Assembly (NCBI GenBank): GCA_902782665.1
Contig: CACZOA010000049.1
Span: 1-64,000 of the forward strand
Reading direction: 5' to 3'
Source: an uncultured Bacteroidales bacterium
Lineage (GTDB): Bacteria; Bacteroidota; Bacteroidia; Bacteroidales; Paludibacteraceae
DNA length: 64,000 bases
The position numbers were made by a program, and so were the translations under genes. Within the stretch, counting starts at the first letter, position 1; every line of letters starts with the position of its first letter. This document shows, piece by piece, positions 1-64,000 of this stretch. A model generated the notes under the pieces. That model did not search any database. It had not been told where the DNA came from and saw only the letters and a list, made by a program, of their open reading frames with translations.

Positions 1-2367
1 AGACTTATCTGGTGTGATATCCGCTGCCTGAGAAAGAGTTACACTTTCTCCATAACACAACTCTATCACATCTTTCTTATTCTTCTTATCTGTCGCCTTT
101 TTATCAGCTTCAATTTTTATCTTTCCTGCTGGCTCTGTACATGCAGGGCAATCTATGGTAACAGTAAAACATTCAGAAATTGAATAATTTACACAGTTAT
201 CTACCATAGACACCGTTCCTGGATCATTCACAAACGTTTCTGCTGTTGCATCTTGAGCAACAATAACTCTCATATAAATTTTTTTAGGATCATCAAATCC
301 TTTTGTTATATCATCAGAATTAAATTTGAAATTTATGATCTTATTATCCTTACCTTCAATTTTTTCAATTTCAATCTCATCATATCCCATTTTCTTAAGA
401 TGATTCCAATTTTCTTTATCTATACTATATTGGAGGACAAAATAAGGTTCATTCATAAAGAAATCCCAAAGAAGATTAGTTACTGGCACTTTAGCAACAA
501 GCTCTTCGCCTATACAAACCGTAGTATCCGCAGTAAGATCACCTATTTTATAATATGCAGAAATTTCAGGAGGAGAACATGTCATGAATTTTACATCATC
601 AATCAAAAGGTCATTTCCATGGCCCCAAAAATCCCTATCATTACATCTATTTCCACAATCTGCTACAATCTGCATTATAACAGAAGTCTCGTTTAGTAAT
701 TTGAAATTTTTTATTTCACATTTTATCCAACCTCCTCCAAGAGATGCTTGCACATTCGGTTGCGACGCAATGATTTCTTTTGTAGTAGCAGAAAGAAGAT
801 TGATAGTCACCAATGGGGAATTCTCTGGTTTAGAATCTGTTCTATCAGGATCATCCAAATTTGCAATATAGCACTCAAAATTCAACTCTTTATCCTCACA
901 AAGATTTGGAATCTCATATTCAAAAACAGGACCTTTATACCCCTGTCCTCCTCCTACTGCCACCTTATTATTAACATTAATAAACAGACAAGCACTATTC
1001 TCAATTCCCGACAAAATACTTGTGTGATCATTAGTGACACCCGTAAACCAGTTAGCGGAAGAGTTAACATCATACTCTCCTTGCCCCATACTAAATCCAT
1101 TAATATTAGGAACAAGTACAGCATAAGAACCATCTTCTACACTACCTGTCCAATCCATTTCATGATACGGCAATTCATAGTCTAGATTAGTACGATGTGC
1201 TTTGTGATCACCTTTAGGCAATTGATGTACATCTCCTTTTGTATCAACATATGTATAAGGAGCTGTGAAATAACCATAATTTTCTTCGTAAACAACCTTA
1301 CGAGAGGCAGGCACACCTTTCACAACACAGCAATCAATTGTTTTAATAGACAATATATTACTTTCTTGTCCATCTACAAAAGCACGATACATTGTTGATT
1401 TTGTAATTTCCTCTCTAGCCGCAGGAGTTGTAGATAAAGTTTCCCATTTATTACCTCCGTCTGTTGACTTTTCCCATTTCACAGACACATTACCATAATT
1501 TCTATCCAGAGTCAAAGACACCTGTTCACCAGTACAAATTTCATCTCCAGCAGGAGAAGAAGCACGAGGGCTAAAACATCCTGTAACTTCAACATCCTTT
1601 ATGGCAAAAGGGATTGTAGCATTGTATCCTGTAATCAATGACACACTCAATGACTTCGAACCAGCTGGCACTGTGCTAGTATACGTATATGTCACACAAC
1701 CATCCATCACAGTCAATTTTGCACCATTTTGACTATAATCGTGTGAACTTTGCGTTCCTCCATCTTCAAACATACCATATTGATTAGGATTAACGCCAAT
1801 AGAAATATCATTAAGAGTTATCTTTTCTATGCCAGAATTATATAAATCATATTTTTTAATTCCTGGCCATTCAGGATTTAGAACATTACATAAAGTATAT
1901 TTAACAGAGAATTCAGTTTTCTCTTTTGCATTAGGCACTTTGATGGTGAATAATCTTTGGTTTGCACCATCCTGCTTATTACCAAGATGATTAACAACAA
2001 GCATATTCCCATCCATATCCTTAAACATCATAGTATCAGGATCATAGTCCTCACCACTAATTAGAGTTTCATCAGCAACCTGAGCATTCAACTTAAAAGA
2101 ATTAGATGTCAATGCGTAATTTAGATTAGGAGATTCAAAATCCGTCAAATCTTTTGTGAATTGCAAATCAGAAGACAAAGATATTCCACTTGGGCCATTA
2201 GTAGACACATCTGCAAAATCATAATACTGCCACGTTGCAGCATCACCAGCAGCCTTAAAAGTTGTACTACCCAAATTACTATCACAATCCTGTCCATGTG
2301 CGGGCCAGAATAATACACATAAAGCAGCCAAAGACAAGAGCCTCAGGCCAAATATATTTTTTTCCAT
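1..2367 (-). CDS. Large secreted Cys-rich surface protein, 3' end outside the window
   Basis: The frame is open without a stop from an ATG at 2367 to the window edge, giving 789 residues and no C-terminus. The N-terminus is a clear signal peptide: MEKN, a hydrophobic stretch LLSLAALCVLFW, then a PAHGQ cleavage region. The mature part is rich in Asn, Asp, Thr and Gly, with scattered Cys. It holds segments like the Ig/PKD modules of the giant gene at 8102-34705, for example DTTVCIGEELVAKVPV near residue 620 and EICTGEQVSLTL near residue 270. No enzyme motif was seen. By family analogy it is probably a type IX-secreted surface protein with a CHU_C-type sorting domain further left, but that domain is not visible. 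A TAATTTTG box on the minus strand at 2409-2416 could be its promoter -7 element; no good -33 partner was found. Confidence 0.8.
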   Translation of the reverse strand, partial: MEKNIFGLRLLSLAALCVLFWPAHGQDCDSNLGSTTFKAAGDAATWQYYDFADVSTNGPSGISLSSDLQFTKDLTDFESPNLNYALTSNSFKLNAQVADETLISGEDYDPDTMMFKDMDGNMLVVNHLGNKQDGANQRLFTIKVPNAKEKTEFSVKYTLCNVLNPEWPGIKKYDLYNSGIEKITLNDISIGVNPNQYGMFEDGGTQSSHDYSQNGAKLTVMDGCVTYTYTSTVPAGSKSLSVSLITGYNATIPFAIKDVEVTGCFSPRASSPAGDEICTGEQVSLTLDRNYGNVSVKWEKSTDGGNKWETLSTTPAAREEITKSTMYRAFVDGQESNILSIKTIDCCVVKGVPASRKVVYEENYGYFTAPYTYVDTKGDVHQLPKGDHKAHRTNLDYELPYHEMDWTGSVEDGSYAVLVPNINGFSMGQGEYDVNSSANWFTGVTNDHTSILSGIENSACLFINVNNKVAVGGGQGYKGPVFEYEIPNLCEDKELNFECYIANLDDPDRTDSKPENSPLVTINLLSATTKEIIASQPNVQASLGGGWIKCEIKNFKLLNETSVIMQIVADCGNRCNDRDFWGHGNDLLIDDVKFMTCSPPEISAYYKIGDLTADTTVCIGEELVAKVPVTNLLWDFFMNEPYFVLQYSIDKENWNHLKKMGYDEIEIEKIEGKDNKIINFKFNSDDITKGFDDPKKIYMRVIVAQDATAETFVNDPGTVSMVDNCVNYSISECFTVTIDCPACTEPAGKIKIEADKKATDKKNKKDVIELCYGESVTLSQAADITPDKS

Positions 2368-2480
2368 AAATCCTAATGTTTTCTAATTATATACCCTATT
2401 ATAAATAACAAAATTATGACAAATGTCGGCAAAATAAAAAAAGCATTATGTTAAAAAAACAGGTTCATGTTTATTAACAT

Positions 2481-2514
2481 AAAAAAAGGAGATATGACAA
2501 ACATCATATCTCCT
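2481..2514 (-). terminator. Rho-independent terminator downstream of the small gene at 2534-2998
   Basis: On the minus strand an 11-bp perfect stem (AGGAGATATGA / TCATATCTCCT, plus-strand arms 2487-2497 and 2504-2514) with a 6-nt loop is followed by seven T residues. It sits 20 bases past the stop of the 2534-2998 gene and separates that gene from the secreted-protein gene on its left. Confidence 0.85.
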
Positions 2515-2533
2515 CAAAAATCAAAGCATATTT

Positions 2534-2998
2534 TTAATTGTCTGTAGGTATATCGCTCAATCTGTCGACAATCACGATATCCTCTTTATTATCAACCTCA
2601 ACATCATTGCCTTTAACAAAAGCCATTGTTTCAACCATAGCTATTTCCAAAGGCAAACCGAGTGCCTCACAAAGGAAAAGAATTGTTGCAGCTGAGTCCT
2701 CGTTTAAATCAGCTGTTGTCAGCATCATCTCAATCACCATTTTCAATACATCACGACGACTATCTTCTGGCACTTGTTCTCCGACAGAGGCAATATAACT
2801 TGTAACCTCATCATCCTCCATTGGAGCCTGCTTTGCTATTTGTTTATCTACAGCACGTCTAAAAACATCTGGCTGTTGAGCGAAATCCGCCGCCACCTTT
2901 TCAACCAAATCCTCTTTTTCCTGCGGCACATCTAATTCTGACCAAAAAGTAGCAGCACAAAAAGCCGCAAGTTGATCTCCGAAATTTATCATAAGCAT
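2534..2998 (-). CDS. Small acidic protein of unknown function
   Basis: About 154 residues, soluble, acidic and rich in Glu, Asp and Val, with no signal peptide, membrane segment or motif that I recognise. Predicted helical blocks run from LAAFCAATFWSELDV to the middle; the tail is charged and contains DVEVDNKEDIVIVDR. The frame can be extended to a GTG at 3016, but that codon lies inside the stem and T-tract of a terminator for secG. I therefore place the start at the ATG at 2998 or the one at 2992 (MINFGDQL). It has its own strong terminator at 2481-2514. The promoter is not obvious; expression may come from read-through of the upstream terminator. The function cannot be inferred. Confidence 0.7.
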   Translation of the reverse strand: MLMINFGDQLAAFCAATFWSELDVPQEKEDLVEKVAADFAQQPDVFRRAVDKQIAKQAPMEDDEVTSYIASVGEQVPEDSRRDVLKMVIEMMLTTADLNEDSAATILFLCEALGLPLEIAMVETMAFVKGNDVEVDNKEDIVIVDRLSDIPTDN

Positions 2999-3000
2999 AT

Positions 3001-3038
3001 AAAAAATAAAAGCCACTCAACGATCACTCGGAGTGGCT
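3001..3038 (-). terminator. Rho-independent terminator of the pdxA-secG operon
   Basis: Minus-strand hairpin AGCCACTC / GAGTGGCT (plus arms 3011-3018 and 3031-3038), 12-nt loop, followed by TTTTATTTTTT. It lies 20 bases past the secG stop. It overlaps the longest possible start of the next gene, so it helps decide that gene's start and suggests a transcription boundary. Confidence 0.75.
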
Positions 3039-3058
3039 AAAATATCATATCATAAAAA

Positions 3059-3385
3059 TTATTCTTGTTCAGCACCAAAAGATGGAGCCTCTTCTACAGG
3101 AGCAGATGTCTTCTCTATTTTTGACTGATAGTCAATTTCATCTACAGCCTCACCACCTTTGTTTCCTACAAAGTGAGTGGCCAACACTGACAAAACAACC
3201 AAAGCTCCCCACAAAGACCAAGTCATTTTTTCAATAAAATCAGTAGTTTTCTGAACTCCAGCAATCTGATTTGCACCTCCAAAACCAGACAAAAGTCCAC
3301 CACCCTTTGAGTTTTGAACCAATACCACACAAATCAGCAAAACTGAAATAATCAAAATAAAGATAATAATAGCTACGTATTCCAT
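3059..3385 (-). CDS. secG: Preprotein translocase subunit SecG
   Basis: SecG is the small, accessory membrane subunit of the SecYEG channel that stimulates protein export through the inner membrane. The 108-residue product has the family layout: a first membrane helix at about residues 4-24, a cytoplasmic loop with the typical SKGGGLLSGFGGANQ run, and a second helix at about residues 54-72 (WSLWGALVVLSVLATHF). An acidic, Bacteroidota-type C-terminal tail follows. It is the last gene of the pdxA operon, 6 bases after the TPR gene, and is followed by a hairpin terminator. Confidence 0.95.
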   Translation of the reverse strand: MEYVAIIIFILIISVLLICVVLVQNSKGGGLLSGFGGANQIAGVQKTTDFIEKMTWSLWGALVVLSVLATHFVGNKGGEAVDEIDYQSKIEKTSAPVEEAPSFGAEQE

Positions 3386-3391
3386 ATTATG

Positions 3392-4072
3392 TTACAAATT
3401 TTTTATCAATTTCTCCAAAAATGCAATTTGGTCTGCAAAGTAAACACTTTTTTCTGGATTTTTATCCATCAACTTGCGAAAAGTTTTGATTGCCTTCTCA
3501 TATTTATGTTGTTTTACATAAATTTTCGCTAAAGTTTCTGAAAAAAGTTCCTCTGCAGGCTGAAACAGAACTTGATCTGACTCATCATCCTTAACTTCGG
3601 AATCATTAGATTTAGAAGATTGGACAAAATCACCAAGATTGATTTTAGGCCCTTTCCGCAAAGAAGAAGCCCCTTTCATTAATGATTCAAGAGTATCCGA
3701 GCCAATCAAATCTCCAGTATTCTCATCTATATCAGGACGCTGTTCCAATTCCTGCAAAATATCAACAGACTGTGGAGTCTGATTCACATCACGAATCGTT
3801 TTGACTGGGGCATCCGACTCAGTTTCCTGCGTCTGTTGTCTATCACCACCAACTTTTGAAAGAGTTTGGAATAACAGACGTCGATCAAAAATTGAAAATG
3901 AAGAATTTTTCAATTCCTGAAGATATCGCACATCCACACGTCGCTTCAACTCCTGAAGATACAGCAAACGGAATGACGAGACATAAGGATATTCCACCGT
4001 CAACATTTCCAAATCATGGAAGTCGGCAGTCGCATATTTAGAGTCTGCAAAGAATTCCTTAAAATCACTCAT
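3392..4072 (-). CDS. TPR-like protein between lptE and secG
   Basis: 226 residues, no signal peptide, so probably cytoplasmic or membrane-associated. The N-terminal 70 residues are helical (SFRLLYLQELKRRVDV), the middle is low-complexity and charged, and the C-terminus has one recognisable TPR-type helix pair at about residues 178-215 (ETLAKIYVKQHKYEKAIKTF followed by a KLMDKNPEKS turn). It sits 6 bases after lptE and 6 bases before secG in a tightly packed operon. Genes of this kind occupy the same place in other Bacteroidales (from memory). Its partner is unknown; the context points to envelope or export functions. Confidence 0.75.
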   Translation of the reverse strand: MSDFKEFFADSKYATADFHDLEMLTVEYPYVSSFRLLYLQELKRRVDVRYLQELKNSSFSIFDRRLLFQTLSKVGGDRQQTQETESDAPVKTIRDVNQTPQSVDILQELEQRPDIDENTGDLIGSDTLESLMKGASSLRKGPKINLGDFVQSSKSNDSEVKDDESDQVLFQPAEELFSETLAKIYVKQHKYEKAIKTFRKLMDKNPEKSVYFADQIAFLEKLIKNL

Positions 4073-4078
4073 AAGCCA

Positions 4079-4597
4079 TTACCAATTCGCAACAGTGGCA
4101 TTGAAAATCTGATCAATAAGTTCACTGATGATAGTTTCACACAATTCCTCCTGAACTTGATTGATTGTCTGTGTATTTGAAAATTCCTGATACGAACTAA
4201 AAGAACGTTCAAAATTATCTGATGAATTAGATCGATTCACAAAAACAACTCTGACAACAACAGTCAAACGTGTCATTGTTGATGAACCGGAAGAGTTGAT
4301 CGCACTTGGAGACAAAGAATATCCCGTGATCTCACCCGAAATCTGAAGATCTCCATTTTTTTGAACCTGATTAAGGCTGGTCTTCGACGAGAATGTCTCC
4401 TTCAGTTGTTCCGTGAATGTCGGAGCTAGAGCTGGATATACCAATGTCGCTCTGTTAGGGAAATTGGCGATTGATATAGTTTTAACCTTAGTATAATCAA
4501 GAGAAGAACCTGTAAAACTATAAGACACCGTACACGCCGACATAAGCAACAATGCCAGAATTAAAATGAAAAAATATTTCAATTTACTCAAGTCCAT
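4079..4597 (-). CDS. lptE: LptE-family LPS-assembly lipoprotein
   Basis: LptE plugs the LptD outer-membrane channel and helps insert lipopolysaccharide into the outer leaflet. The 172-residue product has a lipoprotein signal (FFILILALLLMSAC, lipobox Cys at residue 22), then the LptE/LptB-like fold: YSFTGSSLDYTKVKTISIANF, a conserved PALAPTFTEQLKETF helix and a QISGEITGYSLSP strand. The start overlaps the end of the sigma54-activator gene by 14 bases, implying translational coupling. A second LPS-transport gene, lptC, lies in this window at 42610-43221. Confidence 0.88.
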   Translation of the reverse strand: MDLSKLKYFFILILALLLMSACTVSYSFTGSSLDYTKVKTISIANFPNRATLVYPALAPTFTEQLKETFSSKTSLNQVQKNGDLQISGEITGYSLSPSAINSSGSSTMTRLTVVVRVVFVNRSNSSDNFERSFSSYQEFSNTQTINQVQEELCETIISELIDQIFNATVANW

Positions 4598-5864
4598 ATT
4601 CTTTAATCTTTCTATATAATGTGCGCTCAGAAATATTCAGTTCTTTAGCGGCAGCCCGTCGTTGGTTTCCATGTTTTTCCAATGCGCGACGGATGGCATC
4701 CTTCTGTAACGAATCCCAACGCAATGCACTGTCATCAATAACCTCAACATCCTGGATGTTAGAATCACCTTTGTCAATAATCGATGTTTTAGTGCCATCC
4801 ACATCTGAATGTATATCATGGACAACTGGGACAGAAGAACCAGACGACTGATGAATCATATTATCAAAAGGTTCCTTCATATCGCCTGTTTCCAAATTGA
4901 CATCATCAATCTTGACATGACCTTTAGAAACAATTTCATTGATCACATGTTTCAAATTAGTGACCTGTTTCTGCAAGTCAAACAAAACAGAATAAAGGAA
5001 CTCTCTCTCCTGAGCGTAAGAATGTCCGCCAGACTCCTGAGCTGTAGACAATACAGGCATATTATGATGATCCTCGACTGGAATATAATTCAAGAGAGTT
5101 TCTCTTGTTATCTGTTTATTGTCTTTTTCAAGAATAGATATCTGATCTACAATATTACGTAGCTGACGAACATTGCCTGGCCAATGATACTGCAACAAAG
5201 TTCTGACAGCATCATCTGTCAAACGTACCGGTTTCGTAGAATACTTTTCAGCGAAATTAAGGGCGAATTTTCTAAACAAGAAAGCCGCATCCTCTCCTCT
5301 TTCTCTCAAAGATGGCAACTGAATAGAAATCGTATTAAGACGGTAGTACAGATCCTCTCTGAACGTTCCATTCTTAACCGCCTTCTCCATATTTAGATTC
5401 GTAGCAGCGACGACGCGGACATTAGTCTTAATCGGTTTAGACGATCCAACACGCAAGAACTCTCCCGTCTCCAACACTCGAAGCAGTCTTACCTGAGTGG
5501 TCAATGGCAATTCACCGACCTCATCAAGAAATATCGTTCCTCCATCAGCGACTTCAAAAAAGCCCTTTCGCTCAGATACCGCACCTGTGAATGATCCCTT
5601 TTCATGACCGAAAAGTTCGGAATCAACAGTACCTTCAGGAATAGCTCCACAATTGACCGGAATATAAGGGCCATGTTTTCTATCACTAAACTGATGGATG
5701 ATTTTAGGGAAAAACTCTTTACCCACTCCACTTTCTCCAGTCACCAAAACAGAAAGATCTGTTGAAGCGACCTTATATGCGACCTCAACTGCACGATTCA
5801 AACGGTCATCATTACCAATGATGCCAAATCTGTTTTTTATGTTTTGTATTTCTTCTGGAGACAT
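4584..5864 (-). CDS. Sigma54-dependent transcriptional activator without receiver domain
   Basis: A bacterial enhancer-binding protein that uses ATP to open sigma54-RNA polymerase promoters. The 426-residue product begins almost directly with the AAA+ domain: Walker A GESGVGKE (43-50), sigma54-contact loop GSFTGA (90-95; the usual sequence is GAFTGA), Walker B TIFLDE (110-115) and WPGNVRQLRN near residue 230. A linker follows, then a Fis-type helix-turn-helix at the C-terminus (RRAAAKELNISERTLYRKI). There is no N-terminal receiver, PAS or GAF domain, so it is not a classical two-component regulator, and its signal must enter by expression level or a partner. It lies 11 bases after pdxA and overlaps lptE. 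Its targets are unknown. Confidence 0.93.
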   Translation of the reverse strand: MSPEEIQNIKNRFGIIGNDDRLNRAVEVAYKVASTDLSVLVTGESGVGKEFFPKIIHQFSDRKHGPYIPVNCGAIPEGTVDSELFGHEKGSFTGAVSERKGFFEVADGGTIFLDEVGELPLTTQVRLLRVLETGEFLRVGSSKPIKTNVRVVAATNLNMEKAVKNGTFREDLYYRLNTISIQLPSLRERGEDAAFLFRKFALNFAEKYSTKPVRLTDDAVRTLLQYHWPGNVRQLRNIVDQISILEKDNKQITRETLLNYIPVEDHHNMPVLSTAQESGGHSYAQEREFLYSVLFDLQKQVTNLKHVINEIVSKGHVKIDDVNLETGDMKEPFDNMIHQSSGSSVPVVHDIHSDVDGTKTSIIDKGDSNIQDVEVIDDSALRWDSLQKDAIRRALEKHGNQRRAAAKELNISERTLYRKIKEYGLE

Positions 5865-5875
5865 AACGCTACCTA

Positions 5876-6949
5876 CTATTCTCTTTCCGGATTATGAGTT
5901 TCCTTCTTCATCTGCTTACGAAGAGGATTTGCTGAAAACTCAGCATAATCATTTCTTTTCTTGAATATGTCGCAAGCCAAGTAAAGAGCGGAGCGGAACG
6001 AATCCTCTCTAACCTCACCTACTCCAGCCTTATCATATGCTGTACCATGAATAGGAGCTGTGCGGATGATTGGCAAACCAGCCGTGAAACTAACACCCAT
6101 ATCCTGTGCGATTGCCTTGAATGGAGTTAATCCCTGATCATGATACATAGCTAGGACAGCGTCGAAATTTGCAAAATTACCAGCACCGAAGAAGCCATCT
6201 GCCGGATAAGGACCAAAGGCCAACACTCCATTACTATTAGCCTGACGAATTGCAGGAATAATGACTTCCTGTTCTTCAAGGCCTAGAGTACCGTTATCAC
6301 CAGCGTGAGGATTAAGTCCAAGCACCGCAATACGAGGGCGAACAATACCGAAATCCTGGATCAATGTCTTGTTCAGGATCTGAAGTTTTGATTCTATTGC
6401 TTCTACAGTGATCAAAGAAGAGACATTCTTCAAAGGACAATGAGAAGTGAGAATAGCCACACGAAGGACATCGCTCACCATCAACATCACACCTTTATCA
6501 TTAGGAGAGAATTTCTGTTCCAAATACTCAGTATGTCCAGGGAAATTAAATCTCTCAACATTGATATTCTTCTTATTGATTGGAGCTGTGACAAGAACAT
6601 CAATCAGACCGTTCTTCAAATCTTCAGTTGCACGTTCCAAGGCAAGAATCGCAGCATCACCAGCTTCCTCTGATTCCTTAGCCAACTCAACTTTCACGTC
6701 TTCTGAAATACAGTTGATAACATTAGAGCGTTTATCGTTAGCTTCTGTTGGAGAGTTAATAGCGTTTAGGCTAAAATTTTCTATTCCAAGAGCCTTTCTA
6801 TGAAATGCCGCAACTTTAGATGAGCCATACACAATCGGAATACAAAAATCATTGATTCTTGTATCGACTAATGTTTTTATTATCACTTCGTATCCAACAC
6901 CGTTGATATCACCTTGAGTAATACCAACAACTATCTTTCCATCTTTCAT
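5876..6949 (-). CDS. pdxA: 4-hydroxythreonine-4-phosphate dehydrogenase PdxA
   Basis: PdxA oxidises 4-phosphohydroxy-L-threonine with NAD+ in the DXP-dependent pathway to pyridoxal phosphate. The 357-residue product has the N-terminal GITQGDINGVGYE motif (the usual form is GDPAGIGPE), the substrate-contact GHTE at 138-141, and the three metal-ligand histidines expected for the family at H170 (TSHCPL), H215 (GLNPHAGDNG) and H270 (MYHDQGLTPFK). RTAPIHGTAYD follows near residue 300. It is the first gene of the pdxA - sigma54 activator - lptE - TPR - secG operon, with a well-formed promoter 20 bases upstream of its start. Confidence 0.95.
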   Translation of the reverse strand: MKDGKIVVGITQGDINGVGYEVIIKTLVDTRINDFCIPIVYGSSKVAAFHRKALGIENFSLNAINSPTEANDKRSNVINCISEDVKVELAKESEEAGDAAILALERATEDLKNGLIDVLVTAPINKKNINVERFNFPGHTEYLEQKFSPNDKGVMLMVSDVLRVAILTSHCPLKNVSSLITVEAIESKLQILNKTLIQDFGIVRPRIAVLGLNPHAGDNGTLGLEEQEVIIPAIRQANSNGVLAFGPYPADGFFGAGNFANFDAVLAMYHDQGLTPFKAIAQDMGVSFTAGLPIIRTAPIHGTAYDKAGVGEVREDSFRSALYLACDIFKKRNDYAEFSANPLRKQMKKETHNPERE

Positions 6950-6968
6950 AAAAATTCATTAAGTGGCA

Positions 6969-7000
6969 CAAAAATAAAGAATAATTACACCAAAAGCAAA
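6969..7000 (-). promoter_or_regulatory. Bacteroidota-type promoter of the pdxA operon
   Basis: Minus-strand -7 box TATTTTTG (plus 6969-6976) fits TAnnTTTG. A -33 TTTG (plus 6997-7000) lies exactly 20 bp upstream. The pair is 20 bases before the pdxA ATG, which fits a short leader. Confidence 0.7.
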
Positions 7001-7012
7001 TGCAAATAAAAC

Positions 7013-7045
7013 AAAAAGCAGTCAGGGAAAACCTGACTGCTTTTT
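7013..7045. terminator. Bidirectional-looking hairpin terminator after the porP/sprF gene
   Basis: Perfect inverted repeat AAAAAGCAGTCAGG (7013-7026) / CCTGACTGCTTTTT (7032-7045) with a 6-nt loop, flanked by A and T runs. It lies 22 bases after the stop of the PorP/SprF gene (minus strand) and directly upstream of the pdxA promoter, so it insulates the two minus-strand units. Confidence 0.85.
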
Positions 7046-7067
7046 ATTACAGACACGATACTCTAAA

Positions 7068-8087
7068 TTACCAGTAAACAACCGGACAAGAGTAGCGATA
7101 ATGTTTAGGAGCCATAGCATACACTATAGAGAATTCATGAGACCATGAACCATTTGTCTTACGAGATGTGAACAAGTCGTAAGTGTAGTATGCCTGAAGA
7201 CCTTTATAGCTTCCTCCGATCATGAAAGAGACTGTGTTCAACTTAGCGTATTTAACACCGTCGACCTCCATATCACGAAAATCATGACGATAAGCGACAC
7301 CAAGCATCATATGGCTTACAAAAGCACCGACATTGATACTACCGATGTTGTATTCACCCTGATGCTGGAAATTCAAAGTTCCCATGACATAATTTTCAGC
7401 CTTACCTCTGTTACCCCACAAACCAGCAGAAGACTCCAAGTTGTGCATGTAACGAGCATGGAAGCTATAACGACGTGACAATTCGATTGCATCGTCATCA
7501 ACAAATCCATACCTAGGAGCGGAGATATGGTAGATAGCAGCACCTACACTAAATATATTCTCCATCACATAGGCGGCACCAAAAGTAAAGTCAGGAAATA
7601 CTGCTTTATCTTTCATGTTGTCATCCTCCAATGAATTATCAAGCAGTGATCCATTCTGCCATTGGTCGCCATAAGCGCCATCCTCACCAACTTTCTTGAT
7701 GAAAACAGCAGCAGTCAAACCAAGACGAACATAATGTCCTTCTGTGACTCTGATATTATGGCTATAAGTAAGACCCAACTCATGACTCTTAAAATCCTTA
7801 GCCTGGCCATCGTACACATAATGAGCACCGACAGAGCTGACCAACTTGTAGAAGTTTTGGTCATATGTCAAACGCATTGTCCTATACTCATTCTCAAGTT
7901 TAGGCCATTGCATACGATAGTTGATACCAGCTCTGTAGGCGTTTGATTCGCCTACATAGCATGGATTAAGAGAGAATGGAGAAGTTGCATGGCCACTCAA
8001 TGTATAATCCATTTCCTGAGCCGGTTCGTCAGCCAAAACTGTAGTGGCAAATGATGCCATCAACATTAAAACACTTAACTTTCTCAT
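7068..8087 (-). CDS. PorP/SprF-family type IX secretion outer-membrane protein
   Basis: Members of this family are outer-membrane beta-barrels that partner with, and help secrete or anchor, one large type IX substrate, as SprF does for SprB in Flavobacterium johnsoniae. The product (339 residues from the preferred start) has a signal peptide (MRKLSVLMLMASFATTVLA), the family N-terminus with SGHATSPFSLNPCYVGESN followed by AYRAGINYRMQW, and alternating amphipathic strands to an aromatic C-terminus (VVYW). An ATG at 8102 overlaps the giant-gene stop as TAATG. I prefer the ATG at 8087 because a GGAGG lies 8 bases before it, unusual for this phylum, and it gives a compact signal peptide. It follows the giant adhesin gene with no gap, so the two are one transcription unit. 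Confidence 0.88.
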   Translation of the reverse strand: MRKLSVLMLMASFATTVLADEPAQEMDYTLSGHATSPFSLNPCYVGESNAYRAGINYRMQWPKLENEYRTMRLTYDQNFYKLVSSVGAHYVYDGQAKDFKSHELGLTYSHNIRVTEGHYVRLGLTAAVFIKKVGEDGAYGDQWQNGSLLDNSLEDDNMKDKAVFPDFTFGAAYVMENIFSVGAAIYHISAPRYGFVDDDAIELSRRYSFHARYMHNLESSAGLWGNRGKAENYVMGTLNFQHQGEYNIGSINVGAFVSHMMLGVAYRHDFRDMEVDGVKYAKLNTVSFMIGGSYKGLQAYYTYDLFTSRKTNGSWSHEFSIVYAMAPKHYRYSCPVVYW

Positions 8088-8101
8088 TGCAAAAACCTCC
8101 A

Positions 8102-11100
8102 TTATCTAATTAATGTAATCTTACCTCTTTCTTCACCGCTCTTAGTGTAAGAGCCTACAGTAGACTTATATGTGCAAGTCCATCCGTATACACCAGGAGA
8201 ACATAACTTACCCTTGAATGTTCCGTCCCAAGCGTCGCGCAAGCTGTGACCTTCAAATACCACCTCACCAAGACGGTTGTAAATGATGAAGTCGAATTCA
8301 GAAATCCAATCACCGCCCTCGAACTGGAACTTATCGTTCAATCCGTTGCCGTCTGGAGTAAACTTATCTGGAGCCCAGATATCCTTCCACTTGTAGATGT
8401 GACTTGAACTATCGTAAGCACATCCGTTCCAGTCTACAGCATGAACTCTAACAAGGAATGAATCCTCAAGAACATCGAATGTATGCTTAACAGCCTTACC
8501 GTTCAAGACTGTACCGTCTCCGATCTCCCATGTCCAATCAACATTGTAAAGCTCGCTTGAAGGTGTACGTCCTGACATACTAACTGTGTTGTAGTTCTCA
8601 TCAATCAAAGTTGGATTGATTACATACTTGATTGGCTCAAGAGTATGAACCTTAATCTTAATTGAGTCAAAGCCAACACACATGTTAGTATCTGTACCTG
8701 AAACATAAACCCAACCACTATCACTTACTGAAGCAGCAAGTTCAGCGAAATCAGGGTTGTTATTGATATCAGAAATAGGAGGATAAGAACTCCAATAATA
8801 AGTTTCAGCTCCAGTAGCTGAGAATCTGATTGTATCACCCTGTTCAGGACAAACTGCAGTTTTGCTTGCATTGATTCTAACCTTAGGCAATGTCATCAAA
8901 GGAACAGTAACATTAACCTTAGTTTCACAGTTGTAGAAGTTATAACCAGTAACAGTGTAAGCCATAGGAGACTGAAGGTTTGTGCCTCTTACCTCACCTA
9001 GCGTATCACCTGTGCTCCACAAATAAGAGTCAGCACCTGATGCTACAACTGAATAATCACTACCCTTACATACATATCCTTCAGTAGCAGAAGGTCCATC
9101 ACCACCAGTAATTGAAACTGACATTACTGGAGAAGGATTAACCGTTACTGGGAAGATCTTTTCAGTACTACAAGAGTTAGAGTGTCCAATCAACTTGATA
9201 GGCAATACTGTTGGCTCTGTAGGTACGAAAGCAAGGATCGAATTAGGAACCACAGTTGAATCAGGCAATACCCACTCATAAGTAGAAGCACCTTGTGCAA
9301 TCATCTGCAAACGAGCACCCTGACATACTACAGAATCACCAATGTAACTCAAAGTTGGATTTGGATAAGTAGCTACAACACCCATTGCAGTGTTTGTACA
9401 TACCTCATTCTTAGCAGTAACATAGAATGTATCAGCCTTCATCACATGAGCTGTAATTGTATCACCGTAAGTATTACCCATGATACCCTTCTTTGAGCTC
9501 CAATAGAACTGATCGAATTCTCCGTTAGATACTCTTGCAATCAACTGAACAGAATCACCCTCACAAACGATACCAGCAGAAGATTGAACATACAAATCAG
9601 GCATATCAAATACATTGATGTTGATCTTCTCCATAGCCTGACATCCGTTCTCATCAGTACCAGTAACCTGGTAAACTGCATTCTTACGAGGCTTAACTGT
9701 AATAGTATCAACCTTATCACCTGAACTCCATACATAGCTCTTAGCACCAAGAACATATAGAGTTGTAGAATCACCCTGACAGATATTGTCATTACCATAG
9801 ATACTGATACTTGGAAGAGGATTTACAATCACTGGGATAGACTTAGTTGAAGTACATCCGTAAAGTGAAGTACCAGATACGAAGTAAATAGTATCATGCT
9901 TAGGCTTATCAATAAACTTGTTGCCAACAGAACCGTCACCCCATTCGAATGTCTTAGCTCCGACACCAGCAACATTTAGAGAAAGTTTATCACCCTCACA
10001 GATAATGCTATCACCTGTCACTGTAAGAACAGGAGCAGCCTGCATCTTAACAACTCTTCTTGCAGTTGATGTACATCCATTGATATCAGTACCAACAACC
10101 TCAAACAATGTCTGATCCTCAGTGATCATCTGAGTAACGACGTCGCTCAAGCTCTGAACTCCCTTAGTCCACTGGTAATTAACAGCACCAGTAGCAGTTA
10201 GAGTTGCGATATCACCCTCACAAACATAAGTGTTAGGACAATCGATAAATACCATCGGAGTATCACGTACTGTGATTTCGATTGGTTCAGATGCTGAACA
10301 TCCGTACTCATCATAACCAGTCAAGAATATAGTAGTGCTATACTTAGGTTTTGATGTCATGAACTGGTTGTTTTCACCAGAGACATCACCCATAGTCCAG
10401 TTATATTTCTGAGCACCCTTAGCCTCAAGGTCAAGAGATTCACCCAAACAGATTGGCTTGTTACCGTCAGTCCAGATAACTGGAGTTGGACGAACATCCA
10501 CTGTTATAGTTGCATTGTTCTTACATCCGTTAGCATCAAATCCCTCAACATAGTAAGTTGTCTGTGTCTTAGCAGTGTCGCCATAAGCGTCCTGAGTAGA
10601 CAATGTATCCTTACCTCTCATCCACAAGTAAGAGAATGCACCGTGAGCCTGAACAACGAACTGCTTGCCAGAACATACATAAGTGCCCTGCTGGCCACGG
10701 ATATCAAGAGATACCTCAGGAGCATTGATCTTATTGACAGTATGAGAAATTGAGTTAGAACATCCTGTATGAGTATTGTAACCAGTTACGGTATAAGTAA
10801 CAGTGTCAGTCACAAGAACCTTCAATGTATCCTCCATACCATATGAGTTACCGTTATTATCTTTCCATACATAGTTGTCGAATGAATCCTCGAAGTCACC
10901 ATAAGGTATCAACTCTGCATAATCATTATCACAGACGTTGCGATCACCCTTGATATAGATTCTTGGAGTGTTCAACACACGTACAGAAACCGTAATATTA
11001 CCAGGACAAGCCTCAGGAGCGCTGATTCTAGAAACCTTAACCATGTAATCCTTGTTCTGAGATACAGAAGGGATTGTCAATGTCTGGTCTACAGCTCTAT

Positions 11101-14100
11101 CTTCATTGCTTAGATTCATCCATGTGTACTTCAAATCTGAATTGTCAACACCACCAACAAATGAAGATGCGACCTCAAGTTCAAGATTATTAGTACCATC
11201 ACACAAGCTTACTGTATTACCATCGATAACACCAGAAGAAGCCGAGTTCAAGTAGACGTTAGGAGTCTCACGAACTGTAACTGGAACTTCAGTCTTACCG
11301 ACACATCCTCTATCATCACCGTATGCTGTGTAAATACCAGCTGAAGTAACCTCATCGATTTGCAATGTAGCCGACTTAGCCAAAGTATCAGTACCACGCA
11401 TCCAGTAGTAGTTAGCAGCACCACCTGCGTTAAGAACCATATGTTCACCACGACATACTGCAGTCACACCTGCAACTGTGATTTCAGGAAGAGCCTGAGT
11501 ACGGATTGTGATAGAGTCTTTACTCTTACATCCTGTGACTCTATCTGTGATATTAACCACATGCTTCTCAGAATCCATATCGTTAGCTCTCAAGTACAAT
11601 GTATCAAGACCTGACTTAGTATCCCACATGTAGCTGTAGTCGCCGCTGATACGAGGAGAAACAACCAACTTATAGTCACTTCCAAGACAAGCAGCCTCGT
11701 TATCACCCTTGACACCACCGATCGTGTTGAACTGAACACTTGGAAGATTATTAACAGATACTGTGAAATATTGTCCACGCTCACATCCGTTAGTACCCTT
11801 GACATTTACAAGATATCTTGTAGTCACCGCAGGGCTAACCTTCAATACATTTCCAACTGTACGTTCTGCATCATCCCATGAGTACTCAGCTACATTTACA
11901 GCCTGAAGGTCAAATACCGCAGTATCAAGTTTACAGATACTTGTTGTATCACCACCCATTCTGTTAGTAGCTATAGGAGCGTACTCTACAACAACTGGAA
12001 CCGCGATAACAGACTCACATCCATTAGTATTTCTTGCATAACCTAGATATGTCTCTGCTTCATTGGCAATGACATGTACAGCACTAGTATTAGATACTGT
12101 ATCCTTGCCCTTAATCCACCAGTTCTTAATCATTGCAGTAGCCGTATCCATAATACTGATATTGAATGGAACGTTTTCACAAACCACTACCTGACCATCA
12201 ACATCCTTACCAAGAGCGAACGCCTTCAAAGCAGGAGATTCCCAACCTGTAAGATCAACATCCTGGTAAACGCGACAACCGCCATCGTATGCAGAAACCT
12301 TAATCTTAGGTTGCTTGCCGCTTACACGGAATGTATAAGAAATTGAGTCTCCAGTTCTATTAATCAAACCGTCCTCACTTGTCCAAGTATAACTATACTT
12401 GTCTTCTTCATTGTCAGGAACTGCCTTCAAAGACAATGAGCTTCCGACACAAGCTGCACGTTCTCCGTCAACCTGGAATTCTGGACTCTTAACGTATCCA
12501 TAATGGAATTCCTTAGTTGTAGTACATCCAGACTCCTGAATCTTAACTGCGACACTGTAAATATTATTCAAAGAATCCTCAATTGGACGCTCAGCGATAA
12601 CATCATGCAATGTATCAGCATTTTCAACAAATCCACGGTTGTTGTGCTCCTTCATAGACCAGTTGTACAACAATGTACCATATCCACTTGCTGCGACAAC
12701 CATATCCTGAGCCTCACCACGACAAGGGATTGTATCAGACAACAAGAACAATGTTGGTTTCTGATTCATCTCAAGTTTTAGATCAACCTCAGACTGACAT
12801 CCGCTCAAATGACCGATTGCCTTGAATGTCAATGGACCATTAGGACGAACCTTATAAGAATCAGTTGTTGACAATGTATCTACATTATCGAATGTGATCC
12901 ACTCAAATGTAGAAGCACCAGATAGACGTAGTGAAATCGAATCTCCATCACAGAATGGAACATTAAACTTACTACTTGTAGAATCATAAGGGATATTTCC
13001 ACCAACAAGTGGAGAATCCTCATAATTTACATTCAACATCAACTTAGGAGCTGCAACAACATCAACCTTGAATGACTCAGTTGTTGTACATCCGTAAGGG
13101 TCAGTAGCAATACAATCAAATACCTGATAAGCTGGTTGAACTATTGGTTTGATTGTATTAGAAGAGATCGACTCTGTAGGCCAATAGAATGTCACATTAG
13201 GAACAGTAGAGCTAGCTGTGATAGTAGCCTGATTGTTTCCACAAACAACCTCATCTCCTGTCAACGTCAAATCTGGAGATCGACGTACATTGACATAGTA
13301 TGTAGTCGGAGTAGAAGAACATTTACCATTTGATCCGACGACAACAACTGGAGCCTTGTCTCCTGCATCATACTTGAACGAAGTCGTGAATGACGCCTCA
13401 TTGTTATTATCATTATGCTGCCATACATATGTTTCAGCACCAGTAGCTGTGAATGTGTACTCGATTCCATCACACACATTCTGCGTACCATAGATAGTCA
13501 ACTCTGGCAACTGATCAACCTGCTGCAAGAATGCCTTCTTTACAGAACATCTTGTACCATGCTTAGTAACACTTGTAGCAGTAACCTCAAACTGAGTAGT
13601 TTTCTCCAAAGTGTAATTTGTAAGCTCAGCAGCATCAATTGTAAGATCTCTGATTGGATCATACCAGCTATACTGATAAAGAACACTTGGATCAGTAGCT
13701 TTAGCATTTAATGTAACGCTCTGACCAGCACAAATAGCGGCTGTTGAACCTGAGACTGTAAAGTCTGGATCTGGAGTCGGTGTCAAGACAGCTTCGATCG
13801 GATTACTTTCACAACCGATAGAGTCGTAACCAACAACCTTAACCTTAACAGGAGTATTAGCTACATATACCTTTCTTGAAGTACCGTAACCAATAAGCTG
13901 CTCATTTGCAGGATCTGTAATATCATACCACTGATACTTAACAGCACCGTCTGCGACAGCCTCTCCATATGAATTTGCACATGGCTCAAGTTCACCCAAT
14001 GTCTTATCAACTATAATAATAGGAGAAGGACGAACCTCAACCGGCATCTCGTAGAAGCTACTACACTTAGTTGCATCACTAGTGATCACAACTGAATATA

Positions 14101-17100
14101 TAGTTTTTTCACCCTTAGGGCTAACTGTATACGTAGGTATTGTAGTAGTTACAGTCTTAGAAGGATCATCAGGATCAACGTTACTCCATACATAAGTCAT
14201 GCTACCAGACTCATTGTTTGGAGTCACATTCAACGTTGTGCTACCACCACTACATACAGCCTTATCATATGAAGGATATGCCTGAGGAGCACTCTTAACT
14301 TCCAAGCGGAACTGTAGACGATCTACACAGACACCACTCTCGATATCAACCATGTAGTTACCAGATGCATCTGGATGGAATGTATACTGGTTGGTTGCAG
14401 TCTTAACCTCTTCACCATTTGGCAAATACCAAGTGTATGGATTATTCTGACCAGAAACATTAGCATCTGGCTTGATGTGATCTGTACCTGCCTTTGAAAC
14501 CTCCAAAGTAACATCAGAATTCTGACAAGCTACAGGATCACCCTGATACTCAAGTTCCTGATGCTTCTGTACCTCTACTGGATAAGTAATTGTAGACGCA
14601 CAAGGATACTGCATATCACTTGACTTCAAATCCAATCGTACAACCAACGGTTTGTCAGTCATCTGTAGATTGAACTTAGGAGTTCCTTCTGCAGTCTGTG
14701 GCAATGACTCTGTCTGTCCGTTATTCCAAACAGTCCACTTGATATTTGTATACTTAGGATTATTGTTATCATCCAAATAATCCTTAATCACAAATTCAGA
14801 AGAACCATTCTCACAAACGATCTCAGGAACAGTCACATTTGGACTTGGAGCAGAAATTGTATTTACTTCGAATGTTGTAGAATTAGTACATGATGTACTT
14901 TCATCCTTAACCATCAACGATACTGTAGTTGTACCATTTGCAGATGGCTCACACTCAAATTTGTTACCAACATATCCAACGACTGTGTTTCCACTCCATG
15001 TGTAAACATAATCTGTAATGTTAGCACCTTCCAATACAATCATATCGTTAGCACAGATTGTAGTGTTTCCAGTAACATTAATTACAGGCTTGTCGATTGG
15101 AGTTGCGATAAATCCAACACTTGCCTCACAAAGTTGGTTTCCATCAGCATCAACCAATGATCCATAAACCGTATAGCTACCACGCTTGCTAACTGTGACA
15201 TTCTGAGTTGGATTTCCATTTGCATCCAAGATCATTTCCATATCTTCTGAAGATTCGCCGTATGCCCAGCCGAAATCGTTCATCTGATACTGAGGATCAC
15301 AATCCAAACATTGTGGAACCACTGTCTTAGACTCTCCGTCACAGAATGTCAACTGTCTCAATCTACGAACTGGCTGAGCACCGTCAACAGAAAGACCAAT
15401 ATTAGGTTTGTTCAAGATCTTAACTTCAACAGTATCGACTCCCTGACATTGATTTTCATCAGTCACTACAACAGATATCGTCTTTGTTCCAGCGCTCATG
15501 CCTTCAGCATAAATATTATCGCCAGTCATACCAGAGATACCCTCTCCAATCCATGTATAATTAACTGCAGGAACCTGCTCTGGAGAATTGTAAGTTGCGA
15601 TCAAGTTGAGAGCGCTACCGCTACATGCAACCTTATCACCAGTAATTCCTACAACAGGAGACTTGTGAACCTCAACCCACTTCTGACTCTTATTTACACA
15701 CTGCAAATCTGAGTTAGACATTGCATAAGCATAAACCCAAGAACCCTTTTCTGGATTACATTCCAAACGATTATTCTTAGCCTTCCAACCTGTTGCATTT
15801 GCATCTGGTACATCTGGAGCCTCAAGACTTACATAACACTTAGCATTATCAGAAGTAGCGACATCAACAACCAAACCGTTATCGTTTCCTTCTACATAAC
15901 AATAATTGTTCATAGCATTGACTCCCTTAATACCAGTACTTAGAGAAGGAAGCAACTCCATTTCGATTGTAAAGATCATAGATGACGTACATCCCTTATC
16001 ATTTACAACAGAAACCTCATAAGAACCAGGCTTGTCATATTCATTTCTTGATCCTGTCTCAACAGAACCGCCTCTCCATGTGAACTGGCTACCATCAGTA
16101 CTTTCTGAAATAGCTTCAAGAACAACCTTACTGTTCTCACAGAATTTCAAAGTAGAACCAAATATACCATTCTTATTGTGTCCATATTCAGAAGCGATTG
16201 GTTCAATCTGAAGCAACTTGAATCCTGGAGTTGTATCATAAGTCACATCTACAGAACCTGTATTAGTACAACGATCATTAGATACAGTGTAGTAAAGCTG
16301 AGTATGCAATATCTTTTCACCGTTAGCATCCACAGGAATGTTTTCATCCTTAGGAACAGTGACATAAACATGCTGGCTTGAGATTGTATCACCAGCCGAC
16401 TGGAATGCGAACACTCCGTTTCCAGACCAAGTGATACTCTTCAAGTTTTCAGTCAATGCTTCTGCATCAAAGTATACGCTGCTTCCTGGACAGTGAGATG
16501 ATTTATCCTTGTTCTCTGTAACATTAATCAGAGGCAATGGATAAGTCTTATACTTATAATTCAATGTCTGACTACAAGTAAGGATGACATCCGTAGAAGA
16601 ATTTCCTTTGAATTGCTTCTGAGTGAAGTTCTTGTTTGCTGTCACATTCTGAGAATTTTCTGTGACTTTAAGAATTCCTTGCTCGTTAGTGAATGTCAAA
16701 TTAGGTCCAACAATTGTATTAGCCTCCCACTTGATTCCAACTGAATCAACACCGTAAGCAGATGCTCTCAAAGTAAGTTCCTGATTTGAACATGGAGAAC
16801 CATACTCCTGAACCTGAATGTTAGGTTTTGACTCTACATTGATTACTATTGAAGAAGAAGAAGACTTACAAACAGCCTCACCCTGAGTCAACTGAACATA
16901 GTACTCATAACGTCTTGCACTTGTAATAGGTCCAGTAGCATGCTTCATAGATGCCTCGTTTATAAACTCTGACATCTCTGGTGTCTTAACCCAGAATGTA
17001 TATCCTGTCAAATCTGAACCCTTTGAAGTACCAGTAAGTTCAATCTCTGTAGGCTCACCCTCACAAACCTTATCAACATAATTAATAACAGGTGCACCAG

Positions 17101-20100
17101 GTGTAACTACATTTACTGATGTCTCCTCAATTTCACTCGTACATCCATAATTTCTGTCCTTGACAGTAGCATAGAACTTAAATCCATTTGCACCATCATT
17201 AGCGACAACATTATCAAATGTATAAGTCTGACCGTACTTAACATCAGATGCCATATTTTCATCCACTGACCATGAATAGATATAGTCAGAAGGATCTACT
17301 GAACCATCAACACTTGCAGTTGCGATAATATCTCCGTTAACACAGACATTCTTTGGAACATCAACCTTGAATGTAGGAGCATCGATCACACCGTAAGTAG
17401 CCTTCAATTCCTGAGTACATCCATTATCAGTAGATACAACCAATCTTACTTCTGTTGGTCCAGTAACCTGAGGAATTTCAAGATGAGAATCAGTACTTAC
17501 ATTTGCATTATTCCAAGAGAATTTAGTACCTGGAACAGCAGAATTCAAATTAACTGCATTTACAACCAAGTCACTACCGCTACAAACCTTACCATTCAAA
17601 GCTGAGCTTGAAAGAACATAGTTAGGAGCTTCATTAACCTTAACTGTAAATAGAGCAGATACCTTACATCCGTTCTCTCCTGTACCCTCAACATAGTAGT
17701 TTGAAGTAGCACGAGGAGCGACAGTAATATGATCTCCATATACAGGGCTGCCAGCCTCAGTGATCATCTCACCGTTTGCATTAAGGCCTGCATACCAACG
17801 AACCTCATTCCAGTTGATTGTAGATGCATTATCAACCTTTAGAACGATACCGTCATCTCCAAGACAGAAACGCTTCTGGAATGGGATAGGATCTCCATTA
17901 TTATCAATCAAATTATCGTCAATGATCTTATCTGTAAACGGAGGAACATTAACAGCAGTATACTTGATGTAGAATGTATCACGACATGTAGACAACTCAT
18001 TTGAAGATGCTACCAATGCGTAATATCTCTCACCAGAACTCAAAATTTGATTAGAAGTAGCTGTTGGATTAAAGTTGATATAATTACCAGAATTATCCTT
18101 GTCTACTGTGAACCAATTCTTAGCATAGTAGTCAGCACCTGCGACACCAGCTTCAGCCTTAGTTGAAAGGTTAAATGGTTCGCTTGGACAAACACTACCT
18201 GTTGAGCTTAACTCTACATCTGGCTTATTAATCACATTCAAGCTAATTTGCTTAACTGTAGAACAAGCACCCTTAAGATCAGGATATTCACCCTTAACCA
18301 AGATGTAAGAACCTGCATTTTCTTCATCAATATTGTGGATAACCGCAACATTTGCAACGATAGGATCACCAGCAGCATCAACTACGTCCTTCCAAGAAGT
18401 TGGATTCTTAGAATCAGCATAGTACCAACGTAATTGTTTATCTGAACTAGCCTGTACATCAGCCAAAGCACCGTCACAGACAGATACAACATCCTGTGCG
18501 ATAACCTGAGGTGCGACATTAAGATTTACATCAACTGAAGCTGTTGTTGTAGGACATCCATACTGGTCTTTAGCAGTAACTGTATACCTAAACGACTTGT
18601 TCTGATTTACACTTTCATTATAAGTATACACATTGCTTGACATTGGTGTGCCGTTGAATTCATATGTATTATATCCATCTGTGAATGCAAGTTCCGCATC
18701 AGTATTGCTACACAAATTGATTGCAGTACCTGCTGTATAATTCACTCTGTCAACGGTAACCAATTCCAACTTCTGTTGCTCGGCCTGAGTCAACTTCATA
18801 GAAGTAGTAAATGGACATCCATTATCAGAAGATCCTTCGGCAACAATTTCAACATAACCAGTCGAAGTGCTAAGACCATTTACGACATAAGCCTTATCTG
18901 CAGCCAAAGTTTGAGTGTAACCATCTTTTGCATCTCCAACACGAACATGATTTGTTGAATCATAATCATATGCTTTCCATACATATGTATTAGAAGAAGA
19001 TGCATCATTGATAGTGAATGTCATTTTTCCATCAGGACACAAACGTTCTGCACTTGCGGAAATAGCAAAGTTAGGAACAGTCTTAGGCTCAATAGTTATA
19101 ACCTTAGATGTAACACACTCAGGTGCTGCATCATATGTTTTACTATAATCCTTAACTGCAAAAACTTTAACTGTTTTAGTCTGATTACCAGTGACATTTA
19201 CAGTAAATGAAGTTTCATTATCTGAACTTCCTACACTATTCCAGTAGTAATCTACACCAGAAACTGGATTTTGAACAGACAGAACAGCATTCTGACCACT
19301 ACAAACCTCTACATGTTCATTTACCTGAAGAGCAGGATATGACAAAATGTATGCAGCAACTCGCCTTGATGTTGTACATCCATTAGATGTAGCGACAACC
19401 GTATATCGCTTTGTCAGATTTAACTGAGGAATCACATATGAACCATCTGTAGGATCTCCCTCACCCAACCAAGTAGTTCCTGACTCATCATAGTAAGTGA
19501 AAGAAATGTCAGCAGAAGCATTTGGTTTGATTGTAGCTGAAGTTCCTACACAAGCATAAACAGTAGGCAATGTAAATGAAGGAACATAATTTGGAGTAAA
19601 ATAATCACTCTTTTCAAAGCTACATCCATCAGCAGTAGTAGCGACAATCTTATAATCATATTTACTACTTGAAGTGATATTCACTTCTAGAGTAGGTGTT
19701 GTCGCTCCATTATGCCACAAATAAGAAACAACATCATCAGAGAACTTAGGATTCAAAGTCACTTTTTCTCCTACACACATACTTGGATCAGTAATCACAG
19801 ATCCATCCTCAGCTACTGATGTTATAAATCCTGAAGCAGGAATTGTAATTTGTGGTTTATCCTTAACAATAGTCTCAAACTTACGTTCCGTTGTACAAGT
19901 TTTTCCATCAACAGTAGTATAAGTAACTGTCAACACACTTGTCTGAGTAGCATTTAGTCCAGACAATTGAAGATCTTCACCTTCTGCACCTCCATTCCAT
20001 TTATATTTTACATTGTCAGGAGCAATAACAGAAAGATTAAGCGGCTTAACATCATCTTTACAATAAACAATCTTGTCATTTTCAGATGAAGTACTTGTCA

Positions 20101-23100
20101 CACGCTTACCTGTGTTTGTATTCTCAGCAACAATTGTAATTGAAGGAACACCTACTGGAGCTATTGTGATGTTAGACCACGCCTCACATCCAAGATCATC
20201 TTTCGATTTTACCTTAACCCAAATTGTCTTTGAATAAACAGGATCTGGCTCTACATCATATATGGCTTCAGTACTTAATGAAGTTGATTTGTCTGAAGCA
20301 AACCATTCTACAACATACTCAGCCGGATTAATTACGGATCCAGTTTCTGAATCAAAAGGATTCAATTTCAAAGAAGTACCTACACATGCTTTATATGGAG
20401 ATCCTGAATTAACATTTGTTTCATCCAAACCTTCTTTTACATTGATACCGATCTGCAATTTTTTACTAACTGTAATTGTAACAGACTCCTTAGGAGACTT
20501 GCAATCATCAGTATTTGTAGATGAAACATCTATCACCTGACTAGCAGAAGCATTCAGAGCAGTAAACTCAAACACTGCTGTTCCAGACTGAGGATCAAAT
20601 AAAGCACCATTCTTATCACTGTACAATCCAGGAACATCTATACCACCTATATTAGCAGGAGGATTATTAAATGAAACTGTCTTGTCATTGTCATTTGTTG
20701 ACTTTGCAATCACAGTGACCTTATCACCATCACAGAACTCATTATCAGATGTTGGCAATCCATTACGCAAAACAGTAACCTCTGGTTTTTTAGGAGTTGG
20801 CTTGATAGTGATTGGGAACGCTACCGTAGTCTCACAACCATTAGAACCTTTGGCAGTAACTTTGATAGAACTGTTCAACGCTGTTGGACGGCTATAGTTA
20901 GCATAATAAGCATCTGTCTCATTTCCATCATAAGTGTTATTACCAAATGTGAATGTGTTTGTAGCCGATGCCAATGACGCACCTGTAACAGTAGGAACAT
21001 CTGTTACCTTACCACCATCAACAGTAAACTTCAAATAATGCTCAGAAACTGCATTGTCAACATCAGGACATGCATCCATGAAACTCAAACCAGTCTCAGC
21101 ATCAAACAACTTGATAATTGGCAATGGTTTTGCATTAATAGAAGTGTACTCAACAGCCTTACATGCACCACGCTGTGCCTCAACCTTAAAGTTGTAAGAC
21201 TGACCAGCCTTTTCTGGAACAAATGGAGCTGTTAGAACATTCTCATAAACATCACCAGAAGTCAAATTAGTAATTGTGAAATACTGATTTGATGAACCTG
21301 TATTAGGTATGATCTCAATTTGAGTATCAATACATGGCTCAGAGCTATTCTTAAACTTGATTTCAGGAGTACGGTCGATTGTGACAGTTGTCTTCATCTT
21401 ACCAGATACACATCCGAAATTAGATGTAGCACGTACCCAATAGCTCTTGACATCCTGAATATCAGCATAGAATCCTTCAGCATTTCGACTATCATCAGCA
21501 ATTGTCATGAAATCACTGATTGAAACACCTGATCCAATAGGTTCTGTCAATGCTTCATCAGCAAACCAATCATAATTCTTGATTGTCTCACCATCCTTGG
21601 CATTCGAAATCGAACCAGAAGCAGTAAGCGTAATAGTAGAATTCTCACAAACTGCCAAATCGGTAACAGGAGTATCGTCTGGCTGCAATGTGACAGCGAT
21701 ATTCTCCATATTTACAAGATTTGCGATCAAGATATCATATGACGCAGATACCGCACATCCGTTAACATCTGTACCATTGAATACGTAAGTCTGTGCAACA
21801 GATGGATTGAATGTAATTGAAGCAGCGACATTAGGATCATGATTTTCATTCATAATTGCAGATGTTGCAGAAGGCAAACCTGCATTGCTCCAATTCACAT
21901 ATATACCGTTAGTTGCCGTCAAAGTGACAGGAGTTTGACCTCCAGGACAAACAATTGGTTTGTTTTCATAACGGTTAAGTACATTATCAGTAATACGTAA
22001 TGTCTTAGGAGAAACTACATTCACTGTATAAGTACCCTGGCTTACACATCCAGCCTCAGACTCAAACGAGAACGTAAAGACTGTTCTGTTATCAAGCATC
22101 TGAGCAGTTGGACGTTCTGTATTCGTTCCATAAACATTAACGTCTGAATTAGAAGGCGTCATTGTATATGTGTATTCCTTATACAACGTAGCTCCATTAG
22201 TCAATGAGAACTCAACCATGTCATTAGGACATACACTCAAATTTGGAACATAAGCTTCATTATTATTGCCATATTTTCTAGCAAGAATAGTCATCTGTGG
22301 CTTTTCAGCCTTCTCAACCTTCACCTCATATGGATCAGAAACACATCCTCTATCATTCTTAGCCACAACAGTAAATACATCCGCAGCCGATTTGAATGAA
22401 TATGTCGACGGAATTGCTACAGAAATTGAAGACATTGTCTCAATCTTCTTTATTGTAGCACGAGCTGATGTCTGCGATGCCGTTCCATCATCCGCAGGAT
22501 TATAAACGACATACGTAATTCCATCTACAGGATTGTCAATATTAATCTCGAATGGTGTTTTCTCACATACAACCTCAGGAGCAGTTGCCGAAACTGTAGG
22601 AACAGCAACTTCCTCTATCACAATTGTATTTGATGGAGAAGACTCACATCCATTTTGATCAACAACACTTACATAGTATGAACCAGCACCCTGTCCAGAA
22701 AGAATATCTGAAGTAGAGTTATTCAAAGAATTGTTCTCATACCACTTATAATTAGTGATATCAACTGAAGAACTAGCTATTGCCTTCAAATCAGCAGTAC
22801 CATTTGGACATACATAAATGTATCCATCCTCAATTCGGCTTCCTTCAGCGACCAACGAAACGGTAGGAGTAGGAAGAACATTGATTCTGTATCTGTCAGA
22901 AGCAAGACATCCACATGAAGATGAAACTTCTACAATGAAATCCAAATTTCCAGTAACGTCACCAAGACTGATTGTCTGGATACCAGAAGCTGATGTCACT
23001 GTTTTAGTCTCAATCACATTACCAGAAGCGTTAGCCTCCTTAACAGTGATTGTAGCCTCAGGACAACCTGCCGCAAACTTCGTAACATTTACATCGATCA

Positions 23101-26100
23101 CAACTGGAGTAGATGGACAAACCTCTGCAGTATTATTAACTGTATTAAGAGCATAACCACCTGACTTCATGACAGTTGTAAATGTAGGCTTCTCACTAGG
23201 CTGAACCAATACACACTCTACCTCACTTTCACAAATATTATCAGATTTAACTGATCTCATTCGTGTACATGCCCACATAGGACCTGTCACAGTTGTATTG
23301 AATGTATGTTCAGGATATGCATTTCTCCAACCTGAGAAATCAGCGATAAGCTTAGTGTACGGAGTCTTTGAAGAATTGTTTCCTGATTGTAACCATCCTG
23401 TCAATCCGTTTGTACGCAAATATTTAACTGTATCTGTATATGCACCATTTGCCTCTGTCAAATTTGGATTTGCATTATACAAACGATACCAGAAATCAAC
23501 ATCATTAGCAGAGAATCCACAAGTAGGATCCATCGTATTTGTGATCTTAACCTGATTATCTCCAATACACTTAGCCTCCGCAGCTACTATCTGACGAGGA
23601 CGCTTCATTAATGGAGATGTCTTCTCTACTGGAATACTTGAACATCCATTAGCATCAGTAATAATCACACGAGCAATAGCCTCTGTTTCATCTGACAAAT
23701 AAGTATGCTCATATGAAGATTTATTGTTTGTAATCTGACTACCCTGGATTTCCCAAGTATAAGACGTCACCTTATTAGCAGTGTTTGATACCTTATCAAG
23801 TACAAGATTTGAAACAGAGAACGTAGTCTTTCCATTTCCTGCACCATAGTTACCACCGTCATTATTTGAGTATGAGTTCTTAGTCTTTTCACAAGCTGCA
23901 GTAGCATTCAAAGAGAATGTTGGAATCTTGTTGACCTTAACATCAAGGATAACCTCATCAGAAGGACAAGATGTACCGTCATCATACTTATTATAACCGA
24001 TTACAGAGAATCTCTTTCTCTTATCAGCCGTAAACGAAGATACTGAAATCAAGTTTGTATTCAATGAAACCTCTTCGTCAGCAGCACCGTCAACCCCCTT
24101 CAAGACAAGAGTTGCTTTCAAAGTAGCCTCTGAATGTTCACTTGCAGAAGCGTCTACAACTTGAACATAATACTCATCGCCTTCACATGGAGCTGAGATT
24201 TCTGTATAAGAATTTTCAGAAACCTTCTTCAATGCCTTAAGCTGAACTACAGGAGTCTTAGCTTCCTTGAATGTAAATTCAGCAAAGTTCTTACATCCAT
24301 AAGAAATGCTTCCAGCCTCACGATTCTCTACACCTACATATCCAGTATAAATACGTGGCTTAGTAGCATCATTCTGATTAACAAATTCATTATCCTTGAT
24401 TGTCTTAGACATAGAATATTTAGAATTTGTTGTTTCTCCATTACCAAGACGACTATACTCTGTATGTTCTGCATTGGTTATAAAGAACTGCCAATTGTTC
24501 GCACCAGAAGCATTAATATCAACAGTTGCTGGAGTATTAGGGCAAACGAACTCAGATTCCTTGTCTATCAAAATAGACGGACTTGTAGCTATATCTACTA
24601 TAATTTCATTACTGAAATCAGACTCACAACCCTGACCATCAACAATCTTAACCAATCTTGTTGTCGCTACCTTTACAGTATCCTTATCATATTTAAGATT
24701 AGCTATTTTATCACCAGTCTGTGTCGCATACCAATTATATACACAATTAGATGTAGTAGAATTAGCCTGTAGGATCGCAGAATCACCCTCACAGATATAA
24801 ACATGATTTGGATCTGTTGGATCTACATTACCTCTGATAGCAACAAGAGATACTGAAGGACGAGCAGCGATAGTAAACACAATGTTAGTGTCTTTTGGAC
24901 AGCTATAAGACTGAGTCACCTTATCAGTAACCTTAATTGTATAAGTTCCTGGAGTTTCAGGAGCTATGAATGAGAACTGATCATCAAGCAAATGATAAGG
25001 TTCCGTTTCTCCAGCAAATGGAGCCATTGTCGCATTCAAAGGAACAGTAGAGTTATGGACAATATTATTGAAATTGATTGCTGGAATCTTAGAATAATTT
25101 GAATAATATGTCACAGAATGATTCTTGTAAGTCTCATTCTTACGTTGAGCCTTATCCAAGAAATATTCACCATTAGCAAGACCGACCTTGATAGTTACCT
25201 TCTCTCCTGGACAGAATGTAGTCTTAATCTCTCCATTCTCATTATAGAATGCAGCTTTAATCTTAGGATTCTGATCCGGAGTAAATGTCACCTGCTTAAT
25301 CTCAGAAGGACATGTGATAATCGAACCATCATCACTGTTTGTTCTCTGGATTGTAGCATATACCTGGTAAACAATACTATCACCATTAGTGTAATTTGTA
25401 GAAGAGTTGAAATATCTATAGTTATAGAACTCTTTTGAAATAGCTCCATAGATATTACCAGTGTTAGAAGTTCCATATCCTTCTTTGAAAGGATGTGATG
25501 ACTTCAACTTATAATCATTAGGATCCTCTGTCTCATCATCAGGAATTCTCTCTCCATTTGCATCAAGTAGATAAACCAAATTATTATTTTCATCAACTAC
25601 CTGGCTCTTACCATTGATAAAGTTACCTTCCATATCAACGACTTTGTGATCCGCGTTCAACTTGTACTCACGGAAATAGTATGATGAATAACTATTTGGA
25701 TTAACTAGCACCTTGATCGCAGAATTTTCACAAGCTGGATCTGCATAGTCAAGTTTGATTGAAGGAACATCATAAACATTGACTGTTCTACCCCACTGAT
25801 TAGATACACATCCGTAGTTATCCCAAACACGAGCATAGTATGAAGTGTTTGCATCTGGCTTGAACTTAAGACCACCATCACCAGTGACAGTATTACCACC
25901 ATCCTTACGGCGTGCATTCCATACGTAATTGCCATCATTAGTTACTGTCCAATGACTGTTGTCTGAGACATTAGCCTTGAACTTATCGGCAGAACCCTCA
26001 GGACCAGAAACATAATCCAAAGCCTGATATATAGTTCCTGTAGTATATACCTTAGCATCTACGATATGAGAACCTTGGCTTGCATGTCCAATTACTTGGA

Positions 26101-29100
26101 ATGAGAACTCTTCACCTTTACAGATGTAATTAGGAACACCAATCACACTAACTGTTGGATTCATTTGTTTTACATCCAAATCAATTGTTGTAATTGAAGG
26201 ACATATAGTAGAACCATCAGCATAGTAGCATGAATCAGTAATTGAAATATGAATTCCATCTGTAGATACAGCAGGGAAATGTGTATTCTTAGATGGTGAC
26301 TGACTATAATCAAGAGCTACCCAACGGTCTAACAAATTAGTCTTAAATGCCTTACCATTGCGTTTTTTGATACCCTTAACATTTACGCTGAATGTATCTG
26401 CAAGAATAGCAGGCTCATTTGGCTGACTTGAACGAACATTTCTTACATATAGATAGTAAACATCACCTACACAGAAATGACCAAATTGAGGATCTTCTTT
26501 TTGTGTGTCAGTATCAGCATAAACATAGTAAGATGCATTATTTCTATGATTAGCATTAGCGTATGCATATTTGGCATCCTCACGAACAACGTATGAGCCA
26601 TCAGCATTTTTCTTAGGTACATAAATACCATTAGCATCTGTTTCCATTTCATGGATACGAGCAGCAACAACCTTACCCTTTGAATAGTTGTAAAGCTCCC
26701 AATCGATGATTGGACCATCTGTTGGAGTAACAGAAACCGCGATATCAGAAATACATCCATCAGGTGTTGTCAAACGAACACCGTAAGGAGCGTTTGAAGC
26801 ATAATTTGCAATATTGTAAACAGGCTCACCTGTTGTTGTAGAGAACATTGCACCTACATTCTCTTCTGCTTCACCATACTTTGTAATGATATTGAATTTG
26901 TAAGCAGAAGGATCTGAAATAGTACCAATCTTAATTGATGTCTGATCTCCAGAACATACAGTGTTAGGATCAGCATAAGCACTGAATGCTGGTACAGGAA
27001 TCTTCTTCAAGTACAATGTATTTGAAGGAAGAGATGTACAACCAGTAGCCTCAGAAACTGCAGTAACATAGTATGAAGAGTTTCCATTTGCATCGATATA
27101 ATCTGTCAATGAAGTTGGAATCAACGTATTATCTGTACCAAACGTATTCGCATCCGTAACATTATTAGTAGCATTATACCATGTAAACGAATTAGCCTTA
27201 AGATCAGATGTTGATCTTGCCTCAATCTCACATTCTACACCAGGACAATAATAAACATCATCGCCCTCAACTCGTGTATACTTAGTTGCAACCAACTTAA
27301 CTGTTGGACGAGACAAAATATTAATTGTACCTGTCTTAGAAACTTCACAACCATCGTAATTCTTAGCTGTTACAGTAAACTGAATTGTATTTGCTCCAGC
27401 TATATAATCCATACCACCACGAATCTCAAAGAATGTCTTCTTTGTATTTTCGTCATTAGTATTGAATGAAATTGATCCTCTTTGAACCTTTGTCTGTCCG
27501 TTGTCGACGTAAGACAACTCCAAATCAAGAACCTTTTCCGAATCAGTCAAATTAGCTGTTGAAGTGAAGTTCTCAACCTCAACATACACATTAAATGATG
27601 TATTAGGACAAACCTTGTCAATCACATTATTATCCAAAGACTGGAATGAAACCTTCAACTCTGGAGCAACAGACACATTGTATGTAGCAGTTGCAGTGTT
27701 TGGATTAGACTTACATTCAGCAGACAAATAATCAGCTGTTGTACCACATGAATTGTAAGCCGAAGCAGTAAACACTGTACCGGCAGTCACACCTGCGACT
27801 GGGATTGAATAGTATGGTCTACCATGAGCATCTTTATCTGTAATGTCATCAGCAAGGAATCTCTCAACTGTCTTATTATCATAAGATAGGAAATAGTGAG
27901 TATACATGCTATTCATCAACGAATTGTTCGTTGTAACATCTGAATTAGCATCTCCCAATATTACAGAAACAGCTTCACCCTCACATCCTTTAGCCACAGA
28001 AACACGTGGAGTCGCGATTTCACAAAGTTCAACTGCCAACGGAGCTGACCAATCACTGACACATCCATTATTATCTGTGATTCTTGCTTTCAAACCGCTG
28101 ACCGCACGACTGATCTCAACAGAAGTCTGAGTATTGTTTGCAGGAACTGAATAATTGTCTGCAGCCCACTCAATTGTCTTCATAGTTGTAGACGCATCTA
28201 CAGTCATAAATGAATTAATCCAAACAGAACCAATAGGCGAACCTGCAGAAGAACATAGATATGCACCTGCCAAACCATCATTTGCTGTCGCATCAACATT
28301 TGATGTTTGCTGAGCATTTGAAGTATATAGCTTGATTGTTGGATTTGCATATACGTCAACAGATATTGTGCCTTGTGCCATACAAGCACCACGCTTGTTT
28401 CCATCAATTATTGGAGTAATTGAAATACTATGTGTCAAAGCACCTGTTGTTGCAGACATATCGAACTTAGCGACATTCTGACCCTTAACTGTCTTTGTCA
28501 CACCGTCTACTGAAATCTCGAAATCAGTAGCTGCAGAGTAAGAAGGATTATTTCCTCCGAACATGTCTGAATTCACATTCACATCTACTGTGTATGCATC
28601 AGACGAACACAACATGTATGTATCTGTATTAGCCTTTTTATTTGCTTCTACACCTCTAACCTTTACAACAGAAACAATAGATGGAGAAGGTATAACCTTA
28701 ACCGATGTAGATGCCATGTCTCCAACACATACATCTCCATTGTCAATTGTAACCTGAGGATAAGCATAAGCAGTCGAAGCTGTCATATTAGATGATGACA
28801 CATTCGCAGTCGCTTTATCTGAAAGTGTTGATATAGCCAAATCAAATGCAGTCTGATCTGCTGTTGTTGCAACATCACCATCTTTATCAAATCTAACTTT
28901 GAATGAGTAATTGTCACCATATGTATTATAAGACGCAGGCAACTTCTGAGAAGTTAAAGTAACTGTCTCACCATTACATACAATCTTTGGATCAGCATTA
29001 AGAGTAATAGCAGGCAATGCTACTGTCTTAACATTCTCACGTGCAGTAGCCTCACATCCATTTGCATCCTTAGCAGTAACAATATAAACGATATCATCAC

Positions 29101-32100
29101 CAGCAGGAATCTCTAACGTGCTCACTGTTGACAATGTTGCTACATCACCCTCTTTCTTCCATACGAAATCAGAGAATGTAGAACTTGTACCAGACGCTGT
29201 CAATGTCTTTTTACGAGTGTCACCTTCACAGAACAATGTAGTACCGTCAGCAGGAAGCTTAGTCTCACTTGAAGTGATTCTAAGTGCAGCTGGAGTACTT
29301 ACACCATACTGGAACTTAACAGTTGCGCTACATTCATCGTTAACTGCAAGAATAGTAACTGTCTCTGTTCCTGCCTTATCCATAGCGAACCAACTGATAT
29401 TTGATGCATCTGCGTTATTTGATGTTGTTGGAGCTGTACCATTCTGTTTGTCTGATGATAGAGTCCAATCAGTAGATGTCAAATTATAAGTTGTGTTCTT
29501 AACCTGGAAAATCAATGGAGTCTCAGGACAAACTGCGTCACCATTATTTATCTCATTTGCAGCTGCCACACTATTCTTATATACTACAAGATCAATAGTA
29601 GGAAGTTGATTTACTTTGTACTCAAAGAATGCAGTATCACGACAAACCTTACCATTTACTGTATTTTCTGATTCAACAGCATACATATAAACACCAGAAG
29701 CAGACTGGCGAGGTAGGTCAATCACACCATATGTACGATTACCAGAAGTAATTGTATTACCAATCACCCAAGATTTAATCGCTGTACCATTAATCTGATA
29801 CTTGTTATTACCATCTTTCTCAGCCTCATACAATTTGTAACGGTATCCCTTAGAGAAATCTGAAGTAGCATCATCCAACAACACTCTGTTGTTGTCGTTA
29901 GGACAAACTTTATCCTTCTCTACCTGAGCGGAAATGATAGGTGTTGCCACCTGACTCAATGTCACAGTGACAGGATCACTCTGACATCCGTTACCATCTG
30001 TATATGTTGCAGAGTAAGTACGGTTTTCATCATAACTCTGAAGTGACAATAATGGATTTTTAATTTCCAACGTAGAAGCTGTGAATGTTCCAGTCACTCC
30101 GTTATCAAATGTGATAGTTCCAGCATTAGCTGTGTTAGTAGCACCGATTGCAGCAGTAACAGTCACTGGAGTCTGTCCTCCATTAGGATCAGAACATACA
30201 GCAGCTACTGGAGCGAAATCTAATGTTGGTTTAACACCGACCTCTACTGAAACCTGAGCATCGGTACCCTCACATCCATTATTTGTTGTGCAAGATATCA
30301 AGTATTCTTTTGTTGTTTTCTCATTTGGAGCGACAAAAGTATTTGTTGTACGTTCTGCTCCAGCTGCAACATTGATATCAGTACCAATCTGGTTTCCAAA
30401 GTTATCTTTAACCTTAAACACAACAGCTGTTGAAGATGTATTTATCAACTTGATAGCGTATGGCTCACCCTGACAAATTACATCAGTAATATCTGATCCA
30501 TCTGTTTTGACTGCCTTTGCCTCAAAACTTGGAGCAGGATAAAGAGCCACCTCTGCTGTGAACTCAGCAGTACATCCATCCTTTGCTGTAACAACTCCAC
30601 CTACACTGTAAGTAGTTCCCTCAGCTGGAGTAGGAGCTGTGAAGCTCTGCGTCAAAGAAGTAACATCGTAAGATTGCTGAGAAGCTGTTGTTGTACCATT
30701 AGTCGTAGATTGGAAAGCATAGTCAACTTTCGCTATTGTGTTGTCTTCATTTACAGTAGCGTTAGTTGTTCCTTGATCTCCCAATTGTACCTCAAATGTA
30801 GAATTAGGACAAGCAAATACCTTTGTTGTCTTCACTACAGGAAGAGGCTTAACATATACCTTATATTCACCTTCAGAAGTACAACCATCATCCATAACAG
30901 ACACCTTCAAAGTCTGGTACTGTCCAAGAGCATCTGATTGAGCTCCAGACATTCCATAACCTAAAGTTCCATTATTGAATATTGTCTCCTTATCTGTAGA
31001 TGGCTGAGCTAACAATGCTGTGTTCTGAACCTTCACTGTTGCACTTGCCAACTCTCCGTTCTCATTGTATGGACGAACATAGAAATAGAATTTTTCGCCA
31101 TCACAATACGTATTCTTCTCATTGCTTGCAAGAGAAGCTGAAGAGACAGATGTTATCTGAGAGGCTGAAGCTGCCATGTCAAACTGAACAGTAGGCTTAA
31201 CCTGAATAGCTAGTTTTTCAGTGATAGCACACTGAGCAACGTTACCGTTCATACCATCAGTCTTCACAGTGAATCTAATCACCTCACCTCCAGCAGCAAC
31301 AGCAGGCACTGTGTATTGGAATGAGTATGGATCAGATTTACTGAATCTTCCTGAAGTAGTCGGACCATAGCTATTACCCTCTGCATCCTTAATGACATAA
31401 TAGTTTGTCATATCAGCTGATGCATTATTAAGAGTGATAGTCAATACAGTTCCAGCACATACTGGCTCAGTTGTCCACAAGGTAACATTATCAGTTGGGT
31501 CAATAGAAGAAGTCTTACCAATTTCTTGACTTCCACTCTTCACTGTATACGTAACCAATGGAGCAGCAAGATTCTTAGGTATGAATGTCTTCTTCTCCGA
31601 ACAATTGTCATCGTTAATAAATTCCACTTCATAGTAGTACTGATAAGCACTTGAATAAAGTGAAACATCTACCACTTTAGAAATGACCAACTGGTTAGAA
31701 GATGTTTTCCAAGAGAAATCTGTAACAGTCTTAACAGGTGCGTCACCTTGTGTTTGCTCAACAACAAAATTCACAGAAAGAACTGATTTTGCTCCATCAA
31801 CATCTATTGTAAGAGCATCTCCAGGACAAACCTTAGCAATATCTCCTAAAGTGATTTTTCCTGCAGACTCCTGAACATAGACTGTCCAAGTTGTCTTACA
31901 GCCTCCCTCGGCTTTAACAGTAAGTGTATGAACACCCTTGCCAAGTTCTACTTCTCCTGATGTGTAAACACCACTATTAGTTCCAGCATTGCCAACTGTA
32001 GCCAGCACTTCCGTACCACTAATAGCATTGGTAGCATCATACCATTGGAACTTATATTTAGAAGCCGCCGAAGCAGGATCTGTAGAGAAAGGAGTCACCT

Positions 32101-34705
32101 TTACTTTACCTCCAGGACAAACCTCCAAAGTAACAGTTCTTGTGATATTATTCTTTACTTCAATCTCTTGTTTATATGAATCTGGATTGATATATAGATC
32201 AACAACAGGAGACGATGTCAAAGTTACAGATGCAGTAGGAGAAGTGTACGTACATCCATTTTCATCTTTCGCAATTACAAACACCTCATTCTCTCCTGCC
32301 ATATTTGCACTTTCTGTAACGACTTCGTTAGAAAGAAGCAATGCAGACAAATCTGTCTTATCCTCAAGACGATTTCCATTTAAATAATATGTAGCGGTAT
32401 ATCTAGTTGAACCCAAAGAATTGTGACTTTCATTTGTGATACGAATATCACCATATTGACAAGTACCGGCAATATCAAATTTTGGATCCAAAGCAGTAGA
32501 CGGAGTATAATCTTGCTCAATTATACTTTCACAACCAGCAGATGAAGTTAAAATAGCCTTGATTGTATAAGTCTCTGTATAATTCTCAGCTTCTACAAAT
32601 CTGTGTGCATTAAATAATAGAGAAACCTTCTTACCATCAACCTGCTGACTACAAGCAGAAGCTCCTATTGTCCAATCAGGAACAGCAGGATAAGATCCTC
32701 CATTTTTCTTTTTCACAAAGAATTGAATATCTGTAATTGGGTCTGTCTCAAAATTATTTCGTGTATAATTTAGATTAAGAGCTTCAATACTCAAGCCATC
32801 AGCCTGATCAGAACCTGTAGGACAAGTCCATTTATCCTTTATTGTACCTTCAACAGCAGTAGCACCGAAATGAGTTTCTGCCTTCACAATACAATTATCA
32901 GTGTTACTATTTAATTCTGAATCAGTCTTGTTTAATTCTCCGGCAGTAGAGGCCATATAACAAACAAGCGTTCCTTCTGAACCGTTTGAAGTAATATAAC
33001 GCCAATATGCACTATGCTCGTTAGTTTTACTGATTTCAAACTCATTATCGGTCAAAATTCCATCATGTAATCTTTGGAAGCCTCTTTCTGTTTGTATACC
33101 ATATATATATGCATTATATCCCTTTGTGGCAGTAGCTTTCAAAGGACCATTGACCGCATCACAAAGAGTTGCAATCACTGATTTTTTCTTCACCTCACAA
33201 GTGAAGTACATATAACATGAATGTCCTCCTGCCTTACAGCCTGAAGTTGAAACCCAATAGTTACAATCTCGTGTAATAAACTGTAAACCAATACGTGTTC
33301 CATTCTTTAATGCATTAAGAGGATAGATCAAGGTTCTCCATCCTTTCGATTCTGAGTTTCGTATAGTTGGAGCAGAACCTGTAGTAAACCATCCAGTATT
33401 ATTGGTAATAGTACATTTAGAGAGACCATTACGAGCACATTCAAATAGATGTCCCTTACTACATGTCATATCAAAAGATGTCATTTTGGAATCTCCACAT
33501 GTCAACTTTTGCCATCCAGAATTAATATCATTAAGAAGCCCAAGATCAACATTCTGATCTTCTGTAGAATATGCTCCAATAGTGAATTCAGGTGCACCAG
33601 ATCCAAAATGTTTTGATTCTGGAGCCTCAGCCAAAGCGAGATAATGAATCATCAAAATATCATCATCATCACTTTTCGTAAATTCATACAACATCTGCTC
33701 TGCAGCCGCTGTATGTCTAAATTGAGTTCCCCACGATGGCACAGCCAATTCACAAGATAAACCGTTAGAACTTGCTTCACTTTTTCCTCCATTTTCCACA
33801 GTAATACTTTTACTTCCAGGAAGTCTTTGTCCAGAAGCTCCAAGTCTACAAGAATGTGAAGCACCCGGAAAAACTCTTGGCAAAATAACAGTTTCATCAC
33901 TGTGCATGTTTCTTTTAGTGTCTGTTCCATAAACATCCGCATTAGGATCTTTGTAATGATCAATATCATCTTCACTAGCAGTTCCTATTACATTAAAGCG
34001 ATATTGTCCATCTCCAGTTTTATTTGGAGAACTATACTGACTATAAAATGCATTTTTTACATCAACCTCAGCAGCAATTTCATATTTACTTCCAGTTGAA
34101 ATAGCGTATCCATCACCACTTTCCTCACACGAAGAGAAATAATCGGTAAATTTTTTTCCTTTTGCATTTAATGCAGAAGCAAAACTAAACGAGTTCCCAT
34201 GATGTGATTCGTTTCCCCATTTATTCCTATAAGCTTGAAGGAATTCATTAAAATCCCAATAATATGCATACGAAATAGCGTTAGAAGTAACTTTTACTGC
34301 TTCACAAGATGAAGTGTTTGTGGCATCTCCATATAACACTGCACCATAATACAAACGCCATCCATCCAAGCCATGGGCAAAACCTAGGTTTCGCTGATCC
34401 TGTCCACTAACAGACAAAGCTGTACCGAACAGCAATACCCCCACAGCCATTCTTTTGAACCGCTGACGGATAAATGATTTACACTCGGTCAAAAGCCTCT
34501 TGGCCTTCACCAACTCGGAGGATACGATACATCTCCTCTCCTGCCTTGCATCGACATCCCGATGTTTTTCCATACGGGTATCATGCTGGCATTGGACGGC
34601 ATCGTTCGGCGCTATACATAGCCAGCGCAGAAGCATCGCTATCCAATCAACAAATTTCTGTAGAAATTTCCTCATGATTATATTATTTTTTTTATTATTT
34701 TCCAT
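8102..34705 (-). CDS. Giant SprB-like cell-surface adhesin, type IX secreted, 8,867 residues
   Basis: One uninterrupted 26.6 kb frame. Residues 1-85 form an unusual basic, Cys-containing extension before a signal-peptide core (MAVGVLLFGTALSVSGQ, 86-102); the ATG at 34450 is a possible alternative start. Residues of about 103-700 are a non-repetitive domain. From about residue 740 to 8683 the chain is a long series of Ig/PKD-like modules of about 70-110 residues, each with a first Cys in VCxG/VCP-type motifs, a central YxW, and a second Cys in DxNGC-type motifs, so a conserved disulphide per module is likely. A PKD-like domain (about 8684-8772) precedes a CHU_C/gliding-motility C-terminal domain with FTPDGNGLND (8782-8791), the type IX export and anchoring signal class. 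The size exceeds that of F. johnsoniae SprB (about 6,500 residues, from memory). The PorP/SprF gene follows at once. The role is probably adhesion or surface motility; the ligand is unknown. Confidence 0.92.
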   Translation of the reverse strand: MENNKKNNIIMRKFLQKFVDWIAMLLRWLCIAPNDAVQCQHDTRMEKHRDVDARQERRCIVSSELVKAKRLLTECKSFIRQRFKRMAVGVLLFGTALSVSGQDQRNLGFAHGLDGWRLYYGAVLYGDATNTSSCEAVKVTSNAISYAYYWDFNEFLQAYRNKWGNESHHGNSFSFASALNAKGKKFTDYFSSCEESGDGYAISTGSKYEIAAEVDVKNAFYSQYSSPNKTGDGQYRFNVIGTASEDDIDHYKDPNADVYGTDTKRNMHSDETVILPRVFPGASHSCRLGASGQRLPGSKSITVENGGKSEASSNGLSCELAVPSWGTQFRHTAAAEQMLYEFTKSDDDDILMIHYLALAEAPESKHFGSGAPEFTIGAYSTEDQNVDLGLLNDINSGWQKLTCGDSKMTSFDMTCSKGHLFECARNGLSKCTITNNTGWFTTGSAPTIRNSESKGWRTLIYPLNALKNGTRIGLQFITRDCNYWVSTSGCKAGGHSCYMYFTCEVKKKSVIATLCDAVNGPLKATATKGYNAYIYGIQTERGFQRLHDGILTDNEFEISKTNEHSAYWRYITSNGSEGTLVCYMASTAGELNKTDSELNSNTDNCIVKAETHFGATAVEGTIKDKWTCPTGSDQADGLSIEALNLNYTRNNFETDPITDIQFFVKKKNGGSYPAVPDWTIGASACSQQVDGKKVSLLFNAHRFVEAENYTETYTIKAILTSSAGCESIIEQDYTPSTALDPKFDIAGTCQYGDIRITNESHNSLGSTRYTATYYLNGNRLEDKTDLSALLLSNEVVTESANMAGENEVFVIAKDENGCTYTSPTASVTLTSSPVVDLYINPDSYKQEIEVKNNITRTVTLEVCPGGKVKVTPFSTDPASAASKYKFQWYDATNAISGTEVLATVGNAGTNSGVYTSGEVELGKGVHTLTVKAEGGCKTTWTVYVQESAGKITLGDIAKVCPGDALTIDVDGAKSVLSVNFVVEQTQGDAPVKTVTDFSWKTSSNQLVISKVVDVSLYSSAYQYYYEVEFINDDNCSEKKTFIPKNLAAPLVTYTVKSGSQEIGKTSSIDPTDNVTLWTTEPVCAGTVLTITLNNASADMTNYYVIKDAEGNSYGPTTSGRFSKSDPYSFQYTVPAVAAGGEVIRFTVKTDGMNGNVAQCAITEKLAIQVKPTVQFDMAASASQITSVSSASLASNEKNTYCDGEKFYFYVRPYNENGELASATVKVQNTALLAQPSTDKETIFNNGTLGYGMSGAQSDALGQYQTLKVSVMDDGCTSEGEYKVYVKPLPVVKTTKVFACPNSTFEVQLGDQGTTNATVNEDNTIAKVDYAFQSTTNGTTTASQQSYDVTSLTQSFTAPTPAEGTTYSVGGVVTAKDGCTAEFTAEVALYPAPSFEAKAVKTDGSDITDVICQGEPYAIKLINTSSTAVVFKVKDNFGNQIGTDINVAAGAERTTNTFVAPNEKTTKEYLISCTTNNGCEGTDAQVSVEVGVKPTLDFAPVAAVCSDPNGGQTPVTVTAAIGATNTANAGTITFDNGVTGTFTASTLEIKNPLLSLQSYDENRTYSATYTDGNGCQSDPVTVTLSQVATPIISAQVEKDKVCPNDNNRVLLDDATSDFSKGYRYKLYEAEKDGNNKYQINGTAIKSWVIGNTITSGNRTYGVIDLPRQSASGVYMYAVESENTVNGKVCRDTAFFEYKVNQLPTIDLVVYKNSVAAANEINNGDAVCPETPLIFQVKNTTYNLTSTDWTLSSDKQNGTAPTTSNNADASNISWFAMDKAGTETVTILAVNDECSATVKFQYGVSTPAALRITSSETKLPADGTTLFCEGDTRKKTLTASGTSSTFSDFVWKKEGDVATLSTVSTLEIPAGDDIVYIVTAKDANGCEATARENVKTVALPAITLNADPKIVCNGETVTLTSQKLPASYNTYGDNYSFKVRFDKDGDVATTADQTAFDLAISTLSDKATANVSSSNMTASTAYAYPQVTIDNGDVCVGDMASTSVKVIPSPSIVSVVKVRGVEANKKANTDTYMLCSSDAYTVDVNVNSDMFGGNNPSYSAATDFEISVDGVTKTVKGQNVAKFDMSATTGALTHSISITPIIDGNKRGACMAQGTISVDVYANPTIKLYTSNAQQTSNVDATANDGLAGAYLCSSAGSPIGSVWINSFMTVDASTTMKTIEWAADNYSVPANNTQTSVEISRAVSGLKARITDNNGCVSDWSAPLAVELCEIATPRVSVAKGCEGEAVSVILGDANSDVTTNNSLMNSMYTHYFLSYDNKTVERFLADDITDKDAHGRPYYSIPVAGVTAGTVFTASAYNSCGTTADYLSAECKSNPNTATATYNVSVAPELKVSFQSLDNNVIDKVCPNTSFNVYVEVENFTSTANLTDSEKVLDLELSYVDNGQTKVQRGSISFNTNDENTKKTFFEIRGGMDYIAGANTIQFTVTAKNYDGCEVSKTGTINILSRPTVKLVATKYTRVEGDDVYYCPGVECEIEARSTSDLKANSFTWYNATNNVTDANTFGTDNTLIPTSLTDYIDANGNSSYYVTAVSEATGCTSLPSNTLYLKKIPVPAFSAYADPNTVCSGDQTSIKIGTISDPSAYKFNIITKYGEAEENVGAMFSTTTGEPVYNIANYASNAPYGVRLTTPDGCISDIAVSVTPTDGPIIDWELYNYSKGKVVAARIHEMETDANGIYVPKKNADGSYVVREDAKYAYANANHRNNASYYVYADTDTQKEDPQFGHFCVGDVYYLYVRNVRSSQPNEPAILADTFSVNVKGIKKRNGKAFKTNLLDRWVALDYSQSPSKNTHFPAVSTDGIHISITDSCYYADGSTICPSITTIDLDVKQMNPTVSVIGVPNYICKGEEFSFQVIGHASQGSHIVDAKVYTTGTIYQALDYVSGPEGSADKFKANVSDNSHWTVTNDGNYVWNARRKDGGNTVTGDGGLKFKPDANTSYYARVWDNYGCVSNQWGRTVNVYDVPSIKLDYADPACENSAIKVLVNPNSYSSYYFREYKLNADHKVVDMEGNFINGKSQVVDENNNLVYLLDANGERIPDDETEDPNDYKLKSSHPFKEGYGTSNTGNIYGAISKEFYNYRYFNSSTNYTNGDSIVYQVYATIQRTNSDDGSIITCPSEIKQVTFTPDQNPKIKAAFYNENGEIKTTFCPGEKVTIKVGLANGEYFLDKAQRKNETYKNHSVTYYSNYSKIPAINFNNIVHNSTVPLNATMAPFAGETEPYHLLDDQFSFIAPETPGTYTIKVTDKVTQSYSCPKDTNIVFTIAARPSVSLVAIRGNVDPTDPNHVYICEGDSAILQANSTTSNCVYNWYATQTGDKIANLKYDKDTVKVATTRLVKIVDGQGCESDFSNEIIVDIATSPSILIDKESEFVCPNTPATVDINASGANNWQFFITNAEHTEYSRLGNGETTNSKYSMSKTIKDNEFVNQNDATKPRIYTGYVGVENREAGSISYGCKNFAEFTFKEAKTPVVQLKALKKVSENSYTEISAPCEGDEYYVQVVDASASEHSEATLKATLVLKGVDGAADEEVSLNTNLISVSSFTADKRKRFSVIGYNKYDDGTSCPSDEVILDVKVNKIPTFSLNATAACEKTKNSYSNNDGGNYGAGNGKTTFSVSNLVLDKVSNTANKVTSYTWEIQGSQITNNKSSYEHTYLSDETEAIARVIITDANGCSSIPVEKTSPLMKRPRQIVAAEAKCIGDNQVKITNTMDPTCGFSANDVDFWYRLYNANPNLTEANGAYTDTVKYLRTNGLTGWLQSGNNSSKTPYTKLIADFSGWRNAYPEHTFNTTVTGPMWACTRMRSVKSDNICESEVECVLVQPSEKPTFTTVMKSGGYALNTVNNTAEVCPSTPVVIDVNVTKFAAGCPEATITVKEANASGNVIETKTVTSASGIQTISLGDVTGNLDFIVEVSSSCGCLASDRYRINVLPTPTVSLVAEGSRIEDGYIYVCPNGTADLKAIASSSVDITNYKWYENNSLNNSTSDILSGQGAGSYYVSVVDQNGCESSPSNTIVIEEVAVPTVSATAPEVVCEKTPFEINIDNPVDGITYVVYNPADDGTASQTSARATIKKIETMSSISVAIPSTYSFKSAADVFTVVAKNDRGCVSDPYEVKVEKAEKPQMTILARKYGNNNEAYVPNLSVCPNDMVEFSLTNGATLYKEYTYTMTPSNSDVNVYGTNTERPTAQMLDNRTVFTFSFESEAGCVSQGTYTVNVVSPKTLRITDNVLNRYENKPIVCPGGQTPVTLTATNGIYVNWSNAGLPSATSAIMNENHDPNVAASITFNPSVAQTYVFNGTDVNGCAVSASYDILIANLVNMENIAVTLQPDDTPVTDLAVCENSTITLTASGSISNAKDGETIKNYDWFADEALTEPIGSGVSISDFMTIADDSRNAEGFYADIQDVKSYWVRATSNFGCVSGKMKTTVTIDRTPEIKFKNSSEPCIDTQIEIIPNTGSSNQYFTITNLTSGDVYENVLTAPFVPEKAGQSYNFKVEAQRGACKAVEYTSINAKPLPIIKLFDAETGLSFMDACPDVDNAVSEHYLKFTVDGGKVTDVPTVTGASLASATNTFTFGNNTYDGNETDAYYANYSRPTALNSSIKVTAKGSNGCETTVAFPITIKPTPKKPEVTVLRNGLPTSDNEFCDGDKVTVIAKSTNDNDKTVSFNNPPANIGGIDVPGLYSDKNGALFDPQSGTAVFEFTALNASASQVIDVSSTNTDDCKSPKESVTITVSKKLQIGINVKEGLDETNVNSGSPYKACVGTSLKLNPFDSETGSVINPAEYVVEWFASDKSTSLSTEAIYDVEPDPVYSKTIWVKVKSKDDLGCEAWSNITIAPVGVPSITIVAENTNTGKRVTSTSSENDKIVYCKDDVKPLNLSVIAPDNVKYKWNGGAEGEDLQLSGLNATQTSVLTVTYTTVDGKTCTTERKFETIVKDKPQITIPASGFITSVAEDGSVITDPSMCVGEKVTLNPKFSDDVVSYLWHNGATTPTLEVNITSSSKYDYKIVATTADGCSFEKSDYFTPNYVPSFTLPTVYACVGTSATIKPNASADISFTYYDESGTTWLGEGDPTDGSYVIPQLNLTKRYTVVATSNGCTTSRRVAAYILSYPALQVNEHVEVCSGQNAVLSVQNPVSGVDYYWNSVGSSDNETSFTVNVTGNQTKTVKVFAVKDYSKTYDAAPECVTSKVITIEPKTVPNFAISASAERLCPDGKMTFTINDASSSNTYVWKAYDYDSTNHVRVGDAKDGYTQTLAADKAYVVNGLSTSTGYVEIVAEGSSDNGCPFTTSMKLTQAEQQKLELVTVDRVNYTAGTAINLCSNTDAELAFTDGYNTYEFNGTPMSSNVYTYNESVNQNKSFRYTVTAKDQYGCPTTTASVDVNLNVAPQVIAQDVVSVCDGALADVQASSDKQLRWYYADSKNPTSWKDVVDAAGDPIVANVAVIHNIDEENAGSYILVKGEYPDLKGACSTVKQISLNVINKPDVELSSTGSVCPSEPFNLSTKAEAGVAGADYYAKNWFTVDKDNSGNYINFNPTATSNQILSSGERYYALVASSNELSTCRDTFYIKYTAVNVPPFTDKIIDDNLIDNNGDPIPFQKRFCLGDDGIVLKVDNASTINWNEVRWYAGLNANGEMITEAGSPVYGDHITVAPRATSNYYVEGTGENGCKVSALFTVKVNEAPNYVLSSSALNGKVCSGSDLVVNAVNLNSAVPGTKFSWNNANVSTDSHLEIPQVTGPTEVRLVVSTDNGCTQELKATYGVIDAPTFKVDVPKNVCVNGDIIATASVDGSVDPSDYIYSWSVDENMASDVKYGQTYTFDNVVANDGANGFKFYATVKDRNYGCTSEIEETSVNVVTPGAPVINYVDKVCEGEPTEIELTGTSKGSDLTGYTFWVKTPEMSEFINEASMKHATGPITSARRYEYYVQLTQGEAVCKSSSSSIVINVESKPNIQVQEYGSPCSNQELTLRASAYGVDSVGIKWEANTIVGPNLTFTNEQGILKVTENSQNVTANKNFTQKQFKGNSSTDVILTCSQTLNYKYKTYPLPLINVTENKDKSSHCPGSSVYFDAEALTENLKSITWSGNGVFAFQSAGDTISSQHVYVTVPKDENIPVDANGEKILHTQLYYTVSNDRCTNTGSVDVTYDTTPGFKLLQIEPIASEYGHNKNGIFGSTLKFCENSKVVLEAISESTDGSQFTWRGGSVETGSRNEYDKPGSYEVSVVNDKGCTSSMIFTIEMELLPSLSTGIKGVNAMNNYCYVEGNDNGLVVDVATSDNAKCYVSLEAPDVPDANATGWKAKNNRLECNPEKGSWVYAYAMSNSDLQCVNKSQKWVEVHKSPVVGITGDKVACSGSALNLIATYNSPEQVPAVNYTWIGEGISGMTGDNIYAEGMSAGTKTISVVVTDENQCQGVDTVEVKILNKPNIGLSVDGAQPVRRLRQLTFCDGESKTVVPQCLDCDPQYQMNDFGWAYGESSEDMEMILDANGNPTQNVTVSKRGSYTVYGSLVDADGNQLCEASVGFIATPIDKPVINVTGNTTICANDMIVLEGANITDYVYTWSGNTVVGYVGNKFECEPSANGTTTVSLMVKDESTSCTNSTTFEVNTISAPSPNVTVPEIVCENGSSEFVIKDYLDDNNNPKYTNIKWTVWNNGQTESLPQTAEGTPKFNLQMTDKPLVVRLDLKSSDMQYPCASTITYPVEVQKHQELEYQGDPVACQNSDVTLEVSKAGTDHIKPDANVSGQNNPYTWYLPNGEEVKTATNQYTFHPDASGNYMVDIESGVCVDRLQFRLEVKSAPQAYPSYDKAVCSGGSTTLNVTPNNESGSMTYVWSNVDPDDPSKTVTTTIPTYTVSPKGEKTIYSVVITSDATKCSSFYEMPVEVRPSPIIIVDKTLGELEPCANSYGEAVADGAVKYQWYDITDPANEQLIGYGTSRKVYVANTPVKVKVVGYDSIGCESNPIEAVLTPTPDPDFTVSGSTAAICAGQSVTLNAKATDPSVLYQYSWYDPIRDLTIDAAELTNYTLEKTTQFEVTATSVTKHGTRCSVKKAFLQQVDQLPELTIYGTQNVCDGIEYTFTATGAETYVWQHNDNNNEASFTTSFKYDAGDKAPVVVVGSNGKCSSTPTTYYVNVRRSPDLTLTGDEVVCGNNQATITASSTVPNVTFYWPTESISSNTIKPIVQPAYQVFDCIATDPYGCTTTESFKVDVVAAPKLMLNVNYEDSPLVGGNIPYDSTSSKFNVPFCDGDSISLRLSGASTFEWITFDNVDTLSTTDSYKVRPNGPLTFKAIGHLSGCQSEVDLKLEMNQKPTLFLLSDTIPCRGEAQDMVVAASGYGTLLYNWSMKEHNNRGFVENADTLHDVIAERPIEDSLNNIYSVAVKIQESGCTTTKEFHYGYVKSPEFQVDGERAACVGSSLSLKAVPDNEEDKYSYTWTSEDGLINRTGDSISYTFRVSGKQPKIKVSAYDGGCRVYQDVDLTGWESPALKAFALGKDVDGQVVVCENVPFNISIMDTATAMIKNWWIKGKDTVSNTSAVHVIANEAETYLGYARNTNGCESVIAVPVVVEYAPIATNRMGGDTTSICKLDTAVFDLQAVNVAEYSWDDAERTVGNVLKVSPAVTTRYLVNVKGTNGCERGQYFTVSVNNLPSVQFNTIGGVKGDNEAACLGSDYKLVVSPRISGDYSYMWDTKSGLDTLYLRANDMDSEKHVVNITDRVTGCKSKDSITIRTQALPEITVAGVTAVCRGEHMVLNAGGAANYYWMRGTDTLAKSATLQIDEVTSAGIYTAYGDDRGCVGKTEVPVTVRETPNVYLNSASSGVIDGNTVSLCDGTNNLELEVASSFVGGVDNSDLKYTWMNLSNEDRAVDQTLTIPSVSQNKDYMVKVSRISAPEACPGNITVSVRVLNTPRIYIKGDRNVCDNDYAELIPYGDFEDSFDNYVWKDNNGNSYGMEDTLKVLVTDTVTYTVTGYNTHTGCSNSISHTVNKINAPEVSLDIRGQQGTYVCSGKQFVVQAHGAFSYLWMRGKDTLSTQDAYGDTAKTQTTYYVEGFDANGCKNNATITVDVRPTPVIWTDGNKPICLGESLDLEAKGAQKYNWTMGDVSGENNQFMTSKPKYSTTIFLTGYDEYGCSASEPIEITVRDTPMVFIDCPNTYVCEGDIATLTATGAVNYQWTKGVQSLSDVVTQMITEDQTLFEVVGTDINGCTSTARRVVKMQAAPVLTVTGDSIICEGDKLSLNVAGVGAKTFEWGDGSVGNKFIDKPKHDTIYFVSGTSLYGCTSTKSIPVIVNPLPSISIYGNDNICQGDSTTLYVLGAKSYVWSSGDKVDTITVKPRKNAVYQVTGTDENGCQAMEKININVFDMPDLYVQSSAGIVCEGDSVQLIARVSNGEFDQFYWSSKKGIMGNTYGDTITAHVMKADTFYVTAKNEVCTNTAMGVVATYPNPTLSYIGDSVVCQGARLQMIAQGASTYEWVLPDSTVVPNSILAFVPTEPTVLPIKLIGHSNSCSTEKIFPVTVNPSPVMSVSITGGDGPSATEGYVCKGSDYSVVASGADSYLWSTGDTLGEVRGTNLQSPMAYTVTGYNFYNCETKVNVTVPLMTLPKVRINASKTAVCPEQGDTIRFSATGAETYYWSSYPPISDINNNPDFAELAASVSDSGWVYVSGTDTNMCVGFDSIKIKVHTLEPIKYVINPTLIDENYNTVSMSGRTPSSELYNVDWTWEIGDGTVLNGKAVKHTFDVLEDSFLVRVHAVDWNGCAYDSSSHIYKWKDIWAPDKFTPDGNGLNDKFQFEGGDWISEFDFIIYNRLGEVVFEGHSLRDAWDGTFKGKLCSPGVYGWTCTYKSTVGSYTKSGEERGKITLIR
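8656..32500 (-). repeat. Array of divergent Ig/PKD-like coding modules inside the giant gene
   Basis: The protein repeats on the order of 80-100 times (not counted exactly) a module with VCxGxxVxLxA, YxW, a T/S-rich strand, TYxVTxTDxxGC and a Pro-rich linker of the PxPxVxV type. Modules near the C-terminus are short and regular, for example 74 and 72 residues between the successive CEGD, CEGD and CQGD motifs at about 9,600-10,200. Modules in the first half are longer and more irregular. Neighbouring copies are clearly diverged, so this is an old, diversified array and not a recent tandem expansion. Confidence 0.85.
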
Positions 34706-35257
34706 TTGTATCTCACACTTCTAATATTAATCCGTTGCTCTATATATACATATTTAAATATGAGTGTCAATAACTACACCATCTATACATATTTATACAA
34801 GCACCTTTTTTCATTTTTTTCATCCTTTTATTTTATCCTTTTATAAATTAATTATATCCTAATATTCCTAATAATACAGTTCTTCATGATGATGATATTA
34901 TAACCATGAGCAATACCGCATAATATATAGGTCTATCAATCAATTTATTAACTCTAATATCCGTCATACTACAGTCCAAACCATAGTATAAGTATTAACA
35001 AAATTAATTAAATCAACACTAATAAAATCAGAGGAAAAGCAAAAGTTATCAACAATTTTTGCATTTTTAGACAAAAACACATTACAAAAAGGAAACTTTC
35101 ATACAAAGTAACTAATATTACTATTAAGCAGATAAGTAAACACACAAAAAAAAGAAGAAATATACTTAATCGTTATATTCCCACACTCAACGTCAATAAA
35201 CACATAACATACTATACAACAATATGATACAGTTATCTAAAATCAATTATCCCCATC

Positions 35258-35378
35258 GGAGACAGTCCTGTCCATTTCCAGTCTCACCCATTGTTTAGAA
35301 ATGGATCTCATAAGCTTAGGTCATAGTAACCGACGGCTAAGAACAGTCGGAGAAAATGTATCCTAACAAAATGCCGTC
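35258..35378 (+). ncRNA. Possible structured RNA or 5' leader element
   Basis: In a very AT-rich spacer this block is visibly GC-richer and carries nested short stems: GAGAC/GTCTC (35259-35263 with 35281-35285), TCCATTTC/GAAATGGA (35271-35278 with 35298-35305) and CCGAC/GTCGG (35330-35334 with 35346-35350). GACGGC (35332-35337) can instead pair with GCCGTC (35373-35378), which excludes the previous stem and resembles a two-state switch. I do not recognise a known riboswitch or small-RNA family. The strand is uncertain. Confidence 0.22.
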
Positions 35379-35392
35379 TGCTATAAAAAACG

Positions 35393-35400
35393 TATATTTG
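35393..35400 (+). promoter_or_regulatory. Promoter -7 box of dus
   Basis: TATATTTG matches the Bacteroidota TAnnTTTG consensus and lies 25 bases before the dus ATG. No clear -33 TTTG is present at the usual distance. Confidence 0.5.
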
Positions 35401-35425
35401 CGAACAAATAATAAAAATCAGAAAC

Positions 35426-36346
35426 ATGGAAATTCATTTCGCCCCACTACAAGGCTATACAGATTCAGTTTTCAGAAAGTTACACGCTGAAATTTTCGGT
35501 GGTATAGACAAATATTATACCCCTTTCATACGCGTAGAACGTGGTGATTTCCGCAAAAAAGATATGCGTGAATTGCCAGATGAGACGGAATGCAACACTA
35601 TTCCGCAGATCATTGCGTCTACCAAACCTGAAGATATCGAAAAAATGATATCTATGCTTGAGGAGAAGGGATATAAAGAGGTGAATATCAACATGGGATG
35701 TCCTTTCCCTATGATTGCAAAACATGGTATGGGATCAGGTCTGTTGGCTGACAAAGAGGCTGTTAAAGCAATGATAAAAGTGTTGGAAGCCCATCCATCT
35801 ATGCGATTCTCATTAAAAACAAGACTTGGATATGATGATGAAAATCAAATATTTGAGATGATGGACATCATAAATGATTTTCCTTTCACCGAGGTGACGA
35901 TGCATCCTAGAATCGCAAAAGATCAATATTCCGGTGAAATCAACCACGCTAAATTCGCCGAGTTTGCAAAAGCCTGCAAGCATCCTCTCATATATAATGG
36001 CGACGTTACAACGACCGACGACATCAACAAAATAAGCACTGTCTACCCTACTCTTAAAGGCATCATGATCGGACGCGGATTGCTAATGAATCCAGCCCTC
36101 GCGTCGGAATACAAAAATGGAGAAACGATGCCAGACAAAGAAAAGAGAGACAAATCTAAACAATTGATTAAGAAGCTATTCGCTCATTGTGAAGAGTTGA
36201 TGAACGGTGAGGAGCAGAGTGTCGCTCATGTGAAAGCATACTTTGAATATTTACTTCCAGAAATCGAAAAGCGTAATCGAAAAAAAGTGCTTAAAGCCAA
36301 TAAAGCAGAGAAACTGAGAGCAGCAATCGCCGAATTTTTCATTTGA
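35426..36346 (+). CDS. tRNA-dihydrouridine synthase (Dus family)
   Basis: Flavoenzyme that reduces specific uridines in tRNA to dihydrouridine using NADPH and FMN. The 306-residue product has the TIM-barrel N-terminus (HFAPLQGYTDSVFRKL, the APMxxxTD-type start), then EVNINMGCPFP with the presumed catalytic Cys at residue 92, GMGSGLL near 101-107, SLKTRLGY in the barrel, and the FMN-phosphate region with IYNGDV and GIMIGRGLLMNP. The subfamily (DusA, B or C) cannot be fixed by eye, so no symbol is given. It is monocistronic, with its own TAnnTTTG promoter box, and divergent from the giant adhesin gene. Confidence 0.9.
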   Translation: MEIHFAPLQGYTDSVFRKLHAEIFGGIDKYYTPFIRVERGDFRKKDMRELPDETECNTIPQIIASTKPEDIEKMISMLEEKGYKEVNINMGCPFPMIAKHGMGSGLLADKEAVKAMIKVLEAHPSMRFSLKTRLGYDDENQIFEMMDIINDFPFTEVTMHPRIAKDQYSGEINHAKFAEFAKACKHPLIYNGDVTTTDDINKISTVYPTLKGIMIGRGLLMNPALASEYKNGETMPDKEKRDKSKQLIKKLFAHCEELMNGEEQSVAHVKAYFEYLLPEIEKRNRKKVLKANKAEKLRAAIAEFFI

Positions 36347-36401
36347 TTTTGTTGATAACTTGTTCTTTTATTAACAATATCATAAAAATAGAAAAGGAGT
36401 A

Positions 36402-36432
36402 TTGTCTGAATAATTTTGAAAATATATATTTG
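36402..36432 (+). promoter_or_regulatory. Promoter of the WG-repeat protein gene
   Basis: -7 box TATATTTG at 36425-36432 and a -33-like ATTG (TTG at 36402-36404) 20 bp upstream, ending 25 bases before the ATG. Confidence 0.55.
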
Positions 36433-36457
36433 TCTCAATTTTTGACAAAAAACTAGT

Positions 36458-39154
36458 ATGACTATGATGAAAAGAGTGTTGATTTCATTAATGTTAAGCA
36501 TTTTTACCTTAAGTGTTGCGAACGCCGCATCAGACATCACTGATGTTATCAAAGCACTAAGAAAAGGTAAGGTTGAAAGTGCTTTGAAAACTCGTTCGAA
36601 GATAAAAATAACATCTTCGCCAGACCAGTTTTTGTATCAATTAAGTGAATGTTTAGCATACAACCACAAGAAAAATCCTAAATATAATCCGCTAAAAGCA
36701 TACGATTTCTACAAGCGTATTTCTTACAGCGATTACGTTACAAATCAACGAGTTATGAATTGTATGCGTGAAGCCGAATTTGATTTGGAGACAGTACGTA
36801 TGGAAGTGGAAGCCAACTTGTTGGAATATGCTAGGTCGAAGAAGACTGTCGAGGCTTACGACAACATCATAAAAATCTGTGAATCATGTTCTTACCTTGA
36901 AGAAGCGAATCGAGGAAAAGAGGATTTGCTATTCAACAAGACCCTAAAAGGAGCCAATTTGCGCGACGTTGAAAAGTTTATCCTAGACTATCCAAATTCT
37001 CCGAACAAGGAAAAGGCTATCAACATGCGTGACTCAATCGCATTCGCAAAACTTCCAAAGTCAGCTGATGCATATGCCGCATACATGGAAAAATATCCAA
37101 ACTCGAAATACACTTCAGAAATTCAAAGCGGATTGCTTCAGATGAGCTACGACGAAGCAAAAGCGAACGACAACATCAACTCGTATGCAAAATTCATCGG
37201 TTTGTATCCGAACGAGGAGAAGAAGGTGAAGGAGTTCGAGGGTAAGATTGAAGATTTGCAAAAGTACTTGACTTGGAAAGTCGAGCCAAAATACAAGAAC
37301 ATTCGTTTGGCAGAAGACTCTATCGCAAAGAAGAGCTACTACCTTGTGAACGATTTCGGTAAGTGGGGAATCATGGATTTCTCAGGTAAAGAGTTGGTTG
37401 CCCCTTCATTCGATGATTTCTCCGACATTGCAGACGGCAAGTTGATCGCCAAGAAAGGTGGCAAATGGGGAGTCATCAATCCAGCAAACGGTTCAACAAT
37501 ACTCGACTTCCTAGCAACATCAGCTTCCGACATCGATATCATCTCCAAAAATTTCATTGCATTCAAGCAAGGCAATTCATGGGGATTGAGCTACAAGGGA
37601 GAAAAGACAGCAATCCAGCCATTCGTTTCAGGTTCTCTAACACAGTTCAAATACAAAGTGTTGAGAAACGGTGGTGTTGCGATGACTGATGCAGGCAAAC
37701 TAGTGATCGTTGATCCAGAAGGAAACTCAAAGGTTGATGAAAAGTTCGATCAGGTTCAGTGGCGTAACGCTGACGACATCGACAGCAAATACATCAAAGT
37801 TCGTCAGGGAAAGAAATACGGAATCTACAATCCAGACGGAGACTTGATCGGATCTATCAATCACGATATGATGCCATATTACGATCAGGATGGAATCGCG
37901 ATCATCAAGACTTCCCCTTCAACTGAAGGTTGGATGGACACAACAGGAGCTTTCCTTTACTGTGCTGCCCTAAGCGAGTATAAAGATTGCGGTGGAGAAG
38001 AAAGAATGATCGCCTACAAGGTTGGAAACCACTGGGGATTTTTGGACAAGACTCCAGCCCGTGCTAATATCAAACTTCAGTATGAGGAACTTGGAGAATG
38101 CTTCTCTGAAGGAATCGCAAAAGTAAAGAAAGCTGGCAAGTGGATCTACATCAACAAAGCAGGCGACGAAATTCTAAGCATTCCTGAGAATCAGAACAAC
38201 AAAGTCTCTCGTGCAGGCGGCATCATCTACTACGCTAACGGATCAAGCTACGACATGTACGACAAGACAGGCAAGATTGGTACAATCTCTGGATTCTCAA
38301 GCATCGACAAAGAGGTTTCAAACGGAATGTTAATCGTCAACAAGGGAGGACAGGCATGTGCATTGCAAGGAGGCAAAGAGTGTGTCACTCCTACATACGA
38401 CGACATGACTAAATACTGCAACGGTTACTCAGTTGTGACAAACGGAGACAAGAAAGGACTTCTTTACTACGGTCAGGTAGTGTTGGAGCCTAAATACGAA
38501 AAGATTCTTGATCCTAACCACGCTATCGATGGAGACTGTGAAGAATTGCTTTCAGGTAATGTTTCAGATGTGATTCTATTGAACGTATTCGAAAACGGAA
38601 CATCATCTAGAATTATTGTAAAAGCGGGCAAGATCATCACAACAACCAAAGATGAGGTACGTTTGAAAAAATTCTCAAACAAATTTACAGCATTCGAAAC
38701 TGCTGAGATGGGAATCTTCAACGCGGCAAAAACAGGTTTGATCTCACCTGACGGAAAAATTGTAGTAGAGCCATACTACCGTCAGATCACAGAACTTTCA
38801 AACGATTATTTCGTATGTAAGGACGCAAACGGAAAATGTGGAGTCTTGGACAAAGCAGGAACAGAAGTAGTGGTGCCATTTGCACAGTCGATCACTTCAT
38901 TTGACGGCAAGGTTGTAGAGGCAGAGCTAAACGGAGACAAGATGTGCTTCAACAAAAATGGCGTTCCATTCCTACCAAAGAACTCAGAGTTGTATGAGAA
39001 CGGTGTATTCAAGAACAAGAAGAACAACAAATTCGGATTGGTTGACGATAAAGGATACATCAAACTTTATACTAACTACGGCAAGATTTCAGGAGTAAAA
39101 GACAAATCGGCAGTCGTATTGAAGAATGACAAATACGGCGTAGTGAAATATTAA
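36458..39154 (+). CDS. Secreted WG-repeat protein with N-terminal helical repeats
   Basis: 898 residues. A signal peptide (MKRVLISLMLSIFTLSVANA after a short MTM leader) shows export to the periplasm or beyond. Residues of about 30-290 are helical and TPR/YfgC-like, with YPNS-type turns (ILDYPNSPNKEKA, EKYPNSKYTSE). The rest is a chain of WG (KWG) repeats: KWGIMDFSGKELVAPSFD, KWGVINPANG, NSWGLSYKGEKTAIQPF, KYGIYNPDGDLIG, HWGFLDKTPA, KKGLLYYGQVVLEPKYEKI, KCGVLDKAGTEVVVPF and KFGLVDDKGYIKLYTNYGKI, ending KYGVVKY. WG repeats are a known structural repeat (often called KWG Leptospira repeats), usually of unknown ligand. The gene is transcribed alone: its own promoter lies upstream and a strong terminator follows. 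Confidence 0.88.
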   Translation: MTMMKRVLISLMLSIFTLSVANAASDITDVIKALRKGKVESALKTRSKIKITSSPDQFLYQLSECLAYNHKKNPKYNPLKAYDFYKRISYSDYVTNQRVMNCMREAEFDLETVRMEVEANLLEYARSKKTVEAYDNIIKICESCSYLEEANRGKEDLLFNKTLKGANLRDVEKFILDYPNSPNKEKAINMRDSIAFAKLPKSADAYAAYMEKYPNSKYTSEIQSGLLQMSYDEAKANDNINSYAKFIGLYPNEEKKVKEFEGKIEDLQKYLTWKVEPKYKNIRLAEDSIAKKSYYLVNDFGKWGIMDFSGKELVAPSFDDFSDIADGKLIAKKGGKWGVINPANGSTILDFLATSASDIDIISKNFIAFKQGNSWGLSYKGEKTAIQPFVSGSLTQFKYKVLRNGGVAMTDAGKLVIVDPEGNSKVDEKFDQVQWRNADDIDSKYIKVRQGKKYGIYNPDGDLIGSINHDMMPYYDQDGIAIIKTSPSTEGWMDTTGAFLYCAALSEYKDCGGEERMIAYKVGNHWGFLDKTPARANIKLQYEELGECFSEGIAKVKKAGKWIYINKAGDEILSIPENQNNKVSRAGGIIYYANGSSYDMYDKTGKIGTISGFSSIDKEVSNGMLIVNKGGQACALQGGKECVTPTYDDMTKYCNGYSVVTNGDKKGLLYYGQVVLEPKYEKILDPNHAIDGDCEELLSGNVSDVILLNVFENGTSSRIIVKAGKIITTTKDEVRLKKFSNKFTAFETAEMGIFNAAKTGLISPDGKIVVEPYYRQITELSNDYFVCKDANGKCGVLDKAGTEVVVPFAQSITSFDGKVVEAELNGDKMCFNKNGVPFLPKNSELYENGVFKNKKNNKFGLVDDKGYIKLYTNYGKISGVKDKSAVVLKNDKYGVVKY

Positions 39155-39180
39155 AAGCAAAAACAACAATGTCAAAAAGA

Positions 39181-39212
39181 ATGACAGATTAGAAATAGTC
39201 TGTCATTTTTTT
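39181..39212 (+). terminator. Terminator of the WG-repeat gene
   Basis: Stem ATGACAGA (39181-39188) / TCTGTCAT (39199-39206) followed by seven T residues, 26 bases after the stop and before coaX. Confidence 0.85.
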
Positions 39213-39249
39213 ATAGGAAAATCAAAATCAGAAAAAAAATTCACAAAGA

Positions 39250-39984
39250 ATGAATCTGATTATAGATGAAGGAAACACACATATTAAATATGGAGTGTTT
39301 GAAGAAGGAAGCAACAATGAAATAGCTCTCTATGAAAGCGACTCATACAATGCAATAGAGGTGGCTGAGATCATCAGCAGACATGATATCAAGAATGCGA
39401 TTTACAGCAGTGTGAGAGGTGGAAACGAAGATTTGATAGCAGACGTGAGTCATTCCGTCAACTTCATCCAACTGACACATGAAACAAAAGTTCCTCTGAA
39501 AAACCGATATCGCACACCACACACACTTGGAATGGACAGACTTGCCGCATGTGTAGGGGCATATTCAATCGCTGGAAAAGATGCGAACATTCTGGTGATC
39601 GACGTCGGAACGGCAATCACATACGATATTGTAAGCAAAGGAGAATATCTCGGAGGCAATATTTCGCCAGGCATGCAGATGCGACTAAATGCGCTCCACA
39701 CCTTCACAGCCAAACTTCCACAAGTGGACATAAACACAGAATGGAAAGAAATCGGAGACGACACACAGACCGCCATCTACTCAGGTTGCTACAGCGGTAT
39801 TTTGCATGAGATAGAGGGTTCATACCGTAGATTAAGCAAAAAATTTCCAAAACTTTTAGTTTTTTTAACGGGTGGAGGGGCAAAATACTTTGAAAGCAAC
39901 GTAAAAATTAAGATATTTGCAAAAGAAAATCTGTTAAGGATTGGATTGAATAGAATATTAAACGATAAATGTCAAAAGGAATAA
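39250..39984 (+). CDS. coaX: Type III pantothenate kinase
   Basis: Phosphorylates pantothenate in the first step of coenzyme A synthesis; type III enzymes belong to the ASKHA fold and are not inhibited by CoA. The 244-residue product has the N-terminal phosphate loop IIDEGNTHIKYGVF (D6, N9, T10; usually DIGNT), TPHTLGMDRLAACVGAY (GxDR motif), the second phosphate motif VIDVGTAITYDIV and the GGNISPGMQMRLNALH segment, ending with an LTGGGAKYF adenosine loop. Its last 16 bases overlap the start of the outer-membrane protein gene, so the following genes are probably co-transcribed with it. Confidence 0.93.
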   Translation: MNLIIDEGNTHIKYGVFEEGSNNEIALYESDSYNAIEVAEIISRHDIKNAIYSSVRGGNEDLIADVSHSVNFIQLTHETKVPLKNRYRTPHTLGMDRLAACVGAYSIAGKDANILVIDVGTAITYDIVSKGEYLGGNISPGMQMRLNALHTFTAKLPQVDINTEWKEIGDDTQTAIYSGCYSGILHEIEGSYRRLSKKFPKLLVFLTGGGAKYFESNVKIKIFAKENLLRIGLNRILNDKCQKE

Positions 39985-41228
39985 TAATAAGCGCACTGCT
40001 TTGCCTATGCTCAGCAATAGTCGCTACAGGTCAGAATAACACCAGTTCACCCTACTCCAGATATGGATACGGAACACTGGTAGATGGAGCGTCTGCACAA
40101 GGACGAGGAATGGGAGGTTTGTCAATTGGACTAAGAGACAACCAACATACAAACTTCAACAATCCTGCGACATATACCGCTATCGATTCACTCAACTTCA
40201 GATTTGAACTAGGAGCATCACTGAAATCATCTTTTTATTCCAGCGGGAATTCAGAAAGCAGTGACTTCTCTGGAAATTTGGAAAGAATTGGATTGCAGAT
40301 TCCGATCAAAAATTGGATGGGAATAGCAGTAGGCATTGAGCCCTACTCTATCGTAGGCTATGATTATTCCGACACATACAAGTTGATCGACGTCAACAAT
40401 GCTGACACATTGGTTAATTCGTACAATGGCCAAGGCGGAATAAACCAAATCATCGTCGGTTTGGGTTTCAGACCATGGAAACCATTCTCGTTCGGATGTA
40501 ATCTGAAAGCTTTATTCGGAGATATCACGACACAGAGCGATGCCGATTTCTCCAAATCGAAGTATAAGAACTTCTATCACACGACATTGCAGTCAAATAC
40601 AATAGACGTTCACGACTTCGCAATCACTTTCGGAGCTCAGTATGAGATCGAGACAGGAGAAGACAAATCGTTAGTGCTTGGAGCGACATTTGAGCCAAAA
40701 AACAAATTGAACGCAGACGCCACAAAAACGATTATCACAACTGGCATTGACACTGTAACTAAAGAATATGACAGTGCATTTGAATTACCATTAGTATTGG
40801 GATTCGGAGCATCATATAGATTCAAAAACAAATGGACATTCGGCGTCGACTATAAAATCCAGAAATGGAGCGACGCAGAATATTTTGGAGAGAAAGTGTT
40901 TGAAGACCGAAAACAACTAAACTTAGGAGCGGAACTTCGCCCCAACAACATGAGTAAGAGATACTTTAACAGAGTCGCTTACAGATGGGGATTCTCAACA
41001 GCCAACACATATTATAAAGTGCATGGCGACACAAACAGAGAGAACCTAATAACTGCCGGTTTCGGTTTTCCACTTAAACGAGGTCTAAATCCGACAGTGA
41101 TCAACTTCACTGTAGAATATGGATTCACTACACTCAGCAACAAGGATATGATGAGTGACAGATTCTTAAGATTCGTGTTTAACGCGACTCTTAATGAAAA
41201 ATGGTTCGTACGTCGCAGACTTGAATAA
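39969..41228 (+). CDS. FadL/OmpP1-like outer-membrane beta-barrel protein
   Basis: 419 residues with a signal peptide (MSKGIIISALLCLCSAIVATGQ). The mature start is SPYSRYGYG followed by SAQGRGMGGLSIGLRDNQHT and FNNPATYTAIDSLNF, a pattern typical of Bacteroidota FadL-like barrels annotated downstream of coaX (from memory). The rest alternates hydrophobic and polar residues as barrel strands and ends near a basic RRRLE tail. Substrate transport is not deducible. The start overlaps coaX by 16 bases; the next gene begins 38 bases downstream. Confidence 0.8.
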   Translation: MSKGIIISALLCLCSAIVATGQNNTSSPYSRYGYGTLVDGASAQGRGMGGLSIGLRDNQHTNFNNPATYTAIDSLNFRFELGASLKSSFYSSGNSESSDFSGNLERIGLQIPIKNWMGIAVGIEPYSIVGYDYSDTYKLIDVNNADTLVNSYNGQGGINQIIVGLGFRPWKPFSFGCNLKALFGDITTQSDADFSKSKYKNFYHTTLQSNTIDVHDFAITFGAQYEIETGEDKSLVLGATFEPKNKLNADATKTIITTGIDTVTKEYDSAFELPLVLGFGASYRFKNKWTFGVDYKIQKWSDAEYFGEKVFEDRKQLNLGAELRPNNMSKRYFNRVAYRWGFSTANTYYKVHGDTNRENLITAGFGFPLKRGLNPTVINFTVEYGFTTLSNKDMMSDRFLRFVFNATLNEKWFVRRRLE

Positions 41229-41266
41229 GCGGCGAAATCAAGTAGAAACATCAAAAAATTAGGGAA

Positions 41267-42610
41267 ATGAATACAAAATCATTAATTCTAGCTACATTAG
41301 GCATAGCAATGAGTGTGCCAACGATGGCAGAGTTAGGAGTGAACACTCCAAATTCAAAGTTTGGAACAGGAGAGGACAGTGTTAGATGTGTGTCAAGCGT
41401 ATCATTGTTCCAGAACTTTGCAAAGCAGAAAAACTACAAAGATATGCATGAGTCTTGGAAGACAATCACAACAGAGTGTCCAAGAGCTACTCAGCGTGCT
41501 TATACAGACGGTGCTTTCATGTTGAAATGGGAGATTGACAATGAAAAGGATGTAAACAAGAAGAAAGCCTTGTTTGAGGATTTGATGAATCTTTACGATT
41601 TGAGAATCAAGTATTTTGGAAACGTAAAGAAATATCCAACATATTACATTCTTGGACGTAAGTCATTTGACTATATCAACTATGCTCCAACTTTGACAAA
41701 CGACGCCACAAAGCAGAAAGCTTACGGATGGTTGAAAGAGGCTATCGAGAAAGGTGGAGAAAAGAATGAGGCACAGGTTTTCCAGCAGTACTTCATTTTG
41801 TCAGACGGTTTGTATAAAGCAAACCCAACTGTAAACAGAGACTTGTACATCGCCGACTACATGAAGATCATGCCGATGATGACAGCCGCTGCTGCAAACG
41901 ACTCTACATTTGACGCATCAATCAGCGTTGTGAACAAAGTGTTCGCTCGTTCTGGTGCCGCTGAGTGTGGAACTCTAGACAAGGCATACGCAGCTAAGAT
42001 TGAGGCTAACAAGAGTGACAAGGCATTCTTGAACGACGTGTTGAAACTTTACCGTATCGCAGGTTGTAAGGAATCAGCTGTTTACTTCAAGGGTTCTGCT
42101 TATTTGCATGCTATCGAGCCAACTGCATCATCTGCATCTGGTATGGCAGCACAGGCATTCTCAAAGAAGGATTACAGCAAGGCTATCTCTTACTATCAGG
42201 AGGCTATCAAACTTGAGAGCAGCAAGGATGCAAAGAGCGACTACTACTACAACATCGCTTACATCTACTCTCTACAGAAAAACTACCCAGCTGCACGTTC
42301 AAACGCACAGTCTGCACTTGCGATGGACCCAACAGCAGGTAAGGTTTACATGTTGATCGCTACATTGTATGCTGGTGGTTACACTCAGGTTGACGATGAT
42401 CCAGTTATCCAGAAGACTGCATTCTGGGCTGCTGTAGACAAGCTTGAGAAAGCAAAGGCTGTTGATCCATCATTGGCAAGCCAAGCAAACAGTTTGATCG
42501 CTTCTTATAAGAAACAGTTCCCAGACAAGTCTGAATTGTTCATGAGAGGAATCAAGGGTGGTACTTACAAAGTTCCAGGTTGGATTGGTGAGACAACAAC
42601 AGTTAGATAA
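41267..42610 (+). CDS. Exported TPR-repeat protein
   Basis: 447 residues with a signal peptide (MNTKSLILATLGIAMSVPTMAE), so periplasmic or outer-membrane associated. The body is all-helical. Clear TPR pairs are seen at about residues 285-365, for example AFSKKDYSKAISYYQEAIKL and YNIAYIYSLQKNYPAARSNA followed by SALAMDPTAGK. Such repeats mediate protein-protein contacts. The codon usage looks strongly expressed and uniform. It is followed by lptC through a TAATG stop-start overlap, which links it to envelope assembly. The exact partner is unknown. Confidence 0.8.
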   Translation: MNTKSLILATLGIAMSVPTMAELGVNTPNSKFGTGEDSVRCVSSVSLFQNFAKQKNYKDMHESWKTITTECPRATQRAYTDGAFMLKWEIDNEKDVNKKKALFEDLMNLYDLRIKYFGNVKKYPTYYILGRKSFDYINYAPTLTNDATKQKAYGWLKEAIEKGGEKNEAQVFQQYFILSDGLYKANPTVNRDLYIADYMKIMPMMTAAAANDSTFDASISVVNKVFARSGAAECGTLDKAYAAKIEANKSDKAFLNDVLKLYRIAGCKESAVYFKGSAYLHAIEPTASSASGMAAQAFSKKDYSKAISYYQEAIKLESSKDAKSDYYYNIAYIYSLQKNYPAARSNAQSALAMDPTAGKVYMLIATLYAGGYTQVDDDPVIQKTAFWAAVDKLEKAKAVDPSLASQANSLIASYKKQFPDKSELFMRGIKGGTYKVPGWIGETTTVR

Positions 42611-43221
42611 TGCAAGAAATTGTAAATCATAATCATAAAGACATGGTTGTCAAAGCGTTTGCTTTGGCAATCGTGTCTTTTTTTTCATTTTTTATCTCAT
42701 GCGACAATGACAAGCTTGAGGTAACCGATGCAATAGAAAGAGATTCTGTAGCAGGACAATATGCGAAAGATGTGTATACTCTAATTTCAGACTCCGGAAT
42801 CGTCAAATACAGGATGGAGACTAAAGAGTGGTACATATTCGACAGAGTAGACACCCCATACTGGTTCTTTCCTCAAGGATTGTTCTTCGAAACACTTAAC
42901 GACACGATGGGAACAGACGCGTCGATCACATCCAAATATGCAAAATACTATACAGATCTGGAATTGTGGGATTTAAGAGACAGTGTAAAGTCTAAGAACA
43001 TCAAGGGAGAATATTTCGAGACAGACCAACTATTCTGGGATCAGAAAGAAAAAAAAGTCTATTCTAAAGAGAAAATCAAAATCACACAAGATAAAAGAAT
43101 TATCACAGGACGTGGTTTTGAATCAAACCAGTCGTTCACAAACTATACCATCAAAAAACCAGAGGGAATTTTCCCTATTGAAGAGAAACAGAACGGCGAG
43201 CCTCAAAAAGAAAAAGAATAA
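42610..43221 (+). CDS. lptC: LptC-family LPS-export lipoprotein
   Basis: LptC connects the LptBFG ABC transporter to the periplasmic LPS bridge. The product (203 residues; 192 if the internal ATG at 42643 is used) has a lipoprotein-type signal (VVKAFALAIVSFFSFFISC). It then shows the family pattern: DSGIVKYRMETKEWYIFD, YWFFPQGLFFETLND, ITSKYAKYYTDLELWDLRDS, FETDQLFWDQKEKKVYS and GRGFESNQSF. The order lptC - CBS/CorC protein - PpiD-like foldase is common in Bacteroidales (from memory). The first ATG overlaps the upstream stop (TAATG), supporting coupling, but the 42643 start gives a more typical signal peptide. Confidence 0.87.
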   Translation: MQEIVNHNHKDMVVKAFALAIVSFFSFFISCDNDKLEVTDAIERDSVAGQYAKDVYTLISDSGIVKYRMETKEWYIFDRVDTPYWFFPQGLFFETLNDTMGTDASITSKYAKYYTDLELWDLRDSVKSKNIKGEYFETDQLFWDQKEKKVYSKEKIKITQDKRIITGRGFESNQSFTNYTIKKPEGIFPIEEKQNGEPQKEKE

Positions 43222-43223
43222 TT

Positions 43224-44366
43224 ATGTGGACAGGCATAATAGCACTTATATTATTTGCGACATACATTATAGAATTCAATTTTATAAGTGCCTACAAAAA
43301 TAAAATTGAAATAAGCGACGACCAGACAAAATCTGGTTTTGCATGTTATTCAGCGACAAAGGTCAGAACATTCAAATGTGGACTGCGAATCATAAATCTA
43401 GCCGCTGCCATCTGCTGTGCATACGTCACAGTCAACGAATACAATATATATATAACATTAGCGACATTTACAGGTGTTTTCTTAGCACTTGAGATAATCC
43501 TTCGTTTGAGTAATATTTCAAAATTACCCAATGACACAATAGAAACATTTTCAGGGATATTCCATCTGGTAGCCTACCCTATTGCCAGACTTTTCAAAAA
43601 CTCAGAATACGAAATAAGCACAAACAGAAGTTACGAGCTAAACAATTGTACATCAACATCTAACGAAGGAGCAGAAAATGAAGTTGAAATATTCCAAAAT
43701 GCATTGGATTTATCTTCATTAAAATTGAAAAACTGCATAGTTCCGCGCACGGAGATTACCGCAATAGAAGTGGGAAGCAGCGTTGACGAACTAAAAAAGC
43801 TTTTCATCTCAACCAATTTTTCAAGAATACTAGTTTACAAAGACAATATCGACTGTATTATAGGATACGTCCACTCTTCAGACATTTTTGACAAGCCATC
43901 CGAAATATCGGATATTCTGAATCCAATCATAGTGGTATCAGAAGAAATGGCAGCCAACAAACTATTGAAAGTCTTACAGAAACAGAAAAAAAGTCTGGCT
44001 TTAGTCGTTGACGAGTTTGGAGGCACAGCAGGAATCATCACGATGGAAGACCTGATGGAAGAGATTTTCGGAGAGATCGAAGATGAGTACGACAACGAAG
44101 ACGAGTATGTCCAGAAGAAAATCAGCAATGAAGAGTATTTGATCTCTGGAAGACTTGAAGTAGAAGAAACAAATGAAAAATTCGGATTGGAATTACCGAC
44201 GTCGCCTGATTACGAGACGATTGCCGGACTGATTCTGACACATCACAACATACTGCCTAAAAAAGGTGAATTCATCAAAATAGGCAAAAAATACAGCTTT
44301 GAAGTGATCAAAGTTGAGACAACAAAGATAGATTTAGTAAAATTGAGAGTAACAAACGCAAATTAA
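43224..44366 (+). CDS. CBS-domain CorC/HlyC-type membrane protein
   Basis: 380 residues, beginning 2 bases after lptC. The N-terminus has only about three hydrophobic segments (residues about 3-22, 52-70 and 75-92), a short version of the DUF21/CNNM membrane domain. A paired CBS domain follows (about 170-295; NCIVPRTEITAIEVGSSVDE, FSRILVYKDNIDCIIGYVH, VVDEFGGTAGIITMEDLMEE). The CorC_HlyC domain is C-terminal (SGRLEVEETNEKFGLELP). Proteins of this type in Bacteroidota are often annotated as hemolysin-like or GldE; magnesium or divalent-ion homeostasis is the family role. Haemolytic activity is not implied. Confidence 0.83.
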   Translation: MWTGIIALILFATYIIEFNFISAYKNKIEISDDQTKSGFACYSATKVRTFKCGLRIINLAAAICCAYVTVNEYNIYITLATFTGVFLALEIILRLSNISKLPNDTIETFSGIFHLVAYPIARLFKNSEYEISTNRSYELNNCTSTSNEGAENEVEIFQNALDLSSLKLKNCIVPRTEITAIEVGSSVDELKKLFISTNFSRILVYKDNIDCIIGYVHSSDIFDKPSEISDILNPIIVVSEEMAANKLLKVLQKQKKSLALVVDEFGGTAGIITMEDLMEEIFGEIEDEYDNEDEYVQKKISNEEYLISGRLEVEETNEKFGLELPTSPDYETIAGLILTHHNILPKKGEFIKIGKKYSFEVIKVETTKIDLVKLRVTNAN

Positions 44367-44380
44367 CGAATATTATTTAT

Positions 44381-44388
44381 TATATTTG
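44381..44388 (+). promoter_or_regulatory. Promoter -7 box before the PpiD-like foldase gene
   Basis: TATATTTG matches TAnnTTTG and lies 45 bases before the ATG of the foldase gene, suggesting an internal promoter. No strong -33 box was identified. Confidence 0.45.
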
Positions 44389-44433
44389 CGTCGTTTTTTG
44401 TACGAATAATAATAAAAAAACTATAAAACTTAA

Positions 44434-46545
44434 ATGGCAGCTTTACAGAATATCAGAAACCACGCCACTCTACTTATCGGAATCGTGGCTGTGGCATTGG
44501 CGGCTTTCGTGGTAGGAGACTTGCTAACAAGCACTTCATCTATCATAGGAAGAGAGAGAAGCATCGTCGGAAGCGTTAATGGAAAAGAGATTTCCATTGT
44601 AGAATTCAACGAAAAAGAAAAACAGTTCAGCGACATCATCAAACAGCAGTACGCTGGACAGCAGACTCCACACGAAGGAGAGATCCGCAACTTCGTATGG
44701 AACAAGTTCATCAACGACGCCCTAATTGAGAGCGAGATGGAAGAAATTGGTATGGCAGTGACAAACGAAGAGATCAGCGAGTTGGTATCTTCAGCTAGTC
44801 ATCCAATGCTAATGAGCATTCCATTGTTTAGAGATCAGAGCGGAAGATTCAATCCAGCTCAGGTTTCAGCTTTCCTTCAGTATATCAGCATGCCTGAGGA
44901 ATCTTTGGACGACGCTCAAAAGGCTCAGCAGCAGCAGTTGAAATCTCAGTGGGCATACTGGGAGGGACAGATCAAGTCTCAGCTTGCTAACGACAAACTA
45001 GCAAACCTTGTAAGCAGCGCGATTTCATATCCTACAGCTATCACTAATATTATTGACAGCATCGCTTCAAATGATAAAAGTGCTATTGTAATCAAGAAAT
45101 TCTACGATCAGGCAAACAAGGATATCGAAGTTTCTGATGCAGATAAGAATGCCATGTACGAGAAGATGAAGAAGCAATACTTCGCTTTGAACAACGGTGG
45201 TTACAGAGCTGTAGACGCTATCATTTTCAACGTAAAACCTTCTCAGCAGGATTACGCAGATGCAAAAGCTGGTATGGAAGAGATGAAAGAGCAAATCAAG
45301 AATGCTGACGAGGCAGACCTAAAGGTTATTTTCTCTGACCCATCTTCTACATTCGCATACAATAATTTCTTCCGTTCAGAAAAAGACATTGAGACAGCAT
45401 TCCAGTCTTTCGCATTCAACGCAAAGAAGGACTCTGTATCAGATGTAATCTATGAAGGTGGTGATTTCATGATTGCAAGAAAGATGGCAGACGTAAAGTT
45501 TGCTCCAGACTCTGCAAACATCAGTTTGATCGTATTGTCGGCTGCGACTAAAGAAGAGGTTAGCCAGAAAGCAGACAGCATCAACAAATGCTTGAGCAAC
45601 GGTGAGAAGTTTGAGGATTTGGCTGCAAAGCACTCTCTTGACAAGAACACAGCTGATAAAGGTGGTGAAATTGGATGGGTTAAAGAAGGATTCCCATTGG
45701 GAACTGATGACTTTGACGCAAAGGTATTCGGTGGTGCAAAGAAGGGTGATGTATTCACATTCAACATGCCTGAAAACCCAATGACATTCATCATCAAGGT
45801 TAACGACTTAACAACTCCTGTTAGAAAGTCAAAGATTCTTGTTTACGGAACAAAACTTGAGCCAAGCACAGATACATACACAGACATGTATAACGCAGCA
45901 AACAAGTTCATCATTGACAACAAGACAAAAGATATGTTCCTTGCAAGTGCTGATTCACAGAATCTTGACATCATTCACTTGACTCCACTTGCAGAGAATG
46001 ACCCATACATTCAGCTACTAGGTCAGAGCAATACACGCGACATTATCAAGTGGGCATGGAGCCACAACGTCGGTGATGTTTCTGGTGTATTTGAAGTTGG
46101 TGACTCATATATCGTTGGTACTCTTGTCAACGCTGTTGATGGTGAGTACGCTCCACTATCTGAAGAGTATGTATCAAATCAGGTTTTGAGAAGAGCTAAG
46201 AACGAAGCTTGTGCTAAGAAACTTACAGAGGAGCTTGCAAAAGAGAACGATTTTGCAAATGCAGATACAATAAACATCAATTTCAAGAGAGACGGAGTTT
46301 CAGGAATCGGTCGTGAGCCTAAGTTGGTGGCTGCAGTCACAGCTCTTCCAGTTGATGCTGTCAGCGACGCAATCGTTGGTGAGATGGGAGTCTACAAGGT
46401 TAAGGTTCTAAACGAGAATCCTTCTAACTCAAAGACAAACATCAATATGCTAAACAGAGATCTTAAGGGTATGGTTGCAAACCGTATGTACGAGTCTCTA
46501 CGTAAGGATGCTGATGTTGATGATAATAGATCAAACTTCTATTAA
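44434..46545 (+). CDS. PpiD/SurA-like periplasmic peptidyl-prolyl isomerase
   Basis: Membrane-anchored periplasmic chaperone with parvulin-type prolyl isomerase fold. The 703-residue product has an N-terminal membrane anchor (residues about 11-32, TLLIGIVAVALAAFVVGDLL), a SurA_N-like helical domain (KEISIVEFNEKEKQFSDIIK, then RNFVWNKFINDALIESEMEE), and one parvulin domain at about 350-455 (LSNGEKFEDLAAKHSLD, GGEIGWVKEGFPLG, GGAKKGDVFTFNMPENPMTF). A long degenerate C-terminal part follows. It probably helps fold outer-membrane proteins, which fits the lptC and barrel-protein neighbours. It ends 23 bases before a strong terminator. Confidence 0.9.
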   Translation: MAALQNIRNHATLLIGIVAVALAAFVVGDLLTSTSSIIGRERSIVGSVNGKEISIVEFNEKEKQFSDIIKQQYAGQQTPHEGEIRNFVWNKFINDALIESEMEEIGMAVTNEEISELVSSASHPMLMSIPLFRDQSGRFNPAQVSAFLQYISMPEESLDDAQKAQQQQLKSQWAYWEGQIKSQLANDKLANLVSSAISYPTAITNIIDSIASNDKSAIVIKKFYDQANKDIEVSDADKNAMYEKMKKQYFALNNGGYRAVDAIIFNVKPSQQDYADAKAGMEEMKEQIKNADEADLKVIFSDPSSTFAYNNFFRSEKDIETAFQSFAFNAKKDSVSDVIYEGGDFMIARKMADVKFAPDSANISLIVLSAATKEEVSQKADSINKCLSNGEKFEDLAAKHSLDKNTADKGGEIGWVKEGFPLGTDDFDAKVFGGAKKGDVFTFNMPENPMTFIIKVNDLTTPVRKSKILVYGTKLEPSTDTYTDMYNAANKFIIDNKTKDMFLASADSQNLDIIHLTPLAENDPYIQLLGQSNTRDIIKWAWSHNVGDVSGVFEVGDSYIVGTLVNAVDGEYAPLSEEYVSNQVLRRAKNEACAKKLTEELAKENDFANADTININFKRDGVSGIGREPKLVAAVTALPVDAVSDAIVGEMGVYKVKVLNENPSNSKTNINMLNRDLKGMVANRMYESLRKDADVDDNRSNFY

Positions 46546-46568
46546 TCAATATTACTTTGACTAATAAT

Positions 46569-46599
46569 GGAGGCGGATAACTGTTCGCCTCCTTTTTTT
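46569..46599 (+). terminator. Terminator after the PpiD-like gene
   Basis: GGAGGCG (46569-46575) / CGCCTCC (46586-46592) stem with a 10-nt loop followed by seven T residues. Confidence 0.87.
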
Positions 46600-46611
46600 A
46601 CATAAAAGAAG

Positions 46612-47640
46612 ATGGAAAAGAAAAGACTGTTTGGAATGACAATTGATGAGCTACGCAACGTCGTGGCCGAACTCGCCATGCCAAAATTCACAGCCACTCA
46701 AATTGCAGATTGGATGTACAAAAAAGGTGCAGAAGACATAGAACAGATAACAAACCTCTCTGCAAAAAACAAAGCTCTTTTGTCTGAACATTATGAAATA
46801 GGCAGACGTGCTCCATTTTCAAGTGTGACATCATCAGACGGCACAAAAAAATACCTTTTCCAAATCGGAGAAAAATATATTGAGACAGTTTACATTCCTG
46901 ACAAAGACAGAGCCACTCTGTGTGTCTCTTGCCAAGTGGGATGCAAAATGAACTGTAAATTCTGCATGACTGGAAAACAGGGCTTCACACAACACCTGAC
47001 AACAAATGAGATCCTCAATCAAATCCAGTCAATACCTGAATTCGAAACACTCACCAACGTTGTCTATATGGGTATGGGAGAACCAATGGACAATGTTGAC
47101 AACATACTTAAATCACTTGAGATTCTGACATCCAACTACGGCTATGCATGGAGTCCAAAACGTATCACCGTCTCTACGGTTGGTTTGATTCCCGGATTGC
47201 AACGTTTCTTGAAAGAATCAAAATGTCATTTGGCAGTTAGTCTGCACAATCCTTTCTCTGAAGAGAGACTGGCTATGATGCCAGTGGAAAAAGCGTTTAA
47301 GCTGGAGAAGGTGATTGAAGAGATAAAAAAATACGACTTCACAGGTCAAAGACGAGTGTCGTTTGAATATACCGTATTCAAAGGCAACAACAACCTGCCA
47401 CGCCACGCTAAAATGCTCGCCACCCTACTCCAGGGGCTGGAATGCAGAATCAACCTTATCCGTTTCCACACTATCCCTAACGTAGATCTCGAAGGTGCGT
47501 CAGACACAGAGATGCTGGCATTCGAAAGTCTGCTGAAGAAAAACGGATTGAACGCGACTATCAGAAAATCAAGAGGTGAGGACATATTCGCCGCATGCGG
47601 ATTGTTATCATCAGAACGAAATAAAAAGAACCAAGAATAA
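46612..47640 (+). CDS. rlmN: Dual-specificity 23S rRNA/tRNA adenine-C2 methyltransferase RlmN
   Basis: Radical-SAM enzyme that methylates C2 of A2503 in 23S rRNA and A37 of some tRNAs. The 342-residue product has the N-terminal accessory domain (PKFTATQIADWMYKKGA), the SAM [4Fe-4S] motif CKMNCKFC (C111, C115, C118), the QVGC and YMGMGEPMDN motifs, VSTVGLIPGL, LAVSLHNP, and the C-terminal catalytic Cys region EDIFAACGLLSSE (C329). All key residues are present. It is followed 8 bases later by the DUF4837 lipoprotein gene. Confidence 0.96.
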   Translation: MEKKRLFGMTIDELRNVVAELAMPKFTATQIADWMYKKGAEDIEQITNLSAKNKALLSEHYEIGRRAPFSSVTSSDGTKKYLFQIGEKYIETVYIPDKDRATLCVSCQVGCKMNCKFCMTGKQGFTQHLTTNEILNQIQSIPEFETLTNVVYMGMGEPMDNVDNILKSLEILTSNYGYAWSPKRITVSTVGLIPGLQRFLKESKCHLAVSLHNPFSEERLAMMPVEKAFKLEKVIEEIKKYDFTGQRRVSFEYTVFKGNNNLPRHAKMLATLLQGLECRINLIRFHTIPNVDLEGASDTEMLAFESLLKKNGLNATIRKSRGEDIFAACGLLSSERNKKNQE

Positions 47641-47648
47641 TAAAGAAT

Positions 47649-48674
47649 ATGAAGAAAACAAAAAAAATAGCGGCATTAGTGGCATCCTTTGCTGCATTAT
47701 TCATGAGCAGCTGCGACTCCACTGGAACTGTTGGCTATAAACCAACTGTAACAGGCCAGAGCTACGAACTTTTGGTGGTAGGTGACCAGAAGGTTTGGAA
47801 AGATTCCGTCGGCATACGAATGAAAGACTCTCTGACCCATGAAATGCCATGCATGCCACAGATGGAGAAGTTCTTTGATGTCTCTTATACACCGACAGAA
47901 GGATTCACAGGCATCTTAAAGCCGGTACGAAATATTCTCTTCTTCGAGATAGACCCAACAATGTATACCCAGTCTAAAATGGGAGCAAGCAGAGACAATT
48001 GGGCCGAAACACAAGCAGTACTACGCATAACCGCACCAAGCAAAGATTCACTTGAAGCATTCTTCAACAATAATATCGAGGCAATCCGTCGATTCTACAT
48101 CAATGCAGAGAATGAGAGAGTCGTACGATTCTTCGGCAAATTCAGACATGTGGACTACTGCGACAGCGTAAGGAAAAGATTCGGAGCGGAACTGATCATC
48201 CCGTCTTCATTGACACAAGCCCGCTTTGAAAAAGATTTCGCTTGGTTCTCCAATGGCAATCCTGATTTCACTGAGAATATCGTAATCTACAGAATGCCTT
48301 ACAATGATGAGAGTGACTTCATGAAAGACAACCTACTCTACTACAGAGATTCTGTGATGAAAGCATACGTAGGTGGACCATCTGACGGATCTTACATGAC
48401 AACACGTTATGAGATCATGCCTCCTGAATCCACAGTACTACCTGCAATGGATGGCAAATACAGTGTGGAAATTCGCGGATTATGGAGAATAGAAGGTGAT
48501 ATCATGGGCGGACCATTCGTCAGCAGAAGCTACCTTGATCCAGAAAACAAAAATATCATCACCGTAGAAGCATTCATCTATCGTCCGAACAAGAGCAAAC
48601 GCTCTGCCTACAGACAATTAGAAGCTATGATTTCATCGGTAAAATTCAACGTTCAAGAAACTCCTGAGCAATAA
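47649..48674 (+). CDS. DUF4837-family lipoprotein
   Basis: 341 residues with a lipoprotein signal (KIAALVASFAALFMSSC, Cys at about residue 22). The body matches the Bacteroidota DUF4837 family as I remember it: a short SYELLVVGDQKVWKDSVG start, NILFFEIDPTMYTQSKMGAS followed by RDNWAETQAVLRI, a conserved RFFGKFRHVDYC segment, and IRGLWRIEGDIMGGPFVSRS near the C-terminus. The function of the family is unknown. It ends with its own terminator before tRNA-Lys. Confidence 0.85.
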   Translation: MKKTKKIAALVASFAALFMSSCDSTGTVGYKPTVTGQSYELLVVGDQKVWKDSVGIRMKDSLTHEMPCMPQMEKFFDVSYTPTEGFTGILKPVRNILFFEIDPTMYTQSKMGASRDNWAETQAVLRITAPSKDSLEAFFNNNIEAIRRFYINAENERVVRFFGKFRHVDYCDSVRKRFGAELIIPSSLTQARFEKDFAWFSNGNPDFTENIVIYRMPYNDESDFMKDNLLYYRDSVMKAYVGGPSDGSYMTTRYEIMPPESTVLPAMDGKYSVEIRGLWRIEGDIMGGPFVSRSYLDPENKNIITVEAFIYRPNKSKRSAYRQLEAMISSVKFNVQETPEQ

Positions 48675-48681
48675 AATATAT

Positions 48682-48710
48682 AAAGACGGATTAATTTCCG
48701 TCTTTTTTTT
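48682..48710 (+). terminator. Terminator after the DUF4837 gene
   Basis: AAAGACGGA (48682-48690) / TCCGTCTTT (48697-48705) with a 6-nt loop and an eight-T tract. Confidence 0.87.
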
Positions 48711-48739
48711 CGGCAATCCGATAAAATCACGCAAAAAAA

Positions 48740-48770
48740 TTTGCAGATTAAATAAAAAGCACTACTTTTG
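48740..48770 (+). promoter_or_regulatory. Promoter of tRNA-Lys
   Basis: -33 TTTG (48740-48743) and -7 TACTTTTG (48763-48770) with a 19-bp spacer, 22 bases before the mature tRNA. This is a near-perfect Bacteroidota housekeeping promoter. Confidence 0.75.
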
Positions 48771-48792
48771 CATCACGATTGAAAAATCGGGA

Positions 48793-48865
48793 GGTTCGCT
48801 AGCTCAGCTGGTAGAGCACATCCCTTTTAAGGATGGGGTCTTGGGTTCGAGCCCCAAGCGAGCCA
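48793..48865 (+). tRNA. tRNA-Lys (anticodon TTT)
   Basis: Complete cloverleaf of 73 nt. Acceptor arm GGTTCGC pairs with GCGAGCC, D-arm GCTC/GAGC, anticodon stem CATCC/GGATG with loop CTTTTAA (anticodon TTT, reads AAA/AAG), T-arm TTGGG/CCCAA with loop TTCGAGC, discriminator A. The CCA end is not encoded. A promoter lies just upstream and a hairpin just downstream, so it is transcribed alone. Confidence 0.97.
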
Positions 48866-48889
48866 CTTGTAATATTTTTTGGGGGGATG

Positions 48890-48922
48890 AACGATTTTCT
48901 AAGTGATTAGGAAATCGTTTTA
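48890..48922 (+). terminator. Probable terminator of tRNA-Lys
   Basis: AACGATTT (48890-48897) / AAATCGTT (48912-48919) with a 14-nt loop and a short T-rich tail. AT-rich and only moderately stable. Confidence 0.5.
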
Positions 48923-48940
48923 TGATTTAAAAAAAATAAT

Positions 48941-49309
48941 ATGAAAGCGTTTCTTACAATTCTATTGTTGATTTGTTCAAATGTCCTAATGACATTTGCT
49001 TGGTATGGAAATCTAAAGTTAAAAGAGATGAGACCGTCTCAGGATTGGCCTCTATATGTAATAATTCTCGTTTCTTGGGGAATCGCTCTTTTCGAATACT
49101 GCTTTATGATTCCTGCAAACAGAATCGGATCCAAAATCACAGGTGGACCATTCTCGCTAATGCAATTGAAAATCATACAGGAGGCGATTTCATTAATTGT
49201 GTTCACTGCATTCTCAACCATGCTTTTCAACGGCGAATCTTTGCATTGGAACCACGTTGTTGCGTTCGTGCTTGTACTTGCAGCTGTGGCATTTGCTTTC
49301 ATCAAATAA
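48941..49309 (+). CDS. DUF486 (DMT-like) small membrane protein
   Basis: 122 residues with four predicted membrane helices: about 3-22 (FLTILLLICSNVLMTFAWYG), 38-58 (VIILVSWGIALFEYCFMIPA), 74-93 (IIQEAISLIVFTAFSTMLF) and 103-121 (VVAFVLVLAAVAFAFIK). Length and motifs (FAWYGNLK, EYCFMIPANRIG, GPFSLMQLKIIQE) fit the DUF486 family, which is related to small drug/metabolite transporters; the substrate is unknown. The MFS transporter starts 3 bases later, so the two share a transcript. Confidence 0.88.
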   Translation: MKAFLTILLLICSNVLMTFAWYGNLKLKEMRPSQDWPLYVIILVSWGIALFEYCFMIPANRIGSKITGGPFSLMQLKIIQEAISLIVFTAFSTMLFNGESLHWNHVVAFVLVLAAVAFAFIK

Positions 49310-49312
49310 TAA

Positions 49313-50536
49313 ATGACAGACGATCAGGAAAAGTTATTCAACAAAAACTATATATTCTGCTGTCTTTCAAACTTCCTGCTGAATTTTAGTTTTTTCATCG
49401 TCATCCCGATTCTTGCGCTATACCTGAAAGAGACATACGAGTCTAACGGTGCGGAAGTGGGATTCGTGCTTTCCGTATATGTGATCGCAGCAATGATAAT
49501 ACGTCCCTTCTCGGCTTATATCATCGACACGTTTCCAAGAAAGCCGTTTTTCGTAGGTGCGCTCGCTATTTTCGCCACAGTTTTTCTCAGCTATAATTTC
49601 GCATCCACAATCGGAATGTTCGTCATTCTGCGAGCTCTTCATGGACTGTCATTCGGAGCAACGACGATAGGTTCCAACACCATCGTCATCGATGTGGTGC
49701 CATCCAAATACCGTGGCGAAGGATTGGGATATTTCGGTTTGTCAAACAATTTTGCCATGGCACTTGGTCCGATCGCAGGCGTGTCGTTGCATGATTCTCT
49801 TCCCGAGGAGACGCGATATATCTCCATCTTCAGCGTGGCATTCGCGTTAAGCATTCTGGCTGTTGTGGCAGCATCACAAATCCACACAAAGTATCGTCCG
49901 CCAGTGGAGCGGCCAGCAATCTCTCTTGACAGATTCTTCCTGATCAAAGGCATACCTGCCGGAATAAACCTGCTGTTGCTCTCCATCACATACGCAGTGA
50001 CGATGAACTACATCTATATCTACGCACAGGAGACGGAGATCGGGATCACCCCAGGAGCATTCTACAGCTGTATGGCTATCGGAATCGCTACAAGCAGAAT
50101 ATTCTCTGGCAAAATGGTAGACAGGGGCTATCTCAATCGCGTCATCATAATCGGAGCATCCATCGCGACATTTGCCTTTTTCCTATTGGCGACGCTACCG
50201 TTCCTCAACATCAGCGGCAAATCAATCATATTCGTCGCAAGTGCGTTGATCCAAGGATGCGGATACGGCACAATCTTTCCTGCCTACAACACTTTGTTTG
50301 TAGCACTCGGACGAAACGACCAGCGTGGAAGCGCTACGTCTACATACCTCACATCATGGGAGATTGGAGCCGGAATCGGAATCTTCTGTGGAGGAGCGAT
50401 CACCGAATATATGCAGATTTCTTCATTCTACATCATCGGTACAATGCTCAACCTGACTGCTGTAGCGATGTTTGCAGCATACACTTCAAAACATTTTAAC
50501 CGTTGGAATATAGGATACATGCCATGCAAAAGATAG
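49313..50536 (+). CDS. Major facilitator superfamily transporter
   Basis: 407 residues with about twelve hydrophobic segments and the MFS hallmarks: a first helix LLNFSFFIVIPILALYL, a loop 2-3 motif in modified form (IIRPFSAYIIDTFPRKPFFVG, with PFSAYIIDTFPRK in place of the usual GxLaDrxGrR), RALHGLSFGATTIGSN in helix 4, and a second half starting KGIPAGINLLLLS. The closest general class is the DHA1/AraJ-like efflux group. The substrate is not deducible. Its end overlaps the start of miaA by 13 bases. Confidence 0.88.
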   Translation: MTDDQEKLFNKNYIFCCLSNFLLNFSFFIVIPILALYLKETYESNGAEVGFVLSVYVIAAMIIRPFSAYIIDTFPRKPFFVGALAIFATVFLSYNFASTIGMFVILRALHGLSFGATTIGSNTIVIDVVPSKYRGEGLGYFGLSNNFAMALGPIAGVSLHDSLPEETRYISIFSVAFALSILAVVAASQIHTKYRPPVERPAISLDRFFLIKGIPAGINLLLLSITYAVTMNYIYIYAQETEIGITPGAFYSCMAIGIATSRIFSGKMVDRGYLNRVIIIGASIATFAFFLLATLPFLNISGKSIIFVASALIQGCGYGTIFPAYNTLFVALGRNDQRGSATSTYLTSWEIGAGIGIFCGGAITEYMQISSFYIIGTMLNLTAVAMFAAYTSKHFNRWNIGYMPCKR

Positions 50537-51453
50537 AACTAATCACAATTCTTGGACCTACAGCGTCCGGCAAAACAACATTCGCCGCACACTTGGCTAA
50601 GGCTCTCGACACAGAAATCATCAGTGCCGACTCCCGTCAGATATACCGCAACATGGATATCGGAACCGGCAAAGATTTGTCGGATTACACTATCGACGGC
50701 ACCGTCATCCCATATCATCTGATCGACATCCAGGAGGCTGGCTACAAATATAATCTCCACGAATATCAGAGAGATTTCAATGCAGCGTTCAACGACATCA
50801 AAAGTCGTGGGAAACTGCCTATTCTCTGCGGCGGCACAGGTCTTTATATCGAGTCTGTGTTGAAAGGATATTGTCTGCTTCCAGTGCCTGAAAACAAAGA
50901 GTTGAGAGAGAGTTTGAGCGATAAAAGTCTTGAAGAGCTGACAGAAATCCTTAAACAATACAAGACACTCCACAACACTACCGATGTCGACACTGCCAAA
51001 AGAGCCATCCGTGCGATCGAAATACAGCAATACTATGCAGAGCATCCGGACGAAGTGAAGGAGAAAACCACCACCCCACTCCAAAGCCTCATCATTGGCG
51101 TGGATATCGATCGTGAGGCAAGACGTGAAAAGATTTCACGCAGGTTGAAAGCCCGTCTTGACGAAGGCATGATCGCTGAAGTAAAGGCTTTGCTCGACAG
51201 AGGTATAGCTCCTGAAGATCTGATCTACTATGGTCTGGAATATAAGTTTGTGACTAATTATCTGATCGGAAATATCAGTTATGACGAGATGGTCAGCACA
51301 CTGGAAATCGCAATCCATCAATTCGCGAAACGACAGATGACATGGTTCAGAGGCATGGAACGTAGAGGAATACACATCGAGTGGATAGACTATGCGATGC
51401 CGACAGAAGAGAAGATTCAATTCGTGAAGGACAAACTAAAGGAGATTGGTTAA
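50524..51453 (+). CDS. miaA: tRNA dimethylallyltransferase MiaA
   Basis: Adds a dimethylallyl group to N6 of A37 in tRNAs that read UNN codons. The product (309 residues from the preferred start) has the P-loop GPTASGKT (11-18), EIISADSRQIYRNMDIGTGK, LPILCGGTGLYIES, a substrate-pocket RAIRAIEI segment and the C-terminal QFAKRQMTWFRGM motif. The longer frame from 50503 adds seven residues ahead of MQKIELITILG; I prefer 50524 because the P-loop is then at the usual distance. The MFS gene stop lies inside its first codons, a 13-base overlap. Confidence 0.95.
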   Translation: MQKIELITILGPTASGKTTFAAHLAKALDTEIISADSRQIYRNMDIGTGKDLSDYTIDGTVIPYHLIDIQEAGYKYNLHEYQRDFNAAFNDIKSRGKLPILCGGTGLYIESVLKGYCLLPVPENKELRESLSDKSLEELTEILKQYKTLHNTTDVDTAKRAIRAIEIQQYYAEHPDEVKEKTTTPLQSLIIGVDIDREARREKISRRLKARLDEGMIAEVKALLDRGIAPEDLIYYGLEYKFVTNYLIGNISYDEMVSTLEIAIHQFAKRQMTWFRGMERRGIHIEWIDYAMPTEEKIQFVKDKLKEIG

Positions 51454-51455
51454 AA

Positions 51456-52349
51456 ATGGCTGGGATCATAAAAAGCATAGATGAATTCAACGACTATTTC
51501 AATCAGGGTACAAAACACCAGCATATAGCTGTCGGTGACCTTTCACGTGCTGATCTGACGCTGTTTGACCCCATCAACTTCAACATGTACTGTGTGGTGC
51601 TGATGGACAACAATTTTGGTGAACTGATAAGGTCTGGCGAAGTCATCAACTACAAGCCTGGCACACTATTCACTTTGCGTCCAGGTCAGGTGGTGCAGGT
51701 GAATCTGAATTACAATGTGAAGCCACGCGGATGGATACTTGCGTTCAGGGAAGAGTTGACTGAGAAGACGGGATTAGGTCGAGACTTCTATATGTTTGAC
51801 TATTTCAACCACGACGTGAATGACGCACTTGAACTAAGCAAGTCGGAGCGAGGCATCATTCTCAACTGTTTTTCTAATATCTACTCCGAACTGATCACCA
51901 AGCCAGACTACCTGACTGGCCACCTTCTACGTCTGGGCATCGGACAACTACTATCCTACTACAAACGATTCTTCGAACGTCAGTTTGCAGACAGAGTGCG
52001 TTGCGACAACAAATTCCAGAAAAAACTGGAGACGATGATCAACAACTATCTGTCCAGCGGTTCTGCACAGCAATTAGGCCAACTCAAAGTGTCGTGGTGT
52101 GCCCAACAATTCAATCTTTCTCCAAACTATTTCGGAGACTTGGTCAAGAAAGAGCTTAACATGTCTGCCCAAGAATACATACACAAAAAAGTGGTGGAGA
52201 CAGCCAAGTATCTGCTCGACACTACGGAAATGCCTGTGAACGAGATCGCACAGGAACTTGGATTCAATTATCCGAACCATTTCAACCGCATGTTCAGAAA
52301 AATGACAGGCTCTACCCCTCTGCAATATAGGAAGAATATATCTAAATAA
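51456..52349 (+). CDS. AraC-family transcriptional regulator
   Basis: 297 residues from the ATG at 51456, two bases after the miaA stop; a longer frame from 51381 would run through the end of miaA and is less likely. The N-terminus is a cupin-like sensor domain (PINFNMYCVVLMDNNFGELI, SGEVINYKPGTLFTLRPGQV). The C-terminus holds the two helix-turn-helix motifs of the family: KVSWCAQQFNLSPNYFGDLV, then KKELNMSAQEYI, and the signature NEIAQELGFNYPNHFNRMFR followed by KMTGSTPLQYR. The ligand and targets are unknown. It sits at the end of the DUF486-MFS-miaA unit and may act on the transporter. Confidence 0.9.
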   Translation: MAGIIKSIDEFNDYFNQGTKHQHIAVGDLSRADLTLFDPINFNMYCVVLMDNNFGELIRSGEVINYKPGTLFTLRPGQVVQVNLNYNVKPRGWILAFREELTEKTGLGRDFYMFDYFNHDVNDALELSKSERGIILNCFSNIYSELITKPDYLTGHLLRLGIGQLLSYYKRFFERQFADRVRCDNKFQKKLETMINNYLSSGSAQQLGQLKVSWCAQQFNLSPNYFGDLVKKELNMSAQEYIHKKVVETAKYLLDTTEMPVNEIAQELGFNYPNHFNRMFRKMTGSTPLQYRKNISK

Positions 52350-52472
52350 AATTCGTAATTCACTATGCATAATTCGTAATTGTTGCGAATTACATCTTCG
52401 GCATTGGATTTTACCGTAGGGGGCGATCCCTTGTGGTCGCCCTGACCTAAATAATGAGATTGTCCTGACCTA
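52350..52472. repeat. Intergenic dispersed-repeat fragments next to the DUF4132 gene
   Basis: The spacer between the convergent AraC and DUF4132 genes holds repeat-like pieces and no gene. ATTCGTAATT occurs twice and a related GCGAATTAC once at 52352-52393. CGTAGGGGGCGATCCC and GGTCGCCC form an inverted repeat (arms 52421-52426 and 52437-52442). The phrase CCTGACCTA is repeated at 52441-52449 and 52464-52472. The first palindrome resembles the one at 62831-62858 on the other side of the operon. Confidence 0.6.
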
Positions 52473-52482
52473 GATATAAAAG

Positions 52483-52509
52483 AAGAGACGCCGCAATGCG
52501 ACGTCTCTT
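52483..52509. terminator. Terminator between the convergent AraC and DUF4132 genes
   Basis: AAGAGACG (52483-52490) / CGTCTCTT (52502-52509) with an inner CGC/GCG pair, followed on the minus strand by CTTTTAT and on the plus strand by an AT-rich tail. The placement suggests that it serves the DUF4132 operon and possibly also the AraC unit. Confidence 0.78.
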
Positions 52510-52521
52510 AATCATTTTATT

Positions 52522-55500
52522 TTACTCATTCTCACGGGGAGCAAGAGAATACAGAAGAAGCATTGTTTCACTGAAATAACGTGGATCCACATCCGATATT
52601 TTCATCCAACCTTCATCATCATGGTTACAGTACCCAGGAATATGACCGGCTTTGAAAAATACTACTTCTTTAAGAGTCACCTCTTCACCCTCATAATCAT
52701 AGATAACCGTTGACGTTCCAGAATGAACCAGAAGCGAACCCCATCCTTCATAAGTTGTTGTGCCATCAGCGTTAAGAGAACGGCTCTTCACATCTTCTCG
52801 ATAAAAGTAGTAGAAAGCACCTGCATCCTCAGCGTCGCCCTTATACCAACCATTCTTGGTCATTTGGTTTATCATTGCCACGCTGTTGACTGTGGTATCC
52901 TCAAAACGTGTGAGACAGTTGCATGGCAACTCCTTGTCATCAGGCCTAAAGACCATTCTTCCAAGCTGATCGAAAGGCTGAGTAAGTTCATAATCAGAAA
53001 GTTGCTCCTTCCAAACGGAGATTTGCTCTTCAGTGAGTTCAAGAGGATGGACAAGACCAATTTGAGCATCATTCGGCAATGTGAACTCGTCACCGTCAGC
53101 AGTTGTAAAACTTCCGTCATCCATATAACGGAAAGTATCTTTGAGTGCTTCGTTTTCGTAAATACCCCAAATCAATCCGACTGCGAAACAGTGCATAACG
53201 GCATTGCCGACAAACAGTTTCTCCCAATTCTCACTTGTCCATTTGCGATCACACATAAGTACATATTCAAGTCTCGCACGCTGTGCTGCCACAACATTTT
53301 TAAGCTGTTTCTTCACTTCCTTGAATTCGTTGTATGCTGCTTCAGCGGTATCCTTGTCGTCGGTAGTTCCTGGCTTAGGAAGAGTCTTTATCTGCTTGTT
53401 TCCAGAGAACACCTCCATTTCAAGTGAAGGCTTGAGATACACATTGAACTGTCTCTTTCCATAATCGAACACACGGCATAGATTTCTGTCAAAACCTAAA
53501 TCAGGCACAATCCTATCCGCAAGTTCTTCTGTGGTAATTCCTAAGGTATCGGCAGCCGCAGCCAAAGCCTCCGCTGCAGCGGCACGCACCCTCTTGTGCT
53601 TGAATTTTCTCGACATATTATCAACGTTCATCAACGCCTCATTACTGCCGTTGAGAGACAAAGCCCAAACGGTTTCAGCCGCGATAGCTCCACGCATTGA
53701 CTCAGACCACTCCTTGATGTTACGCATCAGTTCATCGATCATCTTTAAACCACCATGGATAGCGCAGAAATAGAGTGCAGGCTTAAACTTTGTCTGAGCT
53801 CCATTGTCGTACCAACGTGCGAAGATATCTGCGGAAAACTCTTCCAGATCCTTCTGATTCAGATTTGCAGCGATACTGTCGGCCAGAGAACTTCTTGCAG
53901 GAACCGTCATTCCTGCATAACACATAACAAGAGCGATTGGTTCTTCAATTGCTTCTGAACCATCAAGTTTATGAACGGTCCTAAGCGTATCATTAAACAG
54001 GAAGCTGAGTTTGCTGTTCTTTGCACTTTTAGCAAGTTTTGAAACCTGCTTGTCAATATCAAGTTGAGAGACTCCAGTATTGGAAGGAGCCGAATCAAGA
54101 AGCACACCGATATACGTTCTGATCTTATCAGATTTCTCCACTTCTAATGCAGCATTCAGCTCATTGGAATACGCATTCGCACCCTGTCTGCCGATAATCA
54201 CCAATGCCAATTCTCTTACTGACGCTTTCTTATCCTTAAGCAAAGCTGCGATATCATCATGCCAATCTTGCTTAATCAGTACCGACGCGAGTTCATTTCG
54301 GACTCCTTTGCAGCTATCATAGACGCAAGAAAGGAGTTTCGCCTTGAATTTTTCTGCGTCGTTACCCATAGCATTTACCGCTAATATCCTTGCGCCATCG
54401 GAAAGCTGAGAAAAATCCATCGCAATAAGTTCGTCTGGATGGGAAGAAAGAATTTCCACAGTTTTTAATAAATCAGCCATACTGCAATATCTTTCATCAA
54501 AGACAAGACCGATAATATTTACAGCCTCCCCAAAGGATAATCCACAGCCTTGAAGGATATCAAAAGTCTCTTTTATATGATTATCAAAACAAAAGCCCGT
54601 TAAATCTTCAATGTTGAACTGTCTACGCAACGGAGTTTCATAAGAACAGAGAGACAATATGGTAATAGCACGAGCAAGATATTCATCTATTATGCCGAAA
54701 GTATTATAATAGTTGCATTTGACATCAACTTTCAAATTCCATCCACCCTTAGTCAAAGGACGAGTCTCTTCAAGGGTCGATTCTCCAAGTATGTATTTTG
54801 CGACTTCCCTACAATAAGGGTTTCCACTTATTGATTTGGAGAAACTTTTTCTCACGGCTTCCGCAAGCTCCTTACGGCTTCTATCTCTAAAATCATCTGC
54901 AATAGAGGCTGAATTAGGATCAACACGCTGGAGTATCTCGCACATATATTTAACTACGGATTTATCTTCAGGCAATGAGATAGCCTTCTTGAATTGTTCA
55001 GGATAAGTTTTGGCAAGTCGTTCTATCCACTCATCCCTATCTGGCAAAGCCTCAATATTTAAGAAATAGTTCTTGCTTTCAGTCTGAAAGGCTACGGAAC
55101 TTATATATTCCGGAGTAACCAAACAGTCGTCAGCTTTGTTTGATTTGAAGAGTTTTGCAAATTGATCCAGAACATTCAAAGAGTTTTTATCTGCTTCATT
55201 TGCGACTCCATTACCTTCAATATATTTGAATAACTTTACAAATGGATTCGAAACATTTATTGCAAATTCTACAACATACTTAGTGACCCTACTATATCCT
55301 TCTTTGAAATATTCGCATGCCTTGCTTGAATATGGAGCAGCCTCACCCAATGCACAAGTCAAATAAGCCAATAGTCTCGAAAACGATTTTTTTTCATCGT
55401 CATTGGCAGCATTTTCGTACTCCTTCAAAACACTGTCATAATATTCTTTCCAAAGCTTTTCTGCAGCCACAACTGCCCATTTTCCATCCTCTGAAAGATT

Positions 55501-56076
55501 TTTACCTTCCTGCTCCAACAAATAACAAAGAAGATTAGCTTTGACAAAAATAAACCTATATAAATATCGACTGTCATAAAGATCATATACACCTCTAAGA
55601 ACAGATGTGTTAGTCGTCTTAGGCATATGACGGTAGGAAGCATCGTCAAAACACATCGCATAATATAAAACCTCTGGATCTATACCAAGATTATCCGAGA
55701 TTGGTTTTATAATACGGGATTTATACTTCTCAGAATTTTCTATCATACTACTGTGATCTACGAAACTATCAAAAAGTTCGTAGCATTCACAACCGAACAG
55801 CGTATAAATAGCCAGTATGAATCTTTCAGCGAGTTCAGTATTATCTTTCCTGATTATCTCCTTTTTAACGATCGTATTGAGATCATATTTATGTACATGA
55901 AAAGTATCCCTACACTTCTTTTCGATTTTGCCCAGCAAAGCGTTATTCCTCGGCTGAGTTATATCAAGATACTCGCATACGGTATTGAGCTCTTCCTCTG
56001 AAATCGCATCTTTCAATTGTTCTCTAAAGTCGTTTATAAAATTCTCAAACGCTGATGTTTTTTTTTCGTAAAGCAT
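52522..56076 (-). CDS. DUF4132 (YehI/MolR-like) HEAT-rich protein
   Basis: 1,184 residues, cytoplasmic in appearance. The first 800 residues are helical, with HEAT-like repeats (residues about 540-700, e.g. ARILAVNAMGNDAEKFKAKL, KASVRELALVIIGRQGANAY). The DUF4132 signature lies around residues 860-1060: DLGFDRNLCRVFDYGKRQF, a KTLPKPGTTDDKD segment, QLKNVVAAQRARLEYVLM, then LIWGIYENEAL and IGLVHPLELTEEQISVWKEQ. E. coli YehI and MolR carry the same domain; the function is unknown. It is the last gene of the five-gene operon, two bases after the SWIM gene, and is followed by a terminator. No N-terminal WGR domain was seen, unlike some relatives. It is probably a scaffold or effector subunit. Confidence 0.85.
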   Translation of the reverse strand: MLYEKKTSAFENFINDFREQLKDAISEEELNTVCEYLDITQPRNNALLGKIEKKCRDTFHVHKYDLNTIVKKEIIRKDNTELAERFILAIYTLFGCECYELFDSFVDHSSMIENSEKYKSRIIKPISDNLGIDPEVLYYAMCFDDASYRHMPKTTNTSVLRGVYDLYDSRYLYRFIFVKANLLCYLLEQEGKNLSEDGKWAVVAAEKLWKEYYDSVLKEYENAANDDEKKSFSRLLAYLTCALGEAAPYSSKACEYFKEGYSRVTKYVVEFAINVSNPFVKLFKYIEGNGVANEADKNSLNVLDQFAKLFKSNKADDCLVTPEYISSVAFQTESKNYFLNIEALPDRDEWIERLAKTYPEQFKKAISLPEDKSVVKYMCEILQRVDPNSASIADDFRDRSRKELAEAVRKSFSKSISGNPYCREVAKYILGESTLEETRPLTKGGWNLKVDVKCNYYNTFGIIDEYLARAITILSLCSYETPLRRQFNIEDLTGFCFDNHIKETFDILQGCGLSFGEAVNIIGLVFDERYCSMADLLKTVEILSSHPDELIAMDFSQLSDGARILAVNAMGNDAEKFKAKLLSCVYDSCKGVRNELASVLIKQDWHDDIAALLKDKKASVRELALVIIGRQGANAYSNELNAALEVEKSDKIRTYIGVLLDSAPSNTGVSQLDIDKQVSKLAKSAKNSKLSFLFNDTLRTVHKLDGSEAIEEPIALVMCYAGMTVPARSSLADSIAANLNQKDLEEFSADIFARWYDNGAQTKFKPALYFCAIHGGLKMIDELMRNIKEWSESMRGAIAAETVWALSLNGSNEALMNVDNMSRKFKHKRVRAAAAEALAAAADTLGITTEELADRIVPDLGFDRNLCRVFDYGKRQFNVYLKPSLEMEVFSGNKQIKTLPKPGTTDDKDTAEAAYNEFKEVKKQLKNVVAAQRARLEYVLMCDRKWTSENWEKLFVGNAVMHCFAVGLIWGIYENEALKDTFRYMDDGSFTTADGDEFTLPNDAQIGLVHPLELTEEQISVWKEQLSDYELTQPFDQLGRMVFRPDDKELPCNCLTRFEDTTVNSVAMINQMTKNGWYKGDAEDAGAFYYFYREDVKSRSLNADGTTTYEGWGSLLVHSGTSTVIYDYEGEEVTLKEVVFFKAGHIPGYCNHDDEGWMKISDVDPRYFSETMLLLYSLAPRENE

Positions 56077-56078
56077 AA

Positions 56079-57854
56079 TTATTCCTCCTCTTCTATATTG
56101 TTCATATTATGTAGAGCTGAGATTCTTCCCAGTTTATTTTCCGCTAAATTAATATATTTCATGAGTTTGGATGCACAAGAAAGGATTTTCTCGGTTTCTT
56201 GGTCAAGGCTGTTCCTATAATTGTCAGCCGACGAGAAAAAGTTTTCTGCCAACGTTGCAAGTCCCGACATTCCACAACGTTTGATCTTCTCAATAAGCGG
56301 TGTGTGATTTTCCACCGTCGAACTTAATCCGCTTCTGACACACCTCACAACGCTATTTTCCACTTCAGACAAAAGATTCAAAAGCACATGAGCATATTGA
56401 GGATCGACGACGGTGTCTTCAGACGACGGTGAGAAACTATGGAAGTCCATGTCTTCTATGAAATCGTAAAACTCTATCGGATAGAGCATGACACAACCAT
56501 TCTTAATTCTTGCAGAGACAAGCATTGTCCACACATTCACAGTATCTTTAATTCTGCCACATATCTCTTCGATATTTTCGACAAACTCCTTATTCTCGGC
56601 AAAATACTTCACCTCTGCAGTCACATTTCTGCCATCACGGTCGGAGATTTCCATAGAAAAAACCTGCGTATGTTTGTCGAAAATGTAGTTTTCAAGTTTG
56701 TGAATGCGAATAAGGAAAAGTTTATCCTTATGGGTTTCGGCAGAATATACAAGTTCACGGAAATCGGTTATCACAAGTCTTCTCAACTGCGGACAATTGA
56801 GTTCAGCCTTGCTTGTAAAGACGACCTCAGTCTCAGAAGAACCAGAAATCTTTTCTCCACTAAGTTTGGCTTTTTTCAACAAAAGTTTTGAATACATCAT
56901 GTTTGTAAGAGATGTATTCAAGCTCCAGATAACAGTTTGAGTCTGTCTTTTATGTGGATCTTGGGAATAAAATGTAGGACGAAGGTCAGAATACATCAGA
57001 AAGCGTGGCTGTTCACTCTCGTCAAGATTCAAAAAATAATACACACCACCCTGATATTCTCCTCTCACGACTTCTTTATGTCCGATCGGCAACAATTCAA
57101 GATTCCCAGGATACAATTCATAAGTATCACGGAAGACACCAAGTTTTTCATAAGACACATCTTCACTTTCCAGTTCAACGAGCATCGAGACACATGAACA
57201 TATCGACCTTGTAAAGGCATTAGCATCGAAAGAAGCCCTACGGTTTATACAGTCTGATAGTCTGCCAGACAACGCACGAAGTTTTCGTTCTGCATCAGCC
57301 ATTTTGGCGGTGTGGGCACTGACAGCCGCAAGTTCTAGAGCATCAGCCACAGAACTGTCCGCACGAACAAGTCCCCTCGCAAACAATGTGCCGAGCAGCG
57401 AAAGACTATGTTTGGCACAATTCTTAATCTCAGATATTTCATCAGGTGTCAAAGCATCTTCGACTGCTTTTTCAGAAGACTTTTTCTTAGGAGATTCTTT
57501 AACTGTCCCCAAATCCCGAGATCCTTTGCTTGGCGCAGAAACCTGAGGAGCCTCAACTTGAGGCGTCGCCAAACCTTCTGGAACATCCTTTTTCAGAAGC
57601 AATATTGCTCCAAGGATATGTCTGCACACCGTCCTTGATGGACAAGAACATGTACTTTTTTCAAACGGGAACCTTATAACACACTGTTCACCACCTACTG
57701 CAATCTGTATCGTGTCATCCACTTCAGTATATTCAGCAGAAAGACCTTCTATATCCTTCAAGGCACGTTTGTAGAGGCCCTTGTTTGCAAGAGCAGTCAG
57801 AGTATCTTCGTTTGCCGCAGAGAGTTGGGCCGCAAGTGTTTCATTCTGTATCAT
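56079..57854 (-). CDS. SWIM zinc-finger protein (YehQ-like)
   Basis: 591 residues. The SWIM zinc-binding motif CxCx5CxH is complete at C69, C71, C77 and H79 (STCSCPSRTVCRH). A low-complexity charged linker follows (about 105-140, KESPKKKSSEK), then a large alpha/beta region with FLMYSDLRPTFYSQ and TVIWSLNTSLTNMMYSKLL. SWIM domains bind zinc and usually mediate nucleic-acid or protein contacts. The E. coli YehQ protein has the same type of domain next to AAA+ and vWA genes. The start ATG lies 13 bases after the vWA gene, and the stop is two bases before the DUF4132 gene. Confidence 0.85.
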   Translation of the reverse strand: MIQNETLAAQLSAANEDTLTALANKGLYKRALKDIEGLSAEYTEVDDTIQIAVGGEQCVIRFPFEKSTCSCPSRTVCRHILGAILLLKKDVPEGLATPQVEAPQVSAPSKGSRDLGTVKESPKKKSSEKAVEDALTPDEISEIKNCAKHSLSLLGTLFARGLVRADSSVADALELAAVSAHTAKMADAERKLRALSGRLSDCINRRASFDANAFTRSICSCVSMLVELESEDVSYEKLGVFRDTYELYPGNLELLPIGHKEVVRGEYQGGVYYFLNLDESEQPRFLMYSDLRPTFYSQDPHKRQTQTVIWSLNTSLTNMMYSKLLLKKAKLSGEKISGSSETEVVFTSKAELNCPQLRRLVITDFRELVYSAETHKDKLFLIRIHKLENYIFDKHTQVFSMEISDRDGRNVTAEVKYFAENKEFVENIEEICGRIKDTVNVWTMLVSARIKNGCVMLYPIEFYDFIEDMDFHSFSPSSEDTVVDPQYAHVLLNLLSEVENSVVRCVRSGLSSTVENHTPLIEKIKRCGMSGLATLAENFFSSADNYRNSLDQETEKILSCASKLMKYINLAENKLGRISALHNMNNIEEEE

Positions 57855-57867
57855 ATCATCACCTCCG

Positions 57868-59010
57868 TCAACTAAATATTCTACCTATATAATCACCCAA
57901 CTGATCAGGTGTCAAAGCACCTACAAACGCTCCCATATCAGCAAGACGTTGACCCATATTCCTGTCGTATGCAGGATTGGCACATTCATCAAGAGCTGCA
58001 AGAAAACTGAGTTTCGCACCACTTGTCATGATATTTTGAGCAGTGTTGAGAAGAATTTTCGGAATTCCTCCTTCACAAAGATCAGTCACACACAACACAC
58101 ACGTATTGGAAGGAGACTGTATCAGAGACTCGCAATAAGAAAGGGCTTTTCCAATATCCGTACCGCCTCCAAGCTGAACACTCATCATAACCTCCACAGG
58201 ATCCTCCACCATACCAGACAGGTCTACAACCTGTGTGTCAAATATAATAAGTTTGACCTCTGCAAATGGCAACTTCGATATTATCTGAGCCATGACAGCA
58301 CTGTATATCACAGAATCAAGCATAGATCCACTCTCGTCGACAGCAATTATAACCGTCTTCTTGTTGTATTTTTTCACTCTGCTTGAGAAATACACATCCT
58401 TCAGCACAAGTGTTTCGTTTTCTATATCATAATTTTTCAGGTTACGTCTTATAGTCTTACGGATATCAATATTACGTGCCGAATGTATGGGGCTTCTGGC
58501 ATTGCGGTCAAGTCGGCCAGTCAAAGCCTGCCTTGTACTTTGAGAAAGTTTCTTGCTCAGTTCCTCAGCCACAGTACGAGCGATCTTCTTTGCTGTATCG
58601 AGCACTTCTCCCTTCATCAAATGTTTAAGCTGAAGTATTGTTTTCAGCAGCGACATATCTGGTTTCATCTGCTCTAGCACTTTCTTGTCAGTCAGCAACT
58701 CGGTCATTTTGAACTCATCTAGAGCTTGACGTTCCAGCACCTCAGCCGTCTGCTTGGGAAATAGTTCTCTTACTTTTGTTATCCAATTTACCGCAGTCAG
58801 CTGTGACGGTCCTAGCCCACCACCTCGGCCGGACGTTTCATCCACACGGACATCATCACCCTGCGCACGACTATAAAGATAATCAAGCAACTGCTCCATG
58901 TCCTCAAACGACTGGACTTCTCTTTCACTTCCACTGAAAGGAAGACTGTTGTCTGACATACTGCCGAGCACTAGTCTCCAACGGTTTAGAGCAAGTTCTT
59001 TATCAAGCAT
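57868..59010 (-). CDS. von Willebrand factor A protein, CoxE/YehP-like
   Basis: 380 residues. The N-terminal half is helical (LALNRWRLVLGSM, then LFPKQTAEVLERQALDEFK). The C-terminal half is a vWA domain with an intact metal-ion-dependent adhesion site: DESGS at 225-229, T284 in GGGTD (281-285) and D310 in CVTD. No signal peptide or membrane helix is present, so it acts in the cytoplasm, unlike Bat-type vWA proteins. Such vWA proteins are partner or activator proteins of MoxR-family ATPases. The start overlaps the DUF5682 gene stop by 8 bases, indicating coupling. Its E. coli counterpart is YehP. Confidence 0.9.
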   Translation of the reverse strand: MLDKELALNRWRLVLGSMSDNSLPFSGSEREVQSFEDMEQLLDYLYSRAQGDDVRVDETSGRGGGLGPSQLTAVNWITKVRELFPKQTAEVLERQALDEFKMTELLTDKKVLEQMKPDMSLLKTILQLKHLMKGEVLDTAKKIARTVAEELSKKLSQSTRQALTGRLDRNARSPIHSARNIDIRKTIRRNLKNYDIENETLVLKDVYFSSRVKKYNKKTVIIAVDESGSMLDSVIYSAVMAQIISKLPFAEVKLIIFDTQVVDLSGMVEDPVEVMMSVQLGGGTDIGKALSYCESLIQSPSNTCVLCVTDLCEGGIPKILLNTAQNIMTSGAKLSFLAALDECANPAYDRNMGQRLADMGAFVGALTPDQLGDYIGRIFS

Positions 59011-61360
59011 ATTCGAATCCTCCTTTCATAAGTTCTTTGATTATCTCATTGTCGAACTCACGTCCGCAATTCCACAGCGACTCATCCGTTATATCATCAT
59101 ACAACAGAGAAACAGAATCTGTGTTATACAGGCCAGCGACAGTCTCAGCCGTTTCATTTATCTCCTGAGGCGTGAAATAACTGAATGCAAGTCTTAGAGA
59201 CGGGAGGATCTCCATAAAATCGTTGGTGTCCATCGAAGTCAGGAGTTCATCCGTCATAACAAGAAAATCATTCTCTGCAAAAACGATGTCTCTCGCAGTA
59301 GAGAAAAGGCCCTTTAGATAATCAGCACCCTGCTTCTTTACAGCGATTGTTCCGTTAAGGTATCCGCACATTGCCGCCTCAGCATCTTTCTGTCGAGCCG
59401 GATCTCCAATACAGAGGAGCCCCATTGCCGCACCGTATACAGCAGGATTCCTGTTGTTTGCTTTAATTAGTTGATTGAGTGCAGCGATAAGCGAATCCCT
59501 TCGTTCTGAAAGAATACATTCCGTCAACGAAAAGAACTGTTTCATCAACGAGCAAAGATCATCTGCCTTTTCATCCGGCACAGATGCCATTGCTGGCAGA
59601 AGCATAACAATCTTGTCAAAGCATTTTGACATCAGTGGCAGAATCGTTTCGTCTTCATATTCATACAGACGCTTAAGTTCCAACAACGTCCGAAAATAAG
59701 AAAGAGCCTTTCCTACCGAAAAGAAATCTCCATCCGAGACGACGAGTCTCTGAAGAGTATCGCTTTCGTTATCTATGCTTATGCCCATAAGGAAACAATC
59801 TACCGCAAGATGGGCCGCATTTTCACAACGTTGTTCATTTCGGAACATATTCACAGCGACATTTGTACAAGCATCCTCTATTGTGAACCCATCAGTAGTA
59901 CGATCGATAAGTGTGGAGTCTACAGCTGGAGATCTGCGGTATTTCCACTCCTCACGCACTCTGCTGCAGTCACATTCGTTATGAAGGTCAGGACCTTTTA
60001 TTCTCTCGCAGAAACCGGTGTCAAGGAAACAGAGTCTGTGAAAGAATCTGCTGAGTTGCAGACCTTTTTCAGAAGAAAACAGCGCACATTCCACATGCTG
60101 GGCTGTAATGACATTCGTTTTAAGCCTGAACAAACGACATTGTTCTTCAAAATCCGCAACCAATGGAGGAGTATGGTTTTTATCACCTATACGCCCTATT
60201 TTATCACCTGTCGCAAGTTTGTTCAGTATATCAAGAGGCATCGCAGAAGAGATTGTCTTCTCGCCTTTAATCATGGCTCCAGTCACGCCATCGATAAGTT
60301 CAGTCATTCCGCACTCACGTACACCTCTAAGAGAGGCAAGACCACTCATCAACATTTTTGCGGCGGTGACATCAGCAATCGACACAGGAATATCTTTTTT
60401 TGACGCCTCCTTGCTGGTTTTAACCAACAGATTTAGTGTTTCGTCATCATATACCCCTTTGAAATCTTTTCCGTTCCTCAGGCTCTTGTATATGCAATCG
60501 TAAAAATAAGGCCATTTCATTCCAGAGGCATATCCGTGCAAAGCATCCGCCGCTTCATAAGAATATGCGGCAGGAAAAGATCCTGTGCAATCATCAGGGA
60601 TTTTGTGTAAACCCACCGTCGGGATATCTCCTTCCAGAAGTTTTATCAGACCTGGAGTATGAAAACCACCAGTCACGACAAGCACACGTTTGTATGTGTC
60701 CATAGACTTCCGAATATTTGCCGCCATATACTGTTCTCTGACAATAGTACCGTCGTCAGAAAGCTCTTCCTCTGTCACATCCCTACGTATGAGCGAGCAA
60801 TAAGTGTACATGTTGTGCACAAATTTTTCGGGAGTCAGTTCCAGTCCAGCAATCTCAAAATACTTTTCCCAGAACTCATCAAAATCCTTTACATTAGTTT
60901 TTTCGCACAAGTATTTATAATAATCACCTATGGTCAGTCTACCGTCGTCAGCATAATTCTGCTTTTCATATCTTCGCAAGCCCTTTCCACCCGCTGTGTT
61001 GATCAGGATCTCGCAATATGGCAAATCGATGAACCGAGACGGAATTCCGAGTCTTTTGGCCTCACACATCGCATTATATTCTGGAGACGAATACAAAAAA
61101 GGATAGTAGCAACGATAGTTTCCACCATCGCTGTCGATCAGTTTTTTCTTATCCTTATAAAAATAATATATTGCCGACGGTAATACAGTATTATCATCAG
61201 TCAATACAGGAATAAGATCGCATGCGTTCTCAGGCCCTTCAATCAAAATGATTTCCGGACGGTAAAGATCTATCGTGCGAGTAAGATGATATGAGCAGAC
61301 AGGGCTGTGATGTCTAACGGGGAAAAACAGCACAGGAGCTGAAAGGTCAAAATCGATCAT
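59003..61360 (-). CDS. DUF5682 protein (YehM-like), possible EreA/ChaN/TraB-type fold
   Basis: 785 residues from an ATG at 61360 whose ATGA overlaps the stop of the AAA+ gene; a frame extended to 61396 is less likely. The N-terminal 240 residues show spaced motifs RHHSP (16-20), IEGPE (40-44), RFIDLP (109-114), REQYMAANI (208-216) and GGFHTPG (231-237). This order resembles the catalytic motifs of the EreA/ChaN/TraB-like superfamily (histidines and glutamates around a possible metal or nucleophile site); that is my inference from the motif pattern, not proven. The remaining 540 residues are helical and repeat-like with an acidic character. The E. coli homologue YehM is uncharacterised. Position 2 of the five-gene operon suggests it is the enzymatic or effector subunit. 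Confidence 0.85.
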   Translation of the reverse strand: MIDFDLSAPVLFFPVRHHSPVCSYHLTRTIDLYRPEIILIEGPENACDLIPVLTDDNTVLPSAIYYFYKDKKKLIDSDGGNYRCYYPFLYSSPEYNAMCEAKRLGIPSRFIDLPYCEILINTAGGKGLRRYEKQNYADDGRLTIGDYYKYLCEKTNVKDFDEFWEKYFEIAGLELTPEKFVHNMYTYCSLIRRDVTEEELSDDGTIVREQYMAANIRKSMDTYKRVLVVTGGFHTPGLIKLLEGDIPTVGLHKIPDDCTGSFPAAYSYEAADALHGYASGMKWPYFYDCIYKSLRNGKDFKGVYDDETLNLLVKTSKEASKKDIPVSIADVTAAKMLMSGLASLRGVRECGMTELIDGVTGAMIKGEKTISSAMPLDILNKLATGDKIGRIGDKNHTPPLVADFEEQCRLFRLKTNVITAQHVECALFSSEKGLQLSRFFHRLCFLDTGFCERIKGPDLHNECDCSRVREEWKYRRSPAVDSTLIDRTTDGFTIEDACTNVAVNMFRNEQRCENAAHLAVDCFLMGISIDNESDTLQRLVVSDGDFFSVGKALSYFRTLLELKRLYEYEDETILPLMSKCFDKIVMLLPAMASVPDEKADDLCSLMKQFFSLTECILSERRDSLIAALNQLIKANNRNPAVYGAAMGLLCIGDPARQKDAEAAMCGYLNGTIAVKKQGADYLKGLFSTARDIVFAENDFLVMTDELLTSMDTNDFMEILPSLRLAFSYFTPQEINETAETVAGLYNTDSVSLLYDDITDESLWNCGREFDNEIIKELMKGGFEYA

Positions 61361-62457
61361 CTCAGCTGGTTTGCTGTCTTGATGTATTCGTTCCATAAAT
61401 CACCTGCCTTGCTTTTTTCTTTTGACACAGTTTTGAAATAACTTCTGAGTTTTTCCAAATCGTCCTTGTTTTCCTTGCACACTGCGCCAAGAAGGCCCTC
61501 AGTAAGAACAGCAGGTTCTATACGACCACTGCCATAATACCAGGCATGACACAGAGCCTGATAATACACGGACACAGCCTCAGCGGTACTCATCACAGCG
61601 TTGGGACGCTCAATCACCGTACCCTCTGAAGTCATACCCTCACGCAACTCATGATATGTCACAGCAAGAAGTTCAGCCACATCCGTATCCACAGGGCACT
61701 CGATATTTGCCGACTTGGCAAGTTCTGAAGCCTCTCGGATTATAATTTCCTTTTCAAGTCTCACATCCCTTACAGGCTCTACTGTCTCGAAGTTAAAACG
61801 TCTTTTCAAAGCTCCAGACATCTCATTGACACCCTTGTCACGCGTATTCGCAGTACCAATTATATTGAAGCCCGGTTTGGCAAGGACAAGTCCATCATCT
61901 CCCATTTCCGGTATGTTCATTATCTGGTCGGACATGACAGAGATCAAGCTGTCCTGTATCTCTGCCGGAGTACGGGTAATCTCCTCAAATCTTGTGAAAA
62001 TGCCCTTTTCCATGCCTATAAGCAAAGGAGACGGTACCATAGCCTCACGACATGGGCCCTTTGACAGAAGCAGTGCATAGTTCCAACTGTACTTTATCAT
62101 ATCCTCAGTAGTGCCGGCAGTACCCTGGACAGTATTGGTTGATACGCCACAACATGCGGCAGACAAAAGTTCGGAGAGCATTGTCTTAGCGGTGCCCGGT
62201 TCACCCACCAGCATAAGTCCACGGTTTCCAGCAAGAGTTATGATCGCTCTCTCGACAAGAGCGTCGTTACCATAGAACTTACGTTTGATTTTCACTTTAC
62301 CGTCAGGAGTATCGACGTCTCCACCAAGAATGAATGTTCTCACCGCAGCAGGAGAGAGTCTCCAGTTTGCAGGTCTTCTAGCTTTGTCATTATTTTCAAG
62401 GGCACTGAGTTCTTCCGAATAGCGCACTTCTACAGGAGGCTTGATAAATTGTTCCAT
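61357..62457 (-). CDS. MoxR-type AAA+ ATPase (YehL-like)
   Basis: 366 residues. Walker A is GEPGTAKT (85-92). The Walker B position reads IFTRFEEI (153-160), with Glu-Glu where most MoxR ATPases have Asp-Glu. Sensor-1 region IIGTANTRDKGVN (199-211) and Arg-finger region KRRF (218-221) are present. MoxR proteins usually act with vWA partners as chaperone-like remodelling machines; two genes later a vWA protein is encoded. First gene of the operon; 460 bp of non-coding DNA lies upstream. The E. coli counterpart is YehL. The substrate being remodelled is unknown. Confidence 0.9.
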   Translation of the reverse strand: MEQFIKPPVEVRYSEELSALENNDKARRPANWRLSPAAVRTFILGGDVDTPDGKVKIKRKFYGNDALVERAIITLAGNRGLMLVGEPGTAKTMLSELLSAACCGVSTNTVQGTAGTTEDMIKYSWNYALLLSKGPCREAMVPSPLLIGMEKGIFTRFEEITRTPAEIQDSLISVMSDQIMNIPEMGDDGLVLAKPGFNIIGTANTRDKGVNEMSGALKRRFNFETVEPVRDVRLEKEIIIREASELAKSANIECPVDTDVAELLAVTYHELREGMTSEGTVIERPNAVMSTAEAVSVYYQALCHAWYYGSGRIEPAVLTEGLLGAVCKENKDDLEKLRSYFKTVSKEKSKAGDLWNEYIKTANQLR

Positions 62458-62917
62458 ATTCGTATCAGTTGACGGAATTATATAAAATTATACGCTTAAT
62501 CAAAAAGCTGGTTACAGTCTTATTCAACACAGAGACACAGGGTTCTCAGAGATTTTTATAAGCTGTTCGATTTTCTAATTATCCACAATCAAAAAGCATG
62601 TGGATTTCATCGAGCTCACGTTAGATTAAGAAAAACTTCTAAAATCAGTAGATCACAGATCAAACTAACAAAGGTCTGCAATTAAAACATACGCAACCTT
62701 TTCACAAAGATTCATAAAATCTTGGAAATCTACAAGAAAAAGACAAAAGATTTAGATAAGAAGAGAAATGTTCTTGAGCAGGCATGTTTTTTCTGGCATT
62801 TTAACACGATAAAAAGGAGAATTCCATGATCGTAGGGGCAGGTTTCAAACCTGCCCGCAATAGGAATAATGAGAAAACAGAAACATGGAAAAACAAATAA
62901 GACTCATCGAACTGACC
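62458..62917. other. Intergenic region upstream of the MoxR-vWA operon
   Basis: 460 bp with no credible gene. It should contain the promoter of the MoxR operon, but I found no convincing TAnnTTTG box on the minus strand. It holds a dispersed-repeat-like phrase (CACAGAGACACAGGGTTCTC at 62527-62546) and a short imperfect repeat, TCATCGAGCTCACGTTA (62607-62623) and TCATCGAACTGACCTTA (62904-62920; 14 of 17 identical). A perfect GGGCAGGTTT palindrome lies at 62836-62856. Confidence 0.6.
62831..62858. repeat. GTAGGGGC...GCCCGC palindromic intergenic repeat
   Basis: Inverted repeat GGGCAGGTTT (62836-62845) / AAACCTGCCC (62847-62856) inside GTAGGGGC...GCCCGC. There is no T-tract, so it is not a terminator. 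The same leader CGTAGGGG with a GCCC arm occurs at 52416-52442. Such elements are common dispersed repeats in many bacteria. Confidence 0.6.
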
Positions 62918-63259
62918 TTACTTTAGATTCAAAAGGTCCTCATCAAAATCATTCAAAATCATTTTTACATCATACTCTGGTCCTAATTCTTCACACAACT
63001 TCACATACGCATCACGGGAAACTTTCAAAAAATCCTCTATTTGATTTTTATTCCACAATATATCACCGTTTGGTTCCTCTCGATTCAAGCATGTATCATA
63101 CAAATCAATCAGATCATTCAAAGTCTCCTTTAATTCGTCGGATATAGGCAAATCATCTGCCTCAATGGGATAACCGTTAAACATTCTCCGTGCAGCTTCA
63201 TTATCAGTCCATACACAAATGCCACTACCCCAATCAAACATAAATTTCAAATTGTACAT
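62918..63259 (-). CDS. Immunity-like small protein of unknown family
   Basis: 113 residues, acidic, no signal peptide. The pattern FDWGSGICVWTDNEAARRMF, DDLPISDELKETLNDLIDLY and the tail LCEELGPEYDV resembles small proteins often found beside SUKH and other immunity genes in polymorphic-toxin loci (from memory, not checked). It lies 31 bases downstream of the SUKH gene, on the same strand. A role as a second immunity or orphan immunity protein is an inference. Confidence 0.7.
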   Translation of the reverse strand: MYNLKFMFDWGSGICVWTDNEAARRMFNGYPIEADDLPISDELKETLNDLIDLYDTCLNREEPNGDILWNKNQIEDFLKVSRDAYVKLCEELGPEYDVKMILNDFDEDLLNLK

Positions 63260-63290
63260 TGTAGATCAGCTCCTCTAATAATAATTTTTA

Positions 63291-63764
63291 TCAATCATTA
63301 GATCTTGCCTTCCAATACTCAACTCTTTCTTTTCGGAAATCACCTCCATTAAGCAGATATTCGCTTAATGAATCCGCAGCAAACAACAAGTCATGTCCAT
63401 GCAAAAACTGATAGATTTTTCCGTCTGACTTCTGGACCATCACAGCGTTGTCTATTCCAACCGATTCTATCACATAACAATCCATCGGGAAATCTGAAAA
63501 TAGTTCACGCATATTCTGGGTTCGAATAACCGTAGATACATGCCTAGAATCCACAACACCACATAATTCCATTCCATCAACTTCTATATATCCAAAATCA
63601 TGTGTATATTCCCAAAAGTCTTTTGAAAAATTGACTCCTAAAGATTCCTCTGCTTTAGCAATTTTTGATGATTCAACTCCACCTTTTGAAAAGAAATCTT
63701 CCGATTCGTCTGCTAGTGAATTAATCACTTCAATTATATTCTGTTCCATTTTTATAAAACTCAT
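63291..63764 (-). CDS. SUKH-superfamily (SMI1/KNR4) immunity-type protein
   Basis: 157 residues from the ATG at 63764 (an ATG at 63749 would give 152). The family pattern is present: IAKAEESLGVNFSKDFWEYTHDFGYIEVDG, i.e. the E-xxLG-xxLPxxY-xxxxxxGG-type N-terminus; a CYVIESVGIDNAVMVQ strand; and the GKIYQFLHGHDLLFAADSLS turn. SUKH proteins are known immunity proteins against nuclease and other toxins delivered by contact-dependent systems. The 3' end of a possible toxin gene lies upstream at 63903-64000, 138 bases away and on the same strand, which fits the usual toxin-then-immunity order. Confidence 0.85.
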   Translation of the reverse strand: MSFIKMEQNIIEVINSLADESEDFFSKGGVESSKIAKAEESLGVNFSKDFWEYTHDFGYIEVDGMELCGVVDSRHVSTVIRTQNMRELFSDFPMDCYVIESVGIDNAVMVQKSDGKIYQFLHGHDLLFAADSLSEYLLNGGDFRKERVEYWKARSND

Positions 63765-63902
63765 TCAACAATTAGCACAACGATAATAGAATAAACAAAT
63801 AAATTAATCTCATTACATAATTGATACAAACTTATAAACTGTTTATCAAAAATTCAAGTCATTCAAACAAACGTTTCTGATCACCTGAATATAAAAATTA
63901 TA

Positions 63903-64000
63903 TTAGAGCGTTTCACCATCTTTTTTATAACGTGATTTCCAATGGTCGCTTCGCTCCGTATCAAATTCCTTTCTGTCTATTTCCGATTTTTTCTTTTTGT
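63903..64000 (-). CDS. 3' end of a larger gene, possibly a polymorphic toxin
   Basis: A 31-codon tail ending at a TAA (plus 63903-63905) is open to the window edge in one frame: KKKKSEIDRKEFDTERSDHW, then KSRYKKDGETL. The basic, Trp-containing ending is of the kind seen at the C-terminus of HNH-type toxin domains, and a SUKH immunity gene follows. The other two minus-strand frames here meet stops early. The catalytic part lies outside the window, so the identity is only suggestive. Confidence 0.5.
   Translation of the reverse strand, partial: KKKKSEIDRKEFDTERSDHWKSRYKKDGETL

What the first reader, a model, noticed from the sequence alone, without database searches (positions are those of the whole stretch)
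52522..62457. Five-gene MoxR - DUF5682 - vWA - SWIM - DUF4132 operon: an uncharacterised ATPase-driven system
Seen directly: five minus-strand genes with overlaps of 4 and 8 bases and gaps of 13 and 2 bases, coding for an AAA+ MoxR ATPase, a large DUF5682 protein, a MIDAS-intact cytoplasmic vWA protein, a SWIM zinc-binding protein and a DUF4132 HEAT-rich protein. Established: E. coli yehL, yehM, yehP, yehQ and yehI code for the same families and have no assigned function; MoxR ATPases usually work with vWA partners. Inference: the five proteins form one machine in which MoxR/vWA remodels or switches the DUF5682/DUF4132 parts. A role in defence or protein quality control is possible, because of the neighbouring immunity locus and the flanking repeats. 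This is the strongest candidate for an undescribed system in the window.
Basis: partly seen in the sequence, partly recalled or inferred. Interest (0 to 1): 0.78.

Follow-up and report, generated by a model that had tools for sequence, protein, structure and literature searches.

The report
ATP-driven switch for a TIKI-fold enzyme
A rumen Bacteroidales genome carries a five-gene cluster, most likely acquired from a Ruminococcus relative, in which an ATPase gene of the MoxR family and its vWA partner lie next to a gene for a large protein whose front part is predicted to fold like the TIKI/TraB/erythromycin-esterase enzymes, so the pair would act as a motor that likely switches an unknown hydrolase on or off.

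Summary
In detail: five minus-strand genes (MoxR, DUF5682, vWA, SWIM, DUF4132) form one tight unit followed by a terminator-like hairpin. The MoxR/DUF5682 overlap is probably 40 bases, not 4. It is the E. coli yehL-M-P-Q/yehI set (MoxR 47%, vWA 40%, DUF5682 26% identical), so the families are known but unexplained. New here: (1) profile, motif and AlphaFold evidence agree that the N-terminal 260 residues of DUF5682 are a TIKI/TraB/Ere/ChaN-type domain with invariant His30, Glu53, Arg220 and His246, so the likely client of the MoxR/vWA pair is a predicted hydrolase; (2) all five genes occur in this order at 24 of 42 related loci; (3) the window copy nests within Ruminococcus, implying transfer; (4) in one Ruminococcus-type clade, leucine-rich-repeat genes are interleaved with the core genes, 21 in one genome. 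A molybdate role (from MolR) is unlikely in these lineages (0 of 15 searched genomes match either molybdenum family). The neighbouring immunity genes end a type VI secretion island not seen beside all copies, and no PADLOC model fits; but phage-family models match three of the five proteins. Substrate, activity and complex formation are untested.

The parts
61357..62457 (-). MoxR-type AAA+ ATPase, YehL subfamily (366 aa)
   Evidence: AAA_5 107.3 bits; 47% identity over 361 aligned positions to E. coli YehL, against 20% over 45 positions to RavA
62185..62205 (-). Walker A motif, residues 85-91
   Evidence: GxPGTAK invariant in the 17 sequences aligned
59003..61396 (-). DUF5682 protein (797 aa): predicted TIKI-fold N-terminal domain plus helical C-terminal part
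   Evidence: PF18934 307.1 bits; AlphaFold pLDDT 85.7, pTM 0.74
60617..61396 (-). Predicted TIKI/TraB/Ere/ChaN-like domain, residues 1-260; invariant His29, His30, Glu53, Asp124, Arg220, Glu221, Gly243-x-x-His246
   Evidence: invariant residues; profile comparison; model and structural matches
57868..59010 (-). CoxE-like vWA protein (380 aa), YehP counterpart
   Evidence: PF05762 140.3 bits; 40% identity to YehP
58324..58338 (-). MIDAS D-x-S-x-S, residues 225-229
   Evidence: invariant in the 17 sequences aligned
56079..57854 (-). SWIM zinc-finger protein (591 aa), YehQ counterpart
   Evidence: PF04434 20.1 bits; weak match to YehQ, 30% over 80 positions
57618..57650 (-). SWIM motif C-x-C-x5-C-x-H, residues 69-79
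   Evidence: invariant in the 14 sequences aligned
52522..56076 (-). DUF4132 protein (1184 aa), YehI counterpart
   Evidence: PF13569 161.5 bits; 33% identity over 350 positions to YehI
52846..53397 (-). DUF4132 domain, residues 894-1077
52483..52509 (-). Terminator-like hairpin after the last gene
62458..62917 (-). 460-base gap upstream of MoxR; probable promoter region (inferred)
   Evidence: distance; the promoter scan found no more sites in the region than shuffles (25 against 25.7)

Best explanation
The cluster encodes a MoxR ATPase and a vWA protein that would act as an ATP-driven switch on the DUF5682 protein, whose N-terminal 260 residues are predicted to be a TIKI/TraB-superfamily hydrolase, with the SWIM and DUF4132 proteins likely serving as recruiting or scaffold parts. 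Shown here: the five genes, their conserved order, intact ATPase, MIDAS and SWIM motifs, and a DUF5682 domain that matches the TIKI superfamily by predicted fold, by profile (moderately) and by invariant residues (His30, Glu53, Arg220, His246). Inferred from characterised MoxR systems: MoxR forms a hexameric ring and the vWA protein uses its metal site to hold a client. Inferred from the anatomy: the client is DUF5682 itself, whose helical C-terminal part would give the docking surface, and ATP hydrolysis opens, closes or rebuilds the hydrolase. Inferred: the SWIM protein and the DUF4132 protein (a DUF5691-like protein in other Bacteroidota) bring the substrate to it. The substrate (peptide, ester or other) is not known.
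Confidence: 0.45

Rival explanations
1. A cofactor or metal insertion machine: MoxR/vWA works like NorQ/NorD, CbbQ/CbbO or the magnesium chelatase and loads a metal or haem into the DUF5682 domain or into another protein; DUF5682 is the carrier, as ChaN is for haem.
For: Known MoxR/vWA pairs mature metal enzymes (PMC3893208 and PMC11432383, passages); haem-binding ChaN is among the structural matches; the SWIM protein is a predicted zinc binder; MoxR matches a PHROGs family labelled porphyrin biosynthesis (phrog_249, 47 bits).
Against: No metal enzyme or cofactor gene was noticed as a constant part of the unit in the loci printed. The nearest named case, molybdenum, fails in these hosts.
Confidence: 0.2
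2. A conflict system in the manner of the MoxR-vWA ternary systems: a threshold switch in which variable proteins (LRR proteins in Ruminococcus) sense an intruder and DUF5682 is the effector.
For: Same core logic as the ternary systems (PMC7159879, passages); LRR-plus-tail genes between or beside the core genes in 10 of 42 loci, 21 in one operon; patchy spread (8 of 395 Bacteroidota genomes) and transfer between phyla. PHROGs, a library of phage and archaeal-virus proteins, has families matching DUF4132 (E 1.7e-65), vWA (2.6e-87) and DUF5682 (7.1e-30), so relatives sit in some viral or prophage records.
Against: No VMAP, iSTAND, FtsH or beta-propeller partner in the Pfam scan; bpMoxR scores 19.6 bits against a cut-off of 27. 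No PADLOC model. Only 1 of 50,697 phage records matched DUF5682 (24% identity, an unannotated faecal record) and none of 31 pattern matches in viral contigs was confirmed. In E. coli K-12 it is a chromosomal cluster. Several LRR genes look, by eye, like positional orthologues between species, not hypervariable.
Confidence: 0.2
3. A DNA-damage response complex, since a DUF4132 gene is induced on loss of DdrO in Deinococcus and MolR has been described as a LexA regulon member.
For: PMC8533742 (one passage). E. coli yehF beside the DUF4132 genes is a PF05406 protein (that PF05406 is the WGR domain is recalled).
Against: The window's DUF4132 protein has no WGR match; no damage-type operator was looked for; the Deinococcus genes named there were not compared.
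Confidence: 0.08
4. Molybdate metabolism, as the name MolR for a DUF4132 relative suggests.
For: Literature only: PMC8533742 passage and the title of the original molR paper seen in a reference list, not read. E. coli, which has the yeh cluster, does have both molybdenum families (control).
Against: 0 of 15 searched operon-bearing genomes match Mob_synth_C or Molybdopterin, while 11 of 14 control genomes match each. The 15 are at most 14 distinct, and some are incomplete drafts (the window's is 87.7% complete).
Confidence: 0.03

Closest known systems
E. coli yehI-yehK-yehL-yehM-yehP-yehQ cluster
   Same: Same five families; MoxR 47%, vWA 40%, DUF4132 33% (over 350 positions), DUF5682 26% identity; order MoxR-DUF5682-vWA-SWIM kept
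   Different: In E. coli the DUF4132 gene stands first with yehK between, and a second DUF4132 gene annotated as a pseudogene (yehH) lies upstream; here DUF4132 is last. The SWIM proteins are hardly alike outside the motif
MoxR-vWA ternary conflict systems (VMAP, iSTAND, FtsH, beta-propeller types)
   Same: A MoxR/vWA core plus a third component proposed to be restructured (PMC7159879, passages)
   Different: Third component is DUF5682, a predicted TIKI-fold domain; none of the four published third components appeared in the Pfam scan
Jumbo-phage MoxR/vWA pair with a metallopeptidase fused to the vWA protein
   Same: A MoxR/vWA pair tied to a hydrolase (PMC7824862, passages)
   Different: Peptidase fused to vWA and proposed for virion assembly; here the predicted hydrolase is a separate protein of another fold. 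Sequences were not compared
RavA-ViaA, NorQ-NorD, CoxD-CoxE, CbbQ-CbbO chaperone pairs
   Same: MoxR ATPase with a vWA partner that matures a dedicated complex
   Different: Different MoxR subfamily (RavA 20% over 45 positions); no metalloenzyme client noticed in the unit
TIKI superfamily (Tiki, TraB, Ere, ChaN, HopBA1, RRSP)
   Same: Predicted fold and invariant His, Glu, Arg, His
   Different: Long helical C-terminal part; a conserved second His (His29) before His30; tied to a MoxR/vWA pair; no hydrolase activity known

Membership tests
YehL subfamily of MoxR AAA+ ATPases | Closest to E. coli YehL rather than to other MoxR subfamilies | tested here: met
   47% over 361 positions to YehL; RavA 20% over 45 positions, E 0.029. 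Other subfamilies were not compared
YehL subfamily of MoxR AAA+ ATPases | Gene neighbour with a vWA domain | tested here: met
   vWA gene in the unit, MIDAS invariant in the 17 sequences aligned
YehL subfamily of MoxR AAA+ ATPases | Hexameric ATPase activity | not testable with these tools
   needs protein; only conserved ATPase residues were seen
TIKI/TraB superfamily (DUF5682 N-terminal domain) | Common alpha/beta core fold | tested here: met
TIKI/TraB superfamily (DUF5682 N-terminal domain) | His and Glu pair, Arg, and C-terminal G-x-x-H | tested here: met
   His30, Glu53, Arg220, Gly243-x-x-His246 invariant in 79 of 79 rows; profile alignment to TraB and Ere. Equivalence rests on alignment, not on superposed active sites
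TIKI/TraB superfamily (DUF5682 N-terminal domain) | Second Glu of the 2His/2Glu motif of RRSP | tested here: inconclusive
   no clear counterpart; Arg28 and Val27 lie near its expected place
TIKI/TraB superfamily (DUF5682 N-terminal domain) | Hydrolase activity | not testable with these tools
   needs an enzyme assay
MoxR-vWA ternary conflict systems | VMAP, iSTAND, FtsH or beta-propeller third component | tested here: not met
   Pfam scan of the five proteins to E 1 shows none; bpMoxR 19.6 bits against cut-off 27
Known anti-phage defence systems (PADLOC) | Match to a PADLOC-DB model | tested here: not met
   five window proteins to E 1: only IetA, E 0.044, for MoxR; six proteins (one of the window, five related) to E 0.01: none
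Molybdate/MolR function | Host makes molybdenum cofactor or molybdoenzymes | tested here: not met
   0 of 15 searched genomes for each of PF06463 and PF00384; controls 11 of 14 each, E. coli among them

The most novel reading that the evidence does not exclude
A modular ATP-gated hydrolase: a MoxR/vWA motor drives a TIKI-fold enzyme whose targets are chosen by plug-in adaptors. In one Ruminococcus-type clade the adaptors are leucine-rich-repeat proteins with a shared tail, up to 21 of them encoded between the core genes of a single operon, which would make it a bacterial machine with an inherited repertoire of exchangeable recognition proteins; the window's copy is a version carried to Bacteroidales without the repertoire.
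Probability: 0.27. Interest if true: 0.85.

Novelty: new variant of a known kind. Interest (0 to 1): 0.62.

Why it matters
E. coli K-12 carries this cluster, and the searches made here found no study of what it does. If DUF5682 is a TIKI-type hydrolase under MoxR/vWA control, the yeh cluster becomes directly testable with three point mutants and a purified protein. It would give the YehL branch of MoxR a client and widen the few known links between MoxR/vWA pairs and hydrolases. The Ruminococcus operons with interleaved LRR genes offer a natural experiment on what the machine recognises.

Tried and rejected
Defence by association: rejected as support, because the SUKH genes end a type VI secretion island that was not seen in the DNA held beside the operon at L003 and L131, and no PADLOC model fits. 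Against that: L003 keeps one SUKH gene directly upstream and L131 a UPF0167 gene, so small immunity-type genes recur near the operon in Bacteroidales, and PHROGs families match three of the five proteins. Left unexplained.

Molybdate function: rejected for these lineages, not for E. coli.

LRR link: the LRR-plus-tail proteins are also a dispersed family in the same genomes. Tail-profile matches in the 16 genomes searched (a choice from the genomes behind the 42 loci): 43, 32, 25, 21, 20, 17, 16, 12 in eight, 1 or 2 in four, none in four. In G555, 20 of the 43 stand in the printed rows for the operon contig (the print was cut). So interleaving does not by itself prove that they work with the machine. 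The tail profile matched none of the core proteins. The window genome has 66 LRR_5 matches, none on the window's contig in the list.

Repeats in 51000-64000: only short families. No Rfam match in 50000-64000.

Rows dropped: fragments from the tree (720 aa or less in the first set, 600 aa or less in the second); LRR tails of L037 and L039 from the tail profile; 4 of 17 TraB loci and 2 of 8 Ere loci from the profile test, 5 of 42 loci could not be compared. In the five-gene count L028 is included although its DUF4132 reads as two open frames, and L025 although its DUF4132 runs to the contig end.
Full report
OBSERVATION. The SWIM assignment is just over threshold (20.1 against 19.6 bits), but its C-x-C-x5-C-x-H motif is invariant in the 14 sequences aligned; Walker A and MIDAS residues are invariant in 17 each, window included. 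A terminator-like hairpin follows DUF4132 and a 460-base gap precedes MoxR. The start of DUF5682 is better placed at the first ATG, 40 bases inside MoxR: 27 of 37 comparable loci keep that ATG, and in the other 10, in which the DUF5682 start lies 17 to 5708 bases after MoxR, the codon is CTG.

WHAT IT IS. The set is the counterpart of E. coli yehL, yehM, yehP, yehQ and yehI: MoxR 47%, vWA 40%, DUF4132 33% over 350 positions, DUF5682 26%, SWIM 30% over 80 positions. YehL is a named MoxR subfamily (PMC3893208 and PMC11432383, passages). No paper in the held library contains 'DUF5682'. Searches with the gene names gave 1 paper, 3 and 7; none is, by its listing, a study of the cluster, and I read passages of four of them. 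The library holds only open-licence PubMed Central papers, so work elsewhere may exist.

CO-OCCURRENCE. Among 42 loci found with the window's DUF5682 in named genomes, 24 have all five genes in the order MoxR-DUF5682-vWA-SWIM-DUF4132 on one strand. Of the other 18, six lack genes although DNA continues: no DUF4132 match at L018, L033 and L034; no SWIM or DUF4132 at L027 and L036; no vWA, SWIM or DUF4132 at L009. Twelve run to, or close to, the end of the DNA held (at L032 the 1.4 kb left after SWIM shows no DUF4132); two of these (L019, L030) proved complete when more was fetched. MoxR stands upstream at 40 of 42; the two others (L020, L024) begin within 0.7 kb of DUF5682.

OTHER ARRANGEMENTS. 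At least 7990 DUF5682 proteins are in the protein collection (capped search), but in Bacteroidota the family is rare: 8 of 395 genomes including the window's. Of the seven others, four (G126, G351, G166, G023) carry a SWIM-like gene, a DUF5691-like gene, MoxR, DUF5682 and vWA; G162 has MoxR and a DUF5691-like gene, no vWA found; G178 has vWA on the other strand and no MoxR found; G037 has DUF5682 alone. DUF5691 was tested by Pfam only in G126 (305.7 bits) and G162 (25.5 bits, under the cut-off of 27), and a SWIM profile matched in G126 and G166; the rest is likeness of the gene heads. Two relatives in the window's own family (G504, G430) carry SWIM, a 293-299-aa gene without Pfam match, MoxR, DUF5682 and vWA. 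So MoxR, DUF5682 and vWA form the core, SWIM is usual, and the large extra protein varies.

TRANSFER. In a tree of 50 DUF5682 proteins the window and six other Bacteroidales rows sit inside Ruminococcus/Oscillospiraceae, next to L008 and L009 (99/99), while nine other Bacteroidota rows, two of them from the window's own family, lie on the far side. The tool warns of long branches among the distant rows and draws the root at the midpoint; the nesting itself does not hang on the distant rows' order. In 150 genomes of the family 10 have a match, in 2 of 33 genera. Transfer from a Ruminococcus-like donor is the simplest reading.

MECHANISM. MoxR/vWA pairs act on dedicated client complexes, and pairs tied to peptidases have been described in jumbo phages and in VMAP systems (PMC7824862 and PMC10907252, passages). 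Here the partner most closely tied to MoxR by gene order is DUF5682. The likely sequence is: the vWA protein holds DUF5682 or its substrate through the MIDAS metal, MoxR uses ATP to remodel the complex, and the TIKI-fold active site is opened or loaded. The SWIM and DUF4132 proteins would recruit or scaffold. All of these steps are inferred.

LRR GENES. In ten loci of one clade (98/89 support: L019-L025, L027, L029, L030) genes for LRR_5 proteins with a shared C-terminal tail stand on the same strand among the core genes: between core genes at nine, and beside the only core gene held at L024. In G555 there are 21 between MoxR and SWIM: 6, 10 and 5 in the three gaps, several with 4-base overlaps. 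The tail family also occurs elsewhere in these genomes, so a working link is a hypothesis. L010 has one weaker member 2.6 kb upstream. None was found on the window's contig.

WHAT IT IS NOT, OR LESS LIKELY. No PADLOC model fits. DUF5682 matched 1 of 50,697 phage records, none of 31 pattern matches in viral contigs was confirmed, and 31 of 72,556 plasmid records match, several of them of chromosome size. On the other side, PHROGs families match DUF4132, vWA and DUF5682 strongly, so relatives do occur in some viral or prophage records and the conflict reading stays open. The molybdate idea fails here: 0 of 15 searched genomes match MoaA's C-terminal family or molybdopterin oxidoreductases, while 11 of 14 controls match each; handles G413 and G558 appear to be one genome, L018's genome lacks DUF4132 at the locus, and some drafts are incomplete.

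VERDICT. A real, conserved, horizontally moved gene set of a known but unexplained kind. The new content is a concrete, testable enzyme prediction for DUF5682 and the finding of LRR-laden versions of the operon.

Noticed in passing
L128 2841-19999 and L129 56-13873 (G555:C50); also L019, L021, L025, L130: Operon with 21 LRR_5-plus-tail genes between MoxR, DUF5682, vWA and SWIM, several overlapping by 4 bases; the same tail family is scattered through the same genomes.
   Followed up: partly
L045 597-18525 (G000:C49, just beyond the window): Type VI secretion island on the same strand upstream of the operon: ClpB-like, TssD, TssC, VgrG-like, Tle1-like, DUF4280 (PAAR-like, recalled) and SUKH genes.
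   Followed up: partly
window 62918-63764: A 113-aa gene without Pfam match and a SUKH_5 gene between the type VI island and the operon; L003 keeps a SUKH gene next to MoxR, beside a DUF4096 transposase piece, although the island was not seen there.
   Followed up: partly
L131 7631-9158: At a different chromosomal site the Bacteroidales operon is preceded by a UPF0167 gene and a 321-aa gene without Pfam match.
   Followed up: partly
window 8102-34705, minus strand: A single open frame of 8867 aa; of three pieces tested, two show Ig_7 and the C-terminal one also PKD and a CHU_C type IX secretion signal, so probably a giant secreted repeat protein.
   Followed up: partly
L018 and L034, 12394-13299: An extra 301-aa gene between DUF5682 and vWA; the L018 copy has a sub-threshold Imm49 match (14.4 bits, cut-off 30.1).
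   Followed up: no
plasmid records NZ_CP103756 and CP137936: Two E. coli plasmid records (181 and 365 kb) carry DUF5682 genes 96.4% and 99.9% like yehM, with a vWA gene annotated beside them.
   Followed up: no
PHROGs phrog_20839, phrog_31592, phrog_30700: Phage-protein families match the DUF4132, vWA and DUF5682 proteins; which viruses carry them was not traced.
   Followed up: no
L046 5411-8270: In E. coli K-12 the second DUF4132 gene (yehH) is annotated as a pseudogene and reads as two open frames, both matching the DUF4132 profile.
   Followed up: no
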